Origin: Petasospora fabianii
Taxonomy: Eukaryota > Ascomycota > Saccharomycetes > Phaffomycetales > Wickerhamomycetaceae
Assembly: GCA_022641835.1 (NCBI GenBank)
Contig: CP048725.1
Span: 186,001-250,000, forward strand
Direction of reading: 5' to 3'
DNA length: 64,000 nucleotides
In this document: in pieces, positions 1-64,000 of the stretch
Layout: every line of letters begins with the position of its first letter
Position numbering within the stretch: position 1 is the first letter of the stretch
Translations under genes and position numbers: made by a program
Notes under the pieces: generated by a model
What the model saw: only the letters and a program-made list of their open reading frames with translations
What the model was told of the DNA's origin: nothing
Databases searched by the model: none

Positions 1-339
1 CAGAGGCATGATCGGCTCCATCCTTTCCTAATTAGATTGCGGTAACTTTGCTCGCATCCAAAGCCGAATTTCAATTCTTCACCACGTCCAGACCCGAGAC
101 AAACTTCGTCGAGTGTCACATATATAGCCTACCCTAAGAAAAGGCACTGATTAGACTTGAAAGAAAGCTCGTAGATCACACAGATTTGAGTAAAATACAC
201 GGTGCGCGTGCGATGACGCCAGGTCGCGGAGAAGGGAAAAATTACCGAGAACACTACATCTCTGATCTCTTTATAAGGCGGTGATCCAGCTCTTCTTCTT
301 AATTGAGTTACAGACTTTTTATTTTATCAGACACACACA
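1..339. other. 5' flank of the methionine sulfoxide reductase gene
   Basis: No coding sequence was recognised. A TATA-like TTTATAAGG lies near position 270, about 70 bases before the ATG at 340, and fits a core promoter for that gene. The rest shows no feature I can name. Confidence 0.5.
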
Positions 340-873
340 ATGGGTAACGACAACGAACACCACGCTTCGTACGCCAATTTCACCACATCCTCGCGCAGGG
401 AGACCCTTGAGCAAGTTCTTCTCTCATACGAGGCACTCAGCGATGGCCAGGACAACTGGGTTTGTAATCTCTCCAATGCATCCTCCCTGATATGGCACGC
501 ATATCATTCCCTCCCACTCAATATCAACTGGGCAGGATTCTATGTTCAGGATCCAAAGGACGAGTCTCAGTTGATCCTCGGCCCGTTCCAGGGCAAAGTG
601 GCGTGCCAAACAATTAAGATCGGCAAGGGTGTCTGTGGTACAGCTGCTGGTAACAAGGAGACACAGGTTGTGCCGGATGTCGAGAAGTTTCCCGGTCACA
701 TTGCCTGTGATGGTGAGACCAAGAGTGAGATTGTGGTACCGATTGTGGACGCTTCTGGTGTTGTGAGGGGTGTCATCGATATCGATTGCTTAGAATATGA
801 AGGCTTCGGAGAGGTTGATAAGGAGTTGTTAGAGAAGCTGGCGCAGTTAATTGCCAAGACAAATGCTTGGTGA
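340..873 (+). CDS. Free methionine-R-sulfoxide reductase (GAF domain)
   Basis: This 177-residue protein matches yeast YKL069W (fRMsr), which reduces free methionine-R-sulfoxide in the cytosol using thioredoxin. It is a single GAF domain. The family's three redox cysteines are seen at Cys89, Cys99 and Cys123, in the contexts VACQ, GVCG and IACD; in the yeast protein the equivalents are 91, 101 and 125. The conserved ESEIVVPI-like strand (KSEIVVPI) follows Cys123. Length is close to the 180 residues of the yeast enzyme. The ATG at 340 gives a full-length domain and lies about 70 bases after a TATA-like element. No intron is needed. Confidence 0.93.
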   Translation: MGNDNEHHASYANFTTSSRRETLEQVLLSYEALSDGQDNWVCNLSNASSLIWHAYHSLPLNINWAGFYVQDPKDESQLILGPFQGKVACQTIKIGKGVCGTAAGNKETQVVPDVEKFPGHIACDGETKSEIVVPIVDASGVVRGVIDIDCLEYEGFGEVDKELLEKLAQLIAKTNAW

Positions 874-1634
874 TGGACGTAATAGATTTCCTATGTTGGA
901 GGTTATTGTCTGTGTACTAACAGATTGGATTGTAGCACCGCCCAGTGGTCATAATGTGCGGGTTAGATAAGGGTTAACAACTTTCGAAACACCTTGACAG
1001 CCAAAACAATTGGTGTAATGATACAATAGAACGTATGACACTACATCACTTTCAAGAACAGATCAAGATCTGGTATCAGGTTCCTTCTGGACAGCCATTT
1101 TAGACGATCTATCTTCTTCATAAGTGCTTTAATGACCCACAAGTGGTCTCAGCTTGACTTGAAGACACTTGAATCTGATGAGGAGCCAGCGTATCCCTTG
1201 GCATAATCCCATTTCGATAATTGAGGGCTGCCTAAAGTGTTTATGGCTAAGGCTAAAGTAGTGTAAGAGGCAGTTGATCCGGGTCATTACACCGGTGGGC
1301 CATACACCTGGCAACACTGAACCTGGGAAAGCTGAATCAAGAATGTTGGCAGATAATCATCTGTATCAACTACCCCATAATCACCATAATATTTCGCCTG
1401 TGTACTGTGGATAAGACGGTGTCGACCGCATACCTTAACATGAGGTTGATATGAATCGAGAAGTGACAGATTACAACATACACTGTGACAATTCATTGTC
1501 GTTGCAAGTTAGTGAATTCGTGACATAGTATACAGTACATTTTGGCCTTTTTCTATTATTTTTTTTCAATCACCCTCACCATGATTATGGAGTTGTTGTT
1601 TATCCTCGTTCTGCTTTCCTGATTGAAAAGCTCC
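874..1634. other. Convergent intergenic region, no gene seen
   Basis: This stretch lies between the 3' ends of the reductase gene and RPB7. Only short open frames without recognisable motifs are present, and I see no tRNA-like or repeated structure. Confidence 0.5.
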
Positions 1635-2150
1635 TCAGAGAGCACCAAGATAATCCTCCTTTATACTTCCAATGGCATAGATAGCATTAACGTCTGCTCT
1701 CGTACCCACAATTTTCAGTCTCACTCTGCTTCCCTTTTCAATTACCTGATCATCCGATTGGTATGCTGGTGGATTTGCAGCCGGGTTGAAGGACATGTCA
1801 GGTGGAATCAAATGCGTAGACACAAACACCGTGAGTGGTCCTACATCGACAAAGAAACCGAGCTTGGACACCTGACTGACAATACCATCGACAACTTCAC
1901 CTTTAAACGGCTTCCAGACAACAGCACGGTATTTCACTGCAAATTCTGCTGATCCATCTCCTGGTATGATCGTTCCCTTGTCAATCTCAATGGACATGCA
2001 GTCAAGAACACACATGATGTATCCAAATTTACCCGTACAAGATCCCTCCACTTCGTTGAGAAGTTTCGTTCGCAGGAACTCATTCATCTGTGGACCGAAG
2101 TAGGATGGGTGGAGTGTGATGTTGAGTGAGAGGTCTTTTAGGAAGAACAT
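1635..2150 (-). CDS. RPB7: RNA polymerase II subunit Rpb7
   Basis: This 171-residue protein is the Rpb7 subunit, which with Rpb4 forms the stalk of RNA polymerase II and contacts nascent RNA. It begins [20 protein letters not shown], the usual start of the N-terminal RNP-like domain. The C-terminal S1/OB domain (about residues 80-171) contains [20 protein letters not shown] and ends in IKEDYLGAL. Length equals the yeast protein (171). It diverges from MRPL23 across a roughly 450-base intergenic promoter. No intron is evident. Confidence 0.97.
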
Positions 2151-2600
2151 GGCTTGTGTGTATGGTCGTGTGATGTGTGTTGGATGAGATGTCGAGTGTG
2201 GAGTGGATGATGACGAAGGTTGTCTCTAAACGTCCAGCGTGTGAGGTGAAAGGTGGGGGTAATCGCCGTGATTTTTTTTGGGGAGGAGGGAGTGTGTGGT
2301 TATGGGATGAACCTTTAAGACGATGTCAGCGACGACGTCGGTTCCTTGTTATTTCCTGGTCCGGTTTCTCGTTCTTGTAAGCGCCGTTGACGACGGTTTG
2401 TTCAGCTTGTTTTCCTTCTGTTCGGTCCACCGTCGAAGGTCGCGAAATCTGGGCCCAGTTGGGCATAAGCGTCGCAACGTGTAGCGCATGTTGTGTGCTT
2501 ATGCCGAGTCTACTGCAGTGAAAAAAGAGCTTTGATCAACGGGTCTCGAGACCAGTAAGAACAACTTGAGAAGGATCCTTTTGCGATACACTTACATACA
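2151..2600. promoter_or_regulatory. Divergent promoter RPB7 / MRPL23
   Basis: The 450 bases between the two start codons must serve both genes. GC content is higher than in neighbouring flanks. A perfect 12-bp palindrome GGTCTCGAGACC lies at 2542-2553, about 50 bases before the MRPL23 ATG. I do not recognise it as the site of a known factor. Confidence 0.4.
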
Positions 2601-3163
2601 ATGTCTCAGAGACTTGGAAGAGTGAGTTTAGAACGTGGAGTGCCTAAAGGGCCAATGTTTCTTGTCTCAGGGTGTCTGTTACTAACAAGCTTCTCCAGAG
2701 CGCACTTGGTGTCGCTAGAATATGGCATCATGTCGATGTCGCTAAAGACCAGAGAACCCTTGGTCGTCTCGCTACAAACATCGCTATCACATTGATGGGC
2801 AAGCACAAGCCGATCTACGACAAGACACTCGATCAGGGTGACTATGTTGTGGTGACAAATTGCGCTCAGCTCAAGATCACAGGTAACAAGTTCTACCAAA
2901 AGGAGTACTGGAGACACTCTACCAAGCCAGGTCAGCTTCATCTCACGCCCATGAACAGACTAGCCGCCGACAAGGGATTTGGTGAGATTCTCAAGAAGGC
3001 TGTCAGTGGTATGCTCCCAAAGAACAGTTTCAGAAAGCAGAGATTGGAAAGACTCAAGGTGTTCGATGGTACTGAGCACCCATACAAGGAGAACATCGTT
3101 GCCTTCCATGATCAGCAGGATACCGTCCAAAAGAAGTTGCAGCAGCTTTCAGAGAAGAAGTAA
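2601..3163 (+). CDS. MRPL23: Mitochondrial ribosomal protein uL13m (Mrpl23)
   Basis: Two exons are inferred: 2601-2621 and 2699-3163. The 77-nt intron 2622-2698 starts GTGAGT, has TACTAAC at 2680-2686 and ends CCAG. Splicing gives MSQRLGR followed by [14 protein letters not shown], which matches the start of yeast Mrpl23 ([21 protein letters not shown]). The 161-residue product compares with 163 in yeast. L13-family signatures are seen: [28 protein letters not shown], and [19 protein letters not shown]. It is a large-subunit component of the mitochondrial ribosome. Without splicing, translation from the next in-frame ATG (2672) would lose the conserved N-terminus. Confidence 0.95.
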
Positions 3164-3631
3164 GCAAGAGGAAATATCGCATTTGTACATTACATATCCA
3201 CGCACATTCTGGGAAGATGGCCCCGCTTGTATATAGGGCACAGAGAAATAATGATCGGTTTACGCATTTGGAACGGACTCAAGTGTAGGCATTGTAAATC
3301 ACCAGATCTCATCGATCAAAAGAAAACTGAGATGCATCACACAGCACTTCTCTTGCACTAGCTAATGGTTGTGATTGTATTACTTGTGCTCATAGTTGGT
3401 ACATCAAGCCGCGAAAGGTATACCGTCTATAGCAGGAGCCTCTCACAACTAGCAACCCCTTATATACCCTGCTCCATAGAAGGCCTACCAAGAATAGGAG
3501 ACGCTAAAGCGAGTGCCGTCATCCTTTCTATCAATTGTGGTCTACAACACGAGTGACCGCGTTGCTATCTTATAAGAAGAACGTCCGTCAGGAGCCACAA
3601 CACCCGCTATCTACCCCGCCATATAGCCGCC
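3164..3631. other. Intergenic, MRPL23 3' end to F-box gene promoter
   Basis: Nothing beyond 3' untranslated sequence and a promoter is recognised. Short TATA-like stretches (CTTATATACC near 3460, CTTATAAG near 3570) lie 60-180 bases before the next ATG. Confidence 0.4.
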
Positions 3632-5731
3632 ATGGGCTTCCCCTTCCTTAGACTTCCCCTCGAGATCCAAGTAAACATAATTACATGCTTGGACGACGTT
3701 GAGACACTCCGAAATCTCCTTGCCATCCAAGATGTCCTTGATGACCTACATTCTATGATACGGATTACGACTAATAGAACCAACGGGACGTGCAGATACT
3801 TCACAACACTTCCATTTGACAAGATCCAGAGGGTCCCAATGCCCACGGATAAAGACAGCTCACTATTAGATGATGCAGGTAAGGGATTCATCTTGATAAT
3901 GGACTTGGTTTGGCCAAATGAAACTGAACCGCCGCTTACCAGTACGATCTTCTCATCGGATCGCTACATCTTTGTAAGCATGTTCCTCAGTGGAAGTTGT
4001 TTCACCCATGAATCCATACCAGCGCTTCAAGACTTCCTCGTCAATATTGAAAAATCTCGCATATGTGCAGCCCATTTTTACTCGAATGAAGATGCTGAAG
4101 TGGAGGTTGACTCAGAGTCTGTGTCAAAGAACACAAGCTTGTCCAATCTCAACCGCCTTGTCATCCATGTGAAAGATAATCATAAGATTTCTGAAGTAAG
4201 GTATTCTGGATCCCTGAATCATCTCATTCTTGATCGCGTCTCTCAAAAGAACGTTGATTTGGTGCTAAGTACTTATGCAGGACTCTTGGACAGGACAGAA
4301 GATCTCTCACTTCTGTCAGAGGAAAGCGACAACCCAGCGGACAATATCCTTCCAACGGACCAACCTTCCGTACTTGTATACCGTCCCAGTGTTCCAGTAC
4401 CAGTCAGAGGTATCCATTTAAATTGTAAGCCTGGAAGCTGTAAAACTGTTCGAAGCTGCTACGAGCTGAGGGATGTCACTTTCAAAGGCGATGGAGGCAA
4501 GCTGGTCTTGTCCTCATCCCCTAAAGATCTATCATCCATGAGTTCGTCTCCACCCACAATAGTCAATGTTGATGGATCAGGAATTACCAGTCTAAGGCTT
4601 GATGGCTTGCTGATGTTCCCGTTATTGGAAAATGTAAAGCTCCCAAATCTTCGTGATCTTACCCTCACCACTAATTACCATAACCTAGGGAGATCCAAAA
4701 TCTCAATATACTCGAAAAGTGAAAGCCAGCTTCTCGCCCTCAAAGAACTGTTCAGTCCTGTTGTCAACTTGGAGATGGACAGAGTCTGCTGGTGTGCTGT
4801 GTACACCTTACCACGGGGGACACTGGACAGGCTTGAATCATTGACAATGAATCTCATATCGCATAACAGTCGCCCACTTACAAGTGACCTCGATGAGTAT
4901 AGGGATCTAGTCATTGAGCCGAAGATTCATTTGCCATCTCTTGAAAAGTTGCATGTTCGGGTTCGTACGAACAACCAAGACCTTGAGCTACTCAGATCGG
5001 CAATCACAGCACCTGCTTTGGAGCTACTCAAGGTTGTGACGGATTCTAGTCGGGTGAGTGTACTGAATAGTATTGCTCGTCACTTCCCACACATCCAACA
5101 TCTTGACATCAGTAGAGCTATCAACCACTCTAGACCTTATGCCATTAATCCAGCAGCAGCTTTAGGCGATGGCATCCCAAAGTTGTCCTCGAATGTGAAT
5201 ATCACATTTCAGAATTTGGTCTCTCTAAAGATCTCTCAAGCATATTGGGAAAGTGCGTTTGAGGATAGTGAAACGCCAAATCTTCAAGAGCTGGTGATTA
5301 CCCAAGCTAAACTCGGTAAGGAATTTAGATGCAGAAACATGCCATCACTGACCAAATTGACTATTCATGGCGATACGGTGCCATACCCTAATGACGACTA
5401 CAGAGAGTCCTATCGCACATTGACCATCTCCGGATCCAAGAGTTTGAAGGAATTGACAATCAGAGGTATGTATCGATCCTTAACATTTGATGATTGCCCA
5501 TCATTAGAGGTTATCACAGCTGTTTGTCCATTGTTGTACGTCTCATCTAATGAGTTATTGAAGAATTTGAAATCCATTAGTTACACCTCAGCCAATGGGC
5601 GCAAGCCGGTCCATCGTTCCGATTTGGCTGGACCGGGGACTGTTATCCTCATTGAAGACTATGATGATGCCAATCTTTTTGATCTGGATAATGATCCAGA
5701 TTCTACTCCTTACTTCGACTCAGACTTCTGA
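3632..5731 (+). CDS. F-box protein with leucine-rich-repeat-like body
   Basis: This 699-residue protein opens with an F-box-like segment (residues about 4-45: LRLPLEIQVNIITCLDDVET), the motif that binds Skp1 in SCF ubiquitin ligases. The remainder is a long series of irregular leucine-rich stretches such as LNRLVIHVKD, LRDLTLTTNY, LEKLHVRVRT and LKELTIRGMY, resembling the degenerate LRR solenoids of fungal F-box proteins. It ends in an acidic tail (DDANLFDLDNDPDS). I infer a substrate receptor of an SCF complex. I do not recognise an orthologue: the sequence is not an obvious Grr1, Cdc4 or Met30. The ATG at 3632 places the F-box at its usual position at the very N-terminus. Confidence 0.72.
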   Translation: MGFPFLRLPLEIQVNIITCLDDVETLRNLLAIQDVLDDLHSMIRITTNRTNGTCRYFTTLPFDKIQRVPMPTDKDSSLLDDAGKGFILIMDLVWPNETEPPLTSTIFSSDRYIFVSMFLSGSCFTHESIPALQDFLVNIEKSRICAAHFYSNEDAEVEVDSESVSKNTSLSNLNRLVIHVKDNHKISEVRYSGSLNHLILDRVSQKNVDLVLSTYAGLLDRTEDLSLLSEESDNPADNILPTDQPSVLVYRPSVPVPVRGIHLNCKPGSCKTVRSCYELRDVTFKGDGGKLVLSSSPKDLSSMSSSPPTIVNVDGSGITSLRLDGLLMFPLLENVKLPNLRDLTLTTNYHNLGRSKISIYSKSESQLLALKELFSPVVNLEMDRVCWCAVYTLPRGTLDRLESLTMNLISHNSRPLTSDLDEYRDLVIEPKIHLPSLEKLHVRVRTNNQDLELLRSAITAPALELLKVVTDSSRVSVLNSIARHFPHIQHLDISRAINHSRPYAINPAAALGDGIPKLSSNVNITFQNLVSLKISQAYWESAFEDSETPNLQELVITQAKLGKEFRCRNMPSLTKLTIHGDTVPYPNDDYRESYRTLTISGSKSLKELTIRGMYRSLTFDDCPSLEVITAVCPLLYVSSNELLKNLKSISYTSANGRKPVHRSDLAGPGTVILIEDYDDANLFDLDNDPDSTPYFDSDF

Positions 5732-6326
5732 TGATATATCAGGGATGCACATCTGCAGGTGCAGCTTATCTTAACTTCAGCAGCTAGACTTTACTATACT
5801 GATCTTCTCAGCCACGTACTAGTCACATTATCTTGCAACAGGTCAATATTGGGGGCAAGTAATATTACTAAACTAAGTGTCACTTCATTGAAACAACGAT
5901 TTGTGACTTAGGACACTGAAATGTCATCGGCCTTCCCGATTGAGATAACCCCCCAATCGTTTCGGCCGCGGTTAAATTCCGCGGGAACTTACGCTCCCCT
6001 GAAGTGATGGGGAGTTTTTAACTATGGCGCAGAGAGGCTTACTGATTCTCCTTCTTTACTCTTTTCTTCTTCTGGGAAATCGACAAAACATATCAGGTGG
6101 ATGAAACTTGGCCACTTATCAAGTAAGTGACTTTTATCTGTGTCGGCGTCGAACCTCAAACTTTTGCTGCTCTCACGTGAAATATCCCCACCAGCTGGCG
6201 CGCGCATATACTTTCCCCGTACGAAAGGAATATCGGTTTCGAAGCACTTAAACCTCCTCCACTTCAGCCCGTTACTCCCAAGAATCGTCATAGGCATTGC
6301 TCACTACGATCTGTCATACCAGCAGA
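5732..6326. other. Intergenic, upstream of the Pex11-like gene
   Basis: No gene was recognised. A GC-rich patch at 5960-6015 contains two CCGCGG palindromes (listed separately) and CTCCCC/GGGGAG inverted arms at about 5993-6014. The segment is probably the promoter region of the downstream gene. Confidence 0.4.
5963..5984. promoter_or_regulatory. Paired CCGCGG palindromes before the Pex11-like gene
   Basis: CCGCGG occurs at 5966-5971 and again at 5979-5984, separated by seven bases. CCGCGG is the core of sites bound by dimeric Zn2Cys6 factors such as Pdr1/Pdr3. On the minus strand the segment also reads CGG-AAT-TTA-N7-CCG. This resembles an oleate response element (CGG-N3-TNA-N9-12-CCG), but the CGG-to-CCG spacing is 13 instead of 15-18. 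The site is about 345 bases before the ATG. Function is inference. Confidence 0.35.
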
Positions 6327-7100
6327 ATGACCAGTATCAGGCGCATAGCTCTTACAAGGGTCCTCACACAGGCTGGCAATCCAGCTACATGGTCCAGACT
6401 GGATGCGTTTCTCAAGGCCCACCATGATGATGTCCTTGGCCTCATCAGCTACACATCCGTGTTAATCTGTGAGCTGATCAAGAACTTCCCCAAGGTCAAA
6501 CACCTACTCCACAAGCTACTATATCGTCTTCGCCTCGTACGCAAACCAGCACCTGCTACACCTGAACCCCTTTCTCAAAGGGCGCAAAACATCGCCGAAA
6601 CGTTCAACAGTATCTATGGCTACATTGTGGATATCCGCATTGCACAGGGCATTTTCTACATAGTACCATACATTGCCCAATTCCTCACGGATTACAACAC
6701 ACCGTCAAAGCTCAAGACTGCTTTCAGCTCATGGCAAGGCGTGGATAACTTCCTCACGTTCTTCCTCTTTGGGAACTATCAATGGCTCGAGAACCTCGCA
6801 TTTATCCTTTCGCATGACTTCCTCCCCGCTGATACTGATCTGTTCCTTCTCGAAAAGCACAAGAAAGACAAGTCCTTGTCTGCTTCCGATTGGTATTATG
6901 TGTACTCTTGTGCTCTCTGGTGCGCATGGAATGTCATTGCAAACCTCAAGTTGTTGAGAAAGGGACAAGTTAATTTCAACTTGTTGTGCGACCTTATTTT
7001 GAGTTATCATTGGGCCCTGCCGGCTGGTTTCTTAGACAGACCTACATTTGCCATTGTTGGGTTCCTTAACACGGTCACGAGATTCAAGGACCTGTTGTAA
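6327..7100 (+). CDS. Pex11-family peroxisomal membrane protein (Pex11/25/27-like)
   Basis: This 257-residue protein has the layout of the Pex11 family, which shapes and divides peroxisomes. An N-terminal amphipathic segment (RLDAFLKAHHDDVLGLISYT) is followed by a basic stretch (KLLYRLRLVRKP). A central helix-rich part contains IAQGIFYIVPYIAQFL, and a C-terminal hydrophobic segment runs LLCDLILSYHWALPAGFL. The RKP basic patch and the two weak membrane segments are typical, but individual motifs are poorly conserved in this family, so I cannot choose between Pex11, Pex25/27 and Pex11C. The start at 6327 is the first ATG in frame; the frame stays open 30 bases upstream without another ATG. Confidence 0.62.
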   Translation: MTSIRRIALTRVLTQAGNPATWSRLDAFLKAHHDDVLGLISYTSVLICELIKNFPKVKHLLHKLLYRLRLVRKPAPATPEPLSQRAQNIAETFNSIYGYIVDIRIAQGIFYIVPYIAQFLTDYNTPSKLKTAFSSWQGVDNFLTFFLFGNYQWLENLAFILSHDFLPADTDLFLLEKHKKDKSLSASDWYYVYSCALWCAWNVIANLKLLRKGQVNFNLLCDLILSYHWALPAGFLDRPTFAIVGFLNTVTRFKDLL

Positions 7101-7217
7101 TCGATATATTCATGGCATATGGTCATTCTGTTGATGTTAAAGAGGGCTTTACACACTACAATAGACAGTTTTTGATCAAAGATTTATAGTTGGATTAAAA
7201 ATTGTATGCAAGAGAAA

Positions 7218-8864
7218 TCATTCTGGATTGTTCTTCAGCCAGTTTGTGTGCTCAATAAGCTGAGGACAGAAAGTGTTTGGATCCTGACCCCAATATTCCT
7301 TGAGTTTCAGACCGATAAGTTTCTCACTGATTGGTGTTGGTCCAGTGTAGTCCTTACACAACGCGCCTGTGACAATCTGGAAGATTCTAAGCTCAAAGTC
7401 ATAACCAGCATGTTCAGTCGTAGAAAGATACATTCTAACATGTTCGTTTCCTGGCTTGATGATTTCGTTATCGTTGAGAAGGGCAAATGGAATGAGTTTT
7501 GGATAACTGAGATGCATGAATTGGATATCTGGCTCTTTCGCAGAGTCGGCATTGACGATTCTGTTGGTCTCATCGAGATGGGAGCCCTTGAGGAAGTTTT
7601 TGTAGTCCTGGATTGGGTCAGCTTGTCCGAGGGCCTTCGAGTTGAACTGGCCATCGTAATGGTACCCGATGAATTTGAATGGTTGAAGCACCTGGTAGTA
7701 ATTAGCTCCGAGAACTGTAGCTGCGGCAATGAATGTTTCCTTGTCACCTTCACCGGCAGACCCTTGAGAGAAGATAGAATAGTATAGTTTTGGACCAAAG
7801 ATGTTGTAATAGAGGGAAAGCAGCAAAGTCTTGCAATGTTTGGTTTTATCGACCAGAATCATACCACTCTCACTGGATGGGTTTGGTAGTGTGCCTTCAA
7901 AGTCATGGAATGTAACATCTTCCAAGAGGTTCACGTCTTTAGCGGTCTTTCCTTTATGTGGACCTCTAACAATGTTGTCTGTGACTGTGATACCGGCAAT
8001 TTCGTAATACTTTGGAGTAGTGGTTCTTGCCCAAGCGTCAGGCCAAATCACCAAGCCGTGCTTCTTAAACACATCAGACTTGAACAGTGGTGTTGGGTCC
8101 TTCAATGGGACGTTATCAGCATCGAGGAACAAGATCTTTTCAAACTTGGAGATGAGGAAAGCCAGGTTCTTGTACTGGTAACCTGAAATCTTTGCATCGA
8201 GCTTCTCGGCAAGGTCACCAATTTCACCTGGCAAGTAGGTACAGCGACCATTGTACTTTGGCAAGATGACTTCACAGAACTCATGTTCGTATTCACCTTC
8301 ATCGCCAATGAACACCTCAATAGGTAGAGTACAGCCCAGGAGTCTCAACTGCTCAATACCGATCAGTGCCAACCACGAGAACTTGATACCACCAACAAAG
8401 ACGATACCTTCACCGGAGGGCTTTGAGTCATCGGCGTGGAAGCTTTTATGTGTATCAATTTCGAGGTCGGCCATGTATGAGGCATGGGCCTCCTTGAGTC
8501 TTCTGTATGAGAGATCGTCAATGTTCAACAAGTTTGAGAGGTACTTTCTTGAAAACACGAAATCGTCATCGGTAGCAAACTTCTCCTTTGCCTTCTCACC
8601 ATCTTTGTACTCTGTGAGCTGTCCCACAGAGGGCTTGCTCTTGTTGATGAGCTGGAATACCCAGTCGTAAGCAGTGGACGGTGACGATTGCGGCGTGGAG
8701 GAGGTTGCCTCATCCTGAAGGAAGTCTGGTGTTGATCCGGTGAACTGGGAAGCACGGTCGTGGAAGCCGGAGGAGGACTGGTGAGAGAGGAAGTAGAGCC
8801 CCGTGAACACGAGGACGATAACGATACCAATTCGTTGGAACTTTCGGGAGGCGAATGACATCAT
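7218..8864 (-). CDS. MNN2: Alpha-1,2-mannosyltransferase, Mnn2/Mnn5 family (GT71)
   Basis: This 548-residue type II membrane protein matches Golgi alpha-1,2-mannosyltransferases of the Mnn2/Mnn5 type, which add branches to the outer-chain mannan of N-glycans. A short cytosolic tail (about residues 1-11) is followed by a signal anchor (IGIVIVLVFTGLYFL) and a Ser/Thr-rich stem. The catalytic domain begins near EGIVFVGGIKFSWLALIGIE. The metal-binding DxD motif lies in FLDADNVPLKDP (about residue 245), and SGMILVDKTKH follows. A second Met directly after the first makes the start ambiguous by one residue. Paralogues are common, so the symbol denotes the family and not proven orthology. Confidence 0.85.
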   Translation of the reverse strand: MMSFASRKFQRIGIVIVLVFTGLYFLSHQSSSGFHDRASQFTGSTPDFLQDEATSSTPQSSPSTAYDWVFQLINKSKPSVGQLTEYKDGEKAKEKFATDDDFVFSRKYLSNLLNIDDLSYRRLKEAHASYMADLEIDTHKSFHADDSKPSGEGIVFVGGIKFSWLALIGIEQLRLLGCTLPIEVFIGDEGEYEHEFCEVILPKYNGRCTYLPGEIGDLAEKLDAKISGYQYKNLAFLISKFEKILFLDADNVPLKDPTPLFKSDVFKKHGLVIWPDAWARTTTPKYYEIAGITVTDNIVRGPHKGKTAKDVNLLEDVTFHDFEGTLPNPSSESGMILVDKTKHCKTLLLSLYYNIFGPKLYYSIFSQGSAGEGDKETFIAAATVLGANYYQVLQPFKFIGYHYDGQFNSKALGQADPIQDYKNFLKGSHLDETNRIVNADSAKEPDIQFMHLSYPKLIPFALLNDNEIIKPGNEHVRMYLSTTEHAGYDFELRIFQIVTGALCKDYTGPTPISEKLIGLKLKEYWGQDPNTFCPQLIEHTNWLKNNPE

Positions 8865-9485
8865 GATTTGAGTTGTAGTGGAGATAGGACCCTATTTGCA
8901 GGATCTCAATGACGCGCTGGGAGATGTGAGATGAGGGATGTTGTTGTGGCCTAGAAGTCTTTCAATACAGGGAAGCGGAGAGTGACTTAATGGGGCCAAG
9001 GAAGAGCGAAGGATGCGATGTGAGTGCAAGAGCTAAGGGAACACTAGCAACAACAAAGTAATATGCGTCGAGTTTAGTCGGTGCTCAATAATTGGTCGTT
9101 GAAATTGGCGTTGATCTACAGAATAACGCGCGGCTGACTGAAAAATCAACACTGGCGCAACCTAGGCAATTTTGGGGATTAATCGTATTCATTACGGTTT
9201 GGGCGTTAAAAAGTCATTTCATTGTCGTTGGCAGTGATATTTGGAGCTTGAATATTCTCTAGTTATCAAATTTGAAGGGCTGCTTAAGCGCATACGGCTA
9301 TAAATTAATCATGACTTGAGATGAACAGCACCAAGAAAATGGCCGAAAACGGAAACTGCTAGTTTAGGCACATGTCAAGCAATTAATACTCTGACAAAGA
9401 GGACAGAGTCCATAAACTGCACATAGATACTTCGATGCTGATATCAGAAGAAGAAGCCACATTATGTTGAGCCACACCATGAAGC
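8865..9485. other. Promoter region of the mannosyltransferase and 3' flank of FMP52 copy 1
   Basis: No coding sequence or repeat was recognised in this 621-base stretch. Confidence 0.45.
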
Positions 9486-10163
9486 TTAGGCTTTAGCGGC
9501 TTTGTTAACCTCATTACCAGAGAGAATGGTGACCTTCTTATCGTGCTTCTTCTGAGACTCCTTCAAAGCAGCCAGTGCAACCTCCTCACCATAGACAGGT
9601 GACATCAAATAGCTAGCAAATCTCGTACCATAGGCCATGGAACCGATCTTAGCACCTAGATTGTTAAGGAACCCCTTGTCCTCCTTTCTATCACCGAGAA
9701 GAGCACCGGGTCTGAGGATGATAGTTTCTTCGAAATCAAGGGCAATCACATCTCTCTCAAGTTCACCTTTCATCTTCAAGTAGGGGAATGGAGATCCAGC
9801 ATTGGCACCGACACTGGAAATGAGAACGTACTTGGTGAAGCCAGCCTCCTTGGCAGCCTTTGCAAGGCTCAAGTTAAGATGGAGATCAATCTTTCTCTGG
9901 TTCTCAATCCCACCACTCTTTGCACGTGTGCTACCAAGACCAGAGAAGAATGTTGAACACTCTGGGTCCTGTTTCTTGATCTGCTTGACCTTGTCGGTCC
10001 AAGTGGAGGAATCCGAGTCGAGAATGGCCTCTAGTTGAGCATTGTCCTTGACGAAATCAGGCTCACTTCTGGAGATTGTGTACGCCTTGTTGAAATACTC
10101 TGGGGCGTGCTTGACGATCAAGTTACCGCAGAGACCAGTGGCTCCGACGATGAGTGCAGACAT
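9486..10163 (-). CDS. FMP52: Fmp52-like NAD(P)-binding protein, copy 1
   Basis: This 225-residue short-chain dehydrogenase-like protein matches yeast Fmp52, found at the mitochondrial outer membrane; its reaction is unknown. The N-terminal Rossmann motif is VGATGLCGN (residues 6-14). Other family segments are FFSGLGSTRAK, NQRKIDLHLNLSLAKAAKE, KYVLISSVGA, PYLKMKGELERDVIAL and IILRPGALLGDR. A homologous gene of identical length lies 793 bases upstream in the same orientation (10957-11634). The two copies align without gaps and appear roughly two-thirds identical by eye, which indicates a tandem duplication of some age. The ATG at 10163 directly begins the Rossmann fold. Confidence 0.88.
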   Translation of the reverse strand: MSALIVGATGLCGNLIVKHAPEYFNKAYTISRSEPDFVKDNAQLEAILDSDSSTWTDKVKQIKKQDPECSTFFSGLGSTRAKSGGIENQRKIDLHLNLSLAKAAKEAGFTKYVLISSVGANAGSPFPYLKMKGELERDVIALDFEETIILRPGALLGDRKEDKGFLNNLGAKIGSMAYGTRFASYLMSPVYGEEVALAALKESQKKHDKKVTILSGNEVNKAAKA

Positions 10164-10956
10164 TTGTAGTTATTGTGTGTGTGCCTTCTGGAAGGGTTTA
10201 GTGGTCAATTGTGTCGTTGGGGAAGAGTGAATGAGCTGCGATGAGGGTGGCAACAGAGAGAAGTGTCTTCGCTTTTTGTCGGGCTCCTAGCAAAGGTCCG
10301 CATGTCGGGGTTAAAAGCGGTTACGGCCGATGGGCTTGCCTTGTCACAAGACAGGATTCGAGGAAGTTCAGATACTTCTGTGTGGTTAATACTGTTACTA
10401 TCGGTGAGATATCCTTGTATTTTTCATACTCTATGCCTCTGTGAGAGGAACAACTGATAATACCACATACATGATGGTTATGGCGTTGATTGGTGCATAT
10501 ATCGCAGGAGGAATCATAGCGGTTATCTCTTACATATGTGGTTTGGTCCTTTCCACATGGCCAGCACCAACAACACCATTGACGCTTTGTCAACCTTGGT
10601 TGTGTGATTACCATTAGGTCATAATTCCGGAGCCTTGCCTAGGACTTTGGCTCTCTCTAGCTTCTTATCGGGATTTATCATTTCTCTCAGTCCAGTGCTG
10701 GTTGCAACGGATTTCAGGGAAGATAAATCCCACTATGTACATAATCATGATATGCTCATCTCTATCCTAATTATCTGTAATATTATTGGTACCTGTAGTA
10801 TAAGGAAGTATAAAGAGGTATAAAGATTATCATTTACACTGGTATGGTATGCTTGGCTTCGGTGCTTTACAAGATGGAAAACTGTGGGCTCAAGATTCGT
10901 ACAGTTCAAAAAGTAGTGATAAATACTTAGCTACTCAAATCGATAAACTCTGCAGT
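10164..10956. other. Intergenic between the two FMP52 copies
   Basis: This 793-base stretch separates the tandem copies. Only short open frames with no recognisable motif are present. I saw no remnant of a third copy and no repeat that would mark the duplication junction. Confidence 0.45.
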
Positions 10957-11634
10957 TTATGCCTTTGCAAGGGCATTAATCTCAGCACCTTCAATGATGG
11001 TAACTTTCTTATCGTGTGTCTTCTGAGCCGTTTTCAAAGCAGCAATTGCCACCTCCTCACCATAGATTGGGGAAAAGACATACTTAGCACATCTTGTGTC
11101 ATGGAAGAGACCAGCAACCTTGACAACTAAGTTGTTAAAAAGTCCCTTATCCTCTTTTCTCTCACCAAGGAGAACACCGGGTCTGAGGATGATGGTCTCA
11201 TCAAATCCAAGAGCAATAACGGCATCCTCCAACTCTCCCTTCATCTTCATGTAAGGGAAGCGGGAACTGGCACTGGCGGCACCACTGGATATCAAGACAT
11301 ATTTTGAGAACCCAGCCTCCTTTGCCGTCTTAGCGAGTTCCAAGTTAAGATCAAGATCGATTTTTCTCTGATTAGCGATGCCGCCAGCTTTAGCACGTGT
11401 AGTACCCAGGCCGGAGAAGAAAGTAGTGCACTGTGAGTCCTGCTCTTTGATCTCCTTGACTTTTTGGCTGCAATTAGAGGAGTCAGAGTCAAGAATAGCC
11501 GTCACTTTAGTTATTCCATTGGTGAAGTCCGGTTGGCTTCTGGATATAGTGTAAATGTGAGAGTAGTACTCTGGGGCATGTTTGACAATGAAGTTGCCGC
11601 AGAGGCCAGTGGCACCAATAACTACAGTGGACAT
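10957..11634 (-). CDS. FMP52: Fmp52-like NAD(P)-binding protein, copy 2
   Basis: This is the second 225-residue member of the tandem pair. It has the Rossmann motif IGATGLCGN, the segment FFSGLGTTRAK, the helix NQRKIDLDLNLELAKTAKE, KYVLISSGAA in place of SSVGA, and IILRPGVLLGER. I chose the ATG at 11634 because it aligns exactly with copy 1; the frame remains open 60 bases further without homology. Differences concentrate in the region after the nucleotide-binding motif and near residues 170-190. Both copies keep full length, so neither looks like a pseudogene. The division of labour between them is unknown. Confidence 0.86.
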   Translation of the reverse strand: MSTVVIGATGLCGNFIVKHAPEYYSHIYTISRSQPDFTNGITKVTAILDSDSSNCSQKVKEIKEQDSQCTTFFSGLGTTRAKAGGIANQRKIDLDLNLELAKTAKEAGFSKYVLISSGAASASSRFPYMKMKGELEDAVIALGFDETIILRPGVLLGERKEDKGLFNNLVVKVAGLFHDTRCAKYVFSPIYGEEVAIAALKTAQKTHDKKVTIIEGAEINALAKA

Positions 11635-11938
11635 GGATAGTTGAGGTGATGTGGTTGCTTTATCAGTAATGTTAAGGCTCAAACTACCCGTCAATTGATC
11701 AATTGGCTCTTCCCGTTAGATAGCCTAATAGGAAAAGAAGCAAGAGAGATACAGTGGCGAATATGTCAAATGTGCTGTCCCCCAGCTAGCGGCTCTAGTC
11801 AGCCGCGGGTTCATTTAATGAGGGCGAGACATCACAACAAGCAACAGTCGAGTACAGCTCAGACAACAAGTTCCATCAAACAAACTAAACATATATTGTA
11901 CATTAGAAATCATTAACCATGCGAGTTTTGTGCCAATA
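11635..11938. other. Intergenic, FMP52 copy 2 promoter and SME1 3' flank
   Basis: About 300 bases with no recognised gene. The segment holds the promoter of FMP52 copy 2 and the 3' end of SME1, which is transcribed in the same direction. Confidence 0.4.
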
Positions 11939-12279
11939 TTACACCTCGGTGCTCGATATCAGCGTAATGTTATCACCTTTCAACAGGATACGGCCAAGTG
12001 CCGTCTTGGTACCATCTTCCGAGCTCACCTCGTAGGCCTCTTCCACGACGACGTTCATGAACTCATCGAATCCTCTAATCTTTCCCTCAATACGGAAGTC
12101 AACTTGTTCGTAGAGCCAGATTAGCACCGTGCACTGTTGCTGAAGATACTTGAAGATTAGGTTGATCGGTGGAACAAGCTAGAATCTCTGTGTTAATAAT
12201 CCAATAATGACGGTTGAAGCTGCAATATCACACCCATGGATCTATAACATACCACCTTCTGTTGTCGTCTACCACTCAT
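11939..12279 (-). CDS. SME1: Spliceosomal Sm core protein SmE, two exons
   Basis: The exons are inferred as 12253-12279 and 11939-12178. The 74-nt intron starts GTATGT, has TATTAAC as branch-like sequence and ends CTAG. Splicing gives MSGRRQQKV followed by LVPPINLIFKYLQQQ, which matches yeast and human SmE (VPPIN/VQPINLIF). The Sm1 motif reads VDFRIEGKIRGFDEFMNVVV and the Sm2 motif GRILLKGDNITLI. The product is 88 residues, against 94 in yeast. SmE is part of the heptameric Sm ring of U1, U2, U4 and U5 snRNPs. A splicing factor gene that itself needs splicing could be autoregulated, but nothing in the sequence shows this. It diverges from MTR10. Confidence 0.95.
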
Positions 12280-12552
12280 ACCGCTATTTGTGACCAGTTG
12301 ATCGCTGTAGTGAGATGATGGTGGTCTTGCTGAGCGTGCTCATAAGCTTTTCGGCTTTCCGCGAATTATCTCGATCCAAAAAATCGCGTAAACAAAACTT
12401 TGGTGGCCTGAATCATCCACAACTCCGAGCACTTCGGACTCGGCGCTAGGCTTTCCATCACAACTACCGATCACAGACAAACCATCAGTTTGTTCACTGA
12501 AAAATCAGCTTTCATCTCACACTTTAATCACCACGGAAAGCCGCCTTTCACA

Positions 12553-15348
12553 ATGTCAAACCTGACTCAAATCCAGGAGGCCCTCGCGGTGATGAGCTCC
12601 AACTCTCAGGACAAGCAACAAGCTCTGCACTTCCTCGAGGACTTCCAAAAGACTCCAGAGGCGTGGAATGCTGTTCACACTATTCTTAGTGACCAGTCTT
12701 CTCCCCTTGAGCTCCGCATGTTCGCTGCCCAGACGTTGCGCAGTAAAACCACATACGACTTGCATCAAATTCCCCAGGAGCAGCTTGCACCATTGAAGGA
12801 TTCCATCATCAACTTCCTTATCCAATACAGCACCACTAGCAAACTTATCAGAACACAGTTGTGTGTGTCCCTCTCTAAGTTTGCCATTCAATACACAACT
12901 TGGCCAAACGCTCTCGACGAGATCATGTCCAAGTTGCAAAACAATGTGCCGACATTGCTAGAGTTCCTCAAAGTGCTACCGGAAGAATCTTTGGATGCCA
13001 AAAGCACACCATTGACAGATCACGAATTTAGAGAAAGAATCAACGATTTGATCGTTGCAAATGTGGAGAAGGTCCTTACGCTTTTGTCCAACTTCACACA
13101 GAGCTCTGGTAACGACTCCCAGGCACACGCCTTGATTTTGGACTGTCTCAACTCTTGGATCAGAGAGATCCCAGTAGAGAGCTTGCTCCAGATTGAGCCA
13201 TTGACAAACATCATTTTCCAATCCCTCCAAGATGAGGAGTCTTTCGACAAGGCCGTCGAATGTCTCTGTACCATTGTCAATGAAACTCAGGACATTGACA
13301 ACGCACAGCTCATCGAGGCACTCTATCAACAGATCGCACAACTCAGACCACTGCTGAAGCAGTACAAAGACGATCCTGACGTCTTTGGTGCTCTTACAAG
13401 ACTCTTCGTTGAGGCAGGCGAGGCCTGGCATGTTCTTATTGCCAAGGAGCCAAAGAAGTACCTTCCACTTGTTGAGATGCTTCTCGAATGCGCTGCTTAC
13501 GATGAGGATTTGGAAATTGTCAAGTACACATTCTATTTCTGGTACATCTTGAAGCAGATGATCCTGCCAGATAGATTCGCTGAAGCCAAGGAGGTCTTGA
13601 GACCTATCTACTGTCAGCTCATTAACGTCATGATCCGCCACCTGCACTACCCAAACGGCAGTGAAACGGATCCATTGTTTTCTAACAAGGAAGAAGAGGA
13701 GAAGTTCAAGGACTTCAGATACGATATGGGTGATGTTCTTAAGGACTGTACCGCTGTTGTTGGTGCTCCAGTTGCTCTTTCAATCCCATTCGAACAGATC
13801 AAGACTGCATTACAGTCACCAAACGCCAAGTGGCAAGATGTTGAGGCTCCATTGTTCAGTTTGAGAGCCATGGCCAAGGAGGTCTCTCTCAAGGAAGACA
13901 CAATCATGCCACAAATCATGGAACTTCTTGTTCAACTCCCAGAGAATGTCAAGATCAGATATGCTGCTACCCTGGTGTTGGGAAGATACACCGAGTGGAC
14001 CTCCAAGCATCCCGAGTTCCTGGAAAAGCAGCTCAACTATATCATTAACGGTTTCCAAGCTTCGGATCCCGATATCATCAACGCTGCATCCCACGCACTG
14101 ATGTACTTCTGTCATGACTGCGCCAAACTCCTTGCAGACTACATCGAACAACTTTACAGCTTCTACATCAACATTCTTGGTTCTTCCATCGACAAGGAAT
14201 CCCTTTATGAAATCACTGATGGTATTGCCCACATCATCGATAAACAAGACCCTAACAACATCGCCAACGCCACTATGATGTTCATTAAGCCAGTGATGGA
14301 GAGACTTTCTAAGTACGCTGAAGCTGAGGGAAGTGAAGAGGTTTACACTGCCATTGCCGACGAGGTTGAGATTGTCAGATACTACTTCGATGTGCTAAGA
14401 CCAAGACAATTCCAGGCCGCTGAGGATCCGGTTGCCAACATTGCCAAGGAGGTGTATCCATTGATTGCCACACTCATTGAAAAGCACGGACACTCTCTCA
14501 AGGTTTCGGAGCGTTGTATGAAGTTCACCAAGACTGTCATCCAGACATATGCACTTTACCTCACAGACTTGCTGCCAACTATTGTCAACTTGTTGGTGAA
14601 GGGATTCCAACAGACACAGTTTGGATGTTACTTGTATGTCTCCGGCTCTGTCATCAGAGAGTTTGGTGATGAAGATACCCCAGATGCCACCATACAGGCT
14701 GTATGGGCATTTACATACCAGCAGATCTCAACATTCCTTGAAGTGTTCAAGAACACCAAGCCAATTGAGATTCCAGATTTGATTGAAGACTTCTTCAGAA
14801 TGATGGGTGATGTTCTGAGCTTCCAGATTGTGAGCTTTGTTTCTTCTGATATCTTGAAATCTTCTTTCGAAATTGCGGTCATGTCCCTCGATATTGAAAA
14901 GTTTGAGCCACTGGTTACCACTTTGCACTTTTTGATCGACTTGGTGTCTTGGGGTTTCGACTCTCCACCAGTCTCCATCCTCACTGAGATCCCGCCAGAA
15001 GTTAAGCAGATTGTTCGTACATTTGTTGCTTCTAATGGTGGTCTTCTCATTAATGCTCTTCTCCAGGGATTAGTGTTTAAGTTCCCATCTGAGGCTGTCC
15101 TGGATGCCTCTGATCTTTTGGGTAAGACTCTTAGATTGGCACCATCACCAGAGGTGTCTGTCCAATGGTTGAACGCTGCTTTAGATTCCTTCCCAGCCCA
15201 CACTGTCTCTGATCAGGAGAGAAACAAACTGGTCCAGACCGTTGGTAACGCTTTGGCTTCGAAGGACTACAGAAGAATCAGAATGAGTGTTAAGGACTTT
15301 GTTGAGTGGTACTCAAGAAAGAATGTGACTCCAAGATTCCACAATTAA
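12553..15348 (+). CDS. MTR10: Importin-beta family nuclear import receptor Mtr10
   Basis: This 931-residue karyopherin matches yeast Mtr10 (Kap111; human transportin-3), the import receptor for SR-like mRNA-binding proteins such as Npl3, also linked to tRNA traffic. The N-terminal Exportin-1/importin-beta region includes ALHFLEDFQKTPEAW, LRMFAAQTLRSKTTYDL and LIRTQLCVSLSKFAIQY. LRILPEE is present as LKVLPEESLDAKSTPLTDHEF, a Mtr10 hallmark, and RLFVEAGEAWHVLI follows. The body is HEAT-like helical repeats to the C-terminus. The first ATG is at 12553 (MSNLTQIQEAL); the frame is open further upstream but lacks an ATG. No intron is needed. CTG codons in LVLGRYTEW-type positions fit leucine. Confidence 0.95.
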   Translation: MSNLTQIQEALAVMSSNSQDKQQALHFLEDFQKTPEAWNAVHTILSDQSSPLELRMFAAQTLRSKTTYDLHQIPQEQLAPLKDSIINFLIQYSTTSKLIRTQLCVSLSKFAIQYTTWPNALDEIMSKLQNNVPTLLEFLKVLPEESLDAKSTPLTDHEFRERINDLIVANVEKVLTLLSNFTQSSGNDSQAHALILDCLNSWIREIPVESLLQIEPLTNIIFQSLQDEESFDKAVECLCTIVNETQDIDNAQLIEALYQQIAQLRPLLKQYKDDPDVFGALTRLFVEAGEAWHVLIAKEPKKYLPLVEMLLECAAYDEDLEIVKYTFYFWYILKQMILPDRFAEAKEVLRPIYCQLINVMIRHLHYPNGSETDPLFSNKEEEEKFKDFRYDMGDVLKDCTAVVGAPVALSIPFEQIKTALQSPNAKWQDVEAPLFSLRAMAKEVSLKEDTIMPQIMELLVQLPENVKIRYAATLVLGRYTEWTSKHPEFLEKQLNYIINGFQASDPDIINAASHALMYFCHDCAKLLADYIEQLYSFYINILGSSIDKESLYEITDGIAHIIDKQDPNNIANATMMFIKPVMERLSKYAEAEGSEEVYTAIADEVEIVRYYFDVLRPRQFQAAEDPVANIAKEVYPLIATLIEKHGHSLKVSERCMKFTKTVIQTYALYLTDLLPTIVNLLVKGFQQTQFGCYLYVSGSVIREFGDEDTPDATIQAVWAFTYQQISTFLEVFKNTKPIEIPDLIEDFFRMMGDVLSFQIVSFVSSDILKSSFEIAVMSLDIEKFEPLVTTLHFLIDLVSWGFDSPPVSILTEIPPEVKQIVRTFVASNGGLLINALLQGLVFKFPSEAVLDASDLLGKTLRLAPSPEVSVQWLNAALDSFPAHTVSDQERNKLVQTVGNALASKDYRRIRMSVKDFVEWYSRKNVTPRFHN

Positions 15349-15521
15349 TCAGTTTCTGTGGCAGGTCAATCTGTATAGTCTAAAACAAAAATGGTAATTA
15401 ATTGTACAATTATGTATGGCATATTATTAAAAAGAACTCATGACGATATTCCATGATGCTGTGTGGCGTCATGTCTTGAATACCGCTCATATTAGCGAAT
15501 AGACGGCGCACTATCAGAAAA

Positions 15522-17066
15522 TCAGTTAGTACCTCTCAACTTATCAAAGACGTTTGGATAAGTTCTGGCAATGACATCGAATCTGCTTGGGTAACTCTGC
15601 TGGTAGATTTCTGGGTCCTTGGCAAGAGCGAGGAAGAATGTGGACGTACCAGATCTCAATGGCTGAGTGATGATGTTGGAGATCTGAAGGGAGATGACGA
15701 AGGAGAAGGCAACGACTGGAGCGTAGAAAGTACCGCTGCTGTTGTACTCTGGCTTAGTCAACTTGAGGTACAAGTATGACAACAAAGCAGTCGTGTAAGC
15801 GTTGAACATTGCGTAGAAACCAAGGGCAGTACCAATCAAACACTCGTTAACCAAAGCATCCATTCCCTTCTGTCTAATCAAGTGCCATGTGGCCTTAGCA
15901 GAAGAAATGTAGTTTTCACCGTAAAGTGCAACATAAGAGTAGGAATACTGGTTGAAGAATCTAGCTAGCCATTCAACAAGACCCATAATGATGTCAAGGA
16001 TCATGAATCCGATCTGAGCACAAGTCTCACCAGCCTGAGCAAAGTTCTGCTTCAAAATGGAGAGACCCTGCTTCAAGAGGTCAATGAAGGTCACAATCAA
16101 GGAACCAAAGCAAATAGAACCAAACGAGTAGGTCATGGCCCTCTTGAAAGCACCAGATGCTGGCCACCTTGGTTGACCTTGATCAGACTGAGAGAGATAG
16201 TACCAAGTACCATAGACACCAGAGATAGTGACATGAATAACGTTTCTAATAACCTCGGTGATGTAGTAACCAGCAAAGAAAACAAAGAAGAGCACACCAA
16301 TGAGTTTACCTTTGGAACAACTGCCTCCACTGACAGAGCATCCTTCATTTGTGCTCTCTGGATCGTACTTCATATAGGTGGCAACGACTACGGCACTGAA
16401 AAGCATAGCAAATGCACCTGAGACGAGAGAGCCAATTGCTGAGACAATCAGTGTAGACTTGTAGCCCTTCATGACGTCAACAACGGTAGCCAAAACCTCG
16501 GCAGAGAATGGAATTCTCGATCTCATACTCCAGTAGCACCAAGCAGAGATCAGTGTAAACACGAGGAACACAATGGCGGCGGAATAGTACTTCATAACAA
16601 AGTAAGCAATAGCGGTACCGATACCCATTATGACATTGACGATGATACTTGTTTGGATGAATCCCTTGGGATGGATACGGGCAAATACCAAAGTTGCCAT
16701 GGCAATGACAAGTGCAACAACTGCAACAAAGACAAAGAGAATGACGGTGTTGGTGTTTAAAGTGAAATTGGTGGTGTCTGTATAGATACCTGAACCTCTT
16801 TCACTATACGTTTTGGCATAGGCTCTGAGAGTGATGGCAGCAATGGCAATGAATCCAGCACATACAAGGGTAAACAAGATTGTGAATGGCCAGTCATTCC
16901 ATTTTGGCTTCTCGACAGCGAAGGCATCGTCAAAGGTCTCACCTTGTGGATTGGTAACACCTGGCTTCTGATCAAAACCTTGCTTTTCTGGGTCACCCTG
17001 GTTCTGGTTCTGGCCGTACTCATAGGGCTGGGTAAACTGAGGAGGCTGGTACTGTTGTTGACTCAT
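15522..17066 (-). CDS. PNS1: Choline-transporter-like protein Pns1 (CTL/SLC44 family)
   Basis: This 514-residue polytopic plasma-membrane protein matches yeast Pns1 (539 residues). An N-terminal Gln/Tyr/Pro-rich cytosolic tail (residues 1-55) precedes the first membrane span (WPFTILFTLVCAGFIAIAAI). About ten spans follow. The CTL signature region contains VIRNVIHVTISGVYGTWYYL, YSFGSICFGSLIVTFIDLLK and a conserved part near YVALYGENYISSAKATWHLI. Despite the family name, choline transport by fungal Pns1 has not been demonstrated. It diverges from CIA30. Confidence 0.93.
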   Translation of the reverse strand: MSQQQYQPPQFTQPYEYGQNQNQGDPEKQGFDQKPGVTNPQGETFDDAFAVEKPKWNDWPFTILFTLVCAGFIAIAAITLRAYAKTYSERGSGIYTDTTNFTLNTNTVILFVFVAVVALVIAMATLVFARIHPKGFIQTSIIVNVIMGIGTAIAYFVMKYYSAAIVFLVFTLISAWCYWSMRSRIPFSAEVLATVVDVMKGYKSTLIVSAIGSLVSGAFAMLFSAVVVATYMKYDPESTNEGCSVSGGSCSKGKLIGVLFFVFFAGYYITEVIRNVIHVTISGVYGTWYYLSQSDQGQPRWPASGAFKRAMTYSFGSICFGSLIVTFIDLLKQGLSILKQNFAQAGETCAQIGFMILDIIMGLVEWLARFFNQYSYSYVALYGENYISSAKATWHLIRQKGMDALVNECLIGTALGFYAMFNAYTTALLSYLYLKLTKPEYNSSGTFYAPVVAFSFVISLQISNIITQPLRSGTSTFFLALAKDPEIYQQSYPSRFDVIARTYPNVFDKLRGTN

Positions 17067-17574
17067 TGTGAGAGTCTTGGTATTTTAGCTATCGTTTGAG
17101 GTTGGTGCGCAATCTCTGATTAGTTGTTGTTGTGAAACTTCAATTTTGGGATGCTGACTCTGTGAACAATAAGGCTTATTAGACGTGGGGCAGCAGCAAC
17201 GTTCTCAGCAACAATACAATTGGCCTGGGAAATTGGTAATGTCAAACTGGTGAGGAGCTCTGACGGAAAAGTGGTTAGACTAAGAGGGGGGAATTGTCTC
17301 TCTCGAAACTTAACCGGAAGATTGTCTACACTTGCCGAAGAAGAGCAACGTAAACACAAGGTGTCAACCGGGTGACTGAAACATGCAGATGGTTTGGTTG
17401 GGGCAGCAACCCCTGAGCAAAACACAAAAAAACATCCCAAAGCGGAAGGTCTGAAATCTCCGCGAATTTGAGGTTGACTGGGAATCTGGGGAGCCGATCA
17501 TGTGCTCCACAGGAAACAGAGGGGCACATTATCATCACTACTCAGAGCTGATAAGCAAGTTTTATTGTCTCGTC
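17067..17574. promoter_or_regulatory. Divergent promoter PNS1 / CIA30
   Basis: The 508 bases between the start codons of two divergent genes contain no other recognised gene. Several CT- and GA-rich patches are present, but no named site. Confidence 0.4.
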
Positions 17575-18366
17575 ATGTTCAAAAACCTCATATCGAGGGC
17601 TACAACGGGTATGTGTGACTGTTCTCTCTTTGGAGAAAGCAGAAAATGATAAGAAACTTCCTTGCTTGACACCTAATCGAATTAGTGGCTAACAGTACAC
17701 CCCCACACAGTACTCAAACCGGCGGTTCCCAAGGCATCTGATACTTTGATTTCCTTCACTCGTCCAAACGAGTTATCCAAGCTTTTGACCAGGTCCGACG
17801 CAGAATTAGGAGGCTTCAGTTCCGTGAACCTTGACGTCGAGGGCAATGTGGGCCACTTCCATGGTGTTCTCAACCTCGATCCCCCACCAAACAGACCGGA
17901 TGTGCTATATAGTGGGTATGCCATGTTCAGAACAAAGGACCAACCAACAGGTTTTTTCAATTCTCCCACTTTCTGGGACTGGGATAATTACCACAACCTT
18001 GTGTTGAAAGTCAAGGGAGACCACAGAAAGTACTTTGTCAACATCCAGGCACAGACTGCTGTTGCCACTGATGTTTATCAGCATCGATTATTCTTGAATA
18101 CGCCGGGGAAATGGGAGACCGTTACTATCCCAATTGATGACTTTGTTCTGACGAACAGAGGTGTTATTCAGCACCAGTCATCTCTAGATAGAACGAAGGT
18201 GAAGACTGTCGGTATCGGTCTATTAGACAATCAATTTGGGCCATACAGTTTGTTCATTGACTCTATATCTGTTGAAAGAGGAGGTCAGGAGGATATCGAT
18301 AAACGAAAGAAGAAAGAGGAGGAAGCTGAAGACGAGTTTGATGCTTTCCAAGGAAGCAGATTCTGA
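17575..18366 (+). CDS. CIA30: Complex I intermediate-associated protein 30 (CIA30/NDUFAF1-like)
   Basis: Two exons are inferred: 17575-17608 and 17711-18366. The 102-nt intron begins GTATGT, has GCTAAC at 17688-17693 and ends CACACAG. Splicing gives a basic N-terminus, MFKNLISRATTVLKPAVPK, that looks like a mitochondrial presequence and joins directly to the CIA30 domain. Domain segments are WDWDNYHNLVLKVKGDHRKYFVNIQ, NTPGKWETVTIPIDDFVLT and VGIGLLDNQFGPYSLFIDSI. The product is 229 residues. The family assembles the membrane arm of NADH:ubiquinone oxidoreductase. Its presence implies this yeast retains complex I. The C-terminus is charged (KRKKKEEEAEDEFDAF). Confidence 0.93.
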
Positions 18367-18901
18367 TACCATATGCCTTCCATGGTGAGGAGAGAATCGT
18401 CTAGTGAGCTACCTGGACCAGCCTCATTATTTATATGGGCCAATGGCCGTTATTTAACCTATTTATTGCTTATAGCCTTGCACGGTAATCTATAGTCATC
18501 CATCTACGTATCTCAACACAGATCATGAATCCAACCACAAGTAGGTAGTAACTTCGCATAGTTGCCTTTTAGTCCTTCCTCACACTCAATAAAAATACTG
18601 CCCTGTTATGTATCACGTGCTTCTCGAGCTCTGCCCTAACACCCTTACCAGATCAAACACCCGCACACCGCCAAAATCTTCTCAAACGTCGCGACTTTTC
18701 CAGACCGACTCGAGCGAGGCCAAGTGGAGGGAGTTCGCGATTTTTTTTCACCGACCAGAGGCCCCGGTTGGCGCCACACCACGCAAATTTCGCGGCGGGT
18801 TGGGCGTAGTGCGGTTTGGCCTGTGAAATTTATTGAAAAGTTGCACGAGGCACACCAACAGCGTTGAGGAAGTGTTAAAGAGACCACCGAAACACTTCAT
18901 C
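18367..18901. other. Intergenic, RPS4 promoter region
   Basis: This 535-base stretch contains the ribosomal protein promoter. Candidate sites are listed separately. A GC-rich block near 18750-18810 precedes the RPS4 start. No gene is seen. Confidence 0.5.
18613..18650 (+). promoter_or_regulatory. Candidate Cbf1 and Tbf1 sites of the RPS4 promoter
   Basis: TCACGTG (18613-18619) is the E-box bound by Cbf1. CCCTAAC (18634-18640) followed by ACCCTTACC (18641-18649) resembles the telomere-like Tbf1 or Homol-E element. This pair is known to drive ribosomal protein genes in Candida-type yeasts, where Rap1 does not have that role. The sites lie about 260-290 bases before the RPS4 ATG. Assignment to factors is inference from motif and gene type. 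Confidence 0.6.
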
Positions 18902-20101
18902 ATGGGTAGAGGACCGTAAGTGAAATGAATTACGGACGTATGAATGGAGAAATGGAGGAAGCACCAATTTGAACGACCCCTCAGGGTCCGCAAACAACCG
19001 ATCCGATCAAATATTCAATGTCGCTCAAGACCGCAAACATAATTCAACTAATGGACGCACCATCAAAATAGATCAAACATAGGGATATATCACGTCTCTC
19101 TTGGTACCAAGCTACAAATATCGTACAATAGGCCCATGAAATTCCCAGAAACCACCCATGAGACGCCGATCACGATTAAGACAATGCCGATTCATCCAAG
19201 ACATTACCAAGGAGCTTGAAAAGTGACCCTTCACCTAACTCATTTAAAAAAAACATGACACTAAGACGCCTTCCACATCTTCCATTCAACCCGAAACCAT
19301 TTTTATTGAAACAAATACTAACTTGCCATCCACAGAAAGAAGCACATGAAGAGATTGGCCGCTCCATCTCACTGGTTGTTGGACAAGTTGAGCGGTGTCT
19401 ACGCTCCACGTCCAACTGCCGGTCCACACAAGCTCAGAGAGTCTTTGCCACTCATTGTTTTCATCAGAAACCGTCTCAAATATGCCTTGAACGGTCGTGA
19501 GGTTAAGGCCATCTTGATGGAGAGACACGTTAAGGTCGACGGTAAGGTCAGAACCGACGCTACTTTCCCAGCTGGTTTCATGGATGTCATCACCCTCGAT
19601 GCCACCAACGAGAACTTCAGATTGATCTACGACGTCAAGGGTAGATTCACTGTCCACAGAATCACCGACGAGGAGGCTTCCTACAAGCTCGGTAAGGTTA
19701 AGAAGGTCCAGCTCGGTAACAAGGGTATTCCATACGTTGTCACCCACGACGGTAGAACTATCCGTTACCCAGACCCATTGATCAAGGTTAACGACACCGT
19801 CAAGGTTGACTTGGCTTCTGGTAAGATCACCGACTTCATCAAGTTTGACACCGGTAAGATGGTTTACGTCACTGGTGGTCGTAACATGGGTAGAATTGGT
19901 ACCATCACCCACAGAGAGAGACACGATGGTGGTTTCGACTTGGTCCACATCAAGGATGCTTTGGACAACACCTTCGTTACTCGTTTGTCCAACGTTTTCA
20001 TCATTGGTGAGGCTGGTAAGCCATGGATCTCCCTTCCAAAGGGTAAGGGTGTCAAGCTTTCCATCTCTGAGGAGCGTGACAGAAGAAGAGCTCAGCAGTA
20101 A
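18902..20101 (+). CDS. RPS4: 40S ribosomal protein eS4
   Basis: Two exons are inferred: 18902-18915 (14 nt) and 19336-20101. The 420-nt intron starts GTAAGT, has TACTAAC at 19316-19322 and ends CCACAG. Splicing gives [18 protein letters not shown], matching yeast MARGPKKHLKRLAAPHHW. The 259-residue product compares with 261 in yeast and carries an S4 RNA-binding segment ([23 protein letters not shown]) and KOW-like [11 protein letters not shown]. Placement of the intron a few codons after the ATG is typical of yeast ribosomal protein genes, and this intron is three to five times longer than others in the window. Codon use is strongly biased (GGT, AGA, AAG), as expected for a very highly expressed gene. 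Confidence 0.98.
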
Positions 20102-20378
20102 GCGAAAGCGGCTTATACATAATAAACTAGTTATTTTCTGTTAAAGAGATTGTAGTGTGTGTTGCTTAAAGGCTTTGTATGGTGTCAGAGCTCGGCCAAG
20201 TTCGTCAGTTTGAGTAGATTGGCCGCCCATCCCACATGAGATGATAGCGATCGGCAGTGGATTCCGCTGCATGGAGATTGCGCACCACGTTCAGGTCGAA
20301 GTTACAGACAAAAATTTCAATGACAAACGTGTACTCCACCTTCCTGCAACCAATTGGTCGATCCACCAAAAACCTGTA

Positions 20379-21810
20379 ATGTCCTCGAGGTAAGTTTCTC
20401 TCTGCAACATTATTCAGATCCATTACTAACGCCCATCAACAGATATAGAGTCGAGTGTGAGTTGATCCCGGCCGAACCATGGCCCTCGCCCCACACGAAG
20501 AACAACTAACACCCAAAATAGACGCTCTCAAGGTCCACCGCAGGGATGGCTTCATAGAATGGATCAAGGGATTGCTTGCTGTAAGTGTTGAGTGATTCCT
20601 GGCATATATATTGAGCAGAACAACTAACTCATCGCAGGTTCCCTTTGTGCTCCACGCTGTCCAATCCAGCTCTGCTAGTGGAGCGGACGTCAAGACCTCT
20701 GCTGATGCACGCAGACGTTACGCGGAGATCTTCTTTGACGTTGAGAAGCTTGTTGAAGATCAGATACTTATGCAGAATGCTGGCACACCAGAGCTGAGTC
20801 GTTTAAGTCAGCTAGTTCCATCAGTTGGTGTGTTCTTCACGAAGCTCCCACTCGAAAAGGCGTTCTACATAGAGGATGAACGCAGATCGATCTCTCACAG
20901 AAGACTTGTGTGCCCTTCTTTCAACGATATTAGATTGATTTTGAACACAGCTCAGGCTATAGCTCTGGCACAGGGAAGGAGTGATCTGAAGCTCGTGACA
21001 TTTGATGGTGATGTCACTTTGTATGAGGACGGTAAATCTCTTGCAGCGGACGCCAGTGTCATCACCAGACTATTAAAGCTGTTGAAGAGAGACATCTATG
21101 TCGGTGTTGTGACTGCTGCCGGATACAATGAGGAGTCTGGTGATAAATATTATGATCGACTTAAAGGTTTAATTGATGCCATTAAAGACTCTACGTCTTT
21201 GACTGATGAGCAGAAGGAGAGATTCTCGGTTATGGGTGGTGAATCAAACTACCTGTTCCGGTTTAATGTCGAGAAGGGTGGCTTGAAATGGATTGACCAA
21301 GAGGAATGGCTGCTTGATACTATGAGAGCTTGGAATGATGCCGATATCACTTCTGTGTTGGACCTAGCAGAACTCACTTTGTCCGATCTCCAGAAGAAGC
21401 TCAATCTACCAGCCACTGTGATGAGAAAGCACAGGGCTGTTGGACTCAATCCAAATCCAGGTGCTAAACTTACAAGAGAACAGTTGGAAGAGGTGGTGCT
21501 GTCTACACAGAAACGCCTCGACCAAAGCTCTGCTGCTCAGAGAATTCAATTCTGTGCCTTTGACGGTGGCAGCGACGTCTGGGTCGACATTGCGTCTAAG
21601 GACCTTGGAGTGGCCTCTCTTCAGAAGTACTTTGGAGGTATCTCACCCAAGCAGACCCTTCACATCGGAGACCAGTTCGCCTCTGTGGGCTCCAACGACT
21701 TCAAGGCTCGTCTCGCTGGCTGCACGTGCTGGATCGCTAACCCGGACGAGACAGTAGCCATCCTCGACGACCTAATGCAGTACATTGAGGAGGACCAGGC
21801 CTTCCGCTAA
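20379..21810 (+). CDS. ISN1: IMP-specific 5'-nucleotidase Isn1, four exons
   Basis: The exons are inferred as 20379-20389, 20443-20456, 20522-20580 and 20638-21810. Introns start GTAAGT, GTGAGT and GTAAGT, with branch sites TACTAAC, CTAAC and CTAAC. Splicing yields MSSRYRVEYALKVHRRDGFI, then EWIKGLLAVPFVLHAV; yeast Isn1 reads MSSRYRVEYHLKSHRKDEFI and DWIKGLLASPFVLHAV, so every junction is supported. The product is 418 residues. The HAD-like motif FDGDVTLYEDG carries the nucleophile, and GDQFASVGSNDFKARLAGC is the conserved C-terminal block. The enzyme dephosphorylates IMP to inosine in purine turnover. Exons of 11 and 14 nt and three 5' introns are unusual for budding yeast. Confidence 0.95.
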
Positions 21811-22062
21811 GTACACGACAAACCTTCTTGTTCAATCGAACACGCATTGTAGTCCCGCAACCCGAATTACAACTTACGGACCAGAAAGAACATAAGGAGA
21901 AAGGCCTCGGCCTTAGTAGGAGTGTGTCCCTTACCGTGCGCGATTTGGTCCGCTTATCGATAATTGTGTCAAAAGGGCAATCCTCCGCCTTTCGTCCTGG
22001 ATCCATCTTTGACACGACTTGTACCCCTTTAAAACTCCTCAAAGATTTCTGCTTATCCCACA

Positions 22063-23011
22063 ATGTTTGGACTCCTTTTCTCATTGGTGACGTATGTGGT
22101 GATTCCTGTTCTCCACCCCTTTGTTTTGAGTGTGTTTAGCCCAGTTCTCATACTTACATCCCCACAGTTTCACCATCTCGGTTTGCCTTCCTCTGGTGGC
22201 AACATTCAAAGCACTCCGCTCGCTCGAAAAGACGCCTACCAGTGTCTCCACAGTCAATCTTAAGCCCTTACTCATCTACTGGCTTGTTCTTTCCCTTATC
22301 ACCGTTGTTGAGAGTAATTTGGCCTTTGTGTTGCAGTTCATCCCTCTCTTTGGCCTCTTGAGAGTGTATCTTGCATTCTGGCTCGTGCTCCCACAGACAA
22401 AAGGTGCTGATTACCTCTACTATGGCTACATTGAGCCATTCATTGCAGAAAATGAGCAAAAGATTGACAAACTTGCCCAATGTGCTTACCCACGTGAACT
22501 CCTCAAAGTTGTTTCACAATACTTTGGCTTTGAGATTAACTACTTATCGCGTTTCAGTACAGCAGCAAACAGTGCTTCTGCTTCTCAAGCACCATCCGGT
22601 AACTCTTTGCTTGATCAATTCGTTGTTAGCTTCCTTAAATCCGATCCTGTAAAATCCACTCGCTCTCCAACCCTGGTTGGTGAAGGTGGCTTGGTTGAGA
22701 GCTTGCTCGGTGTTGTAAAGTCCCTCCCATCTGGTAATGCTGCTCAAAAGTCTGCCTTCAATTCACCTCAGGGATTCATTGAGAGTCTTTCATCGGGTGT
22801 CACTGAGGCAACTTCCGGTTTCACCACCTCCAAATCTTCCAACACATCAGTGAGTGAGAACTCGGACTTTGATGTTGTTGGCAAGGAGGAGCTGATCAAC
22901 TTTGAAGATCACAACTCAAAGGCTCCATCTCCAAGAGCTGCGACACCACAGAGTGAGGGCTGGTTCACTTGGTCTTCCTGGGGCTCTAAATCCAAATCCA
23001 AGACGACTTAA
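22063..23011 (+). CDS. REEP / TB2-DP1-HVA22 family ER-shaping protein, two exons
   Basis: The exons are inferred as 22063-22091 and 22168-23011. The 76-nt intron starts GTATGT, has TACTTAC at 22151-22157 and ends CCACAG. Splicing gives MFGLLFSLVT-FTISVCLPLVATFKAL, which aligns with the start of short REEPs (hydrophobic N-terminus, then CPAYASYKA). The TB2/DP1 domain continues with PLLIYWLVLSLITVVESN, IPLFGLLRVYLAFWLVLPQTKGADYLYY. The 290-residue product has a long Ser-rich cytosolic tail after about residue 140, unlike the 180-residue Yop1. The short N-terminus fits the REEP1-4 subgroup better than the Yop1/REEP5-6 subgroup. Such proteins bend tubular ER membranes. Confidence 0.86.
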
Positions 23012-23403
23012 ATACTGTTATGATTGTGTAATCACTGCTCATCATTAGGTACTGGATACCAATTATCTTTCTCTTTCTTTTTGTTTTTGTTACTTCTCAG
23101 GCTATAAGGATTCATGGGTTTGTTAGGATTGGAATATCATGCTTTGTTCGTTTGCACGTTGAATTAGATAGGCTGTGCGCCGTTCTATAGTCTTGATGGT
23201 GGCGAGTGCACTGGTGCCTCGCTGCCTGCGTTAAAGCGTCAATATCGGAGGTCCCTATCTTATACGCACACCTACACGATTGGTGTTTGTAGGTATCTTC
23301 AAATTATCTAAACCCTTTATTATACAAACAAGACAAAACGTCTTTGATACTTTTTTGTTTTCAATCGCTACAAGTAGGCAAAACCTTCAAACACCATCAC
23401 CAA
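23012..23403. other. Convergent intergenic region REEP gene / RPB2
   Basis: The 392 bases between two 3' ends hold T-rich sequence and nothing recognised as a gene. Confidence 0.45.
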
Positions 23404-26400
23404 TTAGAAATCCACCGAACGGTCAGTGTAGAGACGTGGGGCAATGTTCATAGCCATCAACTCCTGGAACAACAACTTGGCAGCATATGGAATGTGGATT
23501 TGGTAAATATCGATCTTGTTCTTACAACCACGACACTCGAACTGGTTGTGCTTGAGCTTGGCAATGACAGACATCAAACCACAGACACCACAAATATGCA
23601 CTCTGAAGGCATCAGATGCCTCCATCAATCTCTCCTTCATGAACGAAGCAGCACCGTGAGCAATCATACAATCACGCTCCATTTCACCGAAACGCAAACC
23701 ACCATCTCTTGAACGACCCTCCACTGGCTGTCTCGTAAGAATTTGCACCGGACCTCTAGCTCTGGCATGAATCTTGTCATCAACCATATGTCTCAAACGT
23801 TGGTAGTAAGTAGGACCAAAGAACACTTGGGCCATCATCTTCTTACCAGTGTGACCGTTGTACATCACCTCGAAACCTCTAGACTGGTAACCGTTGGAAC
23901 GAAGCAATTTAGAAATGGCATCAACGGTAACCTCCGTAAATGGAGAAGCATCACCTTCCAAACCGGAAATGGCAGACACCTTCGAAAGCAAACATTCAAT
24001 CAAATGGGCAACAGTCATACGAGATGGAATGGCGTGTGGATTGATAATGAGGTCTGGAACAATACCTTCACTTGTGAATGGCATATCCTCACGACGGTAC
24101 GTCACACCGATGGTACCCTTCTGACCGTGACGAGAAGCAAACTTGTCACCAATCTGTGGAACCTTCGTTGTTCTCATACGCACCTTGACAAACTTCAAAC
24201 CCTCCTGGTTCGTTGTGATGAGTACCTGGTCCACAATACCATTCTCTGTGGCTCTCAAAGGCGTAGAAGCATCACGCTTGGTATGATAAACGGTACGCTG
24301 ACCCAACTCCTCGACATCTGGTGGGATCGGTGTAGTCTTACCAATGATAATATCCTCACCGGAAACTCTGACACCTGGGGCAATCAAACCATCATCATCC
24401 AACTTTTCGTATGTACCATGCTTCAATCTCAAGGTGTTCGAACGGTTTGGCTTCTCGAACTCCTCAACAACAGACATACCAACTCTCTTCTCCTGATCCA
24501 TATAAGATCTAAAGAACAAAGATCTGAACAAACCTCTGTCAATACTCGACTGGTTCATAATCATGGAATCTTCCTGGTTGTAACCAGAGTAACAAGCAAT
24601 GGCGACAATGGCGTTCTGACCAGCTGGCAATTCTCTGAACTTGAGATGCACCATGGATCTCGTTGTGGCGAGTGGCTTCTGTGGGTAATAGAGAATATTT
24701 GCCATCGTATCCATACGGACACTGTAGTTTGTGAGGAAGACACCCATGGCTTGCTTACCCATGGCAGATTGATATGTGTTACGTGGGGACTGGTTATGAT
24801 CTGGGAATGGAATGATGGAGGCGGCAACACCGAGAATCATGGATGGATGAATCTCACAGTGCGTGTATGTAAATGCGTTCTTGTTTGTTGCTTGAATACG
24901 CTTGTTTGGATCAACTGTCTCTGGATCTTCTTCTAGTGCGTTTGGTTCCAAGTCATCTGGAGACATGGCAATCATGATTGTCTCCTCTTCCTCGGCATCA
25001 ACGTACTCAACAATACCATTGTGCAACAACGACGTCCAGCCATATGGTTCATCAGTCTCCTCCAAGTCGTCCTCCCATAATGCATTAACATGCTCCTTCT
25101 TCAATGCAAGTTCCTTTCTTCCCAATTCGTAGTTGTCCTCGACAATGAACAGTGGTCTGTAGACTCTACCAGCATCTGTGAACACTCTGAACTCCTTTTC
25201 ACGGATGTCTCTGATAATGGAAACCTCTGGAGAGATCTCACCTCTTCTTCTCAAGACTCTCATTGTTTCAGTCAGCTGAGCTGGATCGTTGTGTGTACCG
25301 TGCCAAACACCGTTGACGAAAATCTTTGTGGCGTTGGCATGAGATGGGTCTCTTGGCTTGTAGTCTTCGACAGGATCCATACCCCACTCTTCCAAGAAGT
25401 AAAGAATTGGGTCAGAGCCAGAACCGACAGAGATACACGTCATCAAGGACAAGTTCTTGACCAAACCACACGCCTGACCTTCGGGAGTTTCAGCAGGGCA
25501 AACCAGACCCCAATGTGTGTTGTGGAGCTGACGTGGCTTGGCCAACTTACCATCACGACCGATTGGAGTATTGGTTCTTCTCAAATGTGACAGCGTGGAG
25601 GAGTATGTGTAACGGTTCAAAACCTGAGAGACACCAGCTCTCGAACTCATAGCCTTCTTCTGCTCACCCCAGTTACCAGTGGCCAAGGAGTACTTCAAAC
25701 CAGAGGTGATAGTGGTGGCCTTGACGGCGATCTTCAAGTTGAAATCTGCACCTGTCTCAACGGATCTCTGCATGTAACGGTAGATATCGTTGGACAACTT
25801 TTTGAATAAGATTCTGAAAAGATTGGACAACAAAGGACCGGCCAAGTCCAATCTCTTCTTACCAAAGTGATCACGATCATCCTGTGGCTTTCTCTCCAAG
25901 GCACAAAGAAGCAAACGGTTCACCATGTAACCCAAGAAGAAGGCCTTTCTATTCTCCATACCTTCAGCCTGAGAAATGTGCGGAAGGAACTCTTTTTGCA
26001 AAACATCTCTAGCATACTGAATACGCTTCTCTCTTCTGATACCAAGACCGTTACCACGACGACCAATGAAATCGAGAGCTACCTCACGATCCTGGATAAC
26101 GAAACCTTCTTCAACACATGGCTTCAACATCTCAAACATCTGCCAATCGTTCTCATCGTAACAGATGTGCTCCAAGATATCACCATCTGGGACAATACCT
26201 AAGGCTCTGAAGACAATGACAATAGGAATATCCTGCTTGATGTATGGCAAAGTGGCCTTGATGGTTCTTCCCGATCCTTTATCGTCACGACCATAGAGCT
26301 TAATCTGCATGGAGGAAATGAGTCGGGAACCCTTCTCAAGAGCGGAACGGATCTCGGCAACGTGAGAGACTGGAGATGGTGCAGACTTCTTGAAGACTTG

Positions 26401-27051
26401 GACAATGTTGGCAGCAGAACGCTCCTGAGCAATCAGGACTTTTTCGGAACCGTTGATGACGAAGTAACCACCCATATCAAATGGACACTCCTTCAAAGAG
26501 TAGTACTCCTCGTCAGTCAAGTCCTTCAACAGACAGTACTTCGACTTGAGCATGATTGGGACTTTACCGATGAACACCTTCTTGTCAACTGGCTCCTCAT
26601 CCTTAGCGTAATCATCCTGGATAATTCTCCATTCGGCTTCGTCATCACGTCTCTCGTACGTCACCTTGTCCATCTCAACAAAGAGTGGGGCAGCATATGT
26701 CAAGTTACGGAGTCTGGCCTCCTGTGGGAACATCTGGGCAGTGGTACCATCGGACTCGGTCATCGTTGGTTTGGAGAGGAAAATCTTTCCGAACTGGATC
26801 TCATACTTTCTGTTGATGATATCCGACTCGTTGGCGTGCTGGGCAGGTTGCTCGAGAATGAGAGTCTTGTCCTCCTCCACGAGCTCCTGGATCGACGTGT
26901 GGATGAACTCGTCAAAGGAGTCGAGCTGCTGGGAAACCAAACCCTTCTCTTTGAAGAACGCCGAGATAACGGTCCAGCAGTCCTCAGAAGTGACCTCGTT
27001 GGAATCCTCCATGGCATACTCGTCCTGAGGGATCTCGTACTCGTCAGACAT
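23404..27051 (-). CDS. RPB2: RNA polymerase II second-largest subunit Rpb2
   Basis: This 1215-residue protein is Rpb2, the subunit that forms one side of the RNA polymerase II active-site cleft. All conserved regions are present: [16 protein letters not shown]-like N-terminus ([17 protein letters not shown]), [19 protein letters not shown], the fork region [109 protein letters not shown] and the C-terminal zinc site CGVCG with CRGC. It ends [12 protein letters not shown]. The ATG at 27051 ([12 protein letters not shown]) matches the yeast start; the open frame extends upstream but without homology. Yeast Rpb2 has 1224 residues. Confidence 0.99.
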
Positions 27052-27454
27052 GGCGTATATGCTGTTGTTCCTGGTGTTCGTGCGTAGTGTTGTTCGGGGT
27101 GATGAGGGATGCAGGTGAGTCGAAACGCGCTTCAGTGGTGTAAAAAGGGGCACAGAAATGCGGTATCTGGTGAAAGGAGAAACGCCTGGGTAGAACGAGC
27201 AGGGAAACACACAGCCGGACGACTGATTGGTGCGGTTATGGGGACAATGAGATGCTGTTGTTGTCCGTGGTGGCGTCGCTCGGTGCATTATTGATTCTTT
27301 TCGTCGGCGGTTGGTGGTGTTCAGATGTTTTGGCCCGGTTAGCGCACATCGCGTTTTGAATTTTCGGACGATTTTTCAGCTGGAGAAGCATTGGAGACGG
27401 GCATCATCACTGCTCTTTGGTTAGCAGCCTTTCCAAATTTTGCTTTGATTGGCC
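27052..27454. promoter_or_regulatory. Divergent promoter RPB2 / MRP20
   Basis: This 403-base region separates the start codons of RPB2 and MRP20. No additional gene or named site was recognised. Confidence 0.4.
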
Positions 27455-28195
27455 ATGCCTCGTGTTGTTTCATCCGTCGTTGATGCTGTGAAAAGCAGTG
27501 CGCGCTCTCTCGCCACCGCTGTAAACTTGCCACTCAAGAAGAACCTCGATCTGAGAGTTAAGGCTAAGGGCTTCGAAGTGGCTACAAGACACTCCATCAA
27601 GCTCAACAAGCTCATGCACGACTCTATTGACACAGGGCTTCCACATTTCCGTGTGGGTGGCCGCAAGCAGTACTTCCCAACCGCCCGTGTGATCCTCCTT
27701 CGCCCAAACGCCAAACACACACCATACCAGGCCAAGTTCATCGTGCCGAAATCTTTCAACCGTATGGATCTCAGAGACTATCTCTATCATGTCTATGGTC
27801 TTCGTGCCTTCAACATCACAACACAACTTCTCCATGCTCCATACACCAGAGACGGTAATGCCGTTGCTCGTTACAGAACTGGTCAGATCAAGAAGATGAC
27901 CATCGACATGACGGAACCATTCGTGTGGCCAGAAGAGCCAAAGAACAAGAACAAATGGAACGTGCAGTTCTTCAAGGACTTGAAAACATACTCCGAGGAG
28001 AGACAGCAGGTTGGTTCAAACAAGTTCAAGCCAGGTACGGCATTCAACGGTGCCCTTGGTCCATACAAGCACAAGGCTGAACCATTCATTCCAAAGAAAC
28101 TCAAGAGAGAACTTCTCAATAAAAAGGTCAAGGTCAAATCTCAGACTGACCGTTCGGATGACGTTGAGCTTATTGAAAAGCACCTGGGTCTGTGA
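27455..28195 (+). CDS. MRP20: Mitochondrial ribosomal protein uL23m (Mrp20)
   Basis: This 246-residue protein matches yeast Mrp20 (263 residues), the mitochondrial uL23 that lies at the polypeptide exit tunnel next to the Oxa1/Mba1 contact. The N-terminus (MPRVVSSVVDAVKSSARSLA) is basic and presequence-like. The uL23 core includes HFRVGGRKQYFPTARVILLR, YQAKFIVPKSFNRMDLRDYL, YHVYGLRAFNIT and RTGQIKKMTIDMTEPFVWP. The C-terminal extension is lysine-rich. The ATG at 27455 is the first in frame; two codons of open frame upstream lack an ATG. Confidence 0.92.
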   Translation: MPRVVSSVVDAVKSSARSLATAVNLPLKKNLDLRVKAKGFEVATRHSIKLNKLMHDSIDTGLPHFRVGGRKQYFPTARVILLRPNAKHTPYQAKFIVPKSFNRMDLRDYLYHVYGLRAFNITTQLLHAPYTRDGNAVARYRTGQIKKMTIDMTEPFVWPEEPKNKNKWNVQFFKDLKTYSEERQQVGSNKFKPGTAFNGALGPYKHKAEPFIPKKLKRELLNKKVKVKSQTDRSDDVELIEKHLGL

Positions 28196-28491
28196 TTCGG
28201 TGTTTAACCCATATCCTGACGAAGAAATGTTCACACATAAAAGTTGTTACGGAGACTGCATCGGATTGAACTGTACATAACACTCACACATCATTACCTC
28301 AATCAGGCACGATCTGTAACATTAGATTAATTAATTGTAGCTGTATTCGTCCCCTAGGAACTTGCGTTTTTTTTTTAGTCGCCGTTGAATGTGAAGAATG
28401 ACCATTGCATCGGACAGGATATGCGTGAACCTCATTCTAGGCCCGATTACCAGATATGTGGTCTCTAATTTGGAAGACATATGATAGCAAA

Positions 28492-29127
28492 TCATTCATT
28501 CTTAATGTAATTGAAAGTCATGTATGCGATCGGTATCTCGCCCTTTTTGACCGGTGCATAGTCCAAGGTCTTGAATCCCCAGTGCTCATACACAGCCATT
28601 GCTTTTTTGGTACCAGCGCATTCCAGCACAACTGGTACTTTGTCAATGTTGACGGCTCTCTTCAATATTGGTTTAACTATGGAGCTAATAGCATGAGTAT
28701 TCTGCTCTCCCTGTCTTGCTGGGTCTCTGGCGATCAGCTGAAGATGCCAGTGCTTACGAGTATGAAACCCGTGCTTGACTCCAATATTGTAAAAAGAGCT
28801 AGCAATGTCATATCCCGCTGCTGGTATTTCTGATTCCACAGGAGGAATTCTGAATTGACCTGGTGGAAGCCATACAGCAACAGCAGCGTGATCATAAGAG
28901 TGGAGAAGAATAGCATCATGATGCTTGTATCCAGCTACCATACGTCCAAAGTGTTCTGTGACCTGTTCCTCTGTTTTTCCAGCATTAGTTGAAGCGCCCA
29001 TATAGATGAACATTGGAAGATCGTTGAACGCACGGCCAATAACCTCGGCCACTCTTATGACATCTTCAGTAGTGGAAGCTGGTGGTGCAAGCTCGAGATC
29101 TTGACCTTTGATCAGCTCCGTTGACAT
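28492..29127 (-). CDS. GNAT-family N-acetyltransferase
   Basis: This 211-residue protein has the GNAT fold of acetyl-CoA-dependent acetyltransferases. Motif A is seen as HLQLIARDPARQGEQNTHAI (residues about 125-150), followed by helix SIVKPILKRA. Motif B reads PVVLECAGTKKAMAVYEHWGF, the common 'AxxlYekxGF' ending. The N-terminal part contains FNDLPMFIYM and AVAVWLPPGQFRIPP, resembling fungal GNATs of the same group as bacterial puromycin acetyltransferase-like enzymes. The substrate cannot be told from sequence. A TATA-like AAATATATATTT lies about 65 bases before the start. Confidence 0.8.
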   Translation of the reverse strand: MSTELIKGQDLELAPPASTTEDVIRVAEVIGRAFNDLPMFIYMGASTNAGKTEEQVTEHFGRMVAGYKHHDAILLHSYDHAAVAVWLPPGQFRIPPVESEIPAAGYDIASSFYNIGVKHGFHTRKHWHLQLIARDPARQGEQNTHAISSIVKPILKRAVNIDKVPVVLECAGTKKAMAVYEHWGFKTLDYAPVKKGEIPIAYMTFNYIKNE

Positions 29128-29699
29128 TATTCACAGTAGATTTGGCCAGTTGATAGTCGTCTGTATACGAATTGGTATGATCTCTCGAGTAAAAATATAT
29201 ATTTCTCTAGTCTATTCACGAACCAGTCACTGGCTCCTGGTGAGTCATGGAGGCGTACTAACAACTGTCAAGTAGTTTTGGAAATAGTCCCTGTACTTCG
29301 ATATCCGTATTCAGCATCAGCGCGACTTTGGTGAGCTTATCAGGGGTGACGCACTACCTGATTTAACAGGTCACAGCGATGCGCTACAGTATTACCGAAC
29401 TTCGATGTACTGATTGAGATAGAGAGGAGTGTAGACTTACTGAAGATTTGGCTAGCTAATGGTAGAACTAAAAGCCCTGAATCGTCTCCTGAAACTATCT
29501 AGATATGCAGTCATAATAGTGTCCAGTTGCGCGCCCCAAGGTGATGTGTACTTGATAATAGAGCGCCAGAACCCCATAACAGACTCTCGAAAGAGTCATT
29601 GTTAGTGTGATTCAAAAAGCCACAGAGATCTTCGCTTATCCAATATAAACTTCTTCCTCGCCAAAAATTAATAAAAAAAAAAATGAGAAAAAAAAAGTA
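29128..29699. other. Intergenic, GNAT promoter and tRNA 3' flank
   Basis: No gene was recognised. A-rich runs at 29661-29697 are, on the minus strand, T-runs directly after the tRNA-Thr gene and serve as its likely Pol III terminator. Confidence 0.5.
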
Positions 29700-29771
29700 T
29701 GCCCCCTGCCAGGATTGAACTAGCGACCTTTGCATTACAAGTGCAACGCTCTACCACTAAGCTAAACGGGC
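29700..29771 (-). tRNA. tRNA-Thr (TGT anticodon)
   Basis: The minus strand folds as a tRNA of 72 nt including the discriminator A. It has a D-arm with GTGGTAGAGC, an anticodon stem TTGCA/TGCAA enclosing loop CTTGTAA (anticodon TGT, reading ACA), and a T-arm GCTAG-TTCAATC-CTGGC. The acceptor strands are GCCCGTT and AGGGGGC, which leave a G:G mismatch at pair 5 and a T:G wobble at pair 6. A run of nine T follows within a few bases. There is no intron. The mismatch is odd for a functional tRNA, but all other stems are intact. Confidence 0.87.
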
Positions 29772-32700
29772 AACTTCGATTTTTTAAATTTATTTTCGTT
29801 GACGCGTCAAGATCTCAACATCGAAAGAAAAAGCAAATCCTCTTATTAGAAAATTATTCCTGTTAGAGATCATTCTTAGCAGATTCCTTTGATAAAGTAG
29901 ATACATCAGGTGTGATTGTACTTCCTTGAAAGTTTAGAAGGGCTGTTAGCCGTAGATACAACCACTATGAAGGCGATCAGTACTCACTGGGCCGGGTTTC
30001 TTTTCTCCGCGACGGACGTACCTACGTACATTCAAGGCACCTGACGCTGACTTCACACATGGCCCTCATTCGGTATCGAAGCTCATCTACAAGGTGGGGG
30101 AGGGGTTGCATTGGGTTGCATTCGAAGCCCTAGTAGAACAAAAGGAAATGTGTGGTAAGTAATTCCTATGGATTTTCTTTTAGCTCTTCGTCCCCTCGCA
30201 CTGCTTAGAGCTTCGCTATCTTGCGGTATCGCAGTCGACTTCTCTGCACCGATCTGCGGTCAAATAGCACATGCATCTCCTGCGTCAAGTACGTGTGATA
30301 CGGTTGTTCTCGAAGCCAACTGTGCTGTGCTCACAAGGCTACATTAACGGTTAGCGCTTGGTGATACCTAAAGGAGAGATGCACGGAGAAAAGGAGGGAA
30401 ATTCTTTTGGTGTGGTGTAGCTTCTAGACATGAAACAAGGGGCCTGTTGAGAAGTGTAGATGCACCAGTAACAACGGCTGATCGACTGATAGCGGCCGCG
30501 TGTTTTTGCAGAGACAACCCCATACTCCTCACCCCACATCTGCAACTGATGAAGGGCTTGTTACCGCCAACAAGGTGCAAAAAAGTACATCTAAGCGCAT
30601 CTTGAGTTCTATGGAACCCCTGTACATTTCAACTGGAAGCGAAATGCCTCATCGCAAGATGACTTGTATACTTTCCTTCCTGTTCGGAATACCTTTGCCT
30701 CAACGAGCTTGCTAAAGACGTACTCCATCTGTAATCTACGGAATTGAGCACTTTCCATGCTTCCATAGAATCCATCATCACTAGGTGCGGCTTGATATCA
30801 GAAAACACGGCTACAGTTAGGCGGGCATGTACCTCTTTCATGTGAGCTGACCGGTAAGGTGGCCGTTGTAGTGCACATTGTCATATTACGTTGTGGGCAG
30901 TGTTAGAAAGTTTCGCAACTGGGTAAACCTTTGACCATGTCGTAGCCGTTCAATGACTCACCTTACTCGTTGAAATCAAAGAAGGCAATCCGACATCAAT
31001 CAAGTGTGGGATGAATCTTGTAATCAGTGTTCAAGATAATACCAGATATCTACAATGCTCTGGGGATAGACTGCAAAGGAAATTCTGAAGCTCACAGATG
31101 ACATTGGGTGAGTGTGATTATAGTGATTGGCTGTGATGGCAGCATCTCAATGATCGACATCGCAAAAGCAGGAGATAGAACATAAATTTCCTCTACGTTG
31201 GAGCTGCAGCCTTGTTTAAAGCGCTTTGTGTGAGCTTCTGCAGTCTGTTTATAGACAAATGTTTCGCAAAGCAGCCTAGACACACAGCCTTCTTCCTGCT
31301 CTGTTTAACCACAGCTCATAACTCCCCTTCTTCCTCTGACCTATTCATTTGATTGAAGCCTATTGCAACTTACATTATTAGTAGTATTTTGGAACATTTA
31401 ATGGCCAATTGCAAACCCTCAGGTGCCTCAATTGACCCAACAAGTCAAGCTTTCCAGGTGTTTATTTCTGGAGTTGGGTTACGGGCACTCCACTGTAGGT
31501 TTATACGCTGCAGGCGTACGCGGGTACTGCAACTTGTCGACAGCTTCAACTTTCGACACCAGCACATTTCCAACTTCTACAGGACATTAGACATTGTGTC
31601 TACGAATTGTGAACCCTGTTCTATGAGTGATGTCATTCAGGTCCGTCGGCCCAGTTTTATTTGAGATCGTTATGGTTTTCTCAACTGGAGAAAGCTTTCT
31701 TTTCACTTCTGCTAACCTCGAGGCTCATATCCATCACTGAAAAGCACATGGAATCTTGGCATCGGAAATCCAACAGATTGTTCACATGTTCGTTGTATGT
31801 GGCCCAGCGTAGAGGTGTGGCCCTTGTTGGCGAGATGCGTCTCGATAAGCTGGAAATACAAAGCACTCCTACGCATCGTGCAATAAATTGTTAATATTTA
31901 CTCGCTAGCCTAGATAGAAGTAAATTTAGAATATCGATAGGAGTTTGCTCAATTGTCGGCCGAGGGTGAGAGATCTCCGTGCCATATGATAACAACTACC
32001 ATAGCTGGAACCCTAGTATGTGCCTATATGTTGGCAATCCTAAAGGTAACTGGCATGGTATTATTTTGAGAGTCTCGACCTCTTTCCATCCGTCAAAACA
32101 TCAGCTAAGCTTAGAACCAATAACTGGTTCAGACAAACAGTGTATAGTCGCCAATAAATGCACACTTGACACCTTGCTATACATAGTTGTGCCCCTTGCC
32201 TCAATCACGTCATGCTTCTCAACCCGTTGCCGTGTGTGTACACCAGGAAGATTTCAGTATGCTTCCGTTGCATAGATCCATCCCTTCTGAAAAATGGTGA
32301 GCTTCGTGTGCCTGGCAATCCGCTGGGCTTTATACTCTGGCCTCTGCCTGTCATTTGCCTACTCAAAGCAACTCTGCAGGAACACCGACGGTGTTCTCAG
32401 GGAAAAGCGCTGTTGTAGATCTGCTAACTAATGGATCAGCAAACTACTTGTACAAGCATTAGAGTAATATGATATGTCACGTTGACTTATTCTTGGACTG
32501 TACCTGTTTGGTAAGCTGTTTATTGTCTACTCGTTACTAGATCAAGCCGACAACGGGTCGCATTCTTAGATCTTACACATCCAGCTTCTTCTACAGGTTT
32601 TATTTACATTGATGGGGGTGGGGAACAGTACATTCTACCATCAAGCTTGTTCAGCAACATCATTGCATCGTTGCACATCACAAGGGAAGAGACAGCTGTG

Positions 32701-33646
32701 GTAGATCATCCATGGTCGTCCATCTCTCCAAATCTCAAGAGGTACGTATGACTTAATGCACATGCGACGGTCATAAGCGCCCGATCTGCGAGAATACCTC
32801 AAGACAGACCTAACCAATAGTTCGCTCTCCTGGCTTCCCATCCCAATGCACACATGCACAACCCATTTTTATAACTGAAAACAAAACACAAAATTGATTG
32901 AGCCAATACTGATTAAGATCAGTGTTGCGTAGCGCTCACAAGTCAAGCGGAGATTAAAGAACCCCTCAACTCTTTTTTTTGGTTCGCTTGCGCTTAGTAC
33001 ATCCCCCGGTTTAAACAAAGCCATTGACTACGCCAAGGTAAAGCCAAGGCAAAACCTAACGCAGGAAAGCCGTTAGCCGGTACCTCTGGGGCTTGTTCCT
33101 ACCACTCAGCGGAGGATTCCACACACCCATGAGGATACTGGACCTAAACGGCCGGCCGTTTGTGCGCGTTGTGAGTCTGACGAGTCCTGCAAAGCAGCGC
33201 TGTAAGGCAACGCTTCAAGGTCGTACTGCATGTTCCTTGACGCTAGTTTCTGCGTATTCATCCAAACTTACTATAGTAACGCATGATGGTCAGAGACTGC
33301 AACTGTAGAGTTGCCTCGAATTCCCACACCATTGGGCAGCCTCCTCCTCCTCATAGTACACTTGACAGACACTATCTCGATTCGTCACCTAAACAAGGTC
33401 CCAACGGTTGCCAGCCTGACCCCTCTCAGCCCTACTTCTCACAAGTACTTATAAGCAGTAGTTTCCCCCCATTCTCAGAGATCATTTAAGGCTTTATCAA
33501 ATCGCTATCTGTTATTTATGGATAACACCACTCGGTCATTCAGCCCAACAGTTGAGTGATAAAATAGTGCCTTCCCCCCTCATCCGAGAACCGACGACAA
33601 TCCTTCCTCCTCAACTCGATTGAAAACTCGACCTACACTCCTTCAT
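29772..33646. other. 3.9-kb gene-free stretch before the HMG-like gene
   Basis: I found no recognisable protein, tRNA or repeat family here. All open frames are under about 105 codons and show no familiar motif. Minor structures are a GGGTTGCATT tandem near 30110-30125 and a perfect 16-bp palindrome at 33146-33161. Such a long region in an otherwise compact yeast genome, directly upstream of a probable transcription-factor gene, fits an extended regulatory region with long untranslated or noncoding transcripts. That reading is inference. Confidence 0.5.
33146..33161. promoter_or_regulatory. 16-bp perfect palindrome with CGG-N4-CCG
   Basis: AAACGGCCGGCCGTTT equals its own reverse complement and lies about 485 bases before the ATG of the HMG-like gene. 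The inverted CGG/CCG half sites are of the kind bound by Zn2Cys6 dimers. No direct evidence of use exists. Confidence 0.35.
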
Positions 33647-35455
33647 ATGAACCGTGGTGACGGATATCTACTCTTCGACGGTGACTTGCTACAGAGTAAC
33701 AAATTCGCTGAAGTTGAACACACACTTGACCTGCTTGCCTCCTCGTGGAAGCCAAACAACTTGTTGTCCATGAACTTCGATCAATATGGCGGCCCTTATC
33801 AGGATTCGTCGTATTCTTCCTCACAGAATCAAAATACCAAATCCAATATTGTCAACAATACAGGTTCTATACCAGTAAATTATCCCAATTATCCCATAAG
33901 AAGGCTCGCTGAGAAGGGAGACGCTAACTCTGAATACACCCACCAGCAACCAACTCATATGTTCAATGATGCCCAGCGTATTTCGGAGATACTTGAAGAT
34001 TTCCCAAACCAAGGATACACTCATGACACCACCTGGTCAAACTATGGTACTTCATGCCCTACTAGCTCTACTCCTGGTGAGTCCTCGCATTCTCATACAG
34101 ACTTCTTAGAGTCAAGACGAACCAGCACTTCATTCAACAGAATCGATTCATATACGCCAGATCCATCTCTAGCTCCAAGCTACAACTCTTTCACTGTGCC
34201 ACAAGCTCCTCCTCCTGACCGCTCTTTCCTCTACATGATGGACCCAAACTTGGGCCCGCCCAGACCAACACTTCAGGAATCCCCTGAGCATCCATTGTCC
34301 AATAACCTACACAACACAGGAAGCTATAGCTCCCTTGGCAGCATGTCGTATCCAAGCACAGGCCCCAACACCAGCTGGAAACCAGGATTCGACTCTGTTC
34401 CATCACATCCTCCTGAGTTCTCAAGAAGCAACAGCTTCAGCTACCTGAGCGATCGCAGGGCTAGCACAGCCACCACAAGGACATCATATTCTAGCACTGG
34501 TACACAAGTGAAACCAGCAACTTCCAGTATGCCACCATATCCATCCGAAAAGCATCGAACAAGAAGTGGTAGGGCAAGCACCAATTCCAACTCCGCCACA
34601 GACGAAGAACCAGTCATCTGTAATGACGACGTTGTGAATGAATATTCATGGCTTTCGCTTGGTGAACTGACTGCTGGTATGAGGGTTGAGATTCTTAAAC
34701 TCGCAGAGGAGAAGAAGATCATGTCTCCAAAAAACTTCCTTCTTCCTGATACCGTCTCTGTATCGAGCATCTTGGATGTCTTTAGTCAGAAGCACGTCTT
34801 GTTGAAGCTCGCCATCCTCGACCACATATACGGTGAGCCACTGGTGGGCCAGCCTGTTGATGATGATGGAATTGGCACAATCCCAAAGATGACTTTCCGA
34901 GAGACTTCTGACGGTGTTGAGATTCTAATACAAACCTCAAATGGTCTTGATTATCCTGTCCCAGAGATCACCAACGAACATTTGACAGGTTTAAGGAACG
35001 CTAGGGCGCTTCGTAACCAGCTTTGCAGAACTACAAGAGATGTCCATACGAGTGCTGAGAAACGTCCACATAACTCATGGTTCCTGTATCGTGGTGCACA
35101 GATGAACAGAGCTTCGATCCTCATGATGACTGCTTGTCTCCCAGATGATCTTCCGACTTTGCAAAGAATACAAGAGTCAGTGATTCATGGAACCGGCACG
35201 ATGAGCAAAGAGGAGTGCATTGCAGAGCTTAGGTCAAAACTTGTCGATCCATTTGATGTTAGAGTTGACCTCACAGCTATTGGATATGTTGTGGCGTATA
35301 TGTGGGCCCTTGAGAGTGATCATGTTAAACAGCAGCTCACTGCCATCTCAAGAATTGAACATGCTCACAAGCTCAAGGTCTTCCCAAACTACAAGTATGC
35401 TCCTTCAAGAAAAGCTGGTGGTAAGAGAGGCTCCAACTCATCAGCTGGTAACTGA
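33647..35455 (+). CDS. HMG-box-like transcription factor with insertion in the box (paralogue A)
   Basis: The 602-residue protein has a long Ser/Tyr/Pro/Asn-rich N-terminus (residues about 40-310), a folded region from about 330, and a C-terminal HMG box of the MATA type. Box segments are KRPHNSWFLYR (472-482), IGYVVAYMWALESDHVKQQL, then EHAHKLKVFPNYKYAPSRK (FPNYKY at 579-584). Between the first and second parts lies roughly 60 residues where a normal box has about 20, so about 40 residues are inserted between helix 1 and helix 2. The next gene shares this layout. MATA-type HMG proteins control mating identity or sexual development in fungi, but I cannot assign such a role. The ATG at 33647 is the first in frame. 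Confidence 0.72.
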   Translation: MNRGDGYLLFDGDLLQSNKFAEVEHTLDLLASSWKPNNLLSMNFDQYGGPYQDSSYSSSQNQNTKSNIVNNTGSIPVNYPNYPIRRLAEKGDANSEYTHQQPTHMFNDAQRISEILEDFPNQGYTHDTTWSNYGTSCPTSSTPGESSHSHTDFLESRRTSTSFNRIDSYTPDPSLAPSYNSFTVPQAPPPDRSFLYMMDPNLGPPRPTLQESPEHPLSNNLHNTGSYSSLGSMSYPSTGPNTSWKPGFDSVPSHPPEFSRSNSFSYLSDRRASTATTRTSYSSTGTQVKPATSSMPPYPSEKHRTRSGRASTNSNSATDEEPVICNDDVVNEYSWLSLGELTAGMRVEILKLAEEKKIMSPKNFLLPDTVSVSSILDVFSQKHVLLKLAILDHIYGEPLVGQPVDDDGIGTIPKMTFRETSDGVEILIQTSNGLDYPVPEITNEHLTGLRNARALRNQLCRTTRDVHTSAEKRPHNSWFLYRGAQMNRASILMMTACLPDDLPTLQRIQESVIHGTGTMSKEECIAELRSKLVDPFDVRVDLTAIGYVVAYMWALESDHVKQQLTAISRIEHAHKLKVFPNYKYAPSRKAGGKRGSNSSAGN

Positions 35456-36305
35456 ATTACTGGCTGAAAATTCGTCCCCTAGGACAGTTTGCATATAGTT
35501 TTTTACATTTCTGGAATGGGTAAGACGCTACAATCAGAACATTTGAGCGAAGACTTGTGAAAATGTAGGCATGCAGTATCAACTATTGACTTCTGGTATG
35601 GTAGTTTTCGAAGACACCATTGACAACACTCTTGGCTCGAAAGAAAGACCAGGACACTGTATGATCGCTCAGCGCTTGAAACAGCCCCATGACTGCTGAC
35701 TTGTTGAACGTTATGGTTACCAGTGCTCATTGACAGATTCATATATGACTATTCCTCAGGAACTCGCTGCTCCCTTATCGATTAGAGATGAATTTGGTGC
35801 CCTGAAATAACTCGCGTCTATGATGTCATATAAAATAATAAGTACTAGGGCACTTATCGCACATGGTAGTTGCTGAACAGGTTTTATAGAAAGTAAAAGA
35901 TCATCTCATTCAAATGTAAATTCACCTGATAAGTTGACCTAAAGATAAAATGTCCCCGTTGGGAAAATAGAGACGCCTGTGCAGGTATCCCTTACCTGAT
36001 GATGTCTGTGGCGTTTTTTGAATAATAATATGTGACTCTAGATTCAATTATAAGTGTGATCTAATCCTGTTACAGGAGGCTTGTTCGACTGATAAATATA
36101 TAGATTACACGATTTTGCCTCATGATTTAACGATGAAGCTTTCAATTTGACCCATTTTATGAGGTCTTGGTTCTATTTTGTTGGTTTCGTTAGGGCTGCA
36201 GTTTTTCTAAACATTAATGAACACCCCGATGATCCTCCCCAACGGTCCCTTGATCAACATCCACGGCTGACCGTCCAGGGATCACGGTCTAAGCGTCAAG
36301 GCAGC
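35456..36305. other. Intergenic between the two HMG-like paralogues
   Basis: This 850-base stretch contains the 3' flank of paralogue A and the likely promoter of paralogue B. The open frame of B extends upstream to an ATG at 36159, which is an alternative start. AT-rich sequence lies near 36020-36130. No other gene was recognised. Confidence 0.45.
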
Positions 36306-37607
36306 ATGGACAGAGGAGAAGAATCCGAGGGCAATTCCAACGAGGAGAAGCTATTGGAGCTCATGATGGAGTACCTACAAGAGTCTCCTTCGAGTTGTCA
36401 ACAGGATCCCTTCGACCTCCAACCACCGGGCAACTCAGGCAAGCCAGACCTCCCTCTCCCAGTTAGTGAATCATTCGAGTTTGATGGTGGTGGGTCTCAC
36501 TTGCTCAACGATCCTCCATATCGTGCTAGTATGAATTCCCTCATTAGCTCAAAGCGCCCGCCATATGATGGCATGTGTCTTAAGAAAGTTTGGATTAATC
36601 TCAACACCTTCAAGATTTCGCTTTTACGTGCAGAGGAGCAGATTGTGATTGCTAATGATCCTTACGGATCACCTGTTCCTGGAAATATGGTGAGATCAGG
36701 ACATCATTGTGACCCATTTGTTGCCAATGAGTATCAATGGATCCCCTGGCCAACGATGTCAGAGGAGATGTGGGAACAGTTAATGACTGAGATTGGTGGG
36801 CAACGTTCTCTCAAGAAGGCAAAAATGGAAGATTCTGAGGTGCAAAACACTTTGCTAATTGCACAAAGACTAAAGAAGGTAACTCAACAGCAGTTCATCG
36901 AATGGAAGATCAACATCATTGCTAAATTGGTTGGAAAGGATGCAGTTTTCAACACTGAAAAGTATTATGAGATGCATCAATACGTTTTGCCAGCTATTAT
37001 GGAACATCAGCAGGGCGATAAGTTCAGATTTTCACTGCTTCTCGAGACTTGGGATGGTATTGCTCCACCTCTTCATCAAGTTGCTGGTACGCTTTTGGAT
37101 ACTGCAGACGACTCAAGAGTCGCTCGTTTCCAAAAGTTCACTGAGAGCCTTTCTCGGCTCAAGCATATCAAGTGTTTTAATACTGATGACACATTGAGCA
37201 GATCGAAATATCATGTTGTTCACTCTTTTGTCAACACCGGTAAAAGGGTCAATCAGAATACATTGTTTTATCTCAGACGCGCACTTCGTCGCCTGTTTGT
37301 CATTCTATGTGTTGCTGATATACTTCCAAGCGATGCTGCTATCCTACAAAAGATTGACGACAACGCAGATATGAGTCAAGTTCATGAAAGTTTGGGGAGC
37401 CTAGAGGATGTTCTTAAGAAACTCGAAAACATTGACCTTCCCTACAACAGATTCGGTACTGTTATTATGGCTCTCTGGGATGTCTGGAAAGATAGCGAGG
37501 TTGAGGTTGGTGATCATGGTGAGAAGTTGAGGGATATGATCCAAAAATTTCGCAAGAATCAAGGTGACAACATCCACTTCAAAGTCTACCCAAGGGCTGG
37601 GAAGTGA
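36306..37607 (+). CDS. Divergent paralogue of the HMG-like factor (paralogue B)
   Basis: I recognise no database family from this 433-residue protein alone, but its second half aligns with the upstream gene. KRVNQNTLFYLRRAL (from residue 313) parallels KRPHNSWFLYRGAQM; ILCVADILPSDAAILQKI parallels ILMMTACLPDDLPTLQRI; FGTVIMALWDVWKDSEVEV parallels IGYVVAYMWALESDHV; KVYPRAGK parallels KVFPNYKY. NEYQWIPWPTMSEEM also parallels NEYSWLSLGELTAGM. The HMG signature residues RPxN and PxYKYxP are lost, so DNA binding in the usual way is doubtful. The start at 36306 (MDRGEE) is preferred because it resembles MNRGDG of paralogue A; ATG 36159 would add 49 residues. A long hairpin lies 25 bases after the stop. 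Confidence 0.68.
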   Translation: MDRGEESEGNSNEEKLLELMMEYLQESPSSCQQDPFDLQPPGNSGKPDLPLPVSESFEFDGGGSHLLNDPPYRASMNSLISSKRPPYDGMCLKKVWINLNTFKISLLRAEEQIVIANDPYGSPVPGNMVRSGHHCDPFVANEYQWIPWPTMSEEMWEQLMTEIGGQRSLKKAKMEDSEVQNTLLIAQRLKKVTQQQFIEWKINIIAKLVGKDAVFNTEKYYEMHQYVLPAIMEHQQGDKFRFSLLLETWDGIAPPLHQVAGTLLDTADDSRVARFQKFTESLSRLKHIKCFNTDDTLSRSKYHVVHSFVNTGKRVNQNTLFYLRRALRRLFVILCVADILPSDAAILQKIDDNADMSQVHESLGSLEDVLKKLENIDLPYNRFGTVIMALWDVWKDSEVEVGDHGEKLRDMIQKFRKNQGDNIHFKVYPRAGK

Positions 37608-38347
37608 AAGTTACATGCGCAGATTATCTGTTCATCAAGGCACGGTGTTCAGGGCTCGGTGTTCGGGCATGTCCTGACCACCGTGCCTTGATGAGCTGTA
37701 ATCGGCGCATGTATGATTTTGTTAGTTGGTTATTGCGATTACCACAAATATATAAAAAGCCAAAAGTGCACAAAAGATCTGACTCGTAGTTGAGTTTTGC
37801 CTAGAAGACGATAGTCTCTACATAAGCGTCAAGTCAGGCGTATACCCATGGGGCATTGCACGTTTCAAAACATGCACAAGTTCCTCTGCAACGTGGATCC
37901 TATGAGCATGAAGCACTTAAAATATCGCTATAGAATGTGTGAGTACATAGGATAACATGGCGGACGACGGCTCGCTCACTATGCCTCTCGGGATCAAGAG
38001 GGATGAGGATCTTGGGGGCCGGGTAAATCTGCCAAAAATTCACGGGCGCCATTTGGTCCTCCGCGCGACCAACGAATTTTTTCACTTTGGACAAAACAAG
38101 TGGAGAGGTGAATATCAATATTTGGCACATCGATTGTCACTAAATTCACATAAAGGGGCCATCAAGAGGAGGATACTTCACGGTTTTCAACTTAAGTTTT
38201 CACTAGCCTGCCCGAAAAGCAGACGTTCGCAGAAGAACGAGATACAAATCTTGAAAGATCAACACACATCGAACAGTCCACATCATCCATCAAAAAATAC
38301 CCATAGATCATCAGTACACTCCCACCTCTTGCACATAACGCAACATA
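37608..38347. other. Intergenic, paralogue B 3' flank and MRPL3 promoter
   Basis: It contains the hairpin at 37632-37694 (separate entry). An open frame from 37957 overlaps the start of MRPL3 in another frame, but its sequence shows no motif. No other gene is seen. Confidence 0.45.
37632..37694. repeat. Long hairpin (16-bp perfect arms plus inner stems)
   Basis: TCATCAAGGCACGGTG (37632-37647) is the exact reverse complement of 37679-37694. Inside, TCAGG (37649-37653) pairs with CCTGA (37673-37677), and GCTCG (37654-37658) pairs with CGGGC (37664-37668, one T:G), leaving a 5-nt apical loop. The structure starts 25 bases after the stop codon of paralogue B, so it would lie in that transcript's 3' UTR. 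It could act on RNA stability or termination, or be a small palindromic element. Arm sequence is not followed by a T-run typical of a bacterial-type terminator. Confidence 0.8.
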
Positions 38348-39337
38348 ATGAACACACTACAATTCCAGAGTACTCTCACGAGACCCCTTGTGAGATTCAC
38401 ACAAAAGGCGGCATTCTCGACCTCCACATCATTGAGACAAGAGGCTAAGCGAGCCGTGACGGAAGAAGAGGCCATCAAATCTGCACCACTTGTCGCCCTT
38501 CACAAGAGACTCAATCTTCCGGACTCATTCACATATAGCGCACTTGCCAGATGTCTTACGTGTCGCTCCTCCAAGACACCGTATGCCGACAACTTTGGCT
38601 TCAACATTCTTGGAAAGAACTTCCTCACCTACTACACAACAGAACACCTCTTGGCCCTCTACCCAAGACTTCCAGTGCCAGTGCTCAACACTGCTGTCGC
38701 CTCGTACATCTCTGCTGATTCTCTGACTAGTGTGGGTAAGAACCTTTGGGGTATTGAAATTGACCAGGGATCCGCTCTTGACAAGTATTTGAATGAGGAG
38801 CCAAAGGAGTACTCATTGGGTAAACTCAGATTCATTCCAATCGACCAAACCAACGAGTCTGGTGTTACAAAACTCACGGGGAAAAAAGGTGAGCTTGATG
38901 CAACACATGCCTATGCACTTGCTGTCAGATCTGTCGTTGGTGCCTTTTACACTGCCACCAAGTCTGAAGAAGAGACCAAGAAGTTCATCCATGATCACAT
39001 ATTATCAAGAAAGCTTGATGTTTCCAAGATGTTCCAATTTGAGCAACCAACTAGAGAGCTTTCTAGACTTTGTAAGAGACAGGGTCTTGAAAAGCCAGTT
39101 GCCAGATTGCTTGCTGAGAATGGTAGAAACTCGAACTCTCCAATCTTTGTCGTCGCTGTCTTTAGCGGTGATCAGAAGCTTGGTGAGTCTTACGGTGCTT
39201 CCTTGAAGGAGGCCAAGATCAGAGCCTCTGTTAATGCCCTCAAGAACTGGTACTTGTACAAGCCAGTGAATCCAACGGTTCCAAGTGATAAGAACTACAA
39301 GGTGTCTGTTATTGATGAGGGTATTGTTATTGTTTGA
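38348..39337 (+). CDS. MRPL3: Mitochondrial ribosomal protein mL44 (Mrpl3)
   Basis: This 329-residue protein matches yeast Mrpl3 (390 residues), a mitochondrial large-subunit protein derived from RNase III. The N-terminus (MNTLQFQSTLTRPLVRFTQK) is a clear mitochondrial presequence. The RNase III-like part contains LHKRLNLPDSFTYSALARCL, DNFGFNILGKNFLTYYTTEHLL and YALAVRSVVGAFYTATKSEE; it does not show the acidic catalytic signature of active RNase III. A double-stranded RNA-binding domain follows near residues 220-305, ending LKEAKIRASVNALKNWYLY. No intron is needed. Confidence 0.93.
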   Translation: MNTLQFQSTLTRPLVRFTQKAAFSTSTSLRQEAKRAVTEEEAIKSAPLVALHKRLNLPDSFTYSALARCLTCRSSKTPYADNFGFNILGKNFLTYYTTEHLLALYPRLPVPVLNTAVASYISADSLTSVGKNLWGIEIDQGSALDKYLNEEPKEYSLGKLRFIPIDQTNESGVTKLTGKKGELDATHAYALAVRSVVGAFYTATKSEEETKKFIHDHILSRKLDVSKMFQFEQPTRELSRLCKRQGLEKPVARLLAENGRNSNSPIFVVAVFSGDQKLGESYGASLKEAKIRASVNALKNWYLYKPVNPTVPSDKNYKVSVIDEGIVIV

Positions 39338-39762
39338 ATGAGGAGACAAATGCATTGCACGAAATGAGCTGGTTTGAGTCATGTATATAAAAAAATTGTT
39401 GACGCTCAACGAGTGGGTTTTTATGCACATAATACCGTTCAAGTGACTTCTGTAAATATTGAGTTGTGAAACACCTCCTAGTCTCTGGTTTCATCCATCA
39501 TGGGTGTGCTGTTTGATTGACCTGAGTACCCAGGTCGTAATATGCTTATGAGTTCGAGTCATCATAAGCAAGTCACTACACTGGCCAGTAATCAACCAAA
39601 ACATCCAAAGTTTAAACCCTGTATATCGCGTATGTTAAATATAAAGGCCCTCAAACCTGCAGGGCAAAATCAACCAAAAAAGTACATAAAAATCCCATCA
39701 TAAACCATCAAATAACAGAAACATCTAACCTCTTCCAATAAGGAGAAAGAAAATAAAGCAAA
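39338..39762. other. Convergent intergenic region
   Basis: About 425 bases between the 3' ends of MRPL3 and the next gene; AT-rich with several A-runs. No gene is recognised. Confidence 0.45.
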
Positions 39763-40797
39763 TTACTGCTTTTCAGTCAAGACGGTAGCCTCCTCGTCAT
39801 CCTCAGGAAGCTGAACCTTGTTGGCACGCTTAGCACGCTTGATAACCTGAGCAACACCACCTGCGACAGCCAAGAAGGTGACACCACCAAGGAGACCACC
39901 GGCAATGGCACAAAGAGCACCCTCGTCCTCAGTGATACCGTAGAAGGACTCCTTGAAGTCAATGTTGGAGACATCCTCGTACAAGTTCTGGGAGAACTCC
40001 TTGACCTGGTCGAGGGCACCAGCCTCCTCCTCCTCCTCCTCAGACTTGAGCTGAGCAATCTTCTTGTTTCCACATGGCACTCTGGCGTGTGGTCTGATAC
40101 CGTGGGCTCTAAAGTCACTCAACTTGGCAGCATGGAAACGCTCACCCTTGGAGTGCTTACCATTGAAGTTGTGTGGGGGAATGAGCTCCTCCTCTGGCTC
40201 CTCTGAGTCTTCTGGCTCCTCTGAGTCCTCTGGATCATTCTCCTCCAACATCTGGTGAACACGGTTAGAAGCCTCAACGTAAGTCTCGTCAACATACTTC
40301 TTTGCCTGCTCAACGAAATCCTTAGCCTGCTGCTTCAACTCCTCAAAGTTGATCTCGCCGTTGTTCTTCAACTCCTTGAACTCCTCTTCGACGGCTTTAG
40401 AAGCATCTTCAATAATCTGCTTGTCCTGCTCAATCAACTCTTCAATCTTCTTCTCGCCCTCAGCAGAGATACGAGCTGGATTTGGAGCGTGTGGCTTAGC
40501 AAGGGTGTTCAATGCCTCAACAGCAGAGTCGAGAGAGTCACCAAGGTCGACATCTTCATAGGTCTGAACGGACTTATCACCCTGTCCGTTGAACTTGACG
40601 ATCTTGACGTTCTATAATGGTGTTAGTACTGTTTTGCTGGGGATCATTGCACCACACGACACGTTGACACATCGTGTGGCGGGCTGTGCCACATGTGCGT
40701 CAACTCTATGTGGAAACGAGAGGAGTGAAAAACTTACGGCATGGATTGGAAGGGCACTGGCAACTGCAGCTGCGGACAAAACTGGCAAAAGTTTCAT
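39763..40797 (-). CDS. Orphan secretory protein: signal peptide, acidic coiled-coil body, one TM
   Basis: The exons are inferred as 40738-40797 and 39763-40611. The 126-nt intron starts GTAAGT, has CTAAC and ends TTATAG. Exon 1 encodes exactly the signal peptide MKLLPVLSAAAVASALPIHA, joined to NVKIVKFNGQGDKSVQTYED. The 302-residue product has a highly charged helical middle (EKKIEELIEQDKQIIEDASK), an acidic repeat of EDSEEP type (about residues 145-160), and a glycine-rich membrane segment near the C-terminus (GALCAIAGGLLGGVTFLAVA) followed by a basic stop-transfer (KRAKRANK). This predicts a type I membrane protein of the secretory pathway with a short cytosolic tail. I do not recognise the family. 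Confidence 0.75.
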
Positions 40798-41194
40798 GAT
40801 TATTGTTTGTTTTTGTGTTGTATTGTTGTGAAAGACGTGTAAAGGAGTGGTGAGGCGGCTGTGTAAGGTGTTGCTGTTTTTACTTTAGTTTGATCGCGAT
40901 TCTGCGCCTTTCCAGAACTTTAAATACCCTAATTGGGAATGTTTCCTGAATAGGTTAAATGACACATTCGAGATAAATCCGGGGAGTGAACAGACTCCAT
41001 TCACTTGTGGTTTCAAACTGTTCAAAGTTGAGTTAGTTACAGATACACTTTAGGACCTCTTTTTGAGTACAACTAAACATTTATTATTTAGTATGGAAAA
41101 AGTTAACTATGTGTGCTTTATGGCATAAAAGAGCACCAATATGACCATAAGATTTGAACAAAAGATGTAGCCAAACCCTCGGCTATCATCGTAT
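40798..41194. other. Promoter of the orphan secretory protein and UBC8 3' flank
   Basis: This 397-base stretch shows no recognised gene. It is bounded by two genes on the minus strand. Confidence 0.4.
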
Positions 41195-42050
41195 TCACAT
41201 TTCCATCTCACCAGCAACGTTTTCGTCATCGTTGGCATCCTCATCCTCATCTTCCATATCATCATCGTCGTCGTCGTCGTCGTCATCGCTCAAGTCACTC
41301 ACTGCACTGAGCTCAGCGTCACTATCACTATCATCATCATCACCAACCTTCAAATCGGAATTGGATGCATACTTCTTCACATACTCCCTTATCTTCGCCT
41401 CATACGCAGCAGTATCCTTAATCATAAGAGCACCAGCATGCGTATTCATTGGGTCTCTAGGGTTAGGATATCTCAAAAGTTGTGGAAGGAATATCTCAAA
41501 GATGTTAAACACGTCGAACATAGGTGACCAAGTTTGATTGATAACATCGAGACACACGGATCCCGAACTCTCTTCAATATTTGGATGAAAGATCTTGTTT
41601 TGGAACCCAATTGAGGGAGATTTGTATGGATAGTTGTCTGGTAATTCAACGTGCACTTTCCATGTTCCGCCTTGGAATGGGGCTAGGTTGTGTGTATGGT
41701 TAGTCACGGTCACAGGGACGAAAAGGGTGGTAGATAAGGAGAGAAAATCGGGGCAACTTACTATCTTCTGGGCCTTTAAAGAGGACAAAGAACTCTTGCA
41801 TGCTGTCATTGATCAAGGAGACGTCATAGTCACTCATTAGGCTGTTTTTGTGTGGTTAGTCACTGGTCGGGTGGGGGAAAGAGGGTAGGGTGGCAATCAC
41901 ACGACATGGTTTCGAAAGGTTTACCGGATGGGATACGTACAGTTTCATGACATCTGTTTCGATTCTTCTTCGTGGTGAACTGTATAGGTGTTAGCTCTGT
42001 GATCATTGCGGGTTGCTTGGGTGGGGATGTGGGAGTGGTGCTTACCTCAT
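41195..42050 (-). CDS. UBC8: Ubiquitin-conjugating enzyme Ubc8/Gid3 (UBE2H type), four exons
   Basis: The exons are inferred as 42046-42050, 41941-41979, 41762-41841 and 41195-41682. Introns start GTAAGC, GTACGT and GTAAGT, and all have CTAAC before the acceptor. Splicing gives [20 protein letters not shown], then [20 protein letters not shown], matching yeast [18 protein letters not shown] and LINDSMQEF. The 203-residue product has HPN (74-76) and active-site Cys85 in [15 protein letters not shown], then a C-terminal acidic tail of Asp runs. Ubc8 works with the GID/CTLH ligase in degrading gluconeogenic enzymes after glucose return. A first exon of 5 nt and a second of 39 nt are remarkable for a yeast. 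Confidence 0.96.
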
Positions 42051-42455
42051 GATTGACTTCTTATCAGTGTGGCTGTTGCAGTTTGCTATCTCGGGAACAA
42101 AATGGGTGTCTCGTAAGAGTTGTGTTGAGGTAACTTTATTCGCAGTACTCCACCACGTTTCTTCTGTAATGTTCACAATTTCTTCTGCGCTGTGAGTCTG
42201 TGTTGGGAATTTATAACTGAGCTAGGGATTTTTAGTGGAGGTGTGTAGAATAAGGGGAGAGCTTCAAAAGTGTTTAGGATGTCCCATACTTATTGCGATT
42301 CGCGGATCGGCTTGAGGCCTGGGTCCAATGTCCAGGCAGACCCGACAATCACCGGGTGCTGTGGTTGAGGAGGCAGCCAGGGACAGAACACAATGTGGAA
42401 TACTACAGGGTTCCTTTGCTGTATCTATAGTACATTCATTACAAGCCAGTAACAA
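42051..42455. other. UBC8 promoter and 3' flank of the coiled-coil gene
   Basis: This 405-base stretch holds no recognised gene. Both neighbours are on the minus strand. Confidence 0.4.
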
Positions 42456-42995
42456 TTAGGCAATCACAACGTCTCCATCAGCATCTGTCTTCGATACACC
42501 GTTCGCGTCATTCGTGGCTTCACTAGGTGTTTGGTACTTAGCCCTCAGTTTCTCATCGGTGGTGAACTTGAAAGGAACTTCAAACTCTCTAACCTCAAGT
42601 TTGACATTGTTCTCCTTTTCAAACTGTTGTATCAGGGAATCGGTATTATCTTGTGGCAACTCATCCGATGTGAACTCTTTAGCTATTTCCTCAATGGCTT
42701 TCGCATCAGCACTATGAGTGTCATAAGCATCACCACTCTTTGCTTTTAACGAATCAATTTCCTTCTCTACCACTTCCAACTCCTCTTTCTTCTTTTGAAT
42801 CAGCTCGGTCAACTGCTCTGTTGTAGTATTAATCGGGAGAGTAGTCCGTGTGGCTGTGTCATCGAGTAAACCAAACGCACCCAACATGGCCTCGTTCTGC
42901 TCGACAATATCAAGCGCAACGATATTTTTGAGCGTCACTGTATCAAGTGCATCTCTCTGGACGACGGGCGTCACATTTGCCTGTGCGATGGTCAT
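42456..42995 (-). CDS. Coiled-coil protein of unknown function
   Basis: I do not recognise this 179-residue protein. It starts MTIAQANVTPVVQRDALDTV and has a strongly predicted coiled coil (about residues 65-95: QLTELIQKKKEELEVVEKEI). A second, charged helical part (IEEIAKEFTSDELP...LIQQFEKENNVKLEVREF) follows, and the last 20 residues are Asp/Ala-rich and probably disordered. Small coiled-coil subunits of kinetochore, vesicle-tethering or mediator-like complexes look like this, but no motif decides. It is likely a real gene: the frame fills the space between UBC8 and MAK31, and its ATG lies about 145 bases before the end of MAK31, all three on the same strand. Confidence 0.6.
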   Translation of the reverse strand: MTIAQANVTPVVQRDALDTVTLKNIVALDIVEQNEAMLGAFGLLDDTATRTTLPINTTTEQLTELIQKKKEELEVVEKEIDSLKAKSGDAYDTHSADAKAIEEIAKEFTSDELPQDNTDSLIQQFEKENNVKLEVREFEVPFKFTTDEKLRAKYQTPSEATNDANGVSKTDADGDVVIA

Positions 42996-43140
42996 GTTGT
43001 ATGAGTTGTGTGTGTGTCTGGGATGATTCAATTATTTGGTAGAGTGTTGTTTAAAGCGCTTCGACACCAAAATTTCCCAGGTAAAGTGCAAAGCGCGAAG
43101 CGCTCTGTGGCCCAGTCAAGTCAAGGAAGCAGAAGACCCA

Positions 43141-43422
43141 TCAGAGTAGCTTTGACTTCCATTCAACCGTCTTGTCGAGGTCCTCTTTGAGGATCTCCAC
43201 TTTTTCCAAAGATGTCACAGCCACAGAGACGAGTCCCAGTTCACGTTGACGTTCAGACCCAGCACCATCGTCTGTGTGTTCAATGACATTGTTCACAAGC
43301 AGGTTGGGCTTGTTGTCGAGAGCGAGTAAAATTCCTGTGAGACGGCGTCCATCCTTGACTGTTATCTTTAGCTGGTTGCCAATGAGGTCACTGGCCTGGA
43401 GGAAGTCAAGATTTTCAGTCAT
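43141..43422 (-). CDS. MAK31: NatC auxiliary subunit Mak31/Naa38 (LSM fold)
   Basis: This 93-residue Sm-like protein matches yeast Mak31 (88 residues), the Naa38 subunit of the NatC N-terminal acetyltransferase. Sm1 reads ASDLIGNQLKITVKDGRRLT (yeast LSDFIGNTLIVSLTEDRILV), followed by LALDNKPNLLVNNVIEH (yeast VAVDAQMNLLLDHVEER). Sm2 lacks the RNA-contacting RGxN and instead reads RELGLVSVAVTSLEKVEI, which fits the RMMGLVSVP of Mak31 and excludes a canonical Sm or Lsm2-8 ring subunit. The ATG at 43422 starts MTENLDFLQ. Upstream frame extension has no ATG. Confidence 0.85.
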   Translation of the reverse strand: MTENLDFLQASDLIGNQLKITVKDGRRLTGILLALDNKPNLLVNNVIEHTDDGAGSERQRELGLVSVAVTSLEKVEILKEDLDKTVEWKSKLL

Positions 43423-45011
43423 AGTGTGGGGTTTGCCTTTATATATATGTGTGTGCTCGCTAGTATCGAGATTAGGGTCTTCACACAAGGAGGGTGTTAG
43501 ACTACGCTTTTTCCGCGAGCTGAGGTGGCTGAGTAAGCTTCTCCTTCCATATTATGTAATCACAGTCTTATATGCGTCGAGTGTTGAGGGGAAAGAAAAA
43601 AAAAAAAAAAAACACAAGGGAGGCTTGGTGTGGAGGTGAACAAAGAGGGCAGAAGCATTGGAGTAGAGATGTTGGTAGATTATAGAGAATTAGGAATGCG
43701 TGATTTGTTATTGTGTATTGTGTGCGGTTGTGTGTCCAGGCAGAAACGGAACAAAATCGGAAGATCTCGTCTATCGGGTGTTCATCGGGACAAGTGTATC
43801 GGCCCGAAAGACAATGGCCCCACGTAGGCTATGGTATTGAGTTGTGCCATGCCGTCGCTACTACAACTTCTGCTGGTTGGTAGTTGGTGTTGGTGGTTAG
43901 TTGTTGGTGGTGCTGCTCGTACTTTGAGGTGAAATATGACCTTAGACGGAGGCGGCGATAGCTCAACGCATAAACTGACACAACAGGAGAATGCTGGTGA
44001 GGTAGTGAAGTTGAATTGAGCAGTGTACAACGAACGACACCTCACTACTAGTTCCCTTGTCTTGCCCATGTTCTCTACCTGTTAGTTATGTTCTGTGGGA
44101 AGCATCCTAGCGTAGAGAAAAGTCATTCCCCCAACAGGTGACAGGTCACCCAGCTGATGACATGTTCGAGGCAGCAAGCGGCGTCACTTGTTCCAGGGCG
44201 CCTCGCAGCCCCTGGAGAAGGATCAGTGCGGGAGAACAGCACGGCCCCCCAATGGAAGGACAACTACTAAATGGAACTGAATAGCATCAAAAAGAGCTCT
44301 TATATGAAAAAGTGCGTTGTATAATTGTCCTCCTCCGACCCCCTAGGTGGTTTATCTCCCTCCGTCAGACCCCCGAGCCTTCTTCACGCAGAGCCGCGTA
44401 CCCCAGATTGGGGGTGGTGGAGAGACAGCTGTATCCCCAGCGGCAGAGCGCAGCCGGTGCTGGAGAGGTCACTGGGGTGCCGGTGGGTGTTGTTTTCTTC
44501 CTCTGTTTGTCACAACCCAGTCCGATAGATACTCTTTACTCTAATCTAATGGAATTCATTATCATTTGATCAACATCATTAGAAATAAATAGAACAAAAC
44601 CAGCGACCTCCCCCGCCTCGTCTGTGGAGAAGTGCGTCATGAGCGCCGGGGCGCGCGACGCCCGGGAGGCTGCCCAGCGTGCAGCGTGCCCAGCTGCCCA
44701 CATCGGAAATTGCGAGAATTAGCCGCCCACCCTGACCTCCTCCCCCTCTCCCCGTATTCATATAAACTTGGACACCCCACCCCTCAATCTCTTCTCTTGA
44801 CAACTGGTACCCAGTCTCTGTCTCTCCCGCCACGGCTGTCCTCTTTTTAACCCTATCGCAATTGCTTAGAAAGCAATCACCCACTATCCCGTCGGCCCCT
44901 CTCTCCACCGCAAACACGCTCCATCTGCCGCCTGCCCCTTATCGCCCCTGAGACTACCTCCTGAACCCATAGTGTCCCCACTCCCTAAGACTGCAAGCTC
45001 GTTTCTATACA
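43423..45011. other. 1.6-kb divergent intergenic region MAK31 / glycogen synthase
   Basis: No gene was recognised. It contains an A18 run near 43593-43612, several C-rich patches, and a TATAAA at 44761-44766 about 245 bases before the glycogen synthase ATG. CCCCT elements are listed separately. A minus-strand open frame at 43782-44069 was considered and rejected. Confidence 0.5.
44743..44949. promoter_or_regulatory. Cluster of CCCCT (STRE-like) motifs before glycogen synthase
   Basis: CCCCT occurs at 44743-44747, 44896-44900, 44935-44939 and 44945-44949, with another at 44209-44213. CCCCT is the stress response element bound by Msn2/Msn4, and yeast GSY genes are known stress targets. Three copies lie between a TATAAA (44761) and the ATG in a pyrimidine-rich leader, so chance occurrence is a real possibility. 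Confidence 0.33.
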
Positions 45012-47069
45012 ATGACTAGAGACATTCAAAACCATCTCCTCTTCGAGGTTGCTACAGAAGTTGCCAACAGGGTTGGAGGTATCTATTCCGTCCTCAAGTC
45101 CAAGGCCCCTATTACCGTTGCAGAGTACAAGGAACGCTACACACTCATTGGACCACTCAACTATGACTCTGCCGCAGTAGAGGTTGAAGAGCTCCAAGTT
45201 ACCGATCCACATATGAAAACTGCTCTCGATTCAATGGCTTCCAGAGGAATCAAATACATCTATGGTCGTTGGTTGATTGAAGGCGCTCCACGTGTCATTT
45301 TGTTTGACCTCCAATCAGCCGCTCATCATCTTGATGAGTGGAAAACAGACTTGTGGAACATTGCAGGTATCCCAGCTCCATCTGGTGACCACGAGACAAA
45401 CAATGCCATCCTCTTGGGTTACATCGTTGCTTGGTTCCTTGGTGAAATGGTCTTCCATGATCGTCAAAGAGCAGTCATTGCTCATTTCCACGAATGGCTT
45501 GCCGGTGTCGCATTACCATTGTGCAGAAAGAGAAGAATCGATGTCACTACTGTCTTTACCACCCATGCCACTTTGCTCGGTCGTTATCTCTGTGCAGGAT
45601 CTGTTGATTTCTACAACAATTTGGCAAACTTTGACGTTGATGCCGAAGCTGGTAAAAGGGGTATTTATCATCGTTACTGTGTTGAGAGAGCTGCTGCTCA
45701 TTCGGCAGATGTCTTCACCACTGTGTCTCTGATCACCGCTTATGAATCTGAACATTTGTTGAAACGTAAACCAGATGGTGTCTTACCTAATGGTCTTAAC
45801 GTTGTCAAATTCCAAGCAGTTCACGAATTCCAAAACTTACATGCTATGAAGAAGGAGAAAATCAACGAATTCATCAAGGGTCACTTCTATGGCCATTATG
45901 ACTTTGATTTGGATAACACGTTGTACTTCTTCATTGCTGGCCGTTACGAGTACAGAAACAAAGGTGTGGACTTCTTTATTGAGTCCCTCGCCAGATTGAA
46001 CCACAAGTTGAAAGAAGCAGGTTCCAAAATGACCGTTGTCGCATTCATCATCATGCCAGCCTCCACAAACTCATACACCGTTGAGACTTTGAAAGGTCAA
46101 GCCGTTATCAAGGCATTGGAGAATACCGTTAGAGAAGTTCAAAACTCTATTGGTCACAGACTCATGGAGCACTGTTCGCGCTATCAACAACATGGTAAGG
46201 AGGTTCCTTCCTTGGATGAGTTAATCTCTCCAGCTGACCGTGTGCTTTTGAAAAGACGTGTGTTTGCCCTCAAGAGAGATGGTTTACCACCAATTGTGAC
46301 CCACAATATGAAGGATGATGCCAACGATCCAATCTTGAACCAAATTAGAAGGGTTGGCTTGTTCAACTCACCTTCTGATCGCGTCAAGATTGTCTTCCAC
46401 CCAGAGTTCCTTAATGCCAACAATCCAATCTTGCCATTGGATTATGATGAATTCGTCAGAGGTTGTCACATGGGTGTCTTCCCATCATACTATGAACCTT
46501 GGGGTTACACCCCAGCAGAGTGTACAGTGATGGGTGTGCCATCCATTACTACTAACCTGTCCGGTTTCGGTGGATACATGGAGGACTTAATTGAGAACTC
46601 TAGTGATTACGGTATCTACATTGTTGATAGACGTATGAAGTCTGTGGATGAATCAATTGATCAGTTGACTAACCAGATGTTTGAATTCACACAAAAGACC
46701 AGAAGACAGAGAATCAACCAAAGAAATCGTACCGAACGTCTCTCTGATTTACTCGATTGGAAACGTATGGGATTGGAGTATGTCAAGGCTAGAAACTTGG
46801 CTTTGAGAAGAGCTTATCCAAACTTGTTCTCTGATAATGTTAATGGTGGTCAATTCGATTCAAAGATCAAAATTTCAAGACCATTGAGTGCGCCAGGTTC
46901 CCCAAGAGACAGAAACAACATCATGACCCCTGGTGACTTGGGCTCATTGCAAGATGCCGCCCTGGGTGATGATTACTTCAACTTGAAGAATGATGGTGTT
47001 GAAGAGGATCATGCTTACAACTATCCACTGACACTCCGTGGTGATTCTGCTCCGGCGGAAGATAAGTGA
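45012..47069 (+). CDS. GSY1: Glycogen synthase (GT3 family)
   Basis: This 685-residue enzyme matches yeast Gsy1/Gsy2 (about 705), which transfer glucose from UDP-glucose to glycogen in the cytosol. It opens [20 protein letters not shown], followed by [16 protein letters not shown]. Other blocks are [70 protein letters not shown], and the active-site region [20 protein letters not shown]. The arginine cluster [20 protein letters not shown] is the glucose-6-phosphate/phosphate regulatory helix. The C-terminal tail has [12 protein letters not shown], the conserved inhibitory phosphorylation segment. Only one GSY is in the window, so Gsy1 or Gsy2 cannot be chosen. Confidence 0.98.
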
Positions 47070-50000
47070 AATCGCCGTATGCCATCCTTCCTGTTTGCTT
47101 CACACATAGTCTCTCTCTTTCTGTGTCTGTTTCTTTTTTGTGCTTACTCTATCTCTCTTTCTTGCTGGCCATTTGTCGTATTCCCCACACACACGCGCAC
47201 ACGCGCACACACACACACGCACGCACGCACGCACGCACCACATTTGCACATGTCTTCTTTTCCTTGCATGTATTAATTTTGCACATTGATTGCTCTATTT
47301 GTCCTGTGTGCACTTATAGAGCAAGACATTCAGTTAAATACACACATACGCACGTCGTTTTATGTTTCATGTTTGTTTTTTTCCCGAGTTTACCAGGGTT
47401 GTAATGTTGTCCTTTGCATATGGAGTCTACAAGTGTGGCCCCAATATTTTGACTCGTAAACCTCTAGTGGCTAACGAATAGGGTTGAGAGTTTAGTTTTC
47501 AGCTTATCAGGTTAATTAAGTTAAGTCAATTTTGGAGATTTGGTCAATTTTCCTACAGTTCAACGGTGAGAATTTGAAAGTTGAAATCGAAGATGTGACT
47601 ATGAGTGTTTTGAGGTCATTGTTCTATTCAACGCAGAAGTGTTGGAGTGATGATGGCTCAACAGCAAATTTCAGATAGAAGCCGTGCACTTGCAGAGAAG
47701 GATGTCAATTACGATGCAAAAGAAACAACATTACAAGATCGGGAGTGATGTAAAATTACATCGGAAAGAATTTTTTTTTAGTCAACCTAATACTATCAAC
47801 GACGCGTAAGGTAGCTTCACTGTGGCAAGTAACCTTGCCTAAGGGCTTTGAAAGGCAAACTTGGACTTGATTAGAAATTCATACATCATACAGAGGCCTG
47901 AAGCAACTTGACAAATCCCTAGGAAAAAAAAAAAAAAAAAATAATCCAAGCGTACCTGTGTGATTCCCCTCTCCTGGGATATCCTATCTGACGCTCACGA
48001 CCGACGGTTATAATGATGATTGGATTGAACAGAAAGTACGACGGGATTTGACGTTATTTGACGTTATGTTGGCGGGGCTTAGTTATGGTGAAAGTAGCAT
48101 GTGAATATTAACAAACTTTAGCTAGCCGGTAATTCGAACCGTGTTTGGAACTTAGAGGCTTGTGCATCGTCCGTTTTGATCTGCAGCGTATTAACCTGAA
48201 ATTGTGGTAGATGCGCGAGCCTTTACGACACTAATCTAGCGTCTGGCTTGGTACTGCTGATGCCTTCTTTGCAGGATTGAATTGGAATGGAAGGGTCATA
48301 TCGCCGACCATGTGGGTCACTGTCATTAGTTTTTTTCAACCTGGCTTTCACGTAATGCATCTCCTACTAGAGGTAATCAATGTCCTGTTTTGGAGATGAT
48401 ATTTGCATAGAGAGTACTAATATGTCAGTACACTAGCAAGAATAGTGATATATCTGGAGCATAAACTTTGTCCAAACACTCAGATGCTGACATTAAGCCA
48501 TGATTCCCCGCATTGCTCCGCGGAAAGTCGCAGCGTCCTCGGAGGTAAGCGGTGGATATCGGACGTCCCCTCGCACTAGTGCATCGTATGTATCTCGGGT
48601 TTTATTTGTTCTCTGTAGGGCCACCGGAGCGCCCTTGCGTTGGTTGATTCGGACGGGTATTTGGCTAAGAATGTGAATGTAACTGATTACTTTGTCCTTC
48701 TTTTCTGAGGAGTAAAGGGTGACAGGCAAAAATGTGATAGGTGATGAAATGCAAGAGGATGAAAGAACCCATATCGCCGAAGCGCTACAGCCGTGCTTTC
48801 CTTTTCTTTTTATCTCTCCTCCCATTCAGTTTACAGTTAAAAAACACTGGTGAGGTACTCACTAAGGAACAAAGAGCCACGGCTATAGTCGCTCCCATGG
48901 CCCAGGAGATGCAAGACTACTTAAATTAAAGTATGAGCCGTTCGAGCAATGTCGGAATCTGTGCGGCCCTTGCCATATGACAACAATGCACCGGGTTTGG
49001 ACATCGAAGGATGACATCCTCTTCACTAGCATGTCTTGTCCCGTTGCTATCTAGGTTACTTAGTGAAAGCGGTGATGGTCTAAACTGAAATAGCAAAATC
49101 CGGCTCGAACCACTAAAGAGACGATTAAACTCAATTGGAACTAAAAATCGGAATCTTTAACTAAGTGGTGTCTTCGGCTCGTGATCTCGGAATGTAAGTA
49201 CCGAGTGTTATTTTGTGGGGCTTGTAAATTTTAATAGGGTGAAAGTTGGTTCCAATAGTACGAAGGTAAGCAATCGTATGTAATATGGCAGGATGGCAAA
49301 GGATCGGAATTGATGGTAGCAGGGTTAGTGAGAACCGCTATAGTTCCAAACGTGATTAACCTACAAACGTGGTTCCATGAATCCACTCAATCAAACGGCG
49401 TTGATGAACTTTTGCGCAGAACCTTGTTTTGTCTCTTCCTAAAGGATAAACTTGAGTATCGAAAGAAAAGTATCGTGACGTCGATAAGATGAGGTGGTGG
49501 GTGGAAAGCGGAGTGGAAACGTTATTTTGTACAGAAGACAGCATACCTGCCTGCGCGCATGACATAGATCTACCGGAACAATAGCCTCACTCACATTTAG
49601 CCATAAATAAGTGGGATGATGTATCAAGGTGGTTCATTAGTGAGGAACAGGTGCCTTTGTCTCTTTGGAATCTTCTCTGGAGAAGTCTTAAGGGGAGCAT
49701 TAGAGTTGAGTTGACTCCTCCCCATAGATGCTGGAGATCACGCCGTTCCTGGTGTGTGTGTGTGATAGGTGAGTAATTGTCGTATGTATGCTACTGTGGA
49801 TAACGATAAGGACGACATGGTGAGAGGAGCTTGATGGTGCCGTGTACGTTGGAGGCGCCCGCAGTTGATGCACAAGTGAACAGAGTTAAGGAGCAGGGGA
49901 ATTAATCCTGGCCCCCCACAACGCAGGGTTTGTCCCAACGTGCAGGACGTACAAGAGTTCTGGAACTAATTGTCCTGTCTCAGTAATCGTGGCCGATACC

Positions 50001-50718
50001 CGGCAGGAGCCACGACTCGGCCACTTTTCCACTTCCAACTTTGACAGCTGCAGAATATGCAGCTTGCAGCAACGTGGAGCGGGGTCAGTATTTTTGGGGT
50101 GGCCAGGGGGGGAAGTAACCCACCACTAACTACCGAGGAAGGCCAGCCACAGTGAGGAAGGAGGTGCATTTGTTCGTAGTGCGACCCGTGGGTTGTTGCA
50201 TTTAGGAAATTTCGTGCGGCTTAACACACGGGTTCCGCCCCCAGTTATGTCGCGTTTAACCTGTCACCTAACCCCCCCTGCACCTCACTCCACCAAAAAC
50301 GGAGCCCGCCCGCCCGGGGTGACCGCCTCTATAATTATTAGAGTTTACAGTGTGCGTCTCAATGTATTAGATGGATTAAGTGCCGCCAACCACTACATAG
50401 CCTCTTCAACTAGTTCCATCGTGGCTGAGGAAGTGTGTAATTTCAGCGTGGTGTACAAGGCTGGCAGGGATCACTCTCACTCACACTCTACGAGACGGAC
50501 ACAAGTCTTCTACAAGCAGCTACACGACAACAATTAAACGAAGAAAACCAAATCTGTATCGTATCATTCACAAAATATCCAATTCCTTTACATCATTAAA
50601 AAAGCGTGTCTGTGCATGCATATCCAACTTCAAATAAATCAACATAGTTCATACAAAACAGAGTAGTCATCGTCATCGAGAATCATGATCAATCATCATC
50701 AAGATGATCCCCATCCAT
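47070..50718. other. 3.6-kb convergent gene-free stretch
   Basis: Between the 3' end of glycogen synthase and the 3' end of the Ada/AraC-type gene I recognise no gene. Contents that I can name are the CA-rich microsatellite near 47185, an A18-type run near 47925, a short TTGACGTTATTTGACGTTA direct repeat near 48048-48068, and a TG run near 49756. All open frames are short and unlike known proteins. A gap of this size between two 3' ends is unusual and leaves room for noncoding RNA genes or decayed sequence. Confidence 0.5.
47185..47240 (+). repeat. CA/CG-rich dinucleotide and CACG tetranucleotide microsatellite
   Basis: The tract begins with CA repeats interrupted by CGCG and ends in several CACG units. 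It starts about 115 bases after the glycogen synthase stop codon and so is probably in the 3' UTR. Alternating purine-pyrimidine sequence of this kind can form Z-DNA. Confidence 0.9.
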
Positions 50719-52338
50719 TCACACCATCAAGTTAGTTTCACCAAGTCCGGCAACACCATTCTTAACATCCAACAATGAATCGTGTGGCTCGGCATCCCCG
50801 GCAAAGATCATAGCTGGGTCAGACATGTCAAAACTCATCAACTCGTAAGCGCCACCGCTCGTTGTGGAAACTTGTGGGTTCATAAACAAGTCACCATCAA
50901 GCGGGGAGTTATTGGTTAGTGTGTTGTACAAGCTGCCATCTCCAAGATCAGTTGAGCTCGATGGGGGAGTGAGTAGTGTGTTGGTATCAAGAACGTGCTG
51001 TGGAGTGGTTTCAGTCTGAATGTTTGGCCATTGTGTCTCCTCAGATGGCAACAGGCTCCACGATTCTGGTGATGAGTTGTTAACCGTTGTGCGGGCTTGT
51101 GGTGTGTTAGCTGTTGTGGAGATGGTGGCAGAAGTGGATGGGGCATTAGATGTGGTGTTGGTAGTCTTCGTAGTGGTATTCAAAAGTGAAGATCTATCTG
51201 GTTCAAATTGTGTCAAGTCAACCTGTGATGGTGTCATGTTGGATACTTGAAGGTTGAAGTCAGTCATCTTAAACTCATTATTGTTACTTGGCGGTTGCGA
51301 AACTGGAACAAATTCTGGACTGAAGTTCAACACAGAACCCATATCAAGACTGTCGAGACCAACAACACCCAAGTCAAGACTGTGGTGTCTCATTGGTGCA
51401 ACATTGATATCCAAACTGTTGCTGAGCGAAAGAATGTCATTCTGTGGCATCACTGGAGTCAAATCAATAGATGGGGCATTGGAAGGTGTAGCTGTAGAGG
51501 CAGCAGAAGGGTAAGCATCAGCACCTGGGGCTGTGGCTGATACTGGAGCGGGAGCTGGAGCTGTTGGGGCAATTGTCTCCTCTCTCTTCACCCTCTTCTT
51601 ACTGTGGTAGTTGTTGGTAATGTCAGAGTTCGATCTGAAGTGAGAACGCTTGTTGGTGCCCAGAGATGGACGCTCACGAACACGGTGCTCAATGGCCTTC
51701 ATATGCTTCCAGCACTGATCACCATAGCTCTTTGGAGTCAGTCCTGTAACACTCTTGAAGACACGGTGGAAATGCCATGGTGACAACTTAGACTTAGAGG
51801 CCAGCTCCTTAAAACCAAGTACACCACCTCTTCTCTTTTTCTTGTTCTCACCAGCTGGCTCCTCAGGCTCCTTAGTGATGTTTTCAGCGGCAGCGGCAGA
51901 AATGTGACGACAAGCCAACTCAACAAGCTTTACATGCTCAGACTCGTTTCTGGTCAACTGACGTTCATTGAGGTGACCATCAGTGGTGTTGACGCTTGGA
52001 GTGGAAAAGGCACGCTTCTTGATGTCCGATGACTCTTGTGTGAATCCAATAGAGTAGTTGATGGATTCAATGGTAGATCTGATCAAATCGATGTTCAAAT
52101 CGGCACTCGAAGAGAGGGGCGAACACTGCGAGCAGGGCTTGAAGCCAACAGACACAGCCTGCTGTGCTGAGTCGAGAAAGGTGACATCCTCCTTAGCAAT
52201 AACCTTCGGGTAGTGGTCACAGCTTGGACGGCAGACAACACCGTTCTTCTTGTTGGCAGCGACAAAGGCATTGGCAGCAAATGGGTCGCTAAACTGGTAA
52301 GCGTCCCACTTGGCAGTGTGTGAAGAGTACTGTGACAT
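50719..52338 (-). CDS. Ada-type zinc domain plus AraC-type HTH regulator
   Basis: This 539-residue protein starts with the metal-binding domain of bacterial Ada: WDAYQFSDPFAANAFVAANK and zinc ligands Cys36, Cys40, Cys69 and Cys72 (VVCRPSC and FKPCSQC). An AraC-type helix-turn-helix follows at about 134-215 (GFKELASKSKLSPWHFHRVF, KSVTGLTPKSY). The rest (about 225-539) is low-complexity Ser/Thr/Asn/Pro sequence with Asp and hydrophobic residues, like a fungal activation domain. There is no methyltransferase domain with a PCHR motif, so the O6-methylguanine repair activity of Ada is absent. In Ada the Cys38 thiol accepts methyl from DNA phosphotriesters; Cys36 here is the equivalent. I infer a transcription factor, perhaps alkylation-responsive. 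The ATG at 52338 (MSQYSSH) directly precedes the domain. Confidence 0.85.
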   Translation of the reverse strand: MSQYSSHTAKWDAYQFSDPFAANAFVAANKKNGVVCRPSCDHYPKVIAKEDVTFLDSAQQAVSVGFKPCSQCSPLSSSADLNIDLIRSTIESINYSIGFTQESSDIKKRAFSTPSVNTTDGHLNERQLTRNESEHVKLVELACRHISAAAAENITKEPEEPAGENKKKRRGGVLGFKELASKSKLSPWHFHRVFKSVTGLTPKSYGDQCWKHMKAIEHRVRERPSLGTNKRSHFRSNSDITNNYHSKKRVKREETIAPTAPAPAPVSATAPGADAYPSAASTATPSNAPSIDLTPVMPQNDILSLSNSLDINVAPMRHHSLDLGVVGLDSLDMGSVLNFSPEFVPVSQPPSNNNEFKMTDFNLQVSNMTPSQVDLTQFEPDRSSLLNTTTKTTNTTSNAPSTSATISTTANTPQARTTVNNSSPESWSLLPSEETQWPNIQTETTPQHVLDTNTLLTPPSSSTDLGDGSLYNTLTNNSPLDGDLFMNPQVSTTSGGAYELMSFDMSDPAMIFAGDAEPHDSLLDVKNGVAGLGETNLMV

Positions 52339-54239
52339 TGTTGTAGGAAATGTGGGGGTTGCGCAGGGGCAGTAGGGGGGTAAGGAACGTTGACAGAGGC
52401 AAAAGTTCAGGATGAGAGACCGGCAACGGAGGCAGGAATTAGCGTCCCTTTGAGTATCTCTGGAAAAGCTGTTGATGAGCGACTGAGTGGGTGGGTGGCG
52501 TTTCACGGATCCAGCGGGGAATTGACCGTGATAAACTGTGTGCAAGGTACGGGTTTGGGGGGTACCGGAGGGTGTCGCTCTGGTGCTTCTGTATCTCTAT
52601 GTTAGAGATTGTAGTTCGTGGTGGAGAAAAAACTAGATGATTTGGGGAACTTCGATGTCGAGGGGGAAAACCCACTCTACTTATAACCCTGTCCCCCCAG
52701 TGGGCCTTGTGCTTGTGATGCCATGGGACTCTCTCCTCCCGGCTGGTGCGCGCACACTAGGTAAGAGCACGTCATAGAGACGTGGCACAGAGGACTGCGT
52801 CATCCGTGTCCCGCATGTGTGTAGGAATGCGGGCAACTGCGGGACATTTGGGCACTCAGTTGACAGGCTCTCTCACTCGTAATCGTTCTGCATGCATCAC
52901 CGGCTAGCCCAGATGGGTGGGCCACAGAGGTGGGGCCCCAGAGGAAAAGTGCAGAGGAAGAGCAGAGCCCGCAGTTTTCAACCTAGTCAGTCTGGGCACA
53001 ACTACCAAACGTGTGACAATTGCTCGCCGTTGTAGGATCAGCTCTGTAAAGGCAAGTCGAGAAATGCGTCCGTCTACCGTCACGGCTCCCATCATCCAAG
53101 GGGAGAAGAGCCGTAGGGTCTACAACGGTGGTACTTACCGCTCGGTGGCTTGGTTGTTGTACGCTGTATACTACGTCAGCACCACTGGCACTGCTTGCAC
53201 TACATGTGTGTGCCTGGAGCGCAACTTGCCCGCTCAACGGTTGTGGATGCCTGATTTGGATGCGTTGCGTCTGATAGGATGGCACACTTACTGGTAATTA
53301 TTTCCCACTTTGCTTCAAACATCTTTCAGTTGGCATCTTTTGACGAAACTATTGTCCCCGCTCGGTAAGAAAGCGGGGGCGCCTCACTCTCGCGCTTCGT
53401 GGTGCACATATATGCTCCCTGCTCTGTCCTTCCTCTCTCCTCTATATTGTTCTCTCCTCTTCTTTCACTCTTTTTTCACTGTAATATTTGACCTGTTCTG
53501 AAACATATGTCATTTTTCTTTTCACCATCACTCTCCTCTCCTTCTCACCAAATGTATGAAAAAACTCTATTTCGCTGATGCATCTCTCCACCAAGTGCAT
53601 CATGTATTCAGTGTGTCTTTTTGTCGTTGTTGACTTTTTTCCTGGGTTATGCACATTCCATGATTTAGGCGCAACTACTTCAACCAGCACAATCGTTGCA
53701 GATCAATAAAATAAAAACTGAAAAAAAAAAATAAAAAAAAATCGAGATTGTGGTGGGTTGAGGCTATGTTAGCCTTGACGTCAACGCGCTACCAGGGTCT
53801 AGAAGATTCGTGCCGATCCGGAACTCGGAGAAGAGCGAACGTTCTGCACACATCAGTTCATGTGTGTGGACCAATCTTAACCCTGTTCAACAAACTAATT
53901 CGTAGTCAAAACTGAGCTTGGTTAAATTAGCTGGCGTTGGAGGGTGTTTTGAATATTTTGGAAGAGATGCTGTGACGTCGTAATGGATAAAATTACCTTA
54001 TACGCGCGGCGCGACCTTTCATGTGGAATTGGTGGAGAGACGTTCATCATCGGTTTGTAAGGACTTTCCTGTCAATATATTTTTGATAAATGAAAGAAAA
54101 TGTCAAATATGTGTACACGATCGACAAAAGTTATTCAACGATCCAATTTTTATGTACGTTAGTTACATTGAAGGAAATCTGGCTTATCGTCCGCGTAGCT
54201 AGGACTAGGGTTCATCTGGCACACGGAGAAACTCAGTAC

Positions 54240-54660
54240 TCTCATATCATAATATTTTATTTCTATTGATGCTCAATTTATCTTGAAACTTGACTAGTTT
54301 AGAGCCGAAAGGTTATCAGCCCAGGAAAAAGTTTCGAGGGAAGAGGTTTACTAATTTTTCGAACAATAGACACGCTATTTTTTGATTAATTTCAAGAGCG
54401 TTCTAAAAACAACTTCCTCAAATCATAACATTTTCAGAGTTTTAAGCCTAGGTATAAGTAGATATGTATATAAGAAGTTTTTTTTGATTTTTTTTGGAGT
54501 TCGATATGTTATTTAGTACAAAGATATTAATTTTAAATGAATTATTTAACTATTAGTGGTGTTCGGGTGTCTTCTTATAGCGCCTCACCCCCCTCTTCCC
54601 GCCGTAGTTTCCCGCGTCCGTACCAATTGTAGTTTTTTTTTTTTTTTTTTTTGAACCCTA
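54240..54660. other. AT-rich patch with T-runs, candidate origin
   Basis: AT content here is visibly above the surrounding sequence, with several T-runs (TTTTTTGATTTTTTTTGG near 54480-54500, then T22 at about 54632). Such patches in intergenic sequence are typical of yeast replication origins, but I cannot define a consensus element for this species. Confidence 0.25.
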
Positions 54661-56011
54661 CTGAGAGTTCAGCTAAATTAGAATTCAATAGCTTTGTCCA
54701 AGGAAGTGCGCGTTGTCAAATAGTTTTAAGACAGGATTGTATTTGGTGCATACTCTTCGAATTTGAGGTGTATAATTCCGGCCGTACCTATATTAGTCAA
54801 GTTTGAAGTCCGCGCTATGGCCTATTATCTAGGCATAGCTTGCGCGCGGGTTCGTAACTGTCTTATTGTTTATCTAATCATGGAGCGTAGTTTGTAACTG
54901 AGTGTTAATTCCTCAGAGGGATTATTTTTTTTTTCTGTTTTTTGCTCTTTCAGTGTGTGACCTCTGTCTATGGGTTCATAATAAAAACACTGATGAGAGT
55001 GACATGCTATTTCGAGTATACTGAAAGCCATATTTTGTTACTGTGTGGTAGGCTGTGCGGTTGCTGTGACGGAGCCGTTGTTATTATGCCAGTATATTGT
55101 TTTTGGCCGTTGGATGCTTTGTCCCACCGGTGGATGCTGGGGTGGAGGCGGGCAAGGCGGATCAGAGATTGATAGAGTATTACAGAGGAAGAGGTGTCTG
55201 CCCCGGATGGTACGCGTGTCCGCGTCATACGCCTGGAAGAACAAGGAAAAAATGCATTAGAGTTGATTCATCCCCGAGAAGTGCGCAAACCTCACGTCTA
55301 CTACTCACTCGCTAGTTATCTCCCGCCATTACACCACTACTGCATAGGAGGTGACATTCGGAGTTGGGATTGGACGTCTCATACTCAGCATCGCAGGTCC
55401 CAGACAAAAGTTGCACGCACCGGATGTCGTCCCCGACTTGTGCAGAGAGCGACACGCACAACGCACCTCGATGACCAGCTGTCAGTGTGTAGGTCGCGGG
55501 GGGTGGAATGTCCTGGATACTTTCCCACACTTCGTAGCGCGCATGTCATGTGAGTGAGCGCGTGCAGCTGCGCGCGAAGTGTAACAGTTCCTGGGAATGG
55601 TTAATTGTGTGACACGGGCTCTGTCTGATTGTTTAACAATAACGTCAAACCGCTGGTGGGCATGGGAGGAGGGGTCGCGATGTTGCCTGTATCACTACTA
55701 GCTGTGTCACTAATTGTGTCATTGACTGTATCACTGTTGCGTGTGAGTGGGGAGATGACGGGCGGTACAAACACACGTTTCAATAGGCGTCTACCGGGAT
55801 AACCTCTCTGAGTCTAGTCTTGCCCCATTTCATGACAACATAGTTCATGTGTCACTGATTACCTCTGCTGGTACCTACCGCACCAAATCTTTTAACAACT
55901 GTAGCCAATTTCTCGGTGCGTTTCCATCGTGCCATCCCAAATCTGTCCAACTGTCCAGTTGTCCAACCATCACCAACCAAACCCCGCAGTGACTAGGCGT
56001 TATGCTTTGCA

Positions 56012-56064
56012 AGCTGTAAGCCCTGTAAGGCAAAACCCTTTGGTGCCTTAAATGCTTTACAGCT
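56012..56064. repeat. Imperfect inverted repeat upstream of the AIM14-like gene
   Basis: Arms 56012-56031 and 56045-56064 are about 16 of 20 complementary (AGCTGTAA and AAGGC match exactly at the ends), with a 13-nt loop. It lies about 620 bases before the ATG at 56681. Function is unknown. Confidence 0.55.
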
Positions 56065-56680
56065 GTGCCAAAAAATCCTACAAGCCAGGTCGCACATCAA
56101 CCCCCAAATATGGTCAAGACTTACCGACTTACGAACGGCCATCTAGCCATATCTGGAAAGTCTGCCAGGTAAGCTTCCAAGAGCCTCCATGGCTCTGTGT
56201 CGAACGTCACTGAGCGCACAATACATTTATTTGATTATTTGGGAATAGAGTTGGTTAGCTCATGTATATAGACTCACAACTCAATAAATGAACAGCTCTC
56301 ATAAAGTTCTCGGTAAAATTCTCGCTAATATCGCCTTCAATTATTTTAGTATAGTGATTCAGCTTTAAATCGACAGTTCGATATTCCAGTTTTTTTTTTT
56401 TTTTTTTTTTTTTCCATTATTTCCAGTTAGTAAGAAATTATTCTACCGGCCTATAAACAGTTCATGTAAATAGCCCAATGGTAACCCAACAAGACGTCAT
56501 AACTAGCCAGAACCAGGGCAATCCGAATTAACAGCTGATCTTCATCAAGCACTCATTGGTCTAGGCATCTCCGATTGTCGACTCCATCCCACTCGTTGTC
56601 TGAGTCTCTGCTGCGGGTCAAGAGGTTTAGCCACTCTATTTTTGATACCACCATCTGGTACGAGCGGAACATATACAACA

Positions 56681-58222
56681 ATGGTGATAACAGATCTTAT
56701 CAAACGACACGGCGCTGCCCACTTTGCCAATGTCAAATATGGATACATCGTCTTATTTCTCTCCCTGATACACATTGCTTATATCTACTTCTCCAGACGC
56801 GTCTATTTCAAGAAATGGATAACTACAGGAAGAGCGACATCATACAAGAGACTCGTATCCATCCCTGATACAGCGCTCCTTATAGCTTGGGCAGTTATAA
56901 TACTTGCACTGAGTTGGTATCACTTTAAACTTGAGGCTGTCAACTCATTCATTAAGAGACTTGGAAGAATCGGTTATGTCCTCGTGACACTTGACATCTT
57001 TGTCTCCCTAAAACCAAATCCATTACCCAATGTCTACTACCTGGAGCTCATCTTCCTCCACAAGTGGCTCTCAAGACTTCTTGTCCTTTGGACATTGGGC
57101 CACTCAATTGGATACACCTCAGTTTGGATACAAAGCAATACGTTCTCCAAGATTTTTAGAGTGTTGAATTTCCTTGGTGTCATTGCCATGTCTCTATTTC
57201 TTCTATCCACCATCGTCTCTCTCAAACCGATAAGAAGACGTTTTTACAAATTCTTCTTCACTACACATCTTATCATTGCATGGCTCGTTGTTGGACTCAT
57301 CCATTATCATGCAAGACCAGGAGTTGCACTCTATACCTTTCTCAATGCCTCTTTATTTATTCTCCAGATTGCAGTCAAGATTTGGAAATCCCGTGATGTC
57401 GTCATTGACAAGAAGACAGCATCAGGATCCACACTTGAACTCATCACTATTCCTAATTACTTCATTAATCAATTCCCAGCTGGATCTCATGTGAGAATCT
57501 CTCTCCCAAGAGCCAACATCCTCACTTATTTATTACCAAGTCACCCATACACCATTGCATCCCTTCCAGATGAGACCAGTATCAAGCTCGTTGTCAGAAA
57601 GAACAATCATAATCTGAAAACCCACCAAATTGTTTCCTGTTTCGGTCCATTTCCATCGATCCATGAAAATTTCTATAAAACAGCAGAGAATGTCGTCCTT
57701 ATCGCAGGTGGTGCCGGTATTTCCTACACTCTTGGCCTATATCAACAACTCTCGAGGAACTCATCTATCAAGATCAGCATGATTTGGATCATGAGAAACA
57801 AGGCGGATACATGGATCCTTGACCATTTCAACATAAGGGCCATTGATATCTATATCACGGGCAAGTCATTAACTTCTGATGATCCTCAAGATTCTTCCTC
57901 GATCACTTCCCCAGCCGCTGCAACCACCACGTCCCGCTTTGATGACATGGATGAAGATGAACAACTCCTCGATAATTTCTCAAGTGATGAATACGAGATG
58001 GAGACAATTGACCCTTTCAATGAGGCAACAGGCGCCGCTAAACCAAACAGAACAATAAAATTGGGAAGACCACACATGGGCAGTTATTCTAATCTACTCA
58101 CACAGGACGATAAGGCAAATAACTGGGTCGTATCATGTGGGTCCGGCACTTTGAATAAGGATTGTAAAAGATGGGCCGAGGCATTAGGTGTTAGATACCA
58201 CTATGAGGCTTATGATATGTGA
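56681..58222 (+). CDS. AIM14: Ferric-reductase-like NADPH oxidase Aim14/Yno1
   Basis: This 513-residue polytopic membrane protein matches yeast Aim14 (Yno1), an ER-located superoxide-producing NADPH oxidase of the ferric reductase family. It starts MVITDLIKRHGAAHFANVKY, close to the yeast LVKRHSETHFANIKYGYYVL. The transmembrane ferric reductase domain (about 20-245) carries heme-type histidines in FLHKWLSRLLVLWTLGHSIG and TTHLIIAWLVVGLIHYHARP. The FAD-binding part includes SHVRISLPRA and LLPSHPYTIASL. The NADP-binding part has GGAGISYTLGLYQQL, followed by an acidic disordered insert (about 405-460) and NNWVVSCGSGTLNKD near the end. The first ATG in frame is at 56681. Confidence 0.92.
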   Translation: MVITDLIKRHGAAHFANVKYGYIVLFLSLIHIAYIYFSRRVYFKKWITTGRATSYKRLVSIPDTALLIAWAVIILALSWYHFKLEAVNSFIKRLGRIGYVLVTLDIFVSLKPNPLPNVYYLELIFLHKWLSRLLVLWTLGHSIGYTSVWIQSNTFSKIFRVLNFLGVIAMSLFLLSTIVSLKPIRRRFYKFFFTTHLIIAWLVVGLIHYHARPGVALYTFLNASLFILQIAVKIWKSRDVVIDKKTASGSTLELITIPNYFINQFPAGSHVRISLPRANILTYLLPSHPYTIASLPDETSIKLVVRKNNHNLKTHQIVSCFGPFPSIHENFYKTAENVVLIAGGAGISYTLGLYQQLSRNSSIKISMIWIMRNKADTWILDHFNIRAIDIYITGKSLTSDDPQDSSSITSPAAATTTSRFDDMDEDEQLLDNFSSDEYEMETIDPFNEATGAAKPNRTIKLGRPHMGSYSNLLTQDDKANNWVVSCGSGTLNKDCKRWAEALGVRYHYEAYDM

Positions 58223-60628
58223 GTTGGTAAGATCGGCGTGTGCCTTGTTGTTCCTTCTGTAAATAGCTTGACATTGCATTCGGAAAACGTATGGTATTGG
58301 TATCGATGTCCATTGCATGTAGTTGTTCATATTGCGGTCGAGAAGGACATGGCAAGAAGATAAAGGATGACGAAATGGTGGGTTGTGTATACGTCACTGT
58401 ATGCAGATGCCGCCCGAGGAACCAGGCCAGATGCGATCATGTTGACATCCACTAGTTCAAGCATGAGAGACGTACGCGCAAGCTTCAAATCATTAAGGAG
58501 TGGGATTTATCCGGGACATTCTTTGAAAGGAGTAAGAAACGGAACAGTGTAAGGTGTGAGAGAAAGCAAATAAAATCATTGTGGAAGCAAATAGAGAAAT
58601 CTGGTTGATGATCGGCCGAAATAAAGACGGAGCCGTCCCTCGGAGCCGTCCCTCGAACTGGTACCCTCACCGAACGGGCGTCAAAGTGGCATGTTTTTCC
58701 GTGTAGAGATGTGGGTTGTAACGATCTCATCGATGGTAAATTGTGCTGTCAAGATGGAAGCCAAGATCTTAGCAAGGGCCTGTTGGAGAAGTCTATTTCT
58801 TCTTTTTGGTCCCGGTTGAATTAATCCGGGCTTCCATAGCGGTGAACGGAATCCGAGAGTGCTACAAGCCCAGAACTGTTGCTTTACTTGCGAGTGAATA
58901 GACCAACCGGGATCCAAGCATGTGTCCACTTAACCTTAGTGCCCGGTGATGACTAGACGCAGCTCAAGTGACGGGACAAAAATTGAAATATAGAGGGTGT
59001 CAAGGTCTGATGAGAACTAACTTGTATACAGTCGACGCTGCCAAGGGTCATCACAACGTCATAGACACAAAGCGCAGAAGCTATGATTAGAAACCGGCTC
59101 TGACAGGGAAGATCATGGCGTCATGAAATTTCTAAGAGCTCTACACAGGTTCGGAAGGTGACGGAATTAAGCAGGGATTGATACACAAGATACGAACAGT
59201 GTATTCATCTCTCTGAGAGTCGCAAAAGGTTGTTGAAGGTGCATTGCACGGAGACAGAGCGAGCAAGGCAAAAAGAAGGTATAGGCGGAATATCTACTAT
59301 AAATCTCAGAGATTATTTACAGTCTCACAACGCAAGATGGAGGAGTAAATGAGTCGAAGAATACGGTACACCACTCGTCAATTCGTTTTTTTTTTTTTTA
59401 TTTAGCTTTTCTTTTTTGTTTTGTTTTTAAACTTTGTTTAGAGAAATGCTGCCACTCAACCTTGTGGCAGGCCGCCGGATGCACAACACTATATCGAGAC
59501 TTACTTCCCCTTTCATGCACCTGGTCTCTAGTTTCGAAAAAGCTTCCCAGGGTAGCTATGTGAGCATAGGGAAGATGTCATGTTGCAACGGTCTAATTAT
59601 TGTCCACCGGCATCTGAATCTGCAACGGTCGTGACGGCCGCATGTGTCTGGACAAAGTTACGTCAGCGCGCCGGGACAAGGCGGGATCGCTGTTTGTACC
59701 TGGGGGAGCTCACGAATAGTTCATTTTTCCACGGGGTTTAGTTAGCCTAGCCTGGATCGGTTCTGCAGCTGCTAAGGCACCTCTTGTGCGCTTTTACATC
59801 ACTGAGGACATTCGTCGCCCCACAACAACAGCGACATCCGACATCGACAAACAATCAGATTTCCATTTCTTGTCGCTGACAATGCAGGCGATCGGTGGCA
59901 GACAACGGTCTATTCATGAACCCCTTATTGAGACAAAGGATATCAACGCTTGGGATGTGATACGAACTCCAAGCTTCTGAGGTTTCGTGTTTCAAGTTAG
60001 ATAGCACCGACTTGGATAAGGGTAGTTTCGTGACTGTATAGCTATATGGACATCTTTTTACAGCCTTGACTGTGGCAGTGCTTGTCAGATGATAATCGCC
60101 ACATGTTCAAAGGAGCCTGATAGTGTTAAAATGGAAGAATCTCTTGGCTACGAAGGCTACATCGACTCAATCAATAACCAGAAATACCAAAGCCACAGTT
60201 GAGGCTGCTATGCTATTCGTATGCGCCCCAGCTCAAGCAGGACTGCGCCTTAGACAATGCTCTTCGCTTCTTCCTTGACACATTTCACTTCATTTCAGAT
60301 TTGAAGTACTGGTCCCTGTCTGCGGTCCCTACCATTTCAGGATTTGGGCTGTGTCAATTTAAAAAAGAAAAAAAAAAACACAGGCACGAGGCGGCCATAA
60401 CCAGTGAGTAACACACTCCGAAGCTACCGGTTAGGAAAACCTGAAAAGCGCATTTGGCACCACCTGAACTCCATTGAAGGTGGCAATTAACAACCAGGTC
60501 ACAGTTTGCATATAGCTCAACCTGTCAATTGACTCAACTCACAGACCCTACAGCGACGTATACCTGTGGATACTTGGAACCAGGTACTAGACCCCTTTCT
60601 CCACAGATAAAGAAACGCGCAATTCATC
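58223..60628. other. 2.4-kb gene-free stretch before the CaM kinase gene
   Basis: No gene was recognised. A 13-bp unit GGAGCCGTCCCTC is repeated in tandem at 58629-58654. Poly-T occurs near 59387-59399. The sequence before the kinase ATG (60629) contains TCAATTGACTCAAC and no strong TATA. Open frames are short and lack known motifs. Confidence 0.45.
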
Positions 60629-61846
60629 ATGGAGATTAAGAAATTCATCAATAAGATCAGCGGTCAACCGGAATCTTATTCCAAGAAGACCAGCTATGTT
60701 TTTGGAAAGACACTAGGAGCAGGAAGCTTTGGTGTTGTTAGAAGAGCTAGGGATATTCACACCAAGGAGGACGTTGCTATCAAGATTGTCTTAAAGAAGG
60801 CCTTTAAGGGCAACGAACAAGCTTTTTATGACGAATTGAGTCTTTTACAGAAATGTAAGCATAAGAACATTGTTGGATTCAGAGATTGGTTTGAGTCGAA
60901 GGAAAAGTTCTACATCGTGACTCAATTGGCCATTGGTGGTGAACTCTTTGACAGAATTGTTAGCGAAGGCAAATTTACTGAAAAGGATGCTGTCAAGATC
61001 ATCAGGCAGGTTCTTGACGCTGTTGACTATCTTCATAATGAGCTTAACATTGTCCATAGAGATCTCAAACCAGAAAACTTGCTCTATATCTCCAAGGACC
61101 CCGATTCGGAACTCGTGCTTGCTGATTTTGGTATCGCTAAGGAACTTCTCACACAGAATGAACTGTTGACGTCGGCAGCAGGAAGTTTGGGATACTGTGC
61201 ACCAGAGGTCCTTACAGGACGAGGCCACGGTAAACCATGTGACATTTGGTCCTTAGGTGTCATCACATATACATTACTTTGTGGATACTCTCCATTCAGA
61301 GCCGAGAACGTCAATGATTTCCTTAATGAGGTACAGCTGGACCCTCCGGTCGTCTTCCACAAGGTGCATTGGTCCAACATCTCTCAAGATGCTAAGGACT
61401 TTATCACCAGGGCACTTACAGTCAACCAGAACAATAGGCCAACCGCCAGAGATCTCCTAAAGGACAAGTGGATCATTGCCAACTCCGACGATTACGACAA
61501 CGAGGACTTGCTTCCACAGATCAGAAAGTTCAACGCCAGACAGAAGTTCAAGCAGGCTGTGGAGATTGTTAAGCTCAACAACAGAATCAAAAAGCTCAGA
61601 GAACTCGACGAGAGTACATCCGATGATGGAGACTTTGAATTGCTTATATCTAGTCCAAATCCATCTTTCGATATGGGTAGCATATCTGAATCACTGAAAA
61701 AGACAGAAAGTGGTTCCTCCAATATTGGACAAACAAGATCAGACTTAAACTCGTCGCTGTTCCACCAGGTTGTCAAAGCTGCTACGGCCAATAAGGAGAA
61801 AGTGCTGGCTCAGTACAAAGATGATGACGAGCAGAAGTCGACATGA
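60629..61846 (+). CDS. CMK1: Calcium/calmodulin-dependent protein kinase (Cmk1/Cmk2 type)
   Basis: This 405-residue Ser/Thr kinase matches fungal CaM kinases. The glycine loop GKTLGAGSFGVV (26-37), ATP lysine K52 in VAIKIV, HRDLKPEN (143-150), DFG (166-168) and APE (191-193) are intact, so it is catalytically competent. The activation segment reads SAAGSLGYCAPEVL. After the kinase domain, the basic amphipathic segment FNARQKFKQAVEIVKLNNRI (301-320) is the autoinhibitory and calmodulin-binding helix. A Ser/Asp-rich tail follows. It acts in the cytosol downstream of Ca2+ signals. Whether it is the orthologue of Cmk1 or Cmk2 cannot be decided, as those arose by later duplication. Confidence 0.94.
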   Translation: MEIKKFINKISGQPESYSKKTSYVFGKTLGAGSFGVVRRARDIHTKEDVAIKIVLKKAFKGNEQAFYDELSLLQKCKHKNIVGFRDWFESKEKFYIVTQLAIGGELFDRIVSEGKFTEKDAVKIIRQVLDAVDYLHNELNIVHRDLKPENLLYISKDPDSELVLADFGIAKELLTQNELLTSAAGSLGYCAPEVLTGRGHGKPCDIWSLGVITYTLLCGYSPFRAENVNDFLNEVQLDPPVVFHKVHWSNISQDAKDFITRALTVNQNNRPTARDLLKDKWIIANSDDYDNEDLLPQIRKFNARQKFKQAVEIVKLNNRIKKLRELDESTSDDGDFELLISSPNPSFDMGSISESLKKTESGSSNIGQTRSDLNSSLFHQVVKAATANKEKVLAQYKDDDEQKST

Positions 61847-62254
61847 TATTATGGGTTGAGAAGCCAGTCGACATGTTTATTTTAATGATAAGGAAGACCA
61901 TTTTCAGCCTTCTGGAAGGTAATAAATGGCATACACTCTCATAATGATACTTAGGAATGCCTGTTTTGCGTCAAGTATGAAAGTGGATTCGTTATTTCGA
62001 CCTAGGTATGGGGGGATGTGCCGAACCAAACAAGCCGATACGTGGAGCTTCCTTTGAGACCAGCACTAGCAGCCATCGATTTCACCACCCTATAGTGCAA
62101 CATGTATAATTTTCGAAATGCTTCTAAACAAGTAATCGATGAAGAGCTGCTATTATCGCTGAACAAACACCTGGAGTAGCAATTAAAATTACGGCAATCT
62201 CAACCCATGTCAATATCGTCGGTCCTACGAATGGTTCTAAAACTTCTGAAACTG
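61847..62254. other. Intergenic, CaM kinase 3' flank to tRNA-Met
   Basis: Nothing recognised in this 408-base stretch besides the kinase 3' flank and the 5' flank of the tRNA gene. Confidence 0.4.
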
Positions 62255-62327
62255 GCTTCGCTAGCTCAGTCGGTAGAGCGTCAGTCTCATAATCTGAAGG
62301 TCGACAGTTCGAACCTGCCGCGAAGCA
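62255..62327 (+). tRNA. Elongator tRNA-Met (CAT anticodon)
   Basis: The acceptor strands GCTTCGC and GCGAAGC pair fully. The D-arm reads TAGCTCAGTCGGTAGAGC (A box), the anticodon arm CAGT-CTCATAA-TCTG region gives CAT, and the T-arm carries GTTCGAACC (B box). The discriminator is A at 62327, and a T7 terminator begins two bases later. The sequence agrees closely with yeast elongator tRNA-Met (TAGCTCAG, GTCAGTCTCATAATCTGAAG) and lacks initiator-type features. There is no intron. Confidence 0.96.
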
Positions 62328-62688
62328 GTTTTTTTGCTGTGTAAAAGTAGTATAAGCCGGGTAATCCCCATTTTTGGCGGCTAGCGCATAGGTCTCTCTA
62401 TTTATGAGCTTTCAACACGATATTGCAAAGCCTCGGTCTCTCCTATTCATATGAAAAAGCTTCAGTTTCTACTTATAGGTCAAAGCTACAATTTCTAGGA
62501 TTTACCGCCCAATAGTTACCCTGGTAGAATTGGCTATTATTATGCTTTTGTGGCGGCATCATCCGCACCTTACCGAGGTCAAGGCATAACACTGTGCTTC
62601 CTAGAATGAGCTCTCCAGTTCTGGAGGTATCCTTGAGAGACACCGAGGCACATTCATACTACTCAATTGTCTTGACCTCTTTTCTTCA
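62328..62688. other. Intergenic, tRNA-Met to CFEM gene
   Basis: A 361-base stretch with the tRNA terminator at its start and the CFEM gene promoter. No other feature is recognised. Confidence 0.4.
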
Positions 62689-64000
62689 ATGGTACCTTCT
62701 AGTCACATTTTCACCGCCTTGACGCTTTCCGCCACGCTCGTGTTGGCGACCCCTCCAGCTTGTTTCCTTGCCTGTACGGGAACTGTTGCCAGATGGTGTA
62801 CACGAAACCATGCTGATTTTCCTTGTCTTTGTCACAATTCTGCCTCTATAATTGGTTGCTTGGTGGATATCTGTCCTGCTGGTGACTTCTTTAGTCTGAG
62901 AGATCACTTGTGGGGAACATGCGTCGAAAGACTCGGTACCACAACTTGGGAAAACGAGGCTCTTGACGATGATGACATGGACTACAAACTTTCAGACTAC
63001 TATGATGACTATGACGACGAAGATGATGACGAAGAGGATGACGATGATGCTTATGGTGTTGATGATAGTGATTGCGACGGCGATGATGAGGATTATGAAT
63101 ATCTTGAGGATGATGAATGTGAAGAATGCGGCACAGATGCTTATAACGATGATGACGGTGATTACGAAAACAGTGAAGACTACTACAAAGATGACGATGA
63201 CTACAACGATGACTATGATGACTTCAAGTATAACGAGGATGATTACGATGAGCCATCGGTGATCACTGATGCTGCCTTCCCCTCTGGGCAGCATGAAAGG
63301 AGGAGTCCCAATCGGCCCAGTGAATAATTACTTATTTGAAAGATCCCCAGCAGAGAGAATAAAGGTACCAAAGAAGGTCAAATCAAGCCACCGGCAGAAA
63401 GGTCTGAATAAAGCCAAAAAGAAGAAAATGAAACGTCCACACAATACACTACAGAAGCCTTCTTCACCGCTGAATCCTCTGAAGAATACAGCATCTGAGC
63501 AGTATGAACAGTATGTTGGGAATATTCATGACATGATTGTGGGAAACTCCCCCCATTTACACGGTGAAATATTTGCTTCTACTGCTGTTCAGCCTTCAAA
63601 GGATCCCCCTGTATTGATATCTGAATGGATCAGTAAAGGAGACTCTTCGGAAGAGGAATTGGGACAATTTGTTGATAACGAGATTGTTGCTGGGCAGGAT
63701 CAAAACAATGCCAGTAACGACGACGGCAGCGAAGACGAAAACGACACACAAATGGATGATGATGAGGATGATAATGAGAGTGGCGATGACGAAGAAAAGA
63801 CATCAACTGGCCCAATAACGAATGTGATTCATGCTGGCTCATCCAACATCCTTGAACACAAGCCATCGGGTAATGTGAATTATGTTGACAGATACGAGGG
63901 GGAGCCAGGTGACTATTATGTTGTGGAAAAGGGATCCAGAAAGGGATACTCACCAGGCGTGTATCATGAGGAAACGGCATCGGTAAACCACTCAGGGGGT
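62689..64000 (+). CDS. Secreted CFEM-domain protein with long acidic tail, 3' end outside window
   Basis: The N-terminus MVPSSHIFTALTLSATLVLA is a signal peptide. The CFEM domain follows with eight cysteines at 25, 29, 37, 46, 48, 57, 62 and 78 and Asp43 in ADFPCLC, the position that binds heme iron in Candida CFEM proteins. From about residue 93 the chain is a very acidic Asp/Glu/Tyr-rich tail. The first frame stops at 63327. From 63263 a second frame is open without a stop to the window edge, with similar acidic composition (for example DDDEDDNESGDDEE). A candidate 64-nt intron 63228-63291 (GTATAA...TGGGCAG) would join the two frames exactly, but its donor is weak and it lacks CTAAC. Otherwise a frameshift, or a separate gene from ATG 63269, must be assumed. 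Wall anchoring or heme/iron acquisition is inferred. Confidence 0.72.

Follow-up and report, generated by a model that had tools for sequence, protein, structure and literature searches.

Adjacent, highly diverged paralogues in Petasospora fabianii, one with a putative split HMG box of SOX/MATA type

The HMG box is a compact, widespread DNA-bending fold, and an ordinary box forms one contiguous run of about 70 to 80 residues. A gene in the 64,000-nucleotide stretch of Petasospora fabianii DNA analyzed here (the window, to which coordinates refer) is not built in this way, and a second gene follows closely on the same strand; we ask what the interrupted box represents and how the two genes are related. 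Gene A (33647 to 35455, forward strand, 602 aa) was delimited by its open reading frame and in-frame codon signal. Its first 320 residues (33647 to 34606) form a tail rich in serine (17.2%), proline (10.0%), threonine (9.4%), and asparagine (8.1%) that, judging from this composition, is probably disordered. Next comes a domain common to both genes in their alignment (aa 325 to 471, 34619 to 35059), which begins near NEY.W and has no match in Pfam. The remainder holds the two ends of the box, with KRPHN at aa 472 (35060) and FPNYKYAP at aa 579 (35381). A sequence-only reading of this locus had reported HMG segments at the end of A with over-long spacing; we recovered its coordinates and motifs for both genes as claimed, and the RPxN and PxYxYxP ends are indeed present, with 57 residues between the two blocks defined below.

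We scored the box with a two-block profile (14 residues for helix 1 and 45 residues running from helix 2 into the tail) built from four boxes with A left out. The left block (score, 20.25) marks aa 472 to 491 (35060 to 35119) as N-terminal strand plus helix 1 (KRPHNSWFLYR...), and the right block (30.75) marks aa 541 to 602 (35267 to 35452) as helix 2, helix 3, and the PxYxYxP tail. With a score of 51.0, A ranks third among 194 ORFs, above two genuine HMG proteins (47.2 and 45.5), and the first ORF below the HMG proteins and A reaches 16.8. No shuffle of A's last 290 residues (0/1,000; maximum, 12.5) or of the whole protein (0/400; maximum, 22.0) attains this score. A profile of SRY and SOX30 only places A fifth of 194, right behind four HMG ORFs, and neither this profile nor one of MATa2 only is matched by shuffles (0/300 each), while HMGB-type boxes only place it 10th of 194, with 3 of 300 shuffles reaching its score. 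The right half of A is equaled by none of 2,000 tail shuffles under the MATA half-profile; the helix-1 half alone is weak, being reached by 27 (MATA) and 4 (all boxes) of 2,000 shuffles and ranking 17th and 8th, respectively, among 198 ORFs. A DNA pattern for [YF]PxYxYxP occurs at 10 places genome-wide, 3 of them in proteins with RPxN upstream, namely, an Rfg1-like protein, A, and MATa2 (the last across its intron). These scores support a split SOX/MATA-type HMG box in A, as far as sequence can show one.

Family models and six-frame scans overlook such boxes. A has no Pfam match at E ≤ 10 and is absent from the five places found by a six-frame genome scan with PF00505, a scan that also missed the genome's own intron-split MATa2. 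With a seven-box one-piece model, A scores 0.7 bits (E = 76), and hhalign of A plus B against HMG boxes gives a probability of 0.5%, with helix 1 alone aligned. AlphaFold returned mean pLDDT values of 40.5 for A, on a two-row alignment, and 42.5 for B, too low to judge the L-shaped HMG fold whose absence the sequence-only reading had named as fatal; in the poor model of A, helices 2 and 3 are merged into a single long helix instead of forming an L. Foldseek searches with the two models contained no HMG protein among the best 50 of 176 and of 398 matches and no match at E ≤ 0.001; the best PDB match to an A-plus-B profile, a BON-domain protein at E = 0.025, is not credible.

Gene B (36306 to 37607, forward strand, 433 aa) begins 850 bp past the stop of A on the same strand, the 0.85 kb given previously; an in-frame upstream ATG at 36159 is a possible alternative start. 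BLASTP aligns the two proteins at E = 3e-5 with 19% identity. Shuffling was done 2,000 times for each protein, and counts are given for B shuffled and then A shuffled: the alignment score is reached by 0 and 1 shuffles for the upstream half and by 0 and 0 for the HMG-like C-terminal half. These figures rule out chance likeness, bear out the earlier alignment of B to A over the same span, and contradict the second outcome that had been named in advance as fatal to the sequence-only reading, namely, no significant A/B similarity. Taken singly, the extra segment of the box is matched by 30 and 33 shuffles, helix 1 by 512 and 566, the helix-2-to-tail part by 348 and 385 (no better than shuffled), and the N-terminal tails, which do not align, by 735 and 785. 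On these counts per part, the status of A and B as very diverged tandem paralogues is solid, and the claim that the insertion predates the duplication stands with moderate support. The comparison rests on one genome. Searching that genome with tblastn, A found only itself, and B found itself plus one match at E = 0.906; diverged third members may still exist, since the search with A missed even B. Three scans of viral contigs for relatives found none, and a 490-aa ORF adjoining the HMG gene of L015, alike by eye, proved unrelated (E = 0.032 and 0.73).

Within B, the alignment assigns aa 135 to 311 (36708 to 37238) to the upstream domain common to A and aa 312 to 433 (37239 to 37604) to the span that matches A's split box by homology, from which both RPxN and PxYxYxP are absent, as had been noted. 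The counterpart of the extra segment (37302 to 37442), holding LPSDAAILQKI, has its best codon score in B's own frame. Two-block profiles found no convincing HMG box in B, where scores are weak and inconsistent. The four-box profile gives the whole protein 6.25, which 31 of 500 shuffles reach; the SRY-plus-SOX30 profile gives 30.0 (1/500), but its placement, at aa 74 and aa 162, is not within the homologous span; and for aa 301 to 433 alone, 4, 8, and 95 of 500 shuffles do as well under three box sets. A codon signal over 433 open codons suggests that B has remained under selection.

We prefer, and give an even chance to, the reading in which A is a divergent HMG-box regulator of SOX/MATA type whose loop between helices 1 and 2 carries an insertion and in which B is an old, degenerate tandem duplicate without the minor-wing signatures. 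Like SOX/MATA-type proteins (fungal MATa2, Rox1/Rfg1, and Ste11; animal SRY/SOX), A has the RPxN strand with helix 1, the helix 2-3 pattern, and the PxYxYxP tail; unlike them, it has 43 extra residues between helices 1 and 2 and a conserved, Pfam-silent upstream domain common to B. Under the preferred reading, the box of A would keep its DNA-gripping parts (strand, helices 2 and 3, and tail) while about 43 extra residues sit in the loop, behind the conserved domain and the long S/P/T/N-rich tail, and A is predicted to bind and bend DNA. B, which appears to retain helix 1 with the insertion, along with the upstream domain, but has lost the minor-wing signatures, is predicted not to bind DNA and may act as a partner or antagonist of A; the insertion and the common upstream domain would serve as protein-protein surfaces.

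How far the interruption itself can be trusted is the first matter on which other explanations turn. The extra segment (aa 492 to 540, 35120 to 35266) is acidic (pI 4.75), and the 57 residues between blocks compare with 14 in the genome's Rfg1/Rox1-like protein, a net gain of 43. Such a split could also come from an intron left unspliced or from a frameshift in the assembly, and the same genome offers a precedent in MATa2, whose intron lies within its HMG box. This artefact is largely contradicted, however, by the codon score, for which A's own frame is the best of six across the segment, by the region from 34900 to 35400, which has no donor with a CTRAY branch point after it, and by the aligned segment in B; the insertion is real protein, as previously asserted, an intron inside A's box is rejected on the missing splice signals, and we regard the artefact as extremely improbable. 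A convergent HMG likeness in A, with both genes belonging to some non-HMG family, would fit the failure of Pfam, the one-piece model, hhalign, and the (poor) structure prediction to show the fold, but the two blocks occur in order at a score well over the shuffle maxima, and with animal boxes only A stands directly behind true HMG proteins; convergence is highly unlikely. More serious, if still unlikely, is that A is a split-box HMG regulator and B only shares its scaffold, having an unrelated present role. The low identity, the weak HMG signal of B, with its best whole-protein placement outside the homologous span, and the helix-2-to-tail parts that align no better than shuffles all favor this; against it, B adjoins A on the same strand and stays open with an in-frame codon signal, and the C-terminal half aligns as a whole.

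The sequence-only reading had also linked the pair to mating identity, a tie that the genome speaks against. A MATa1/MATa2 pair lies on contig C1 at about 630 to 632 kb, near SLA2 at about 642 to 645 kb, whereas A and B lie on C11; neither gene is at the MATa locus, and the pair as MAT locus is ruled out. The genome's MATa2 has an HMG box without such an insertion but with an intron inside, and PF04769 (MATalpha_HMGbox) has no match in A or B or anywhere in the genome, a scan in which the control was silent too. A relocated or accessory MAT-type HMG gene could still be imagined, given that A's box is of SOX/MATA type and that most fungal MATA-type proteins are reported to act in sexual processes, although the class includes a nonsexual regulator, ROX1 (PMC3730723). 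The model would be HMGX, described as an extra, distant HMG gene of unassigned function at Lipomyces MAT loci that in L. kononenkoae is separate from MAT (PMC6692504); like A, it is an extra diverged HMG gene in a budding yeast, but it is mostly at the MAT locus, where A and B are not, and the likeness is one of description, not sequence. Against such a role stand the MATa1/MATa2 pair already present elsewhere, the neighbors of A and B (RPB2, a mitochondrial L23-type ribosomal protein, and an RNase III/dsrm protein), and the 3.9 kb upstream of A, which hold one TGAAAC, one CTTTGTT, and seven WWCAAWG sites. The last amount to 1.81 per kb, the top of five gaps, with the next at 1.64; by these simple counts, made without shuffles, HMG- or mating-type sites show no clear excess there. 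We judge a mating-system role decidedly unlikely.

Returning to the preferred reading, a pairing of a DNA binder with a nonbinding partner or antagonist is plausible and has a structural precedent in the dock II domain of human RPA1. In this HMG-like domain, an insertion separates helices 1 and 2 and touches another subunit; the domain has no minor wing, and a minimal construct of it showed no major DNA binding (PMC9438803). It resembles A and B in the position of the insertion and, we infer, B in lacking the minor wing; it differs in being part of an animal polymerase subunit, likened here by architecture rather than sequence, and A keeps minor-wing motifs. MATalpha1, with its alpha box, resembles A in representing a diverged branch of the HMG superfamily in fungi; it is described with shorter helices 1 and 3 plus a fourth helix, in a text that nowhere uses the word "insertion" (PMC2999568). 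Apart from the RPA1 paper, titles and abstract openings in the literature on split, interrupted, or atypical HMG boxes and on MAT and HMG proteins yielded no account of an insertion like this one. A bolder proposal, which we rate as rather unlikely, is that A and B form a new HMG subclass in which a protein-interaction module grew into the helix 1-helix 2 loop and duplication then gave a DNA-bending A and a wingless B that titrates or modulates it; yeast would then have its own counterpart of the stripped HMG dock in RNA polymerase I. If this is true, a MATA-type box beside a wingless, insertion-bearing sister would mark a route from HMG regulator to protein-docking module.

Among 29 gaps, the 3.9 kb upstream of A rank second in size, but others measure 4.1 and 3.6 kb and may contain genes that are not annotated. 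An alternative decoding of CTG was considered and dropped: by eye, five of the eight CTG codons in Rpb2 fall at leucines of the aligned yeast Rpb2, one falls at a variable position, and two lie outside the alignment, so the standard code was kept.

The sequence-only reading had described a split HMG box with an adjacent paralogue in this window (C11 186001 to 250000 of a 12.34-Mb genome in 16 contigs), an observation that our analysis confirmed. Gene A (33647 to 35455, forward strand; ATG at 33647) is an open reading frame (ORF) of 602 codons, and gene B (36306 to 37607; ATG at 36306, with an alternative start that could lie at 36159) follows 850 bp 3′ on the same strand with 433 codons. Their neighborhood includes RPB2, a mitochondrial L23-type ribosomal protein, tRNA-Thr, an RNase III/dsrm protein, and one further ORF that by its appearance we take to be acetyltransferase-like. 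Upstream of A, a 3.9-kb gap (29773 to 33646) holds a single listed ORF of at least 100 aa (103 aa) and ranks second in size among 29 gaps; it could be a large regulatory region. Host Rpb2 scored 2235 and 2218 bits in its two best PDB groups and 1998 bits in the next; the second (2218 bits) is S. cerevisiae YOR151c, and we take the first to be Komagataella and the third S. pombe. Judged from these scores together with MATa1 and MATa2 close to SLA2, the host is a budding yeast.

Because a long insertion penalizes one-piece models, our profile treated helix 1 (14 columns) and the stretch from helix 2 to the tail (45 columns) as separate ungapped blocks with a spacer of up to 120 residues, and was built from four boxes with A left out: the genome's Rfg1/Rox1-like protein, its MATa2, SRY, and SOX30. 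In a set of 194 ORFs, taken from the window and from fetched loci, A scored 51.0, exceeded only by the Rfg1-like protein (168.0, itself in the model) and fetched locus L014 (61.5); below it came two other HMG proteins (47.2 and 45.5) and then an ORF at 16.8. Shuffles never matched A's score (last 290 residues, 0/1000, maximum 12.5; whole A, 0/400, maximum 22.0), which supports the HMG nature of A at the sequence level. With SRY and SOX30 only, A ranked fifth of 194, after four HMG ORFs, and it was again fifth of 194 with the Rfg1-like box added to these two; with MATa2 only it ranked second at 41.0, the shuffle maximum lying near it (39.0). None of 300 shuffles equaled A in any of these three tests. 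HMGB-type boxes only placed A 10th, with 3 of 300 shuffles equal to it, and therefore A, strong with SOX/MATA-type boxes and weaker with HMGB-type boxes, resembles the sequence-specific SOX/MATA type. A HMMER model built from the original four boxes put A ninth of 198 ORFs (E = 0.0011), behind eight that are all either MATa2 exons or HMG ORFs. Across the genome we counted 10 places with the tail pattern [YF]PxYxYxP; RPxN precedes it in three of the encoded proteins (MATa2, A, and the Rfg1-like protein), and a fourth place falls in a presumably forkhead-like protein. The tail half of A is strong against shuffles: with MATA boxes 0 of 2000 reached it and it ranked sixth of 198 ORFs, and with all boxes 1 of 2000 did and it ranked seventh.

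Neither A nor B gave a Pfam family at E ≤ 10, and phmmer of A against the PDB returned SRY entries alone, matching A's tail at E = 1.5. The one-piece tests count against an HMG box in A: a seven-box model gave A 0.7 bits (E = 76), and aligning the A+B alignment to HMG boxes with hhalign gave a probability of 0.5%, with helix 1 alone aligned. A six-frame PF00505 scan of the genome found five places, A not among them; it also missed MATa2, because an intron splits that HMG box. The helix-1 half of A is weak by itself: with MATA boxes it ranked 17th of 198 ORFs and 27 of 2000 shuffles reached it, and with all boxes it ranked eighth and 4 of 2000 did. AlphaFold on a two-row alignment gave pLDDT values of 40.5 and 42.5 for the two proteins, too low to decide the fold; both models, which are not mutually independent, draw helices in the extra segment.

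The two blocks are separated by 57 residues in A, compared with 14 in the Rfg1-like protein. An intron in this segment had to be considered because this genome's MATa2 carries one inside its HMG box; between 34900 and 35400 we found no donor-like site with a branch point after it, and of the six frames the segment's own has the highest codon score. The segment is acidic in A (pI 4.75). A and B align without gaps over 36 residues, 12 of them identical, from helix 1 into the extra segment, and since this block crosses their border, the insertion starts at the same point in both proteins. This sequence match supports, but does not prove, an insertion older than the A/B duplication.

Paralogy of A and B is likewise supported, by BLASTP (E = 3e-5, 19% identity) and by shuffled alignments: their upstream halves (A 325 to 471, B 135 to 311) were equaled by 0 and 1 of 2000 shuffles and their HMG-like halves by 0 and 0. 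Taken alone, the extra segment gave 30 and 33 of 2000, helix 1 gave 512 and 566, and helix 2 to tail gave 348 and 385; for the N-terminal tails, which show no alignment, the counts were 735 and 785. Taken by itself, B shows an HMG signal that is weak and inconsistent. Whole B scored 6.25 with the four boxes (31/500 shuffles as high) and 30.0 with SRY and SOX30 (sixth of 194, 1/500), but in the latter case the blocks were placed at aa 74 and aa 162 and so missed the span homologous with A's box. For that span alone (B 301 to 433), three box sets gave 4, 8, and 95 of 500 shuffles as high. The case for an HMG origin of B thus comes from its homology to A. Searching the genome with A and with B found no third member, at a sensitivity low enough that the A search also missed B, and the viral contigs searched held no relative of either.

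The mating link proposed from sequence alone was not supported. A homeodomain at C1 631963, about 10 kb from an SLA2 frame, belongs to a MATa locus (about 629850 to 632160) with divergent MATa1 (about 631437 to 632160, its intron recognized by eye) and MATa2 (about 630.9 to 629.9 kb, 313 aa once its intron is removed). MATa2 has a predicted 72-bp intron with a TACTAAC branch point that splits its HMG box, and the box has no insertion. We take the neighbors, by their look, to be a dicarboxylate-type carrier and NAP/VPS75-, RPA49-, DPH4-, LRO1-, FOL1-, and CRS1-like genes, a set presumably agreeing with ancestral SLA2-linked MAT surroundings. The MATa1/MATa2 pair near SLA2 on C1 rules out A and B, on C11, as the mating-type locus, and the two are therefore additional genes.

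SOX and MATA boxes bind and bend DNA, and their minor wing is formed by the N-terminal strand together with the last part of helix 3. The HMG-like domain of human RNA polymerase I RPA1 is described as having a helix 1-2 insertion that touches another subunit and as being without a minor wing; major DNA binding was not seen with the minimal construct, some residual binding at high excess was seen with a longer fragment, and in canonical boxes the helix 1-2 loop can itself contact DNA, adding to specificity (PMC9438803). By analogy with RPA1, A might have kept DNA binding and gained an acidic surface (pI 4.75) in its helix 1-2 loop, and B might be an HMG remnant acting as partner or competitor; we infer this role of B, and a function of the two as a pair. 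The nearest yeast parallel that we found, compared by description and not by sequence, is Lipomyces HMGX, an extra, distant HMG gene that in one species lies away from MAT (PMC6692504).

Four nucleotides past B's stop codon begins a hairpin about 100 nt long and almost perfectly paired (37612 to 37713; -70.2 kcal/mol, z = -10.4, 0/200 shuffles equally stable), the longest and most complementary of five close inverted repeats listed in the window. It has no Rfam match, and a genome search returned only itself and its reverse complement. Elsewhere in the window, two adjoining HIM1/NAD-binding proteins (9486 to 11694, reverse strand) are apparently a further tandem duplication. A protein at 50719 to 52545 (reverse strand) joins an Ada-type metal-binding domain to a subthreshold AraC-type helix-turn-helix match, a combination unusual in budding yeast.
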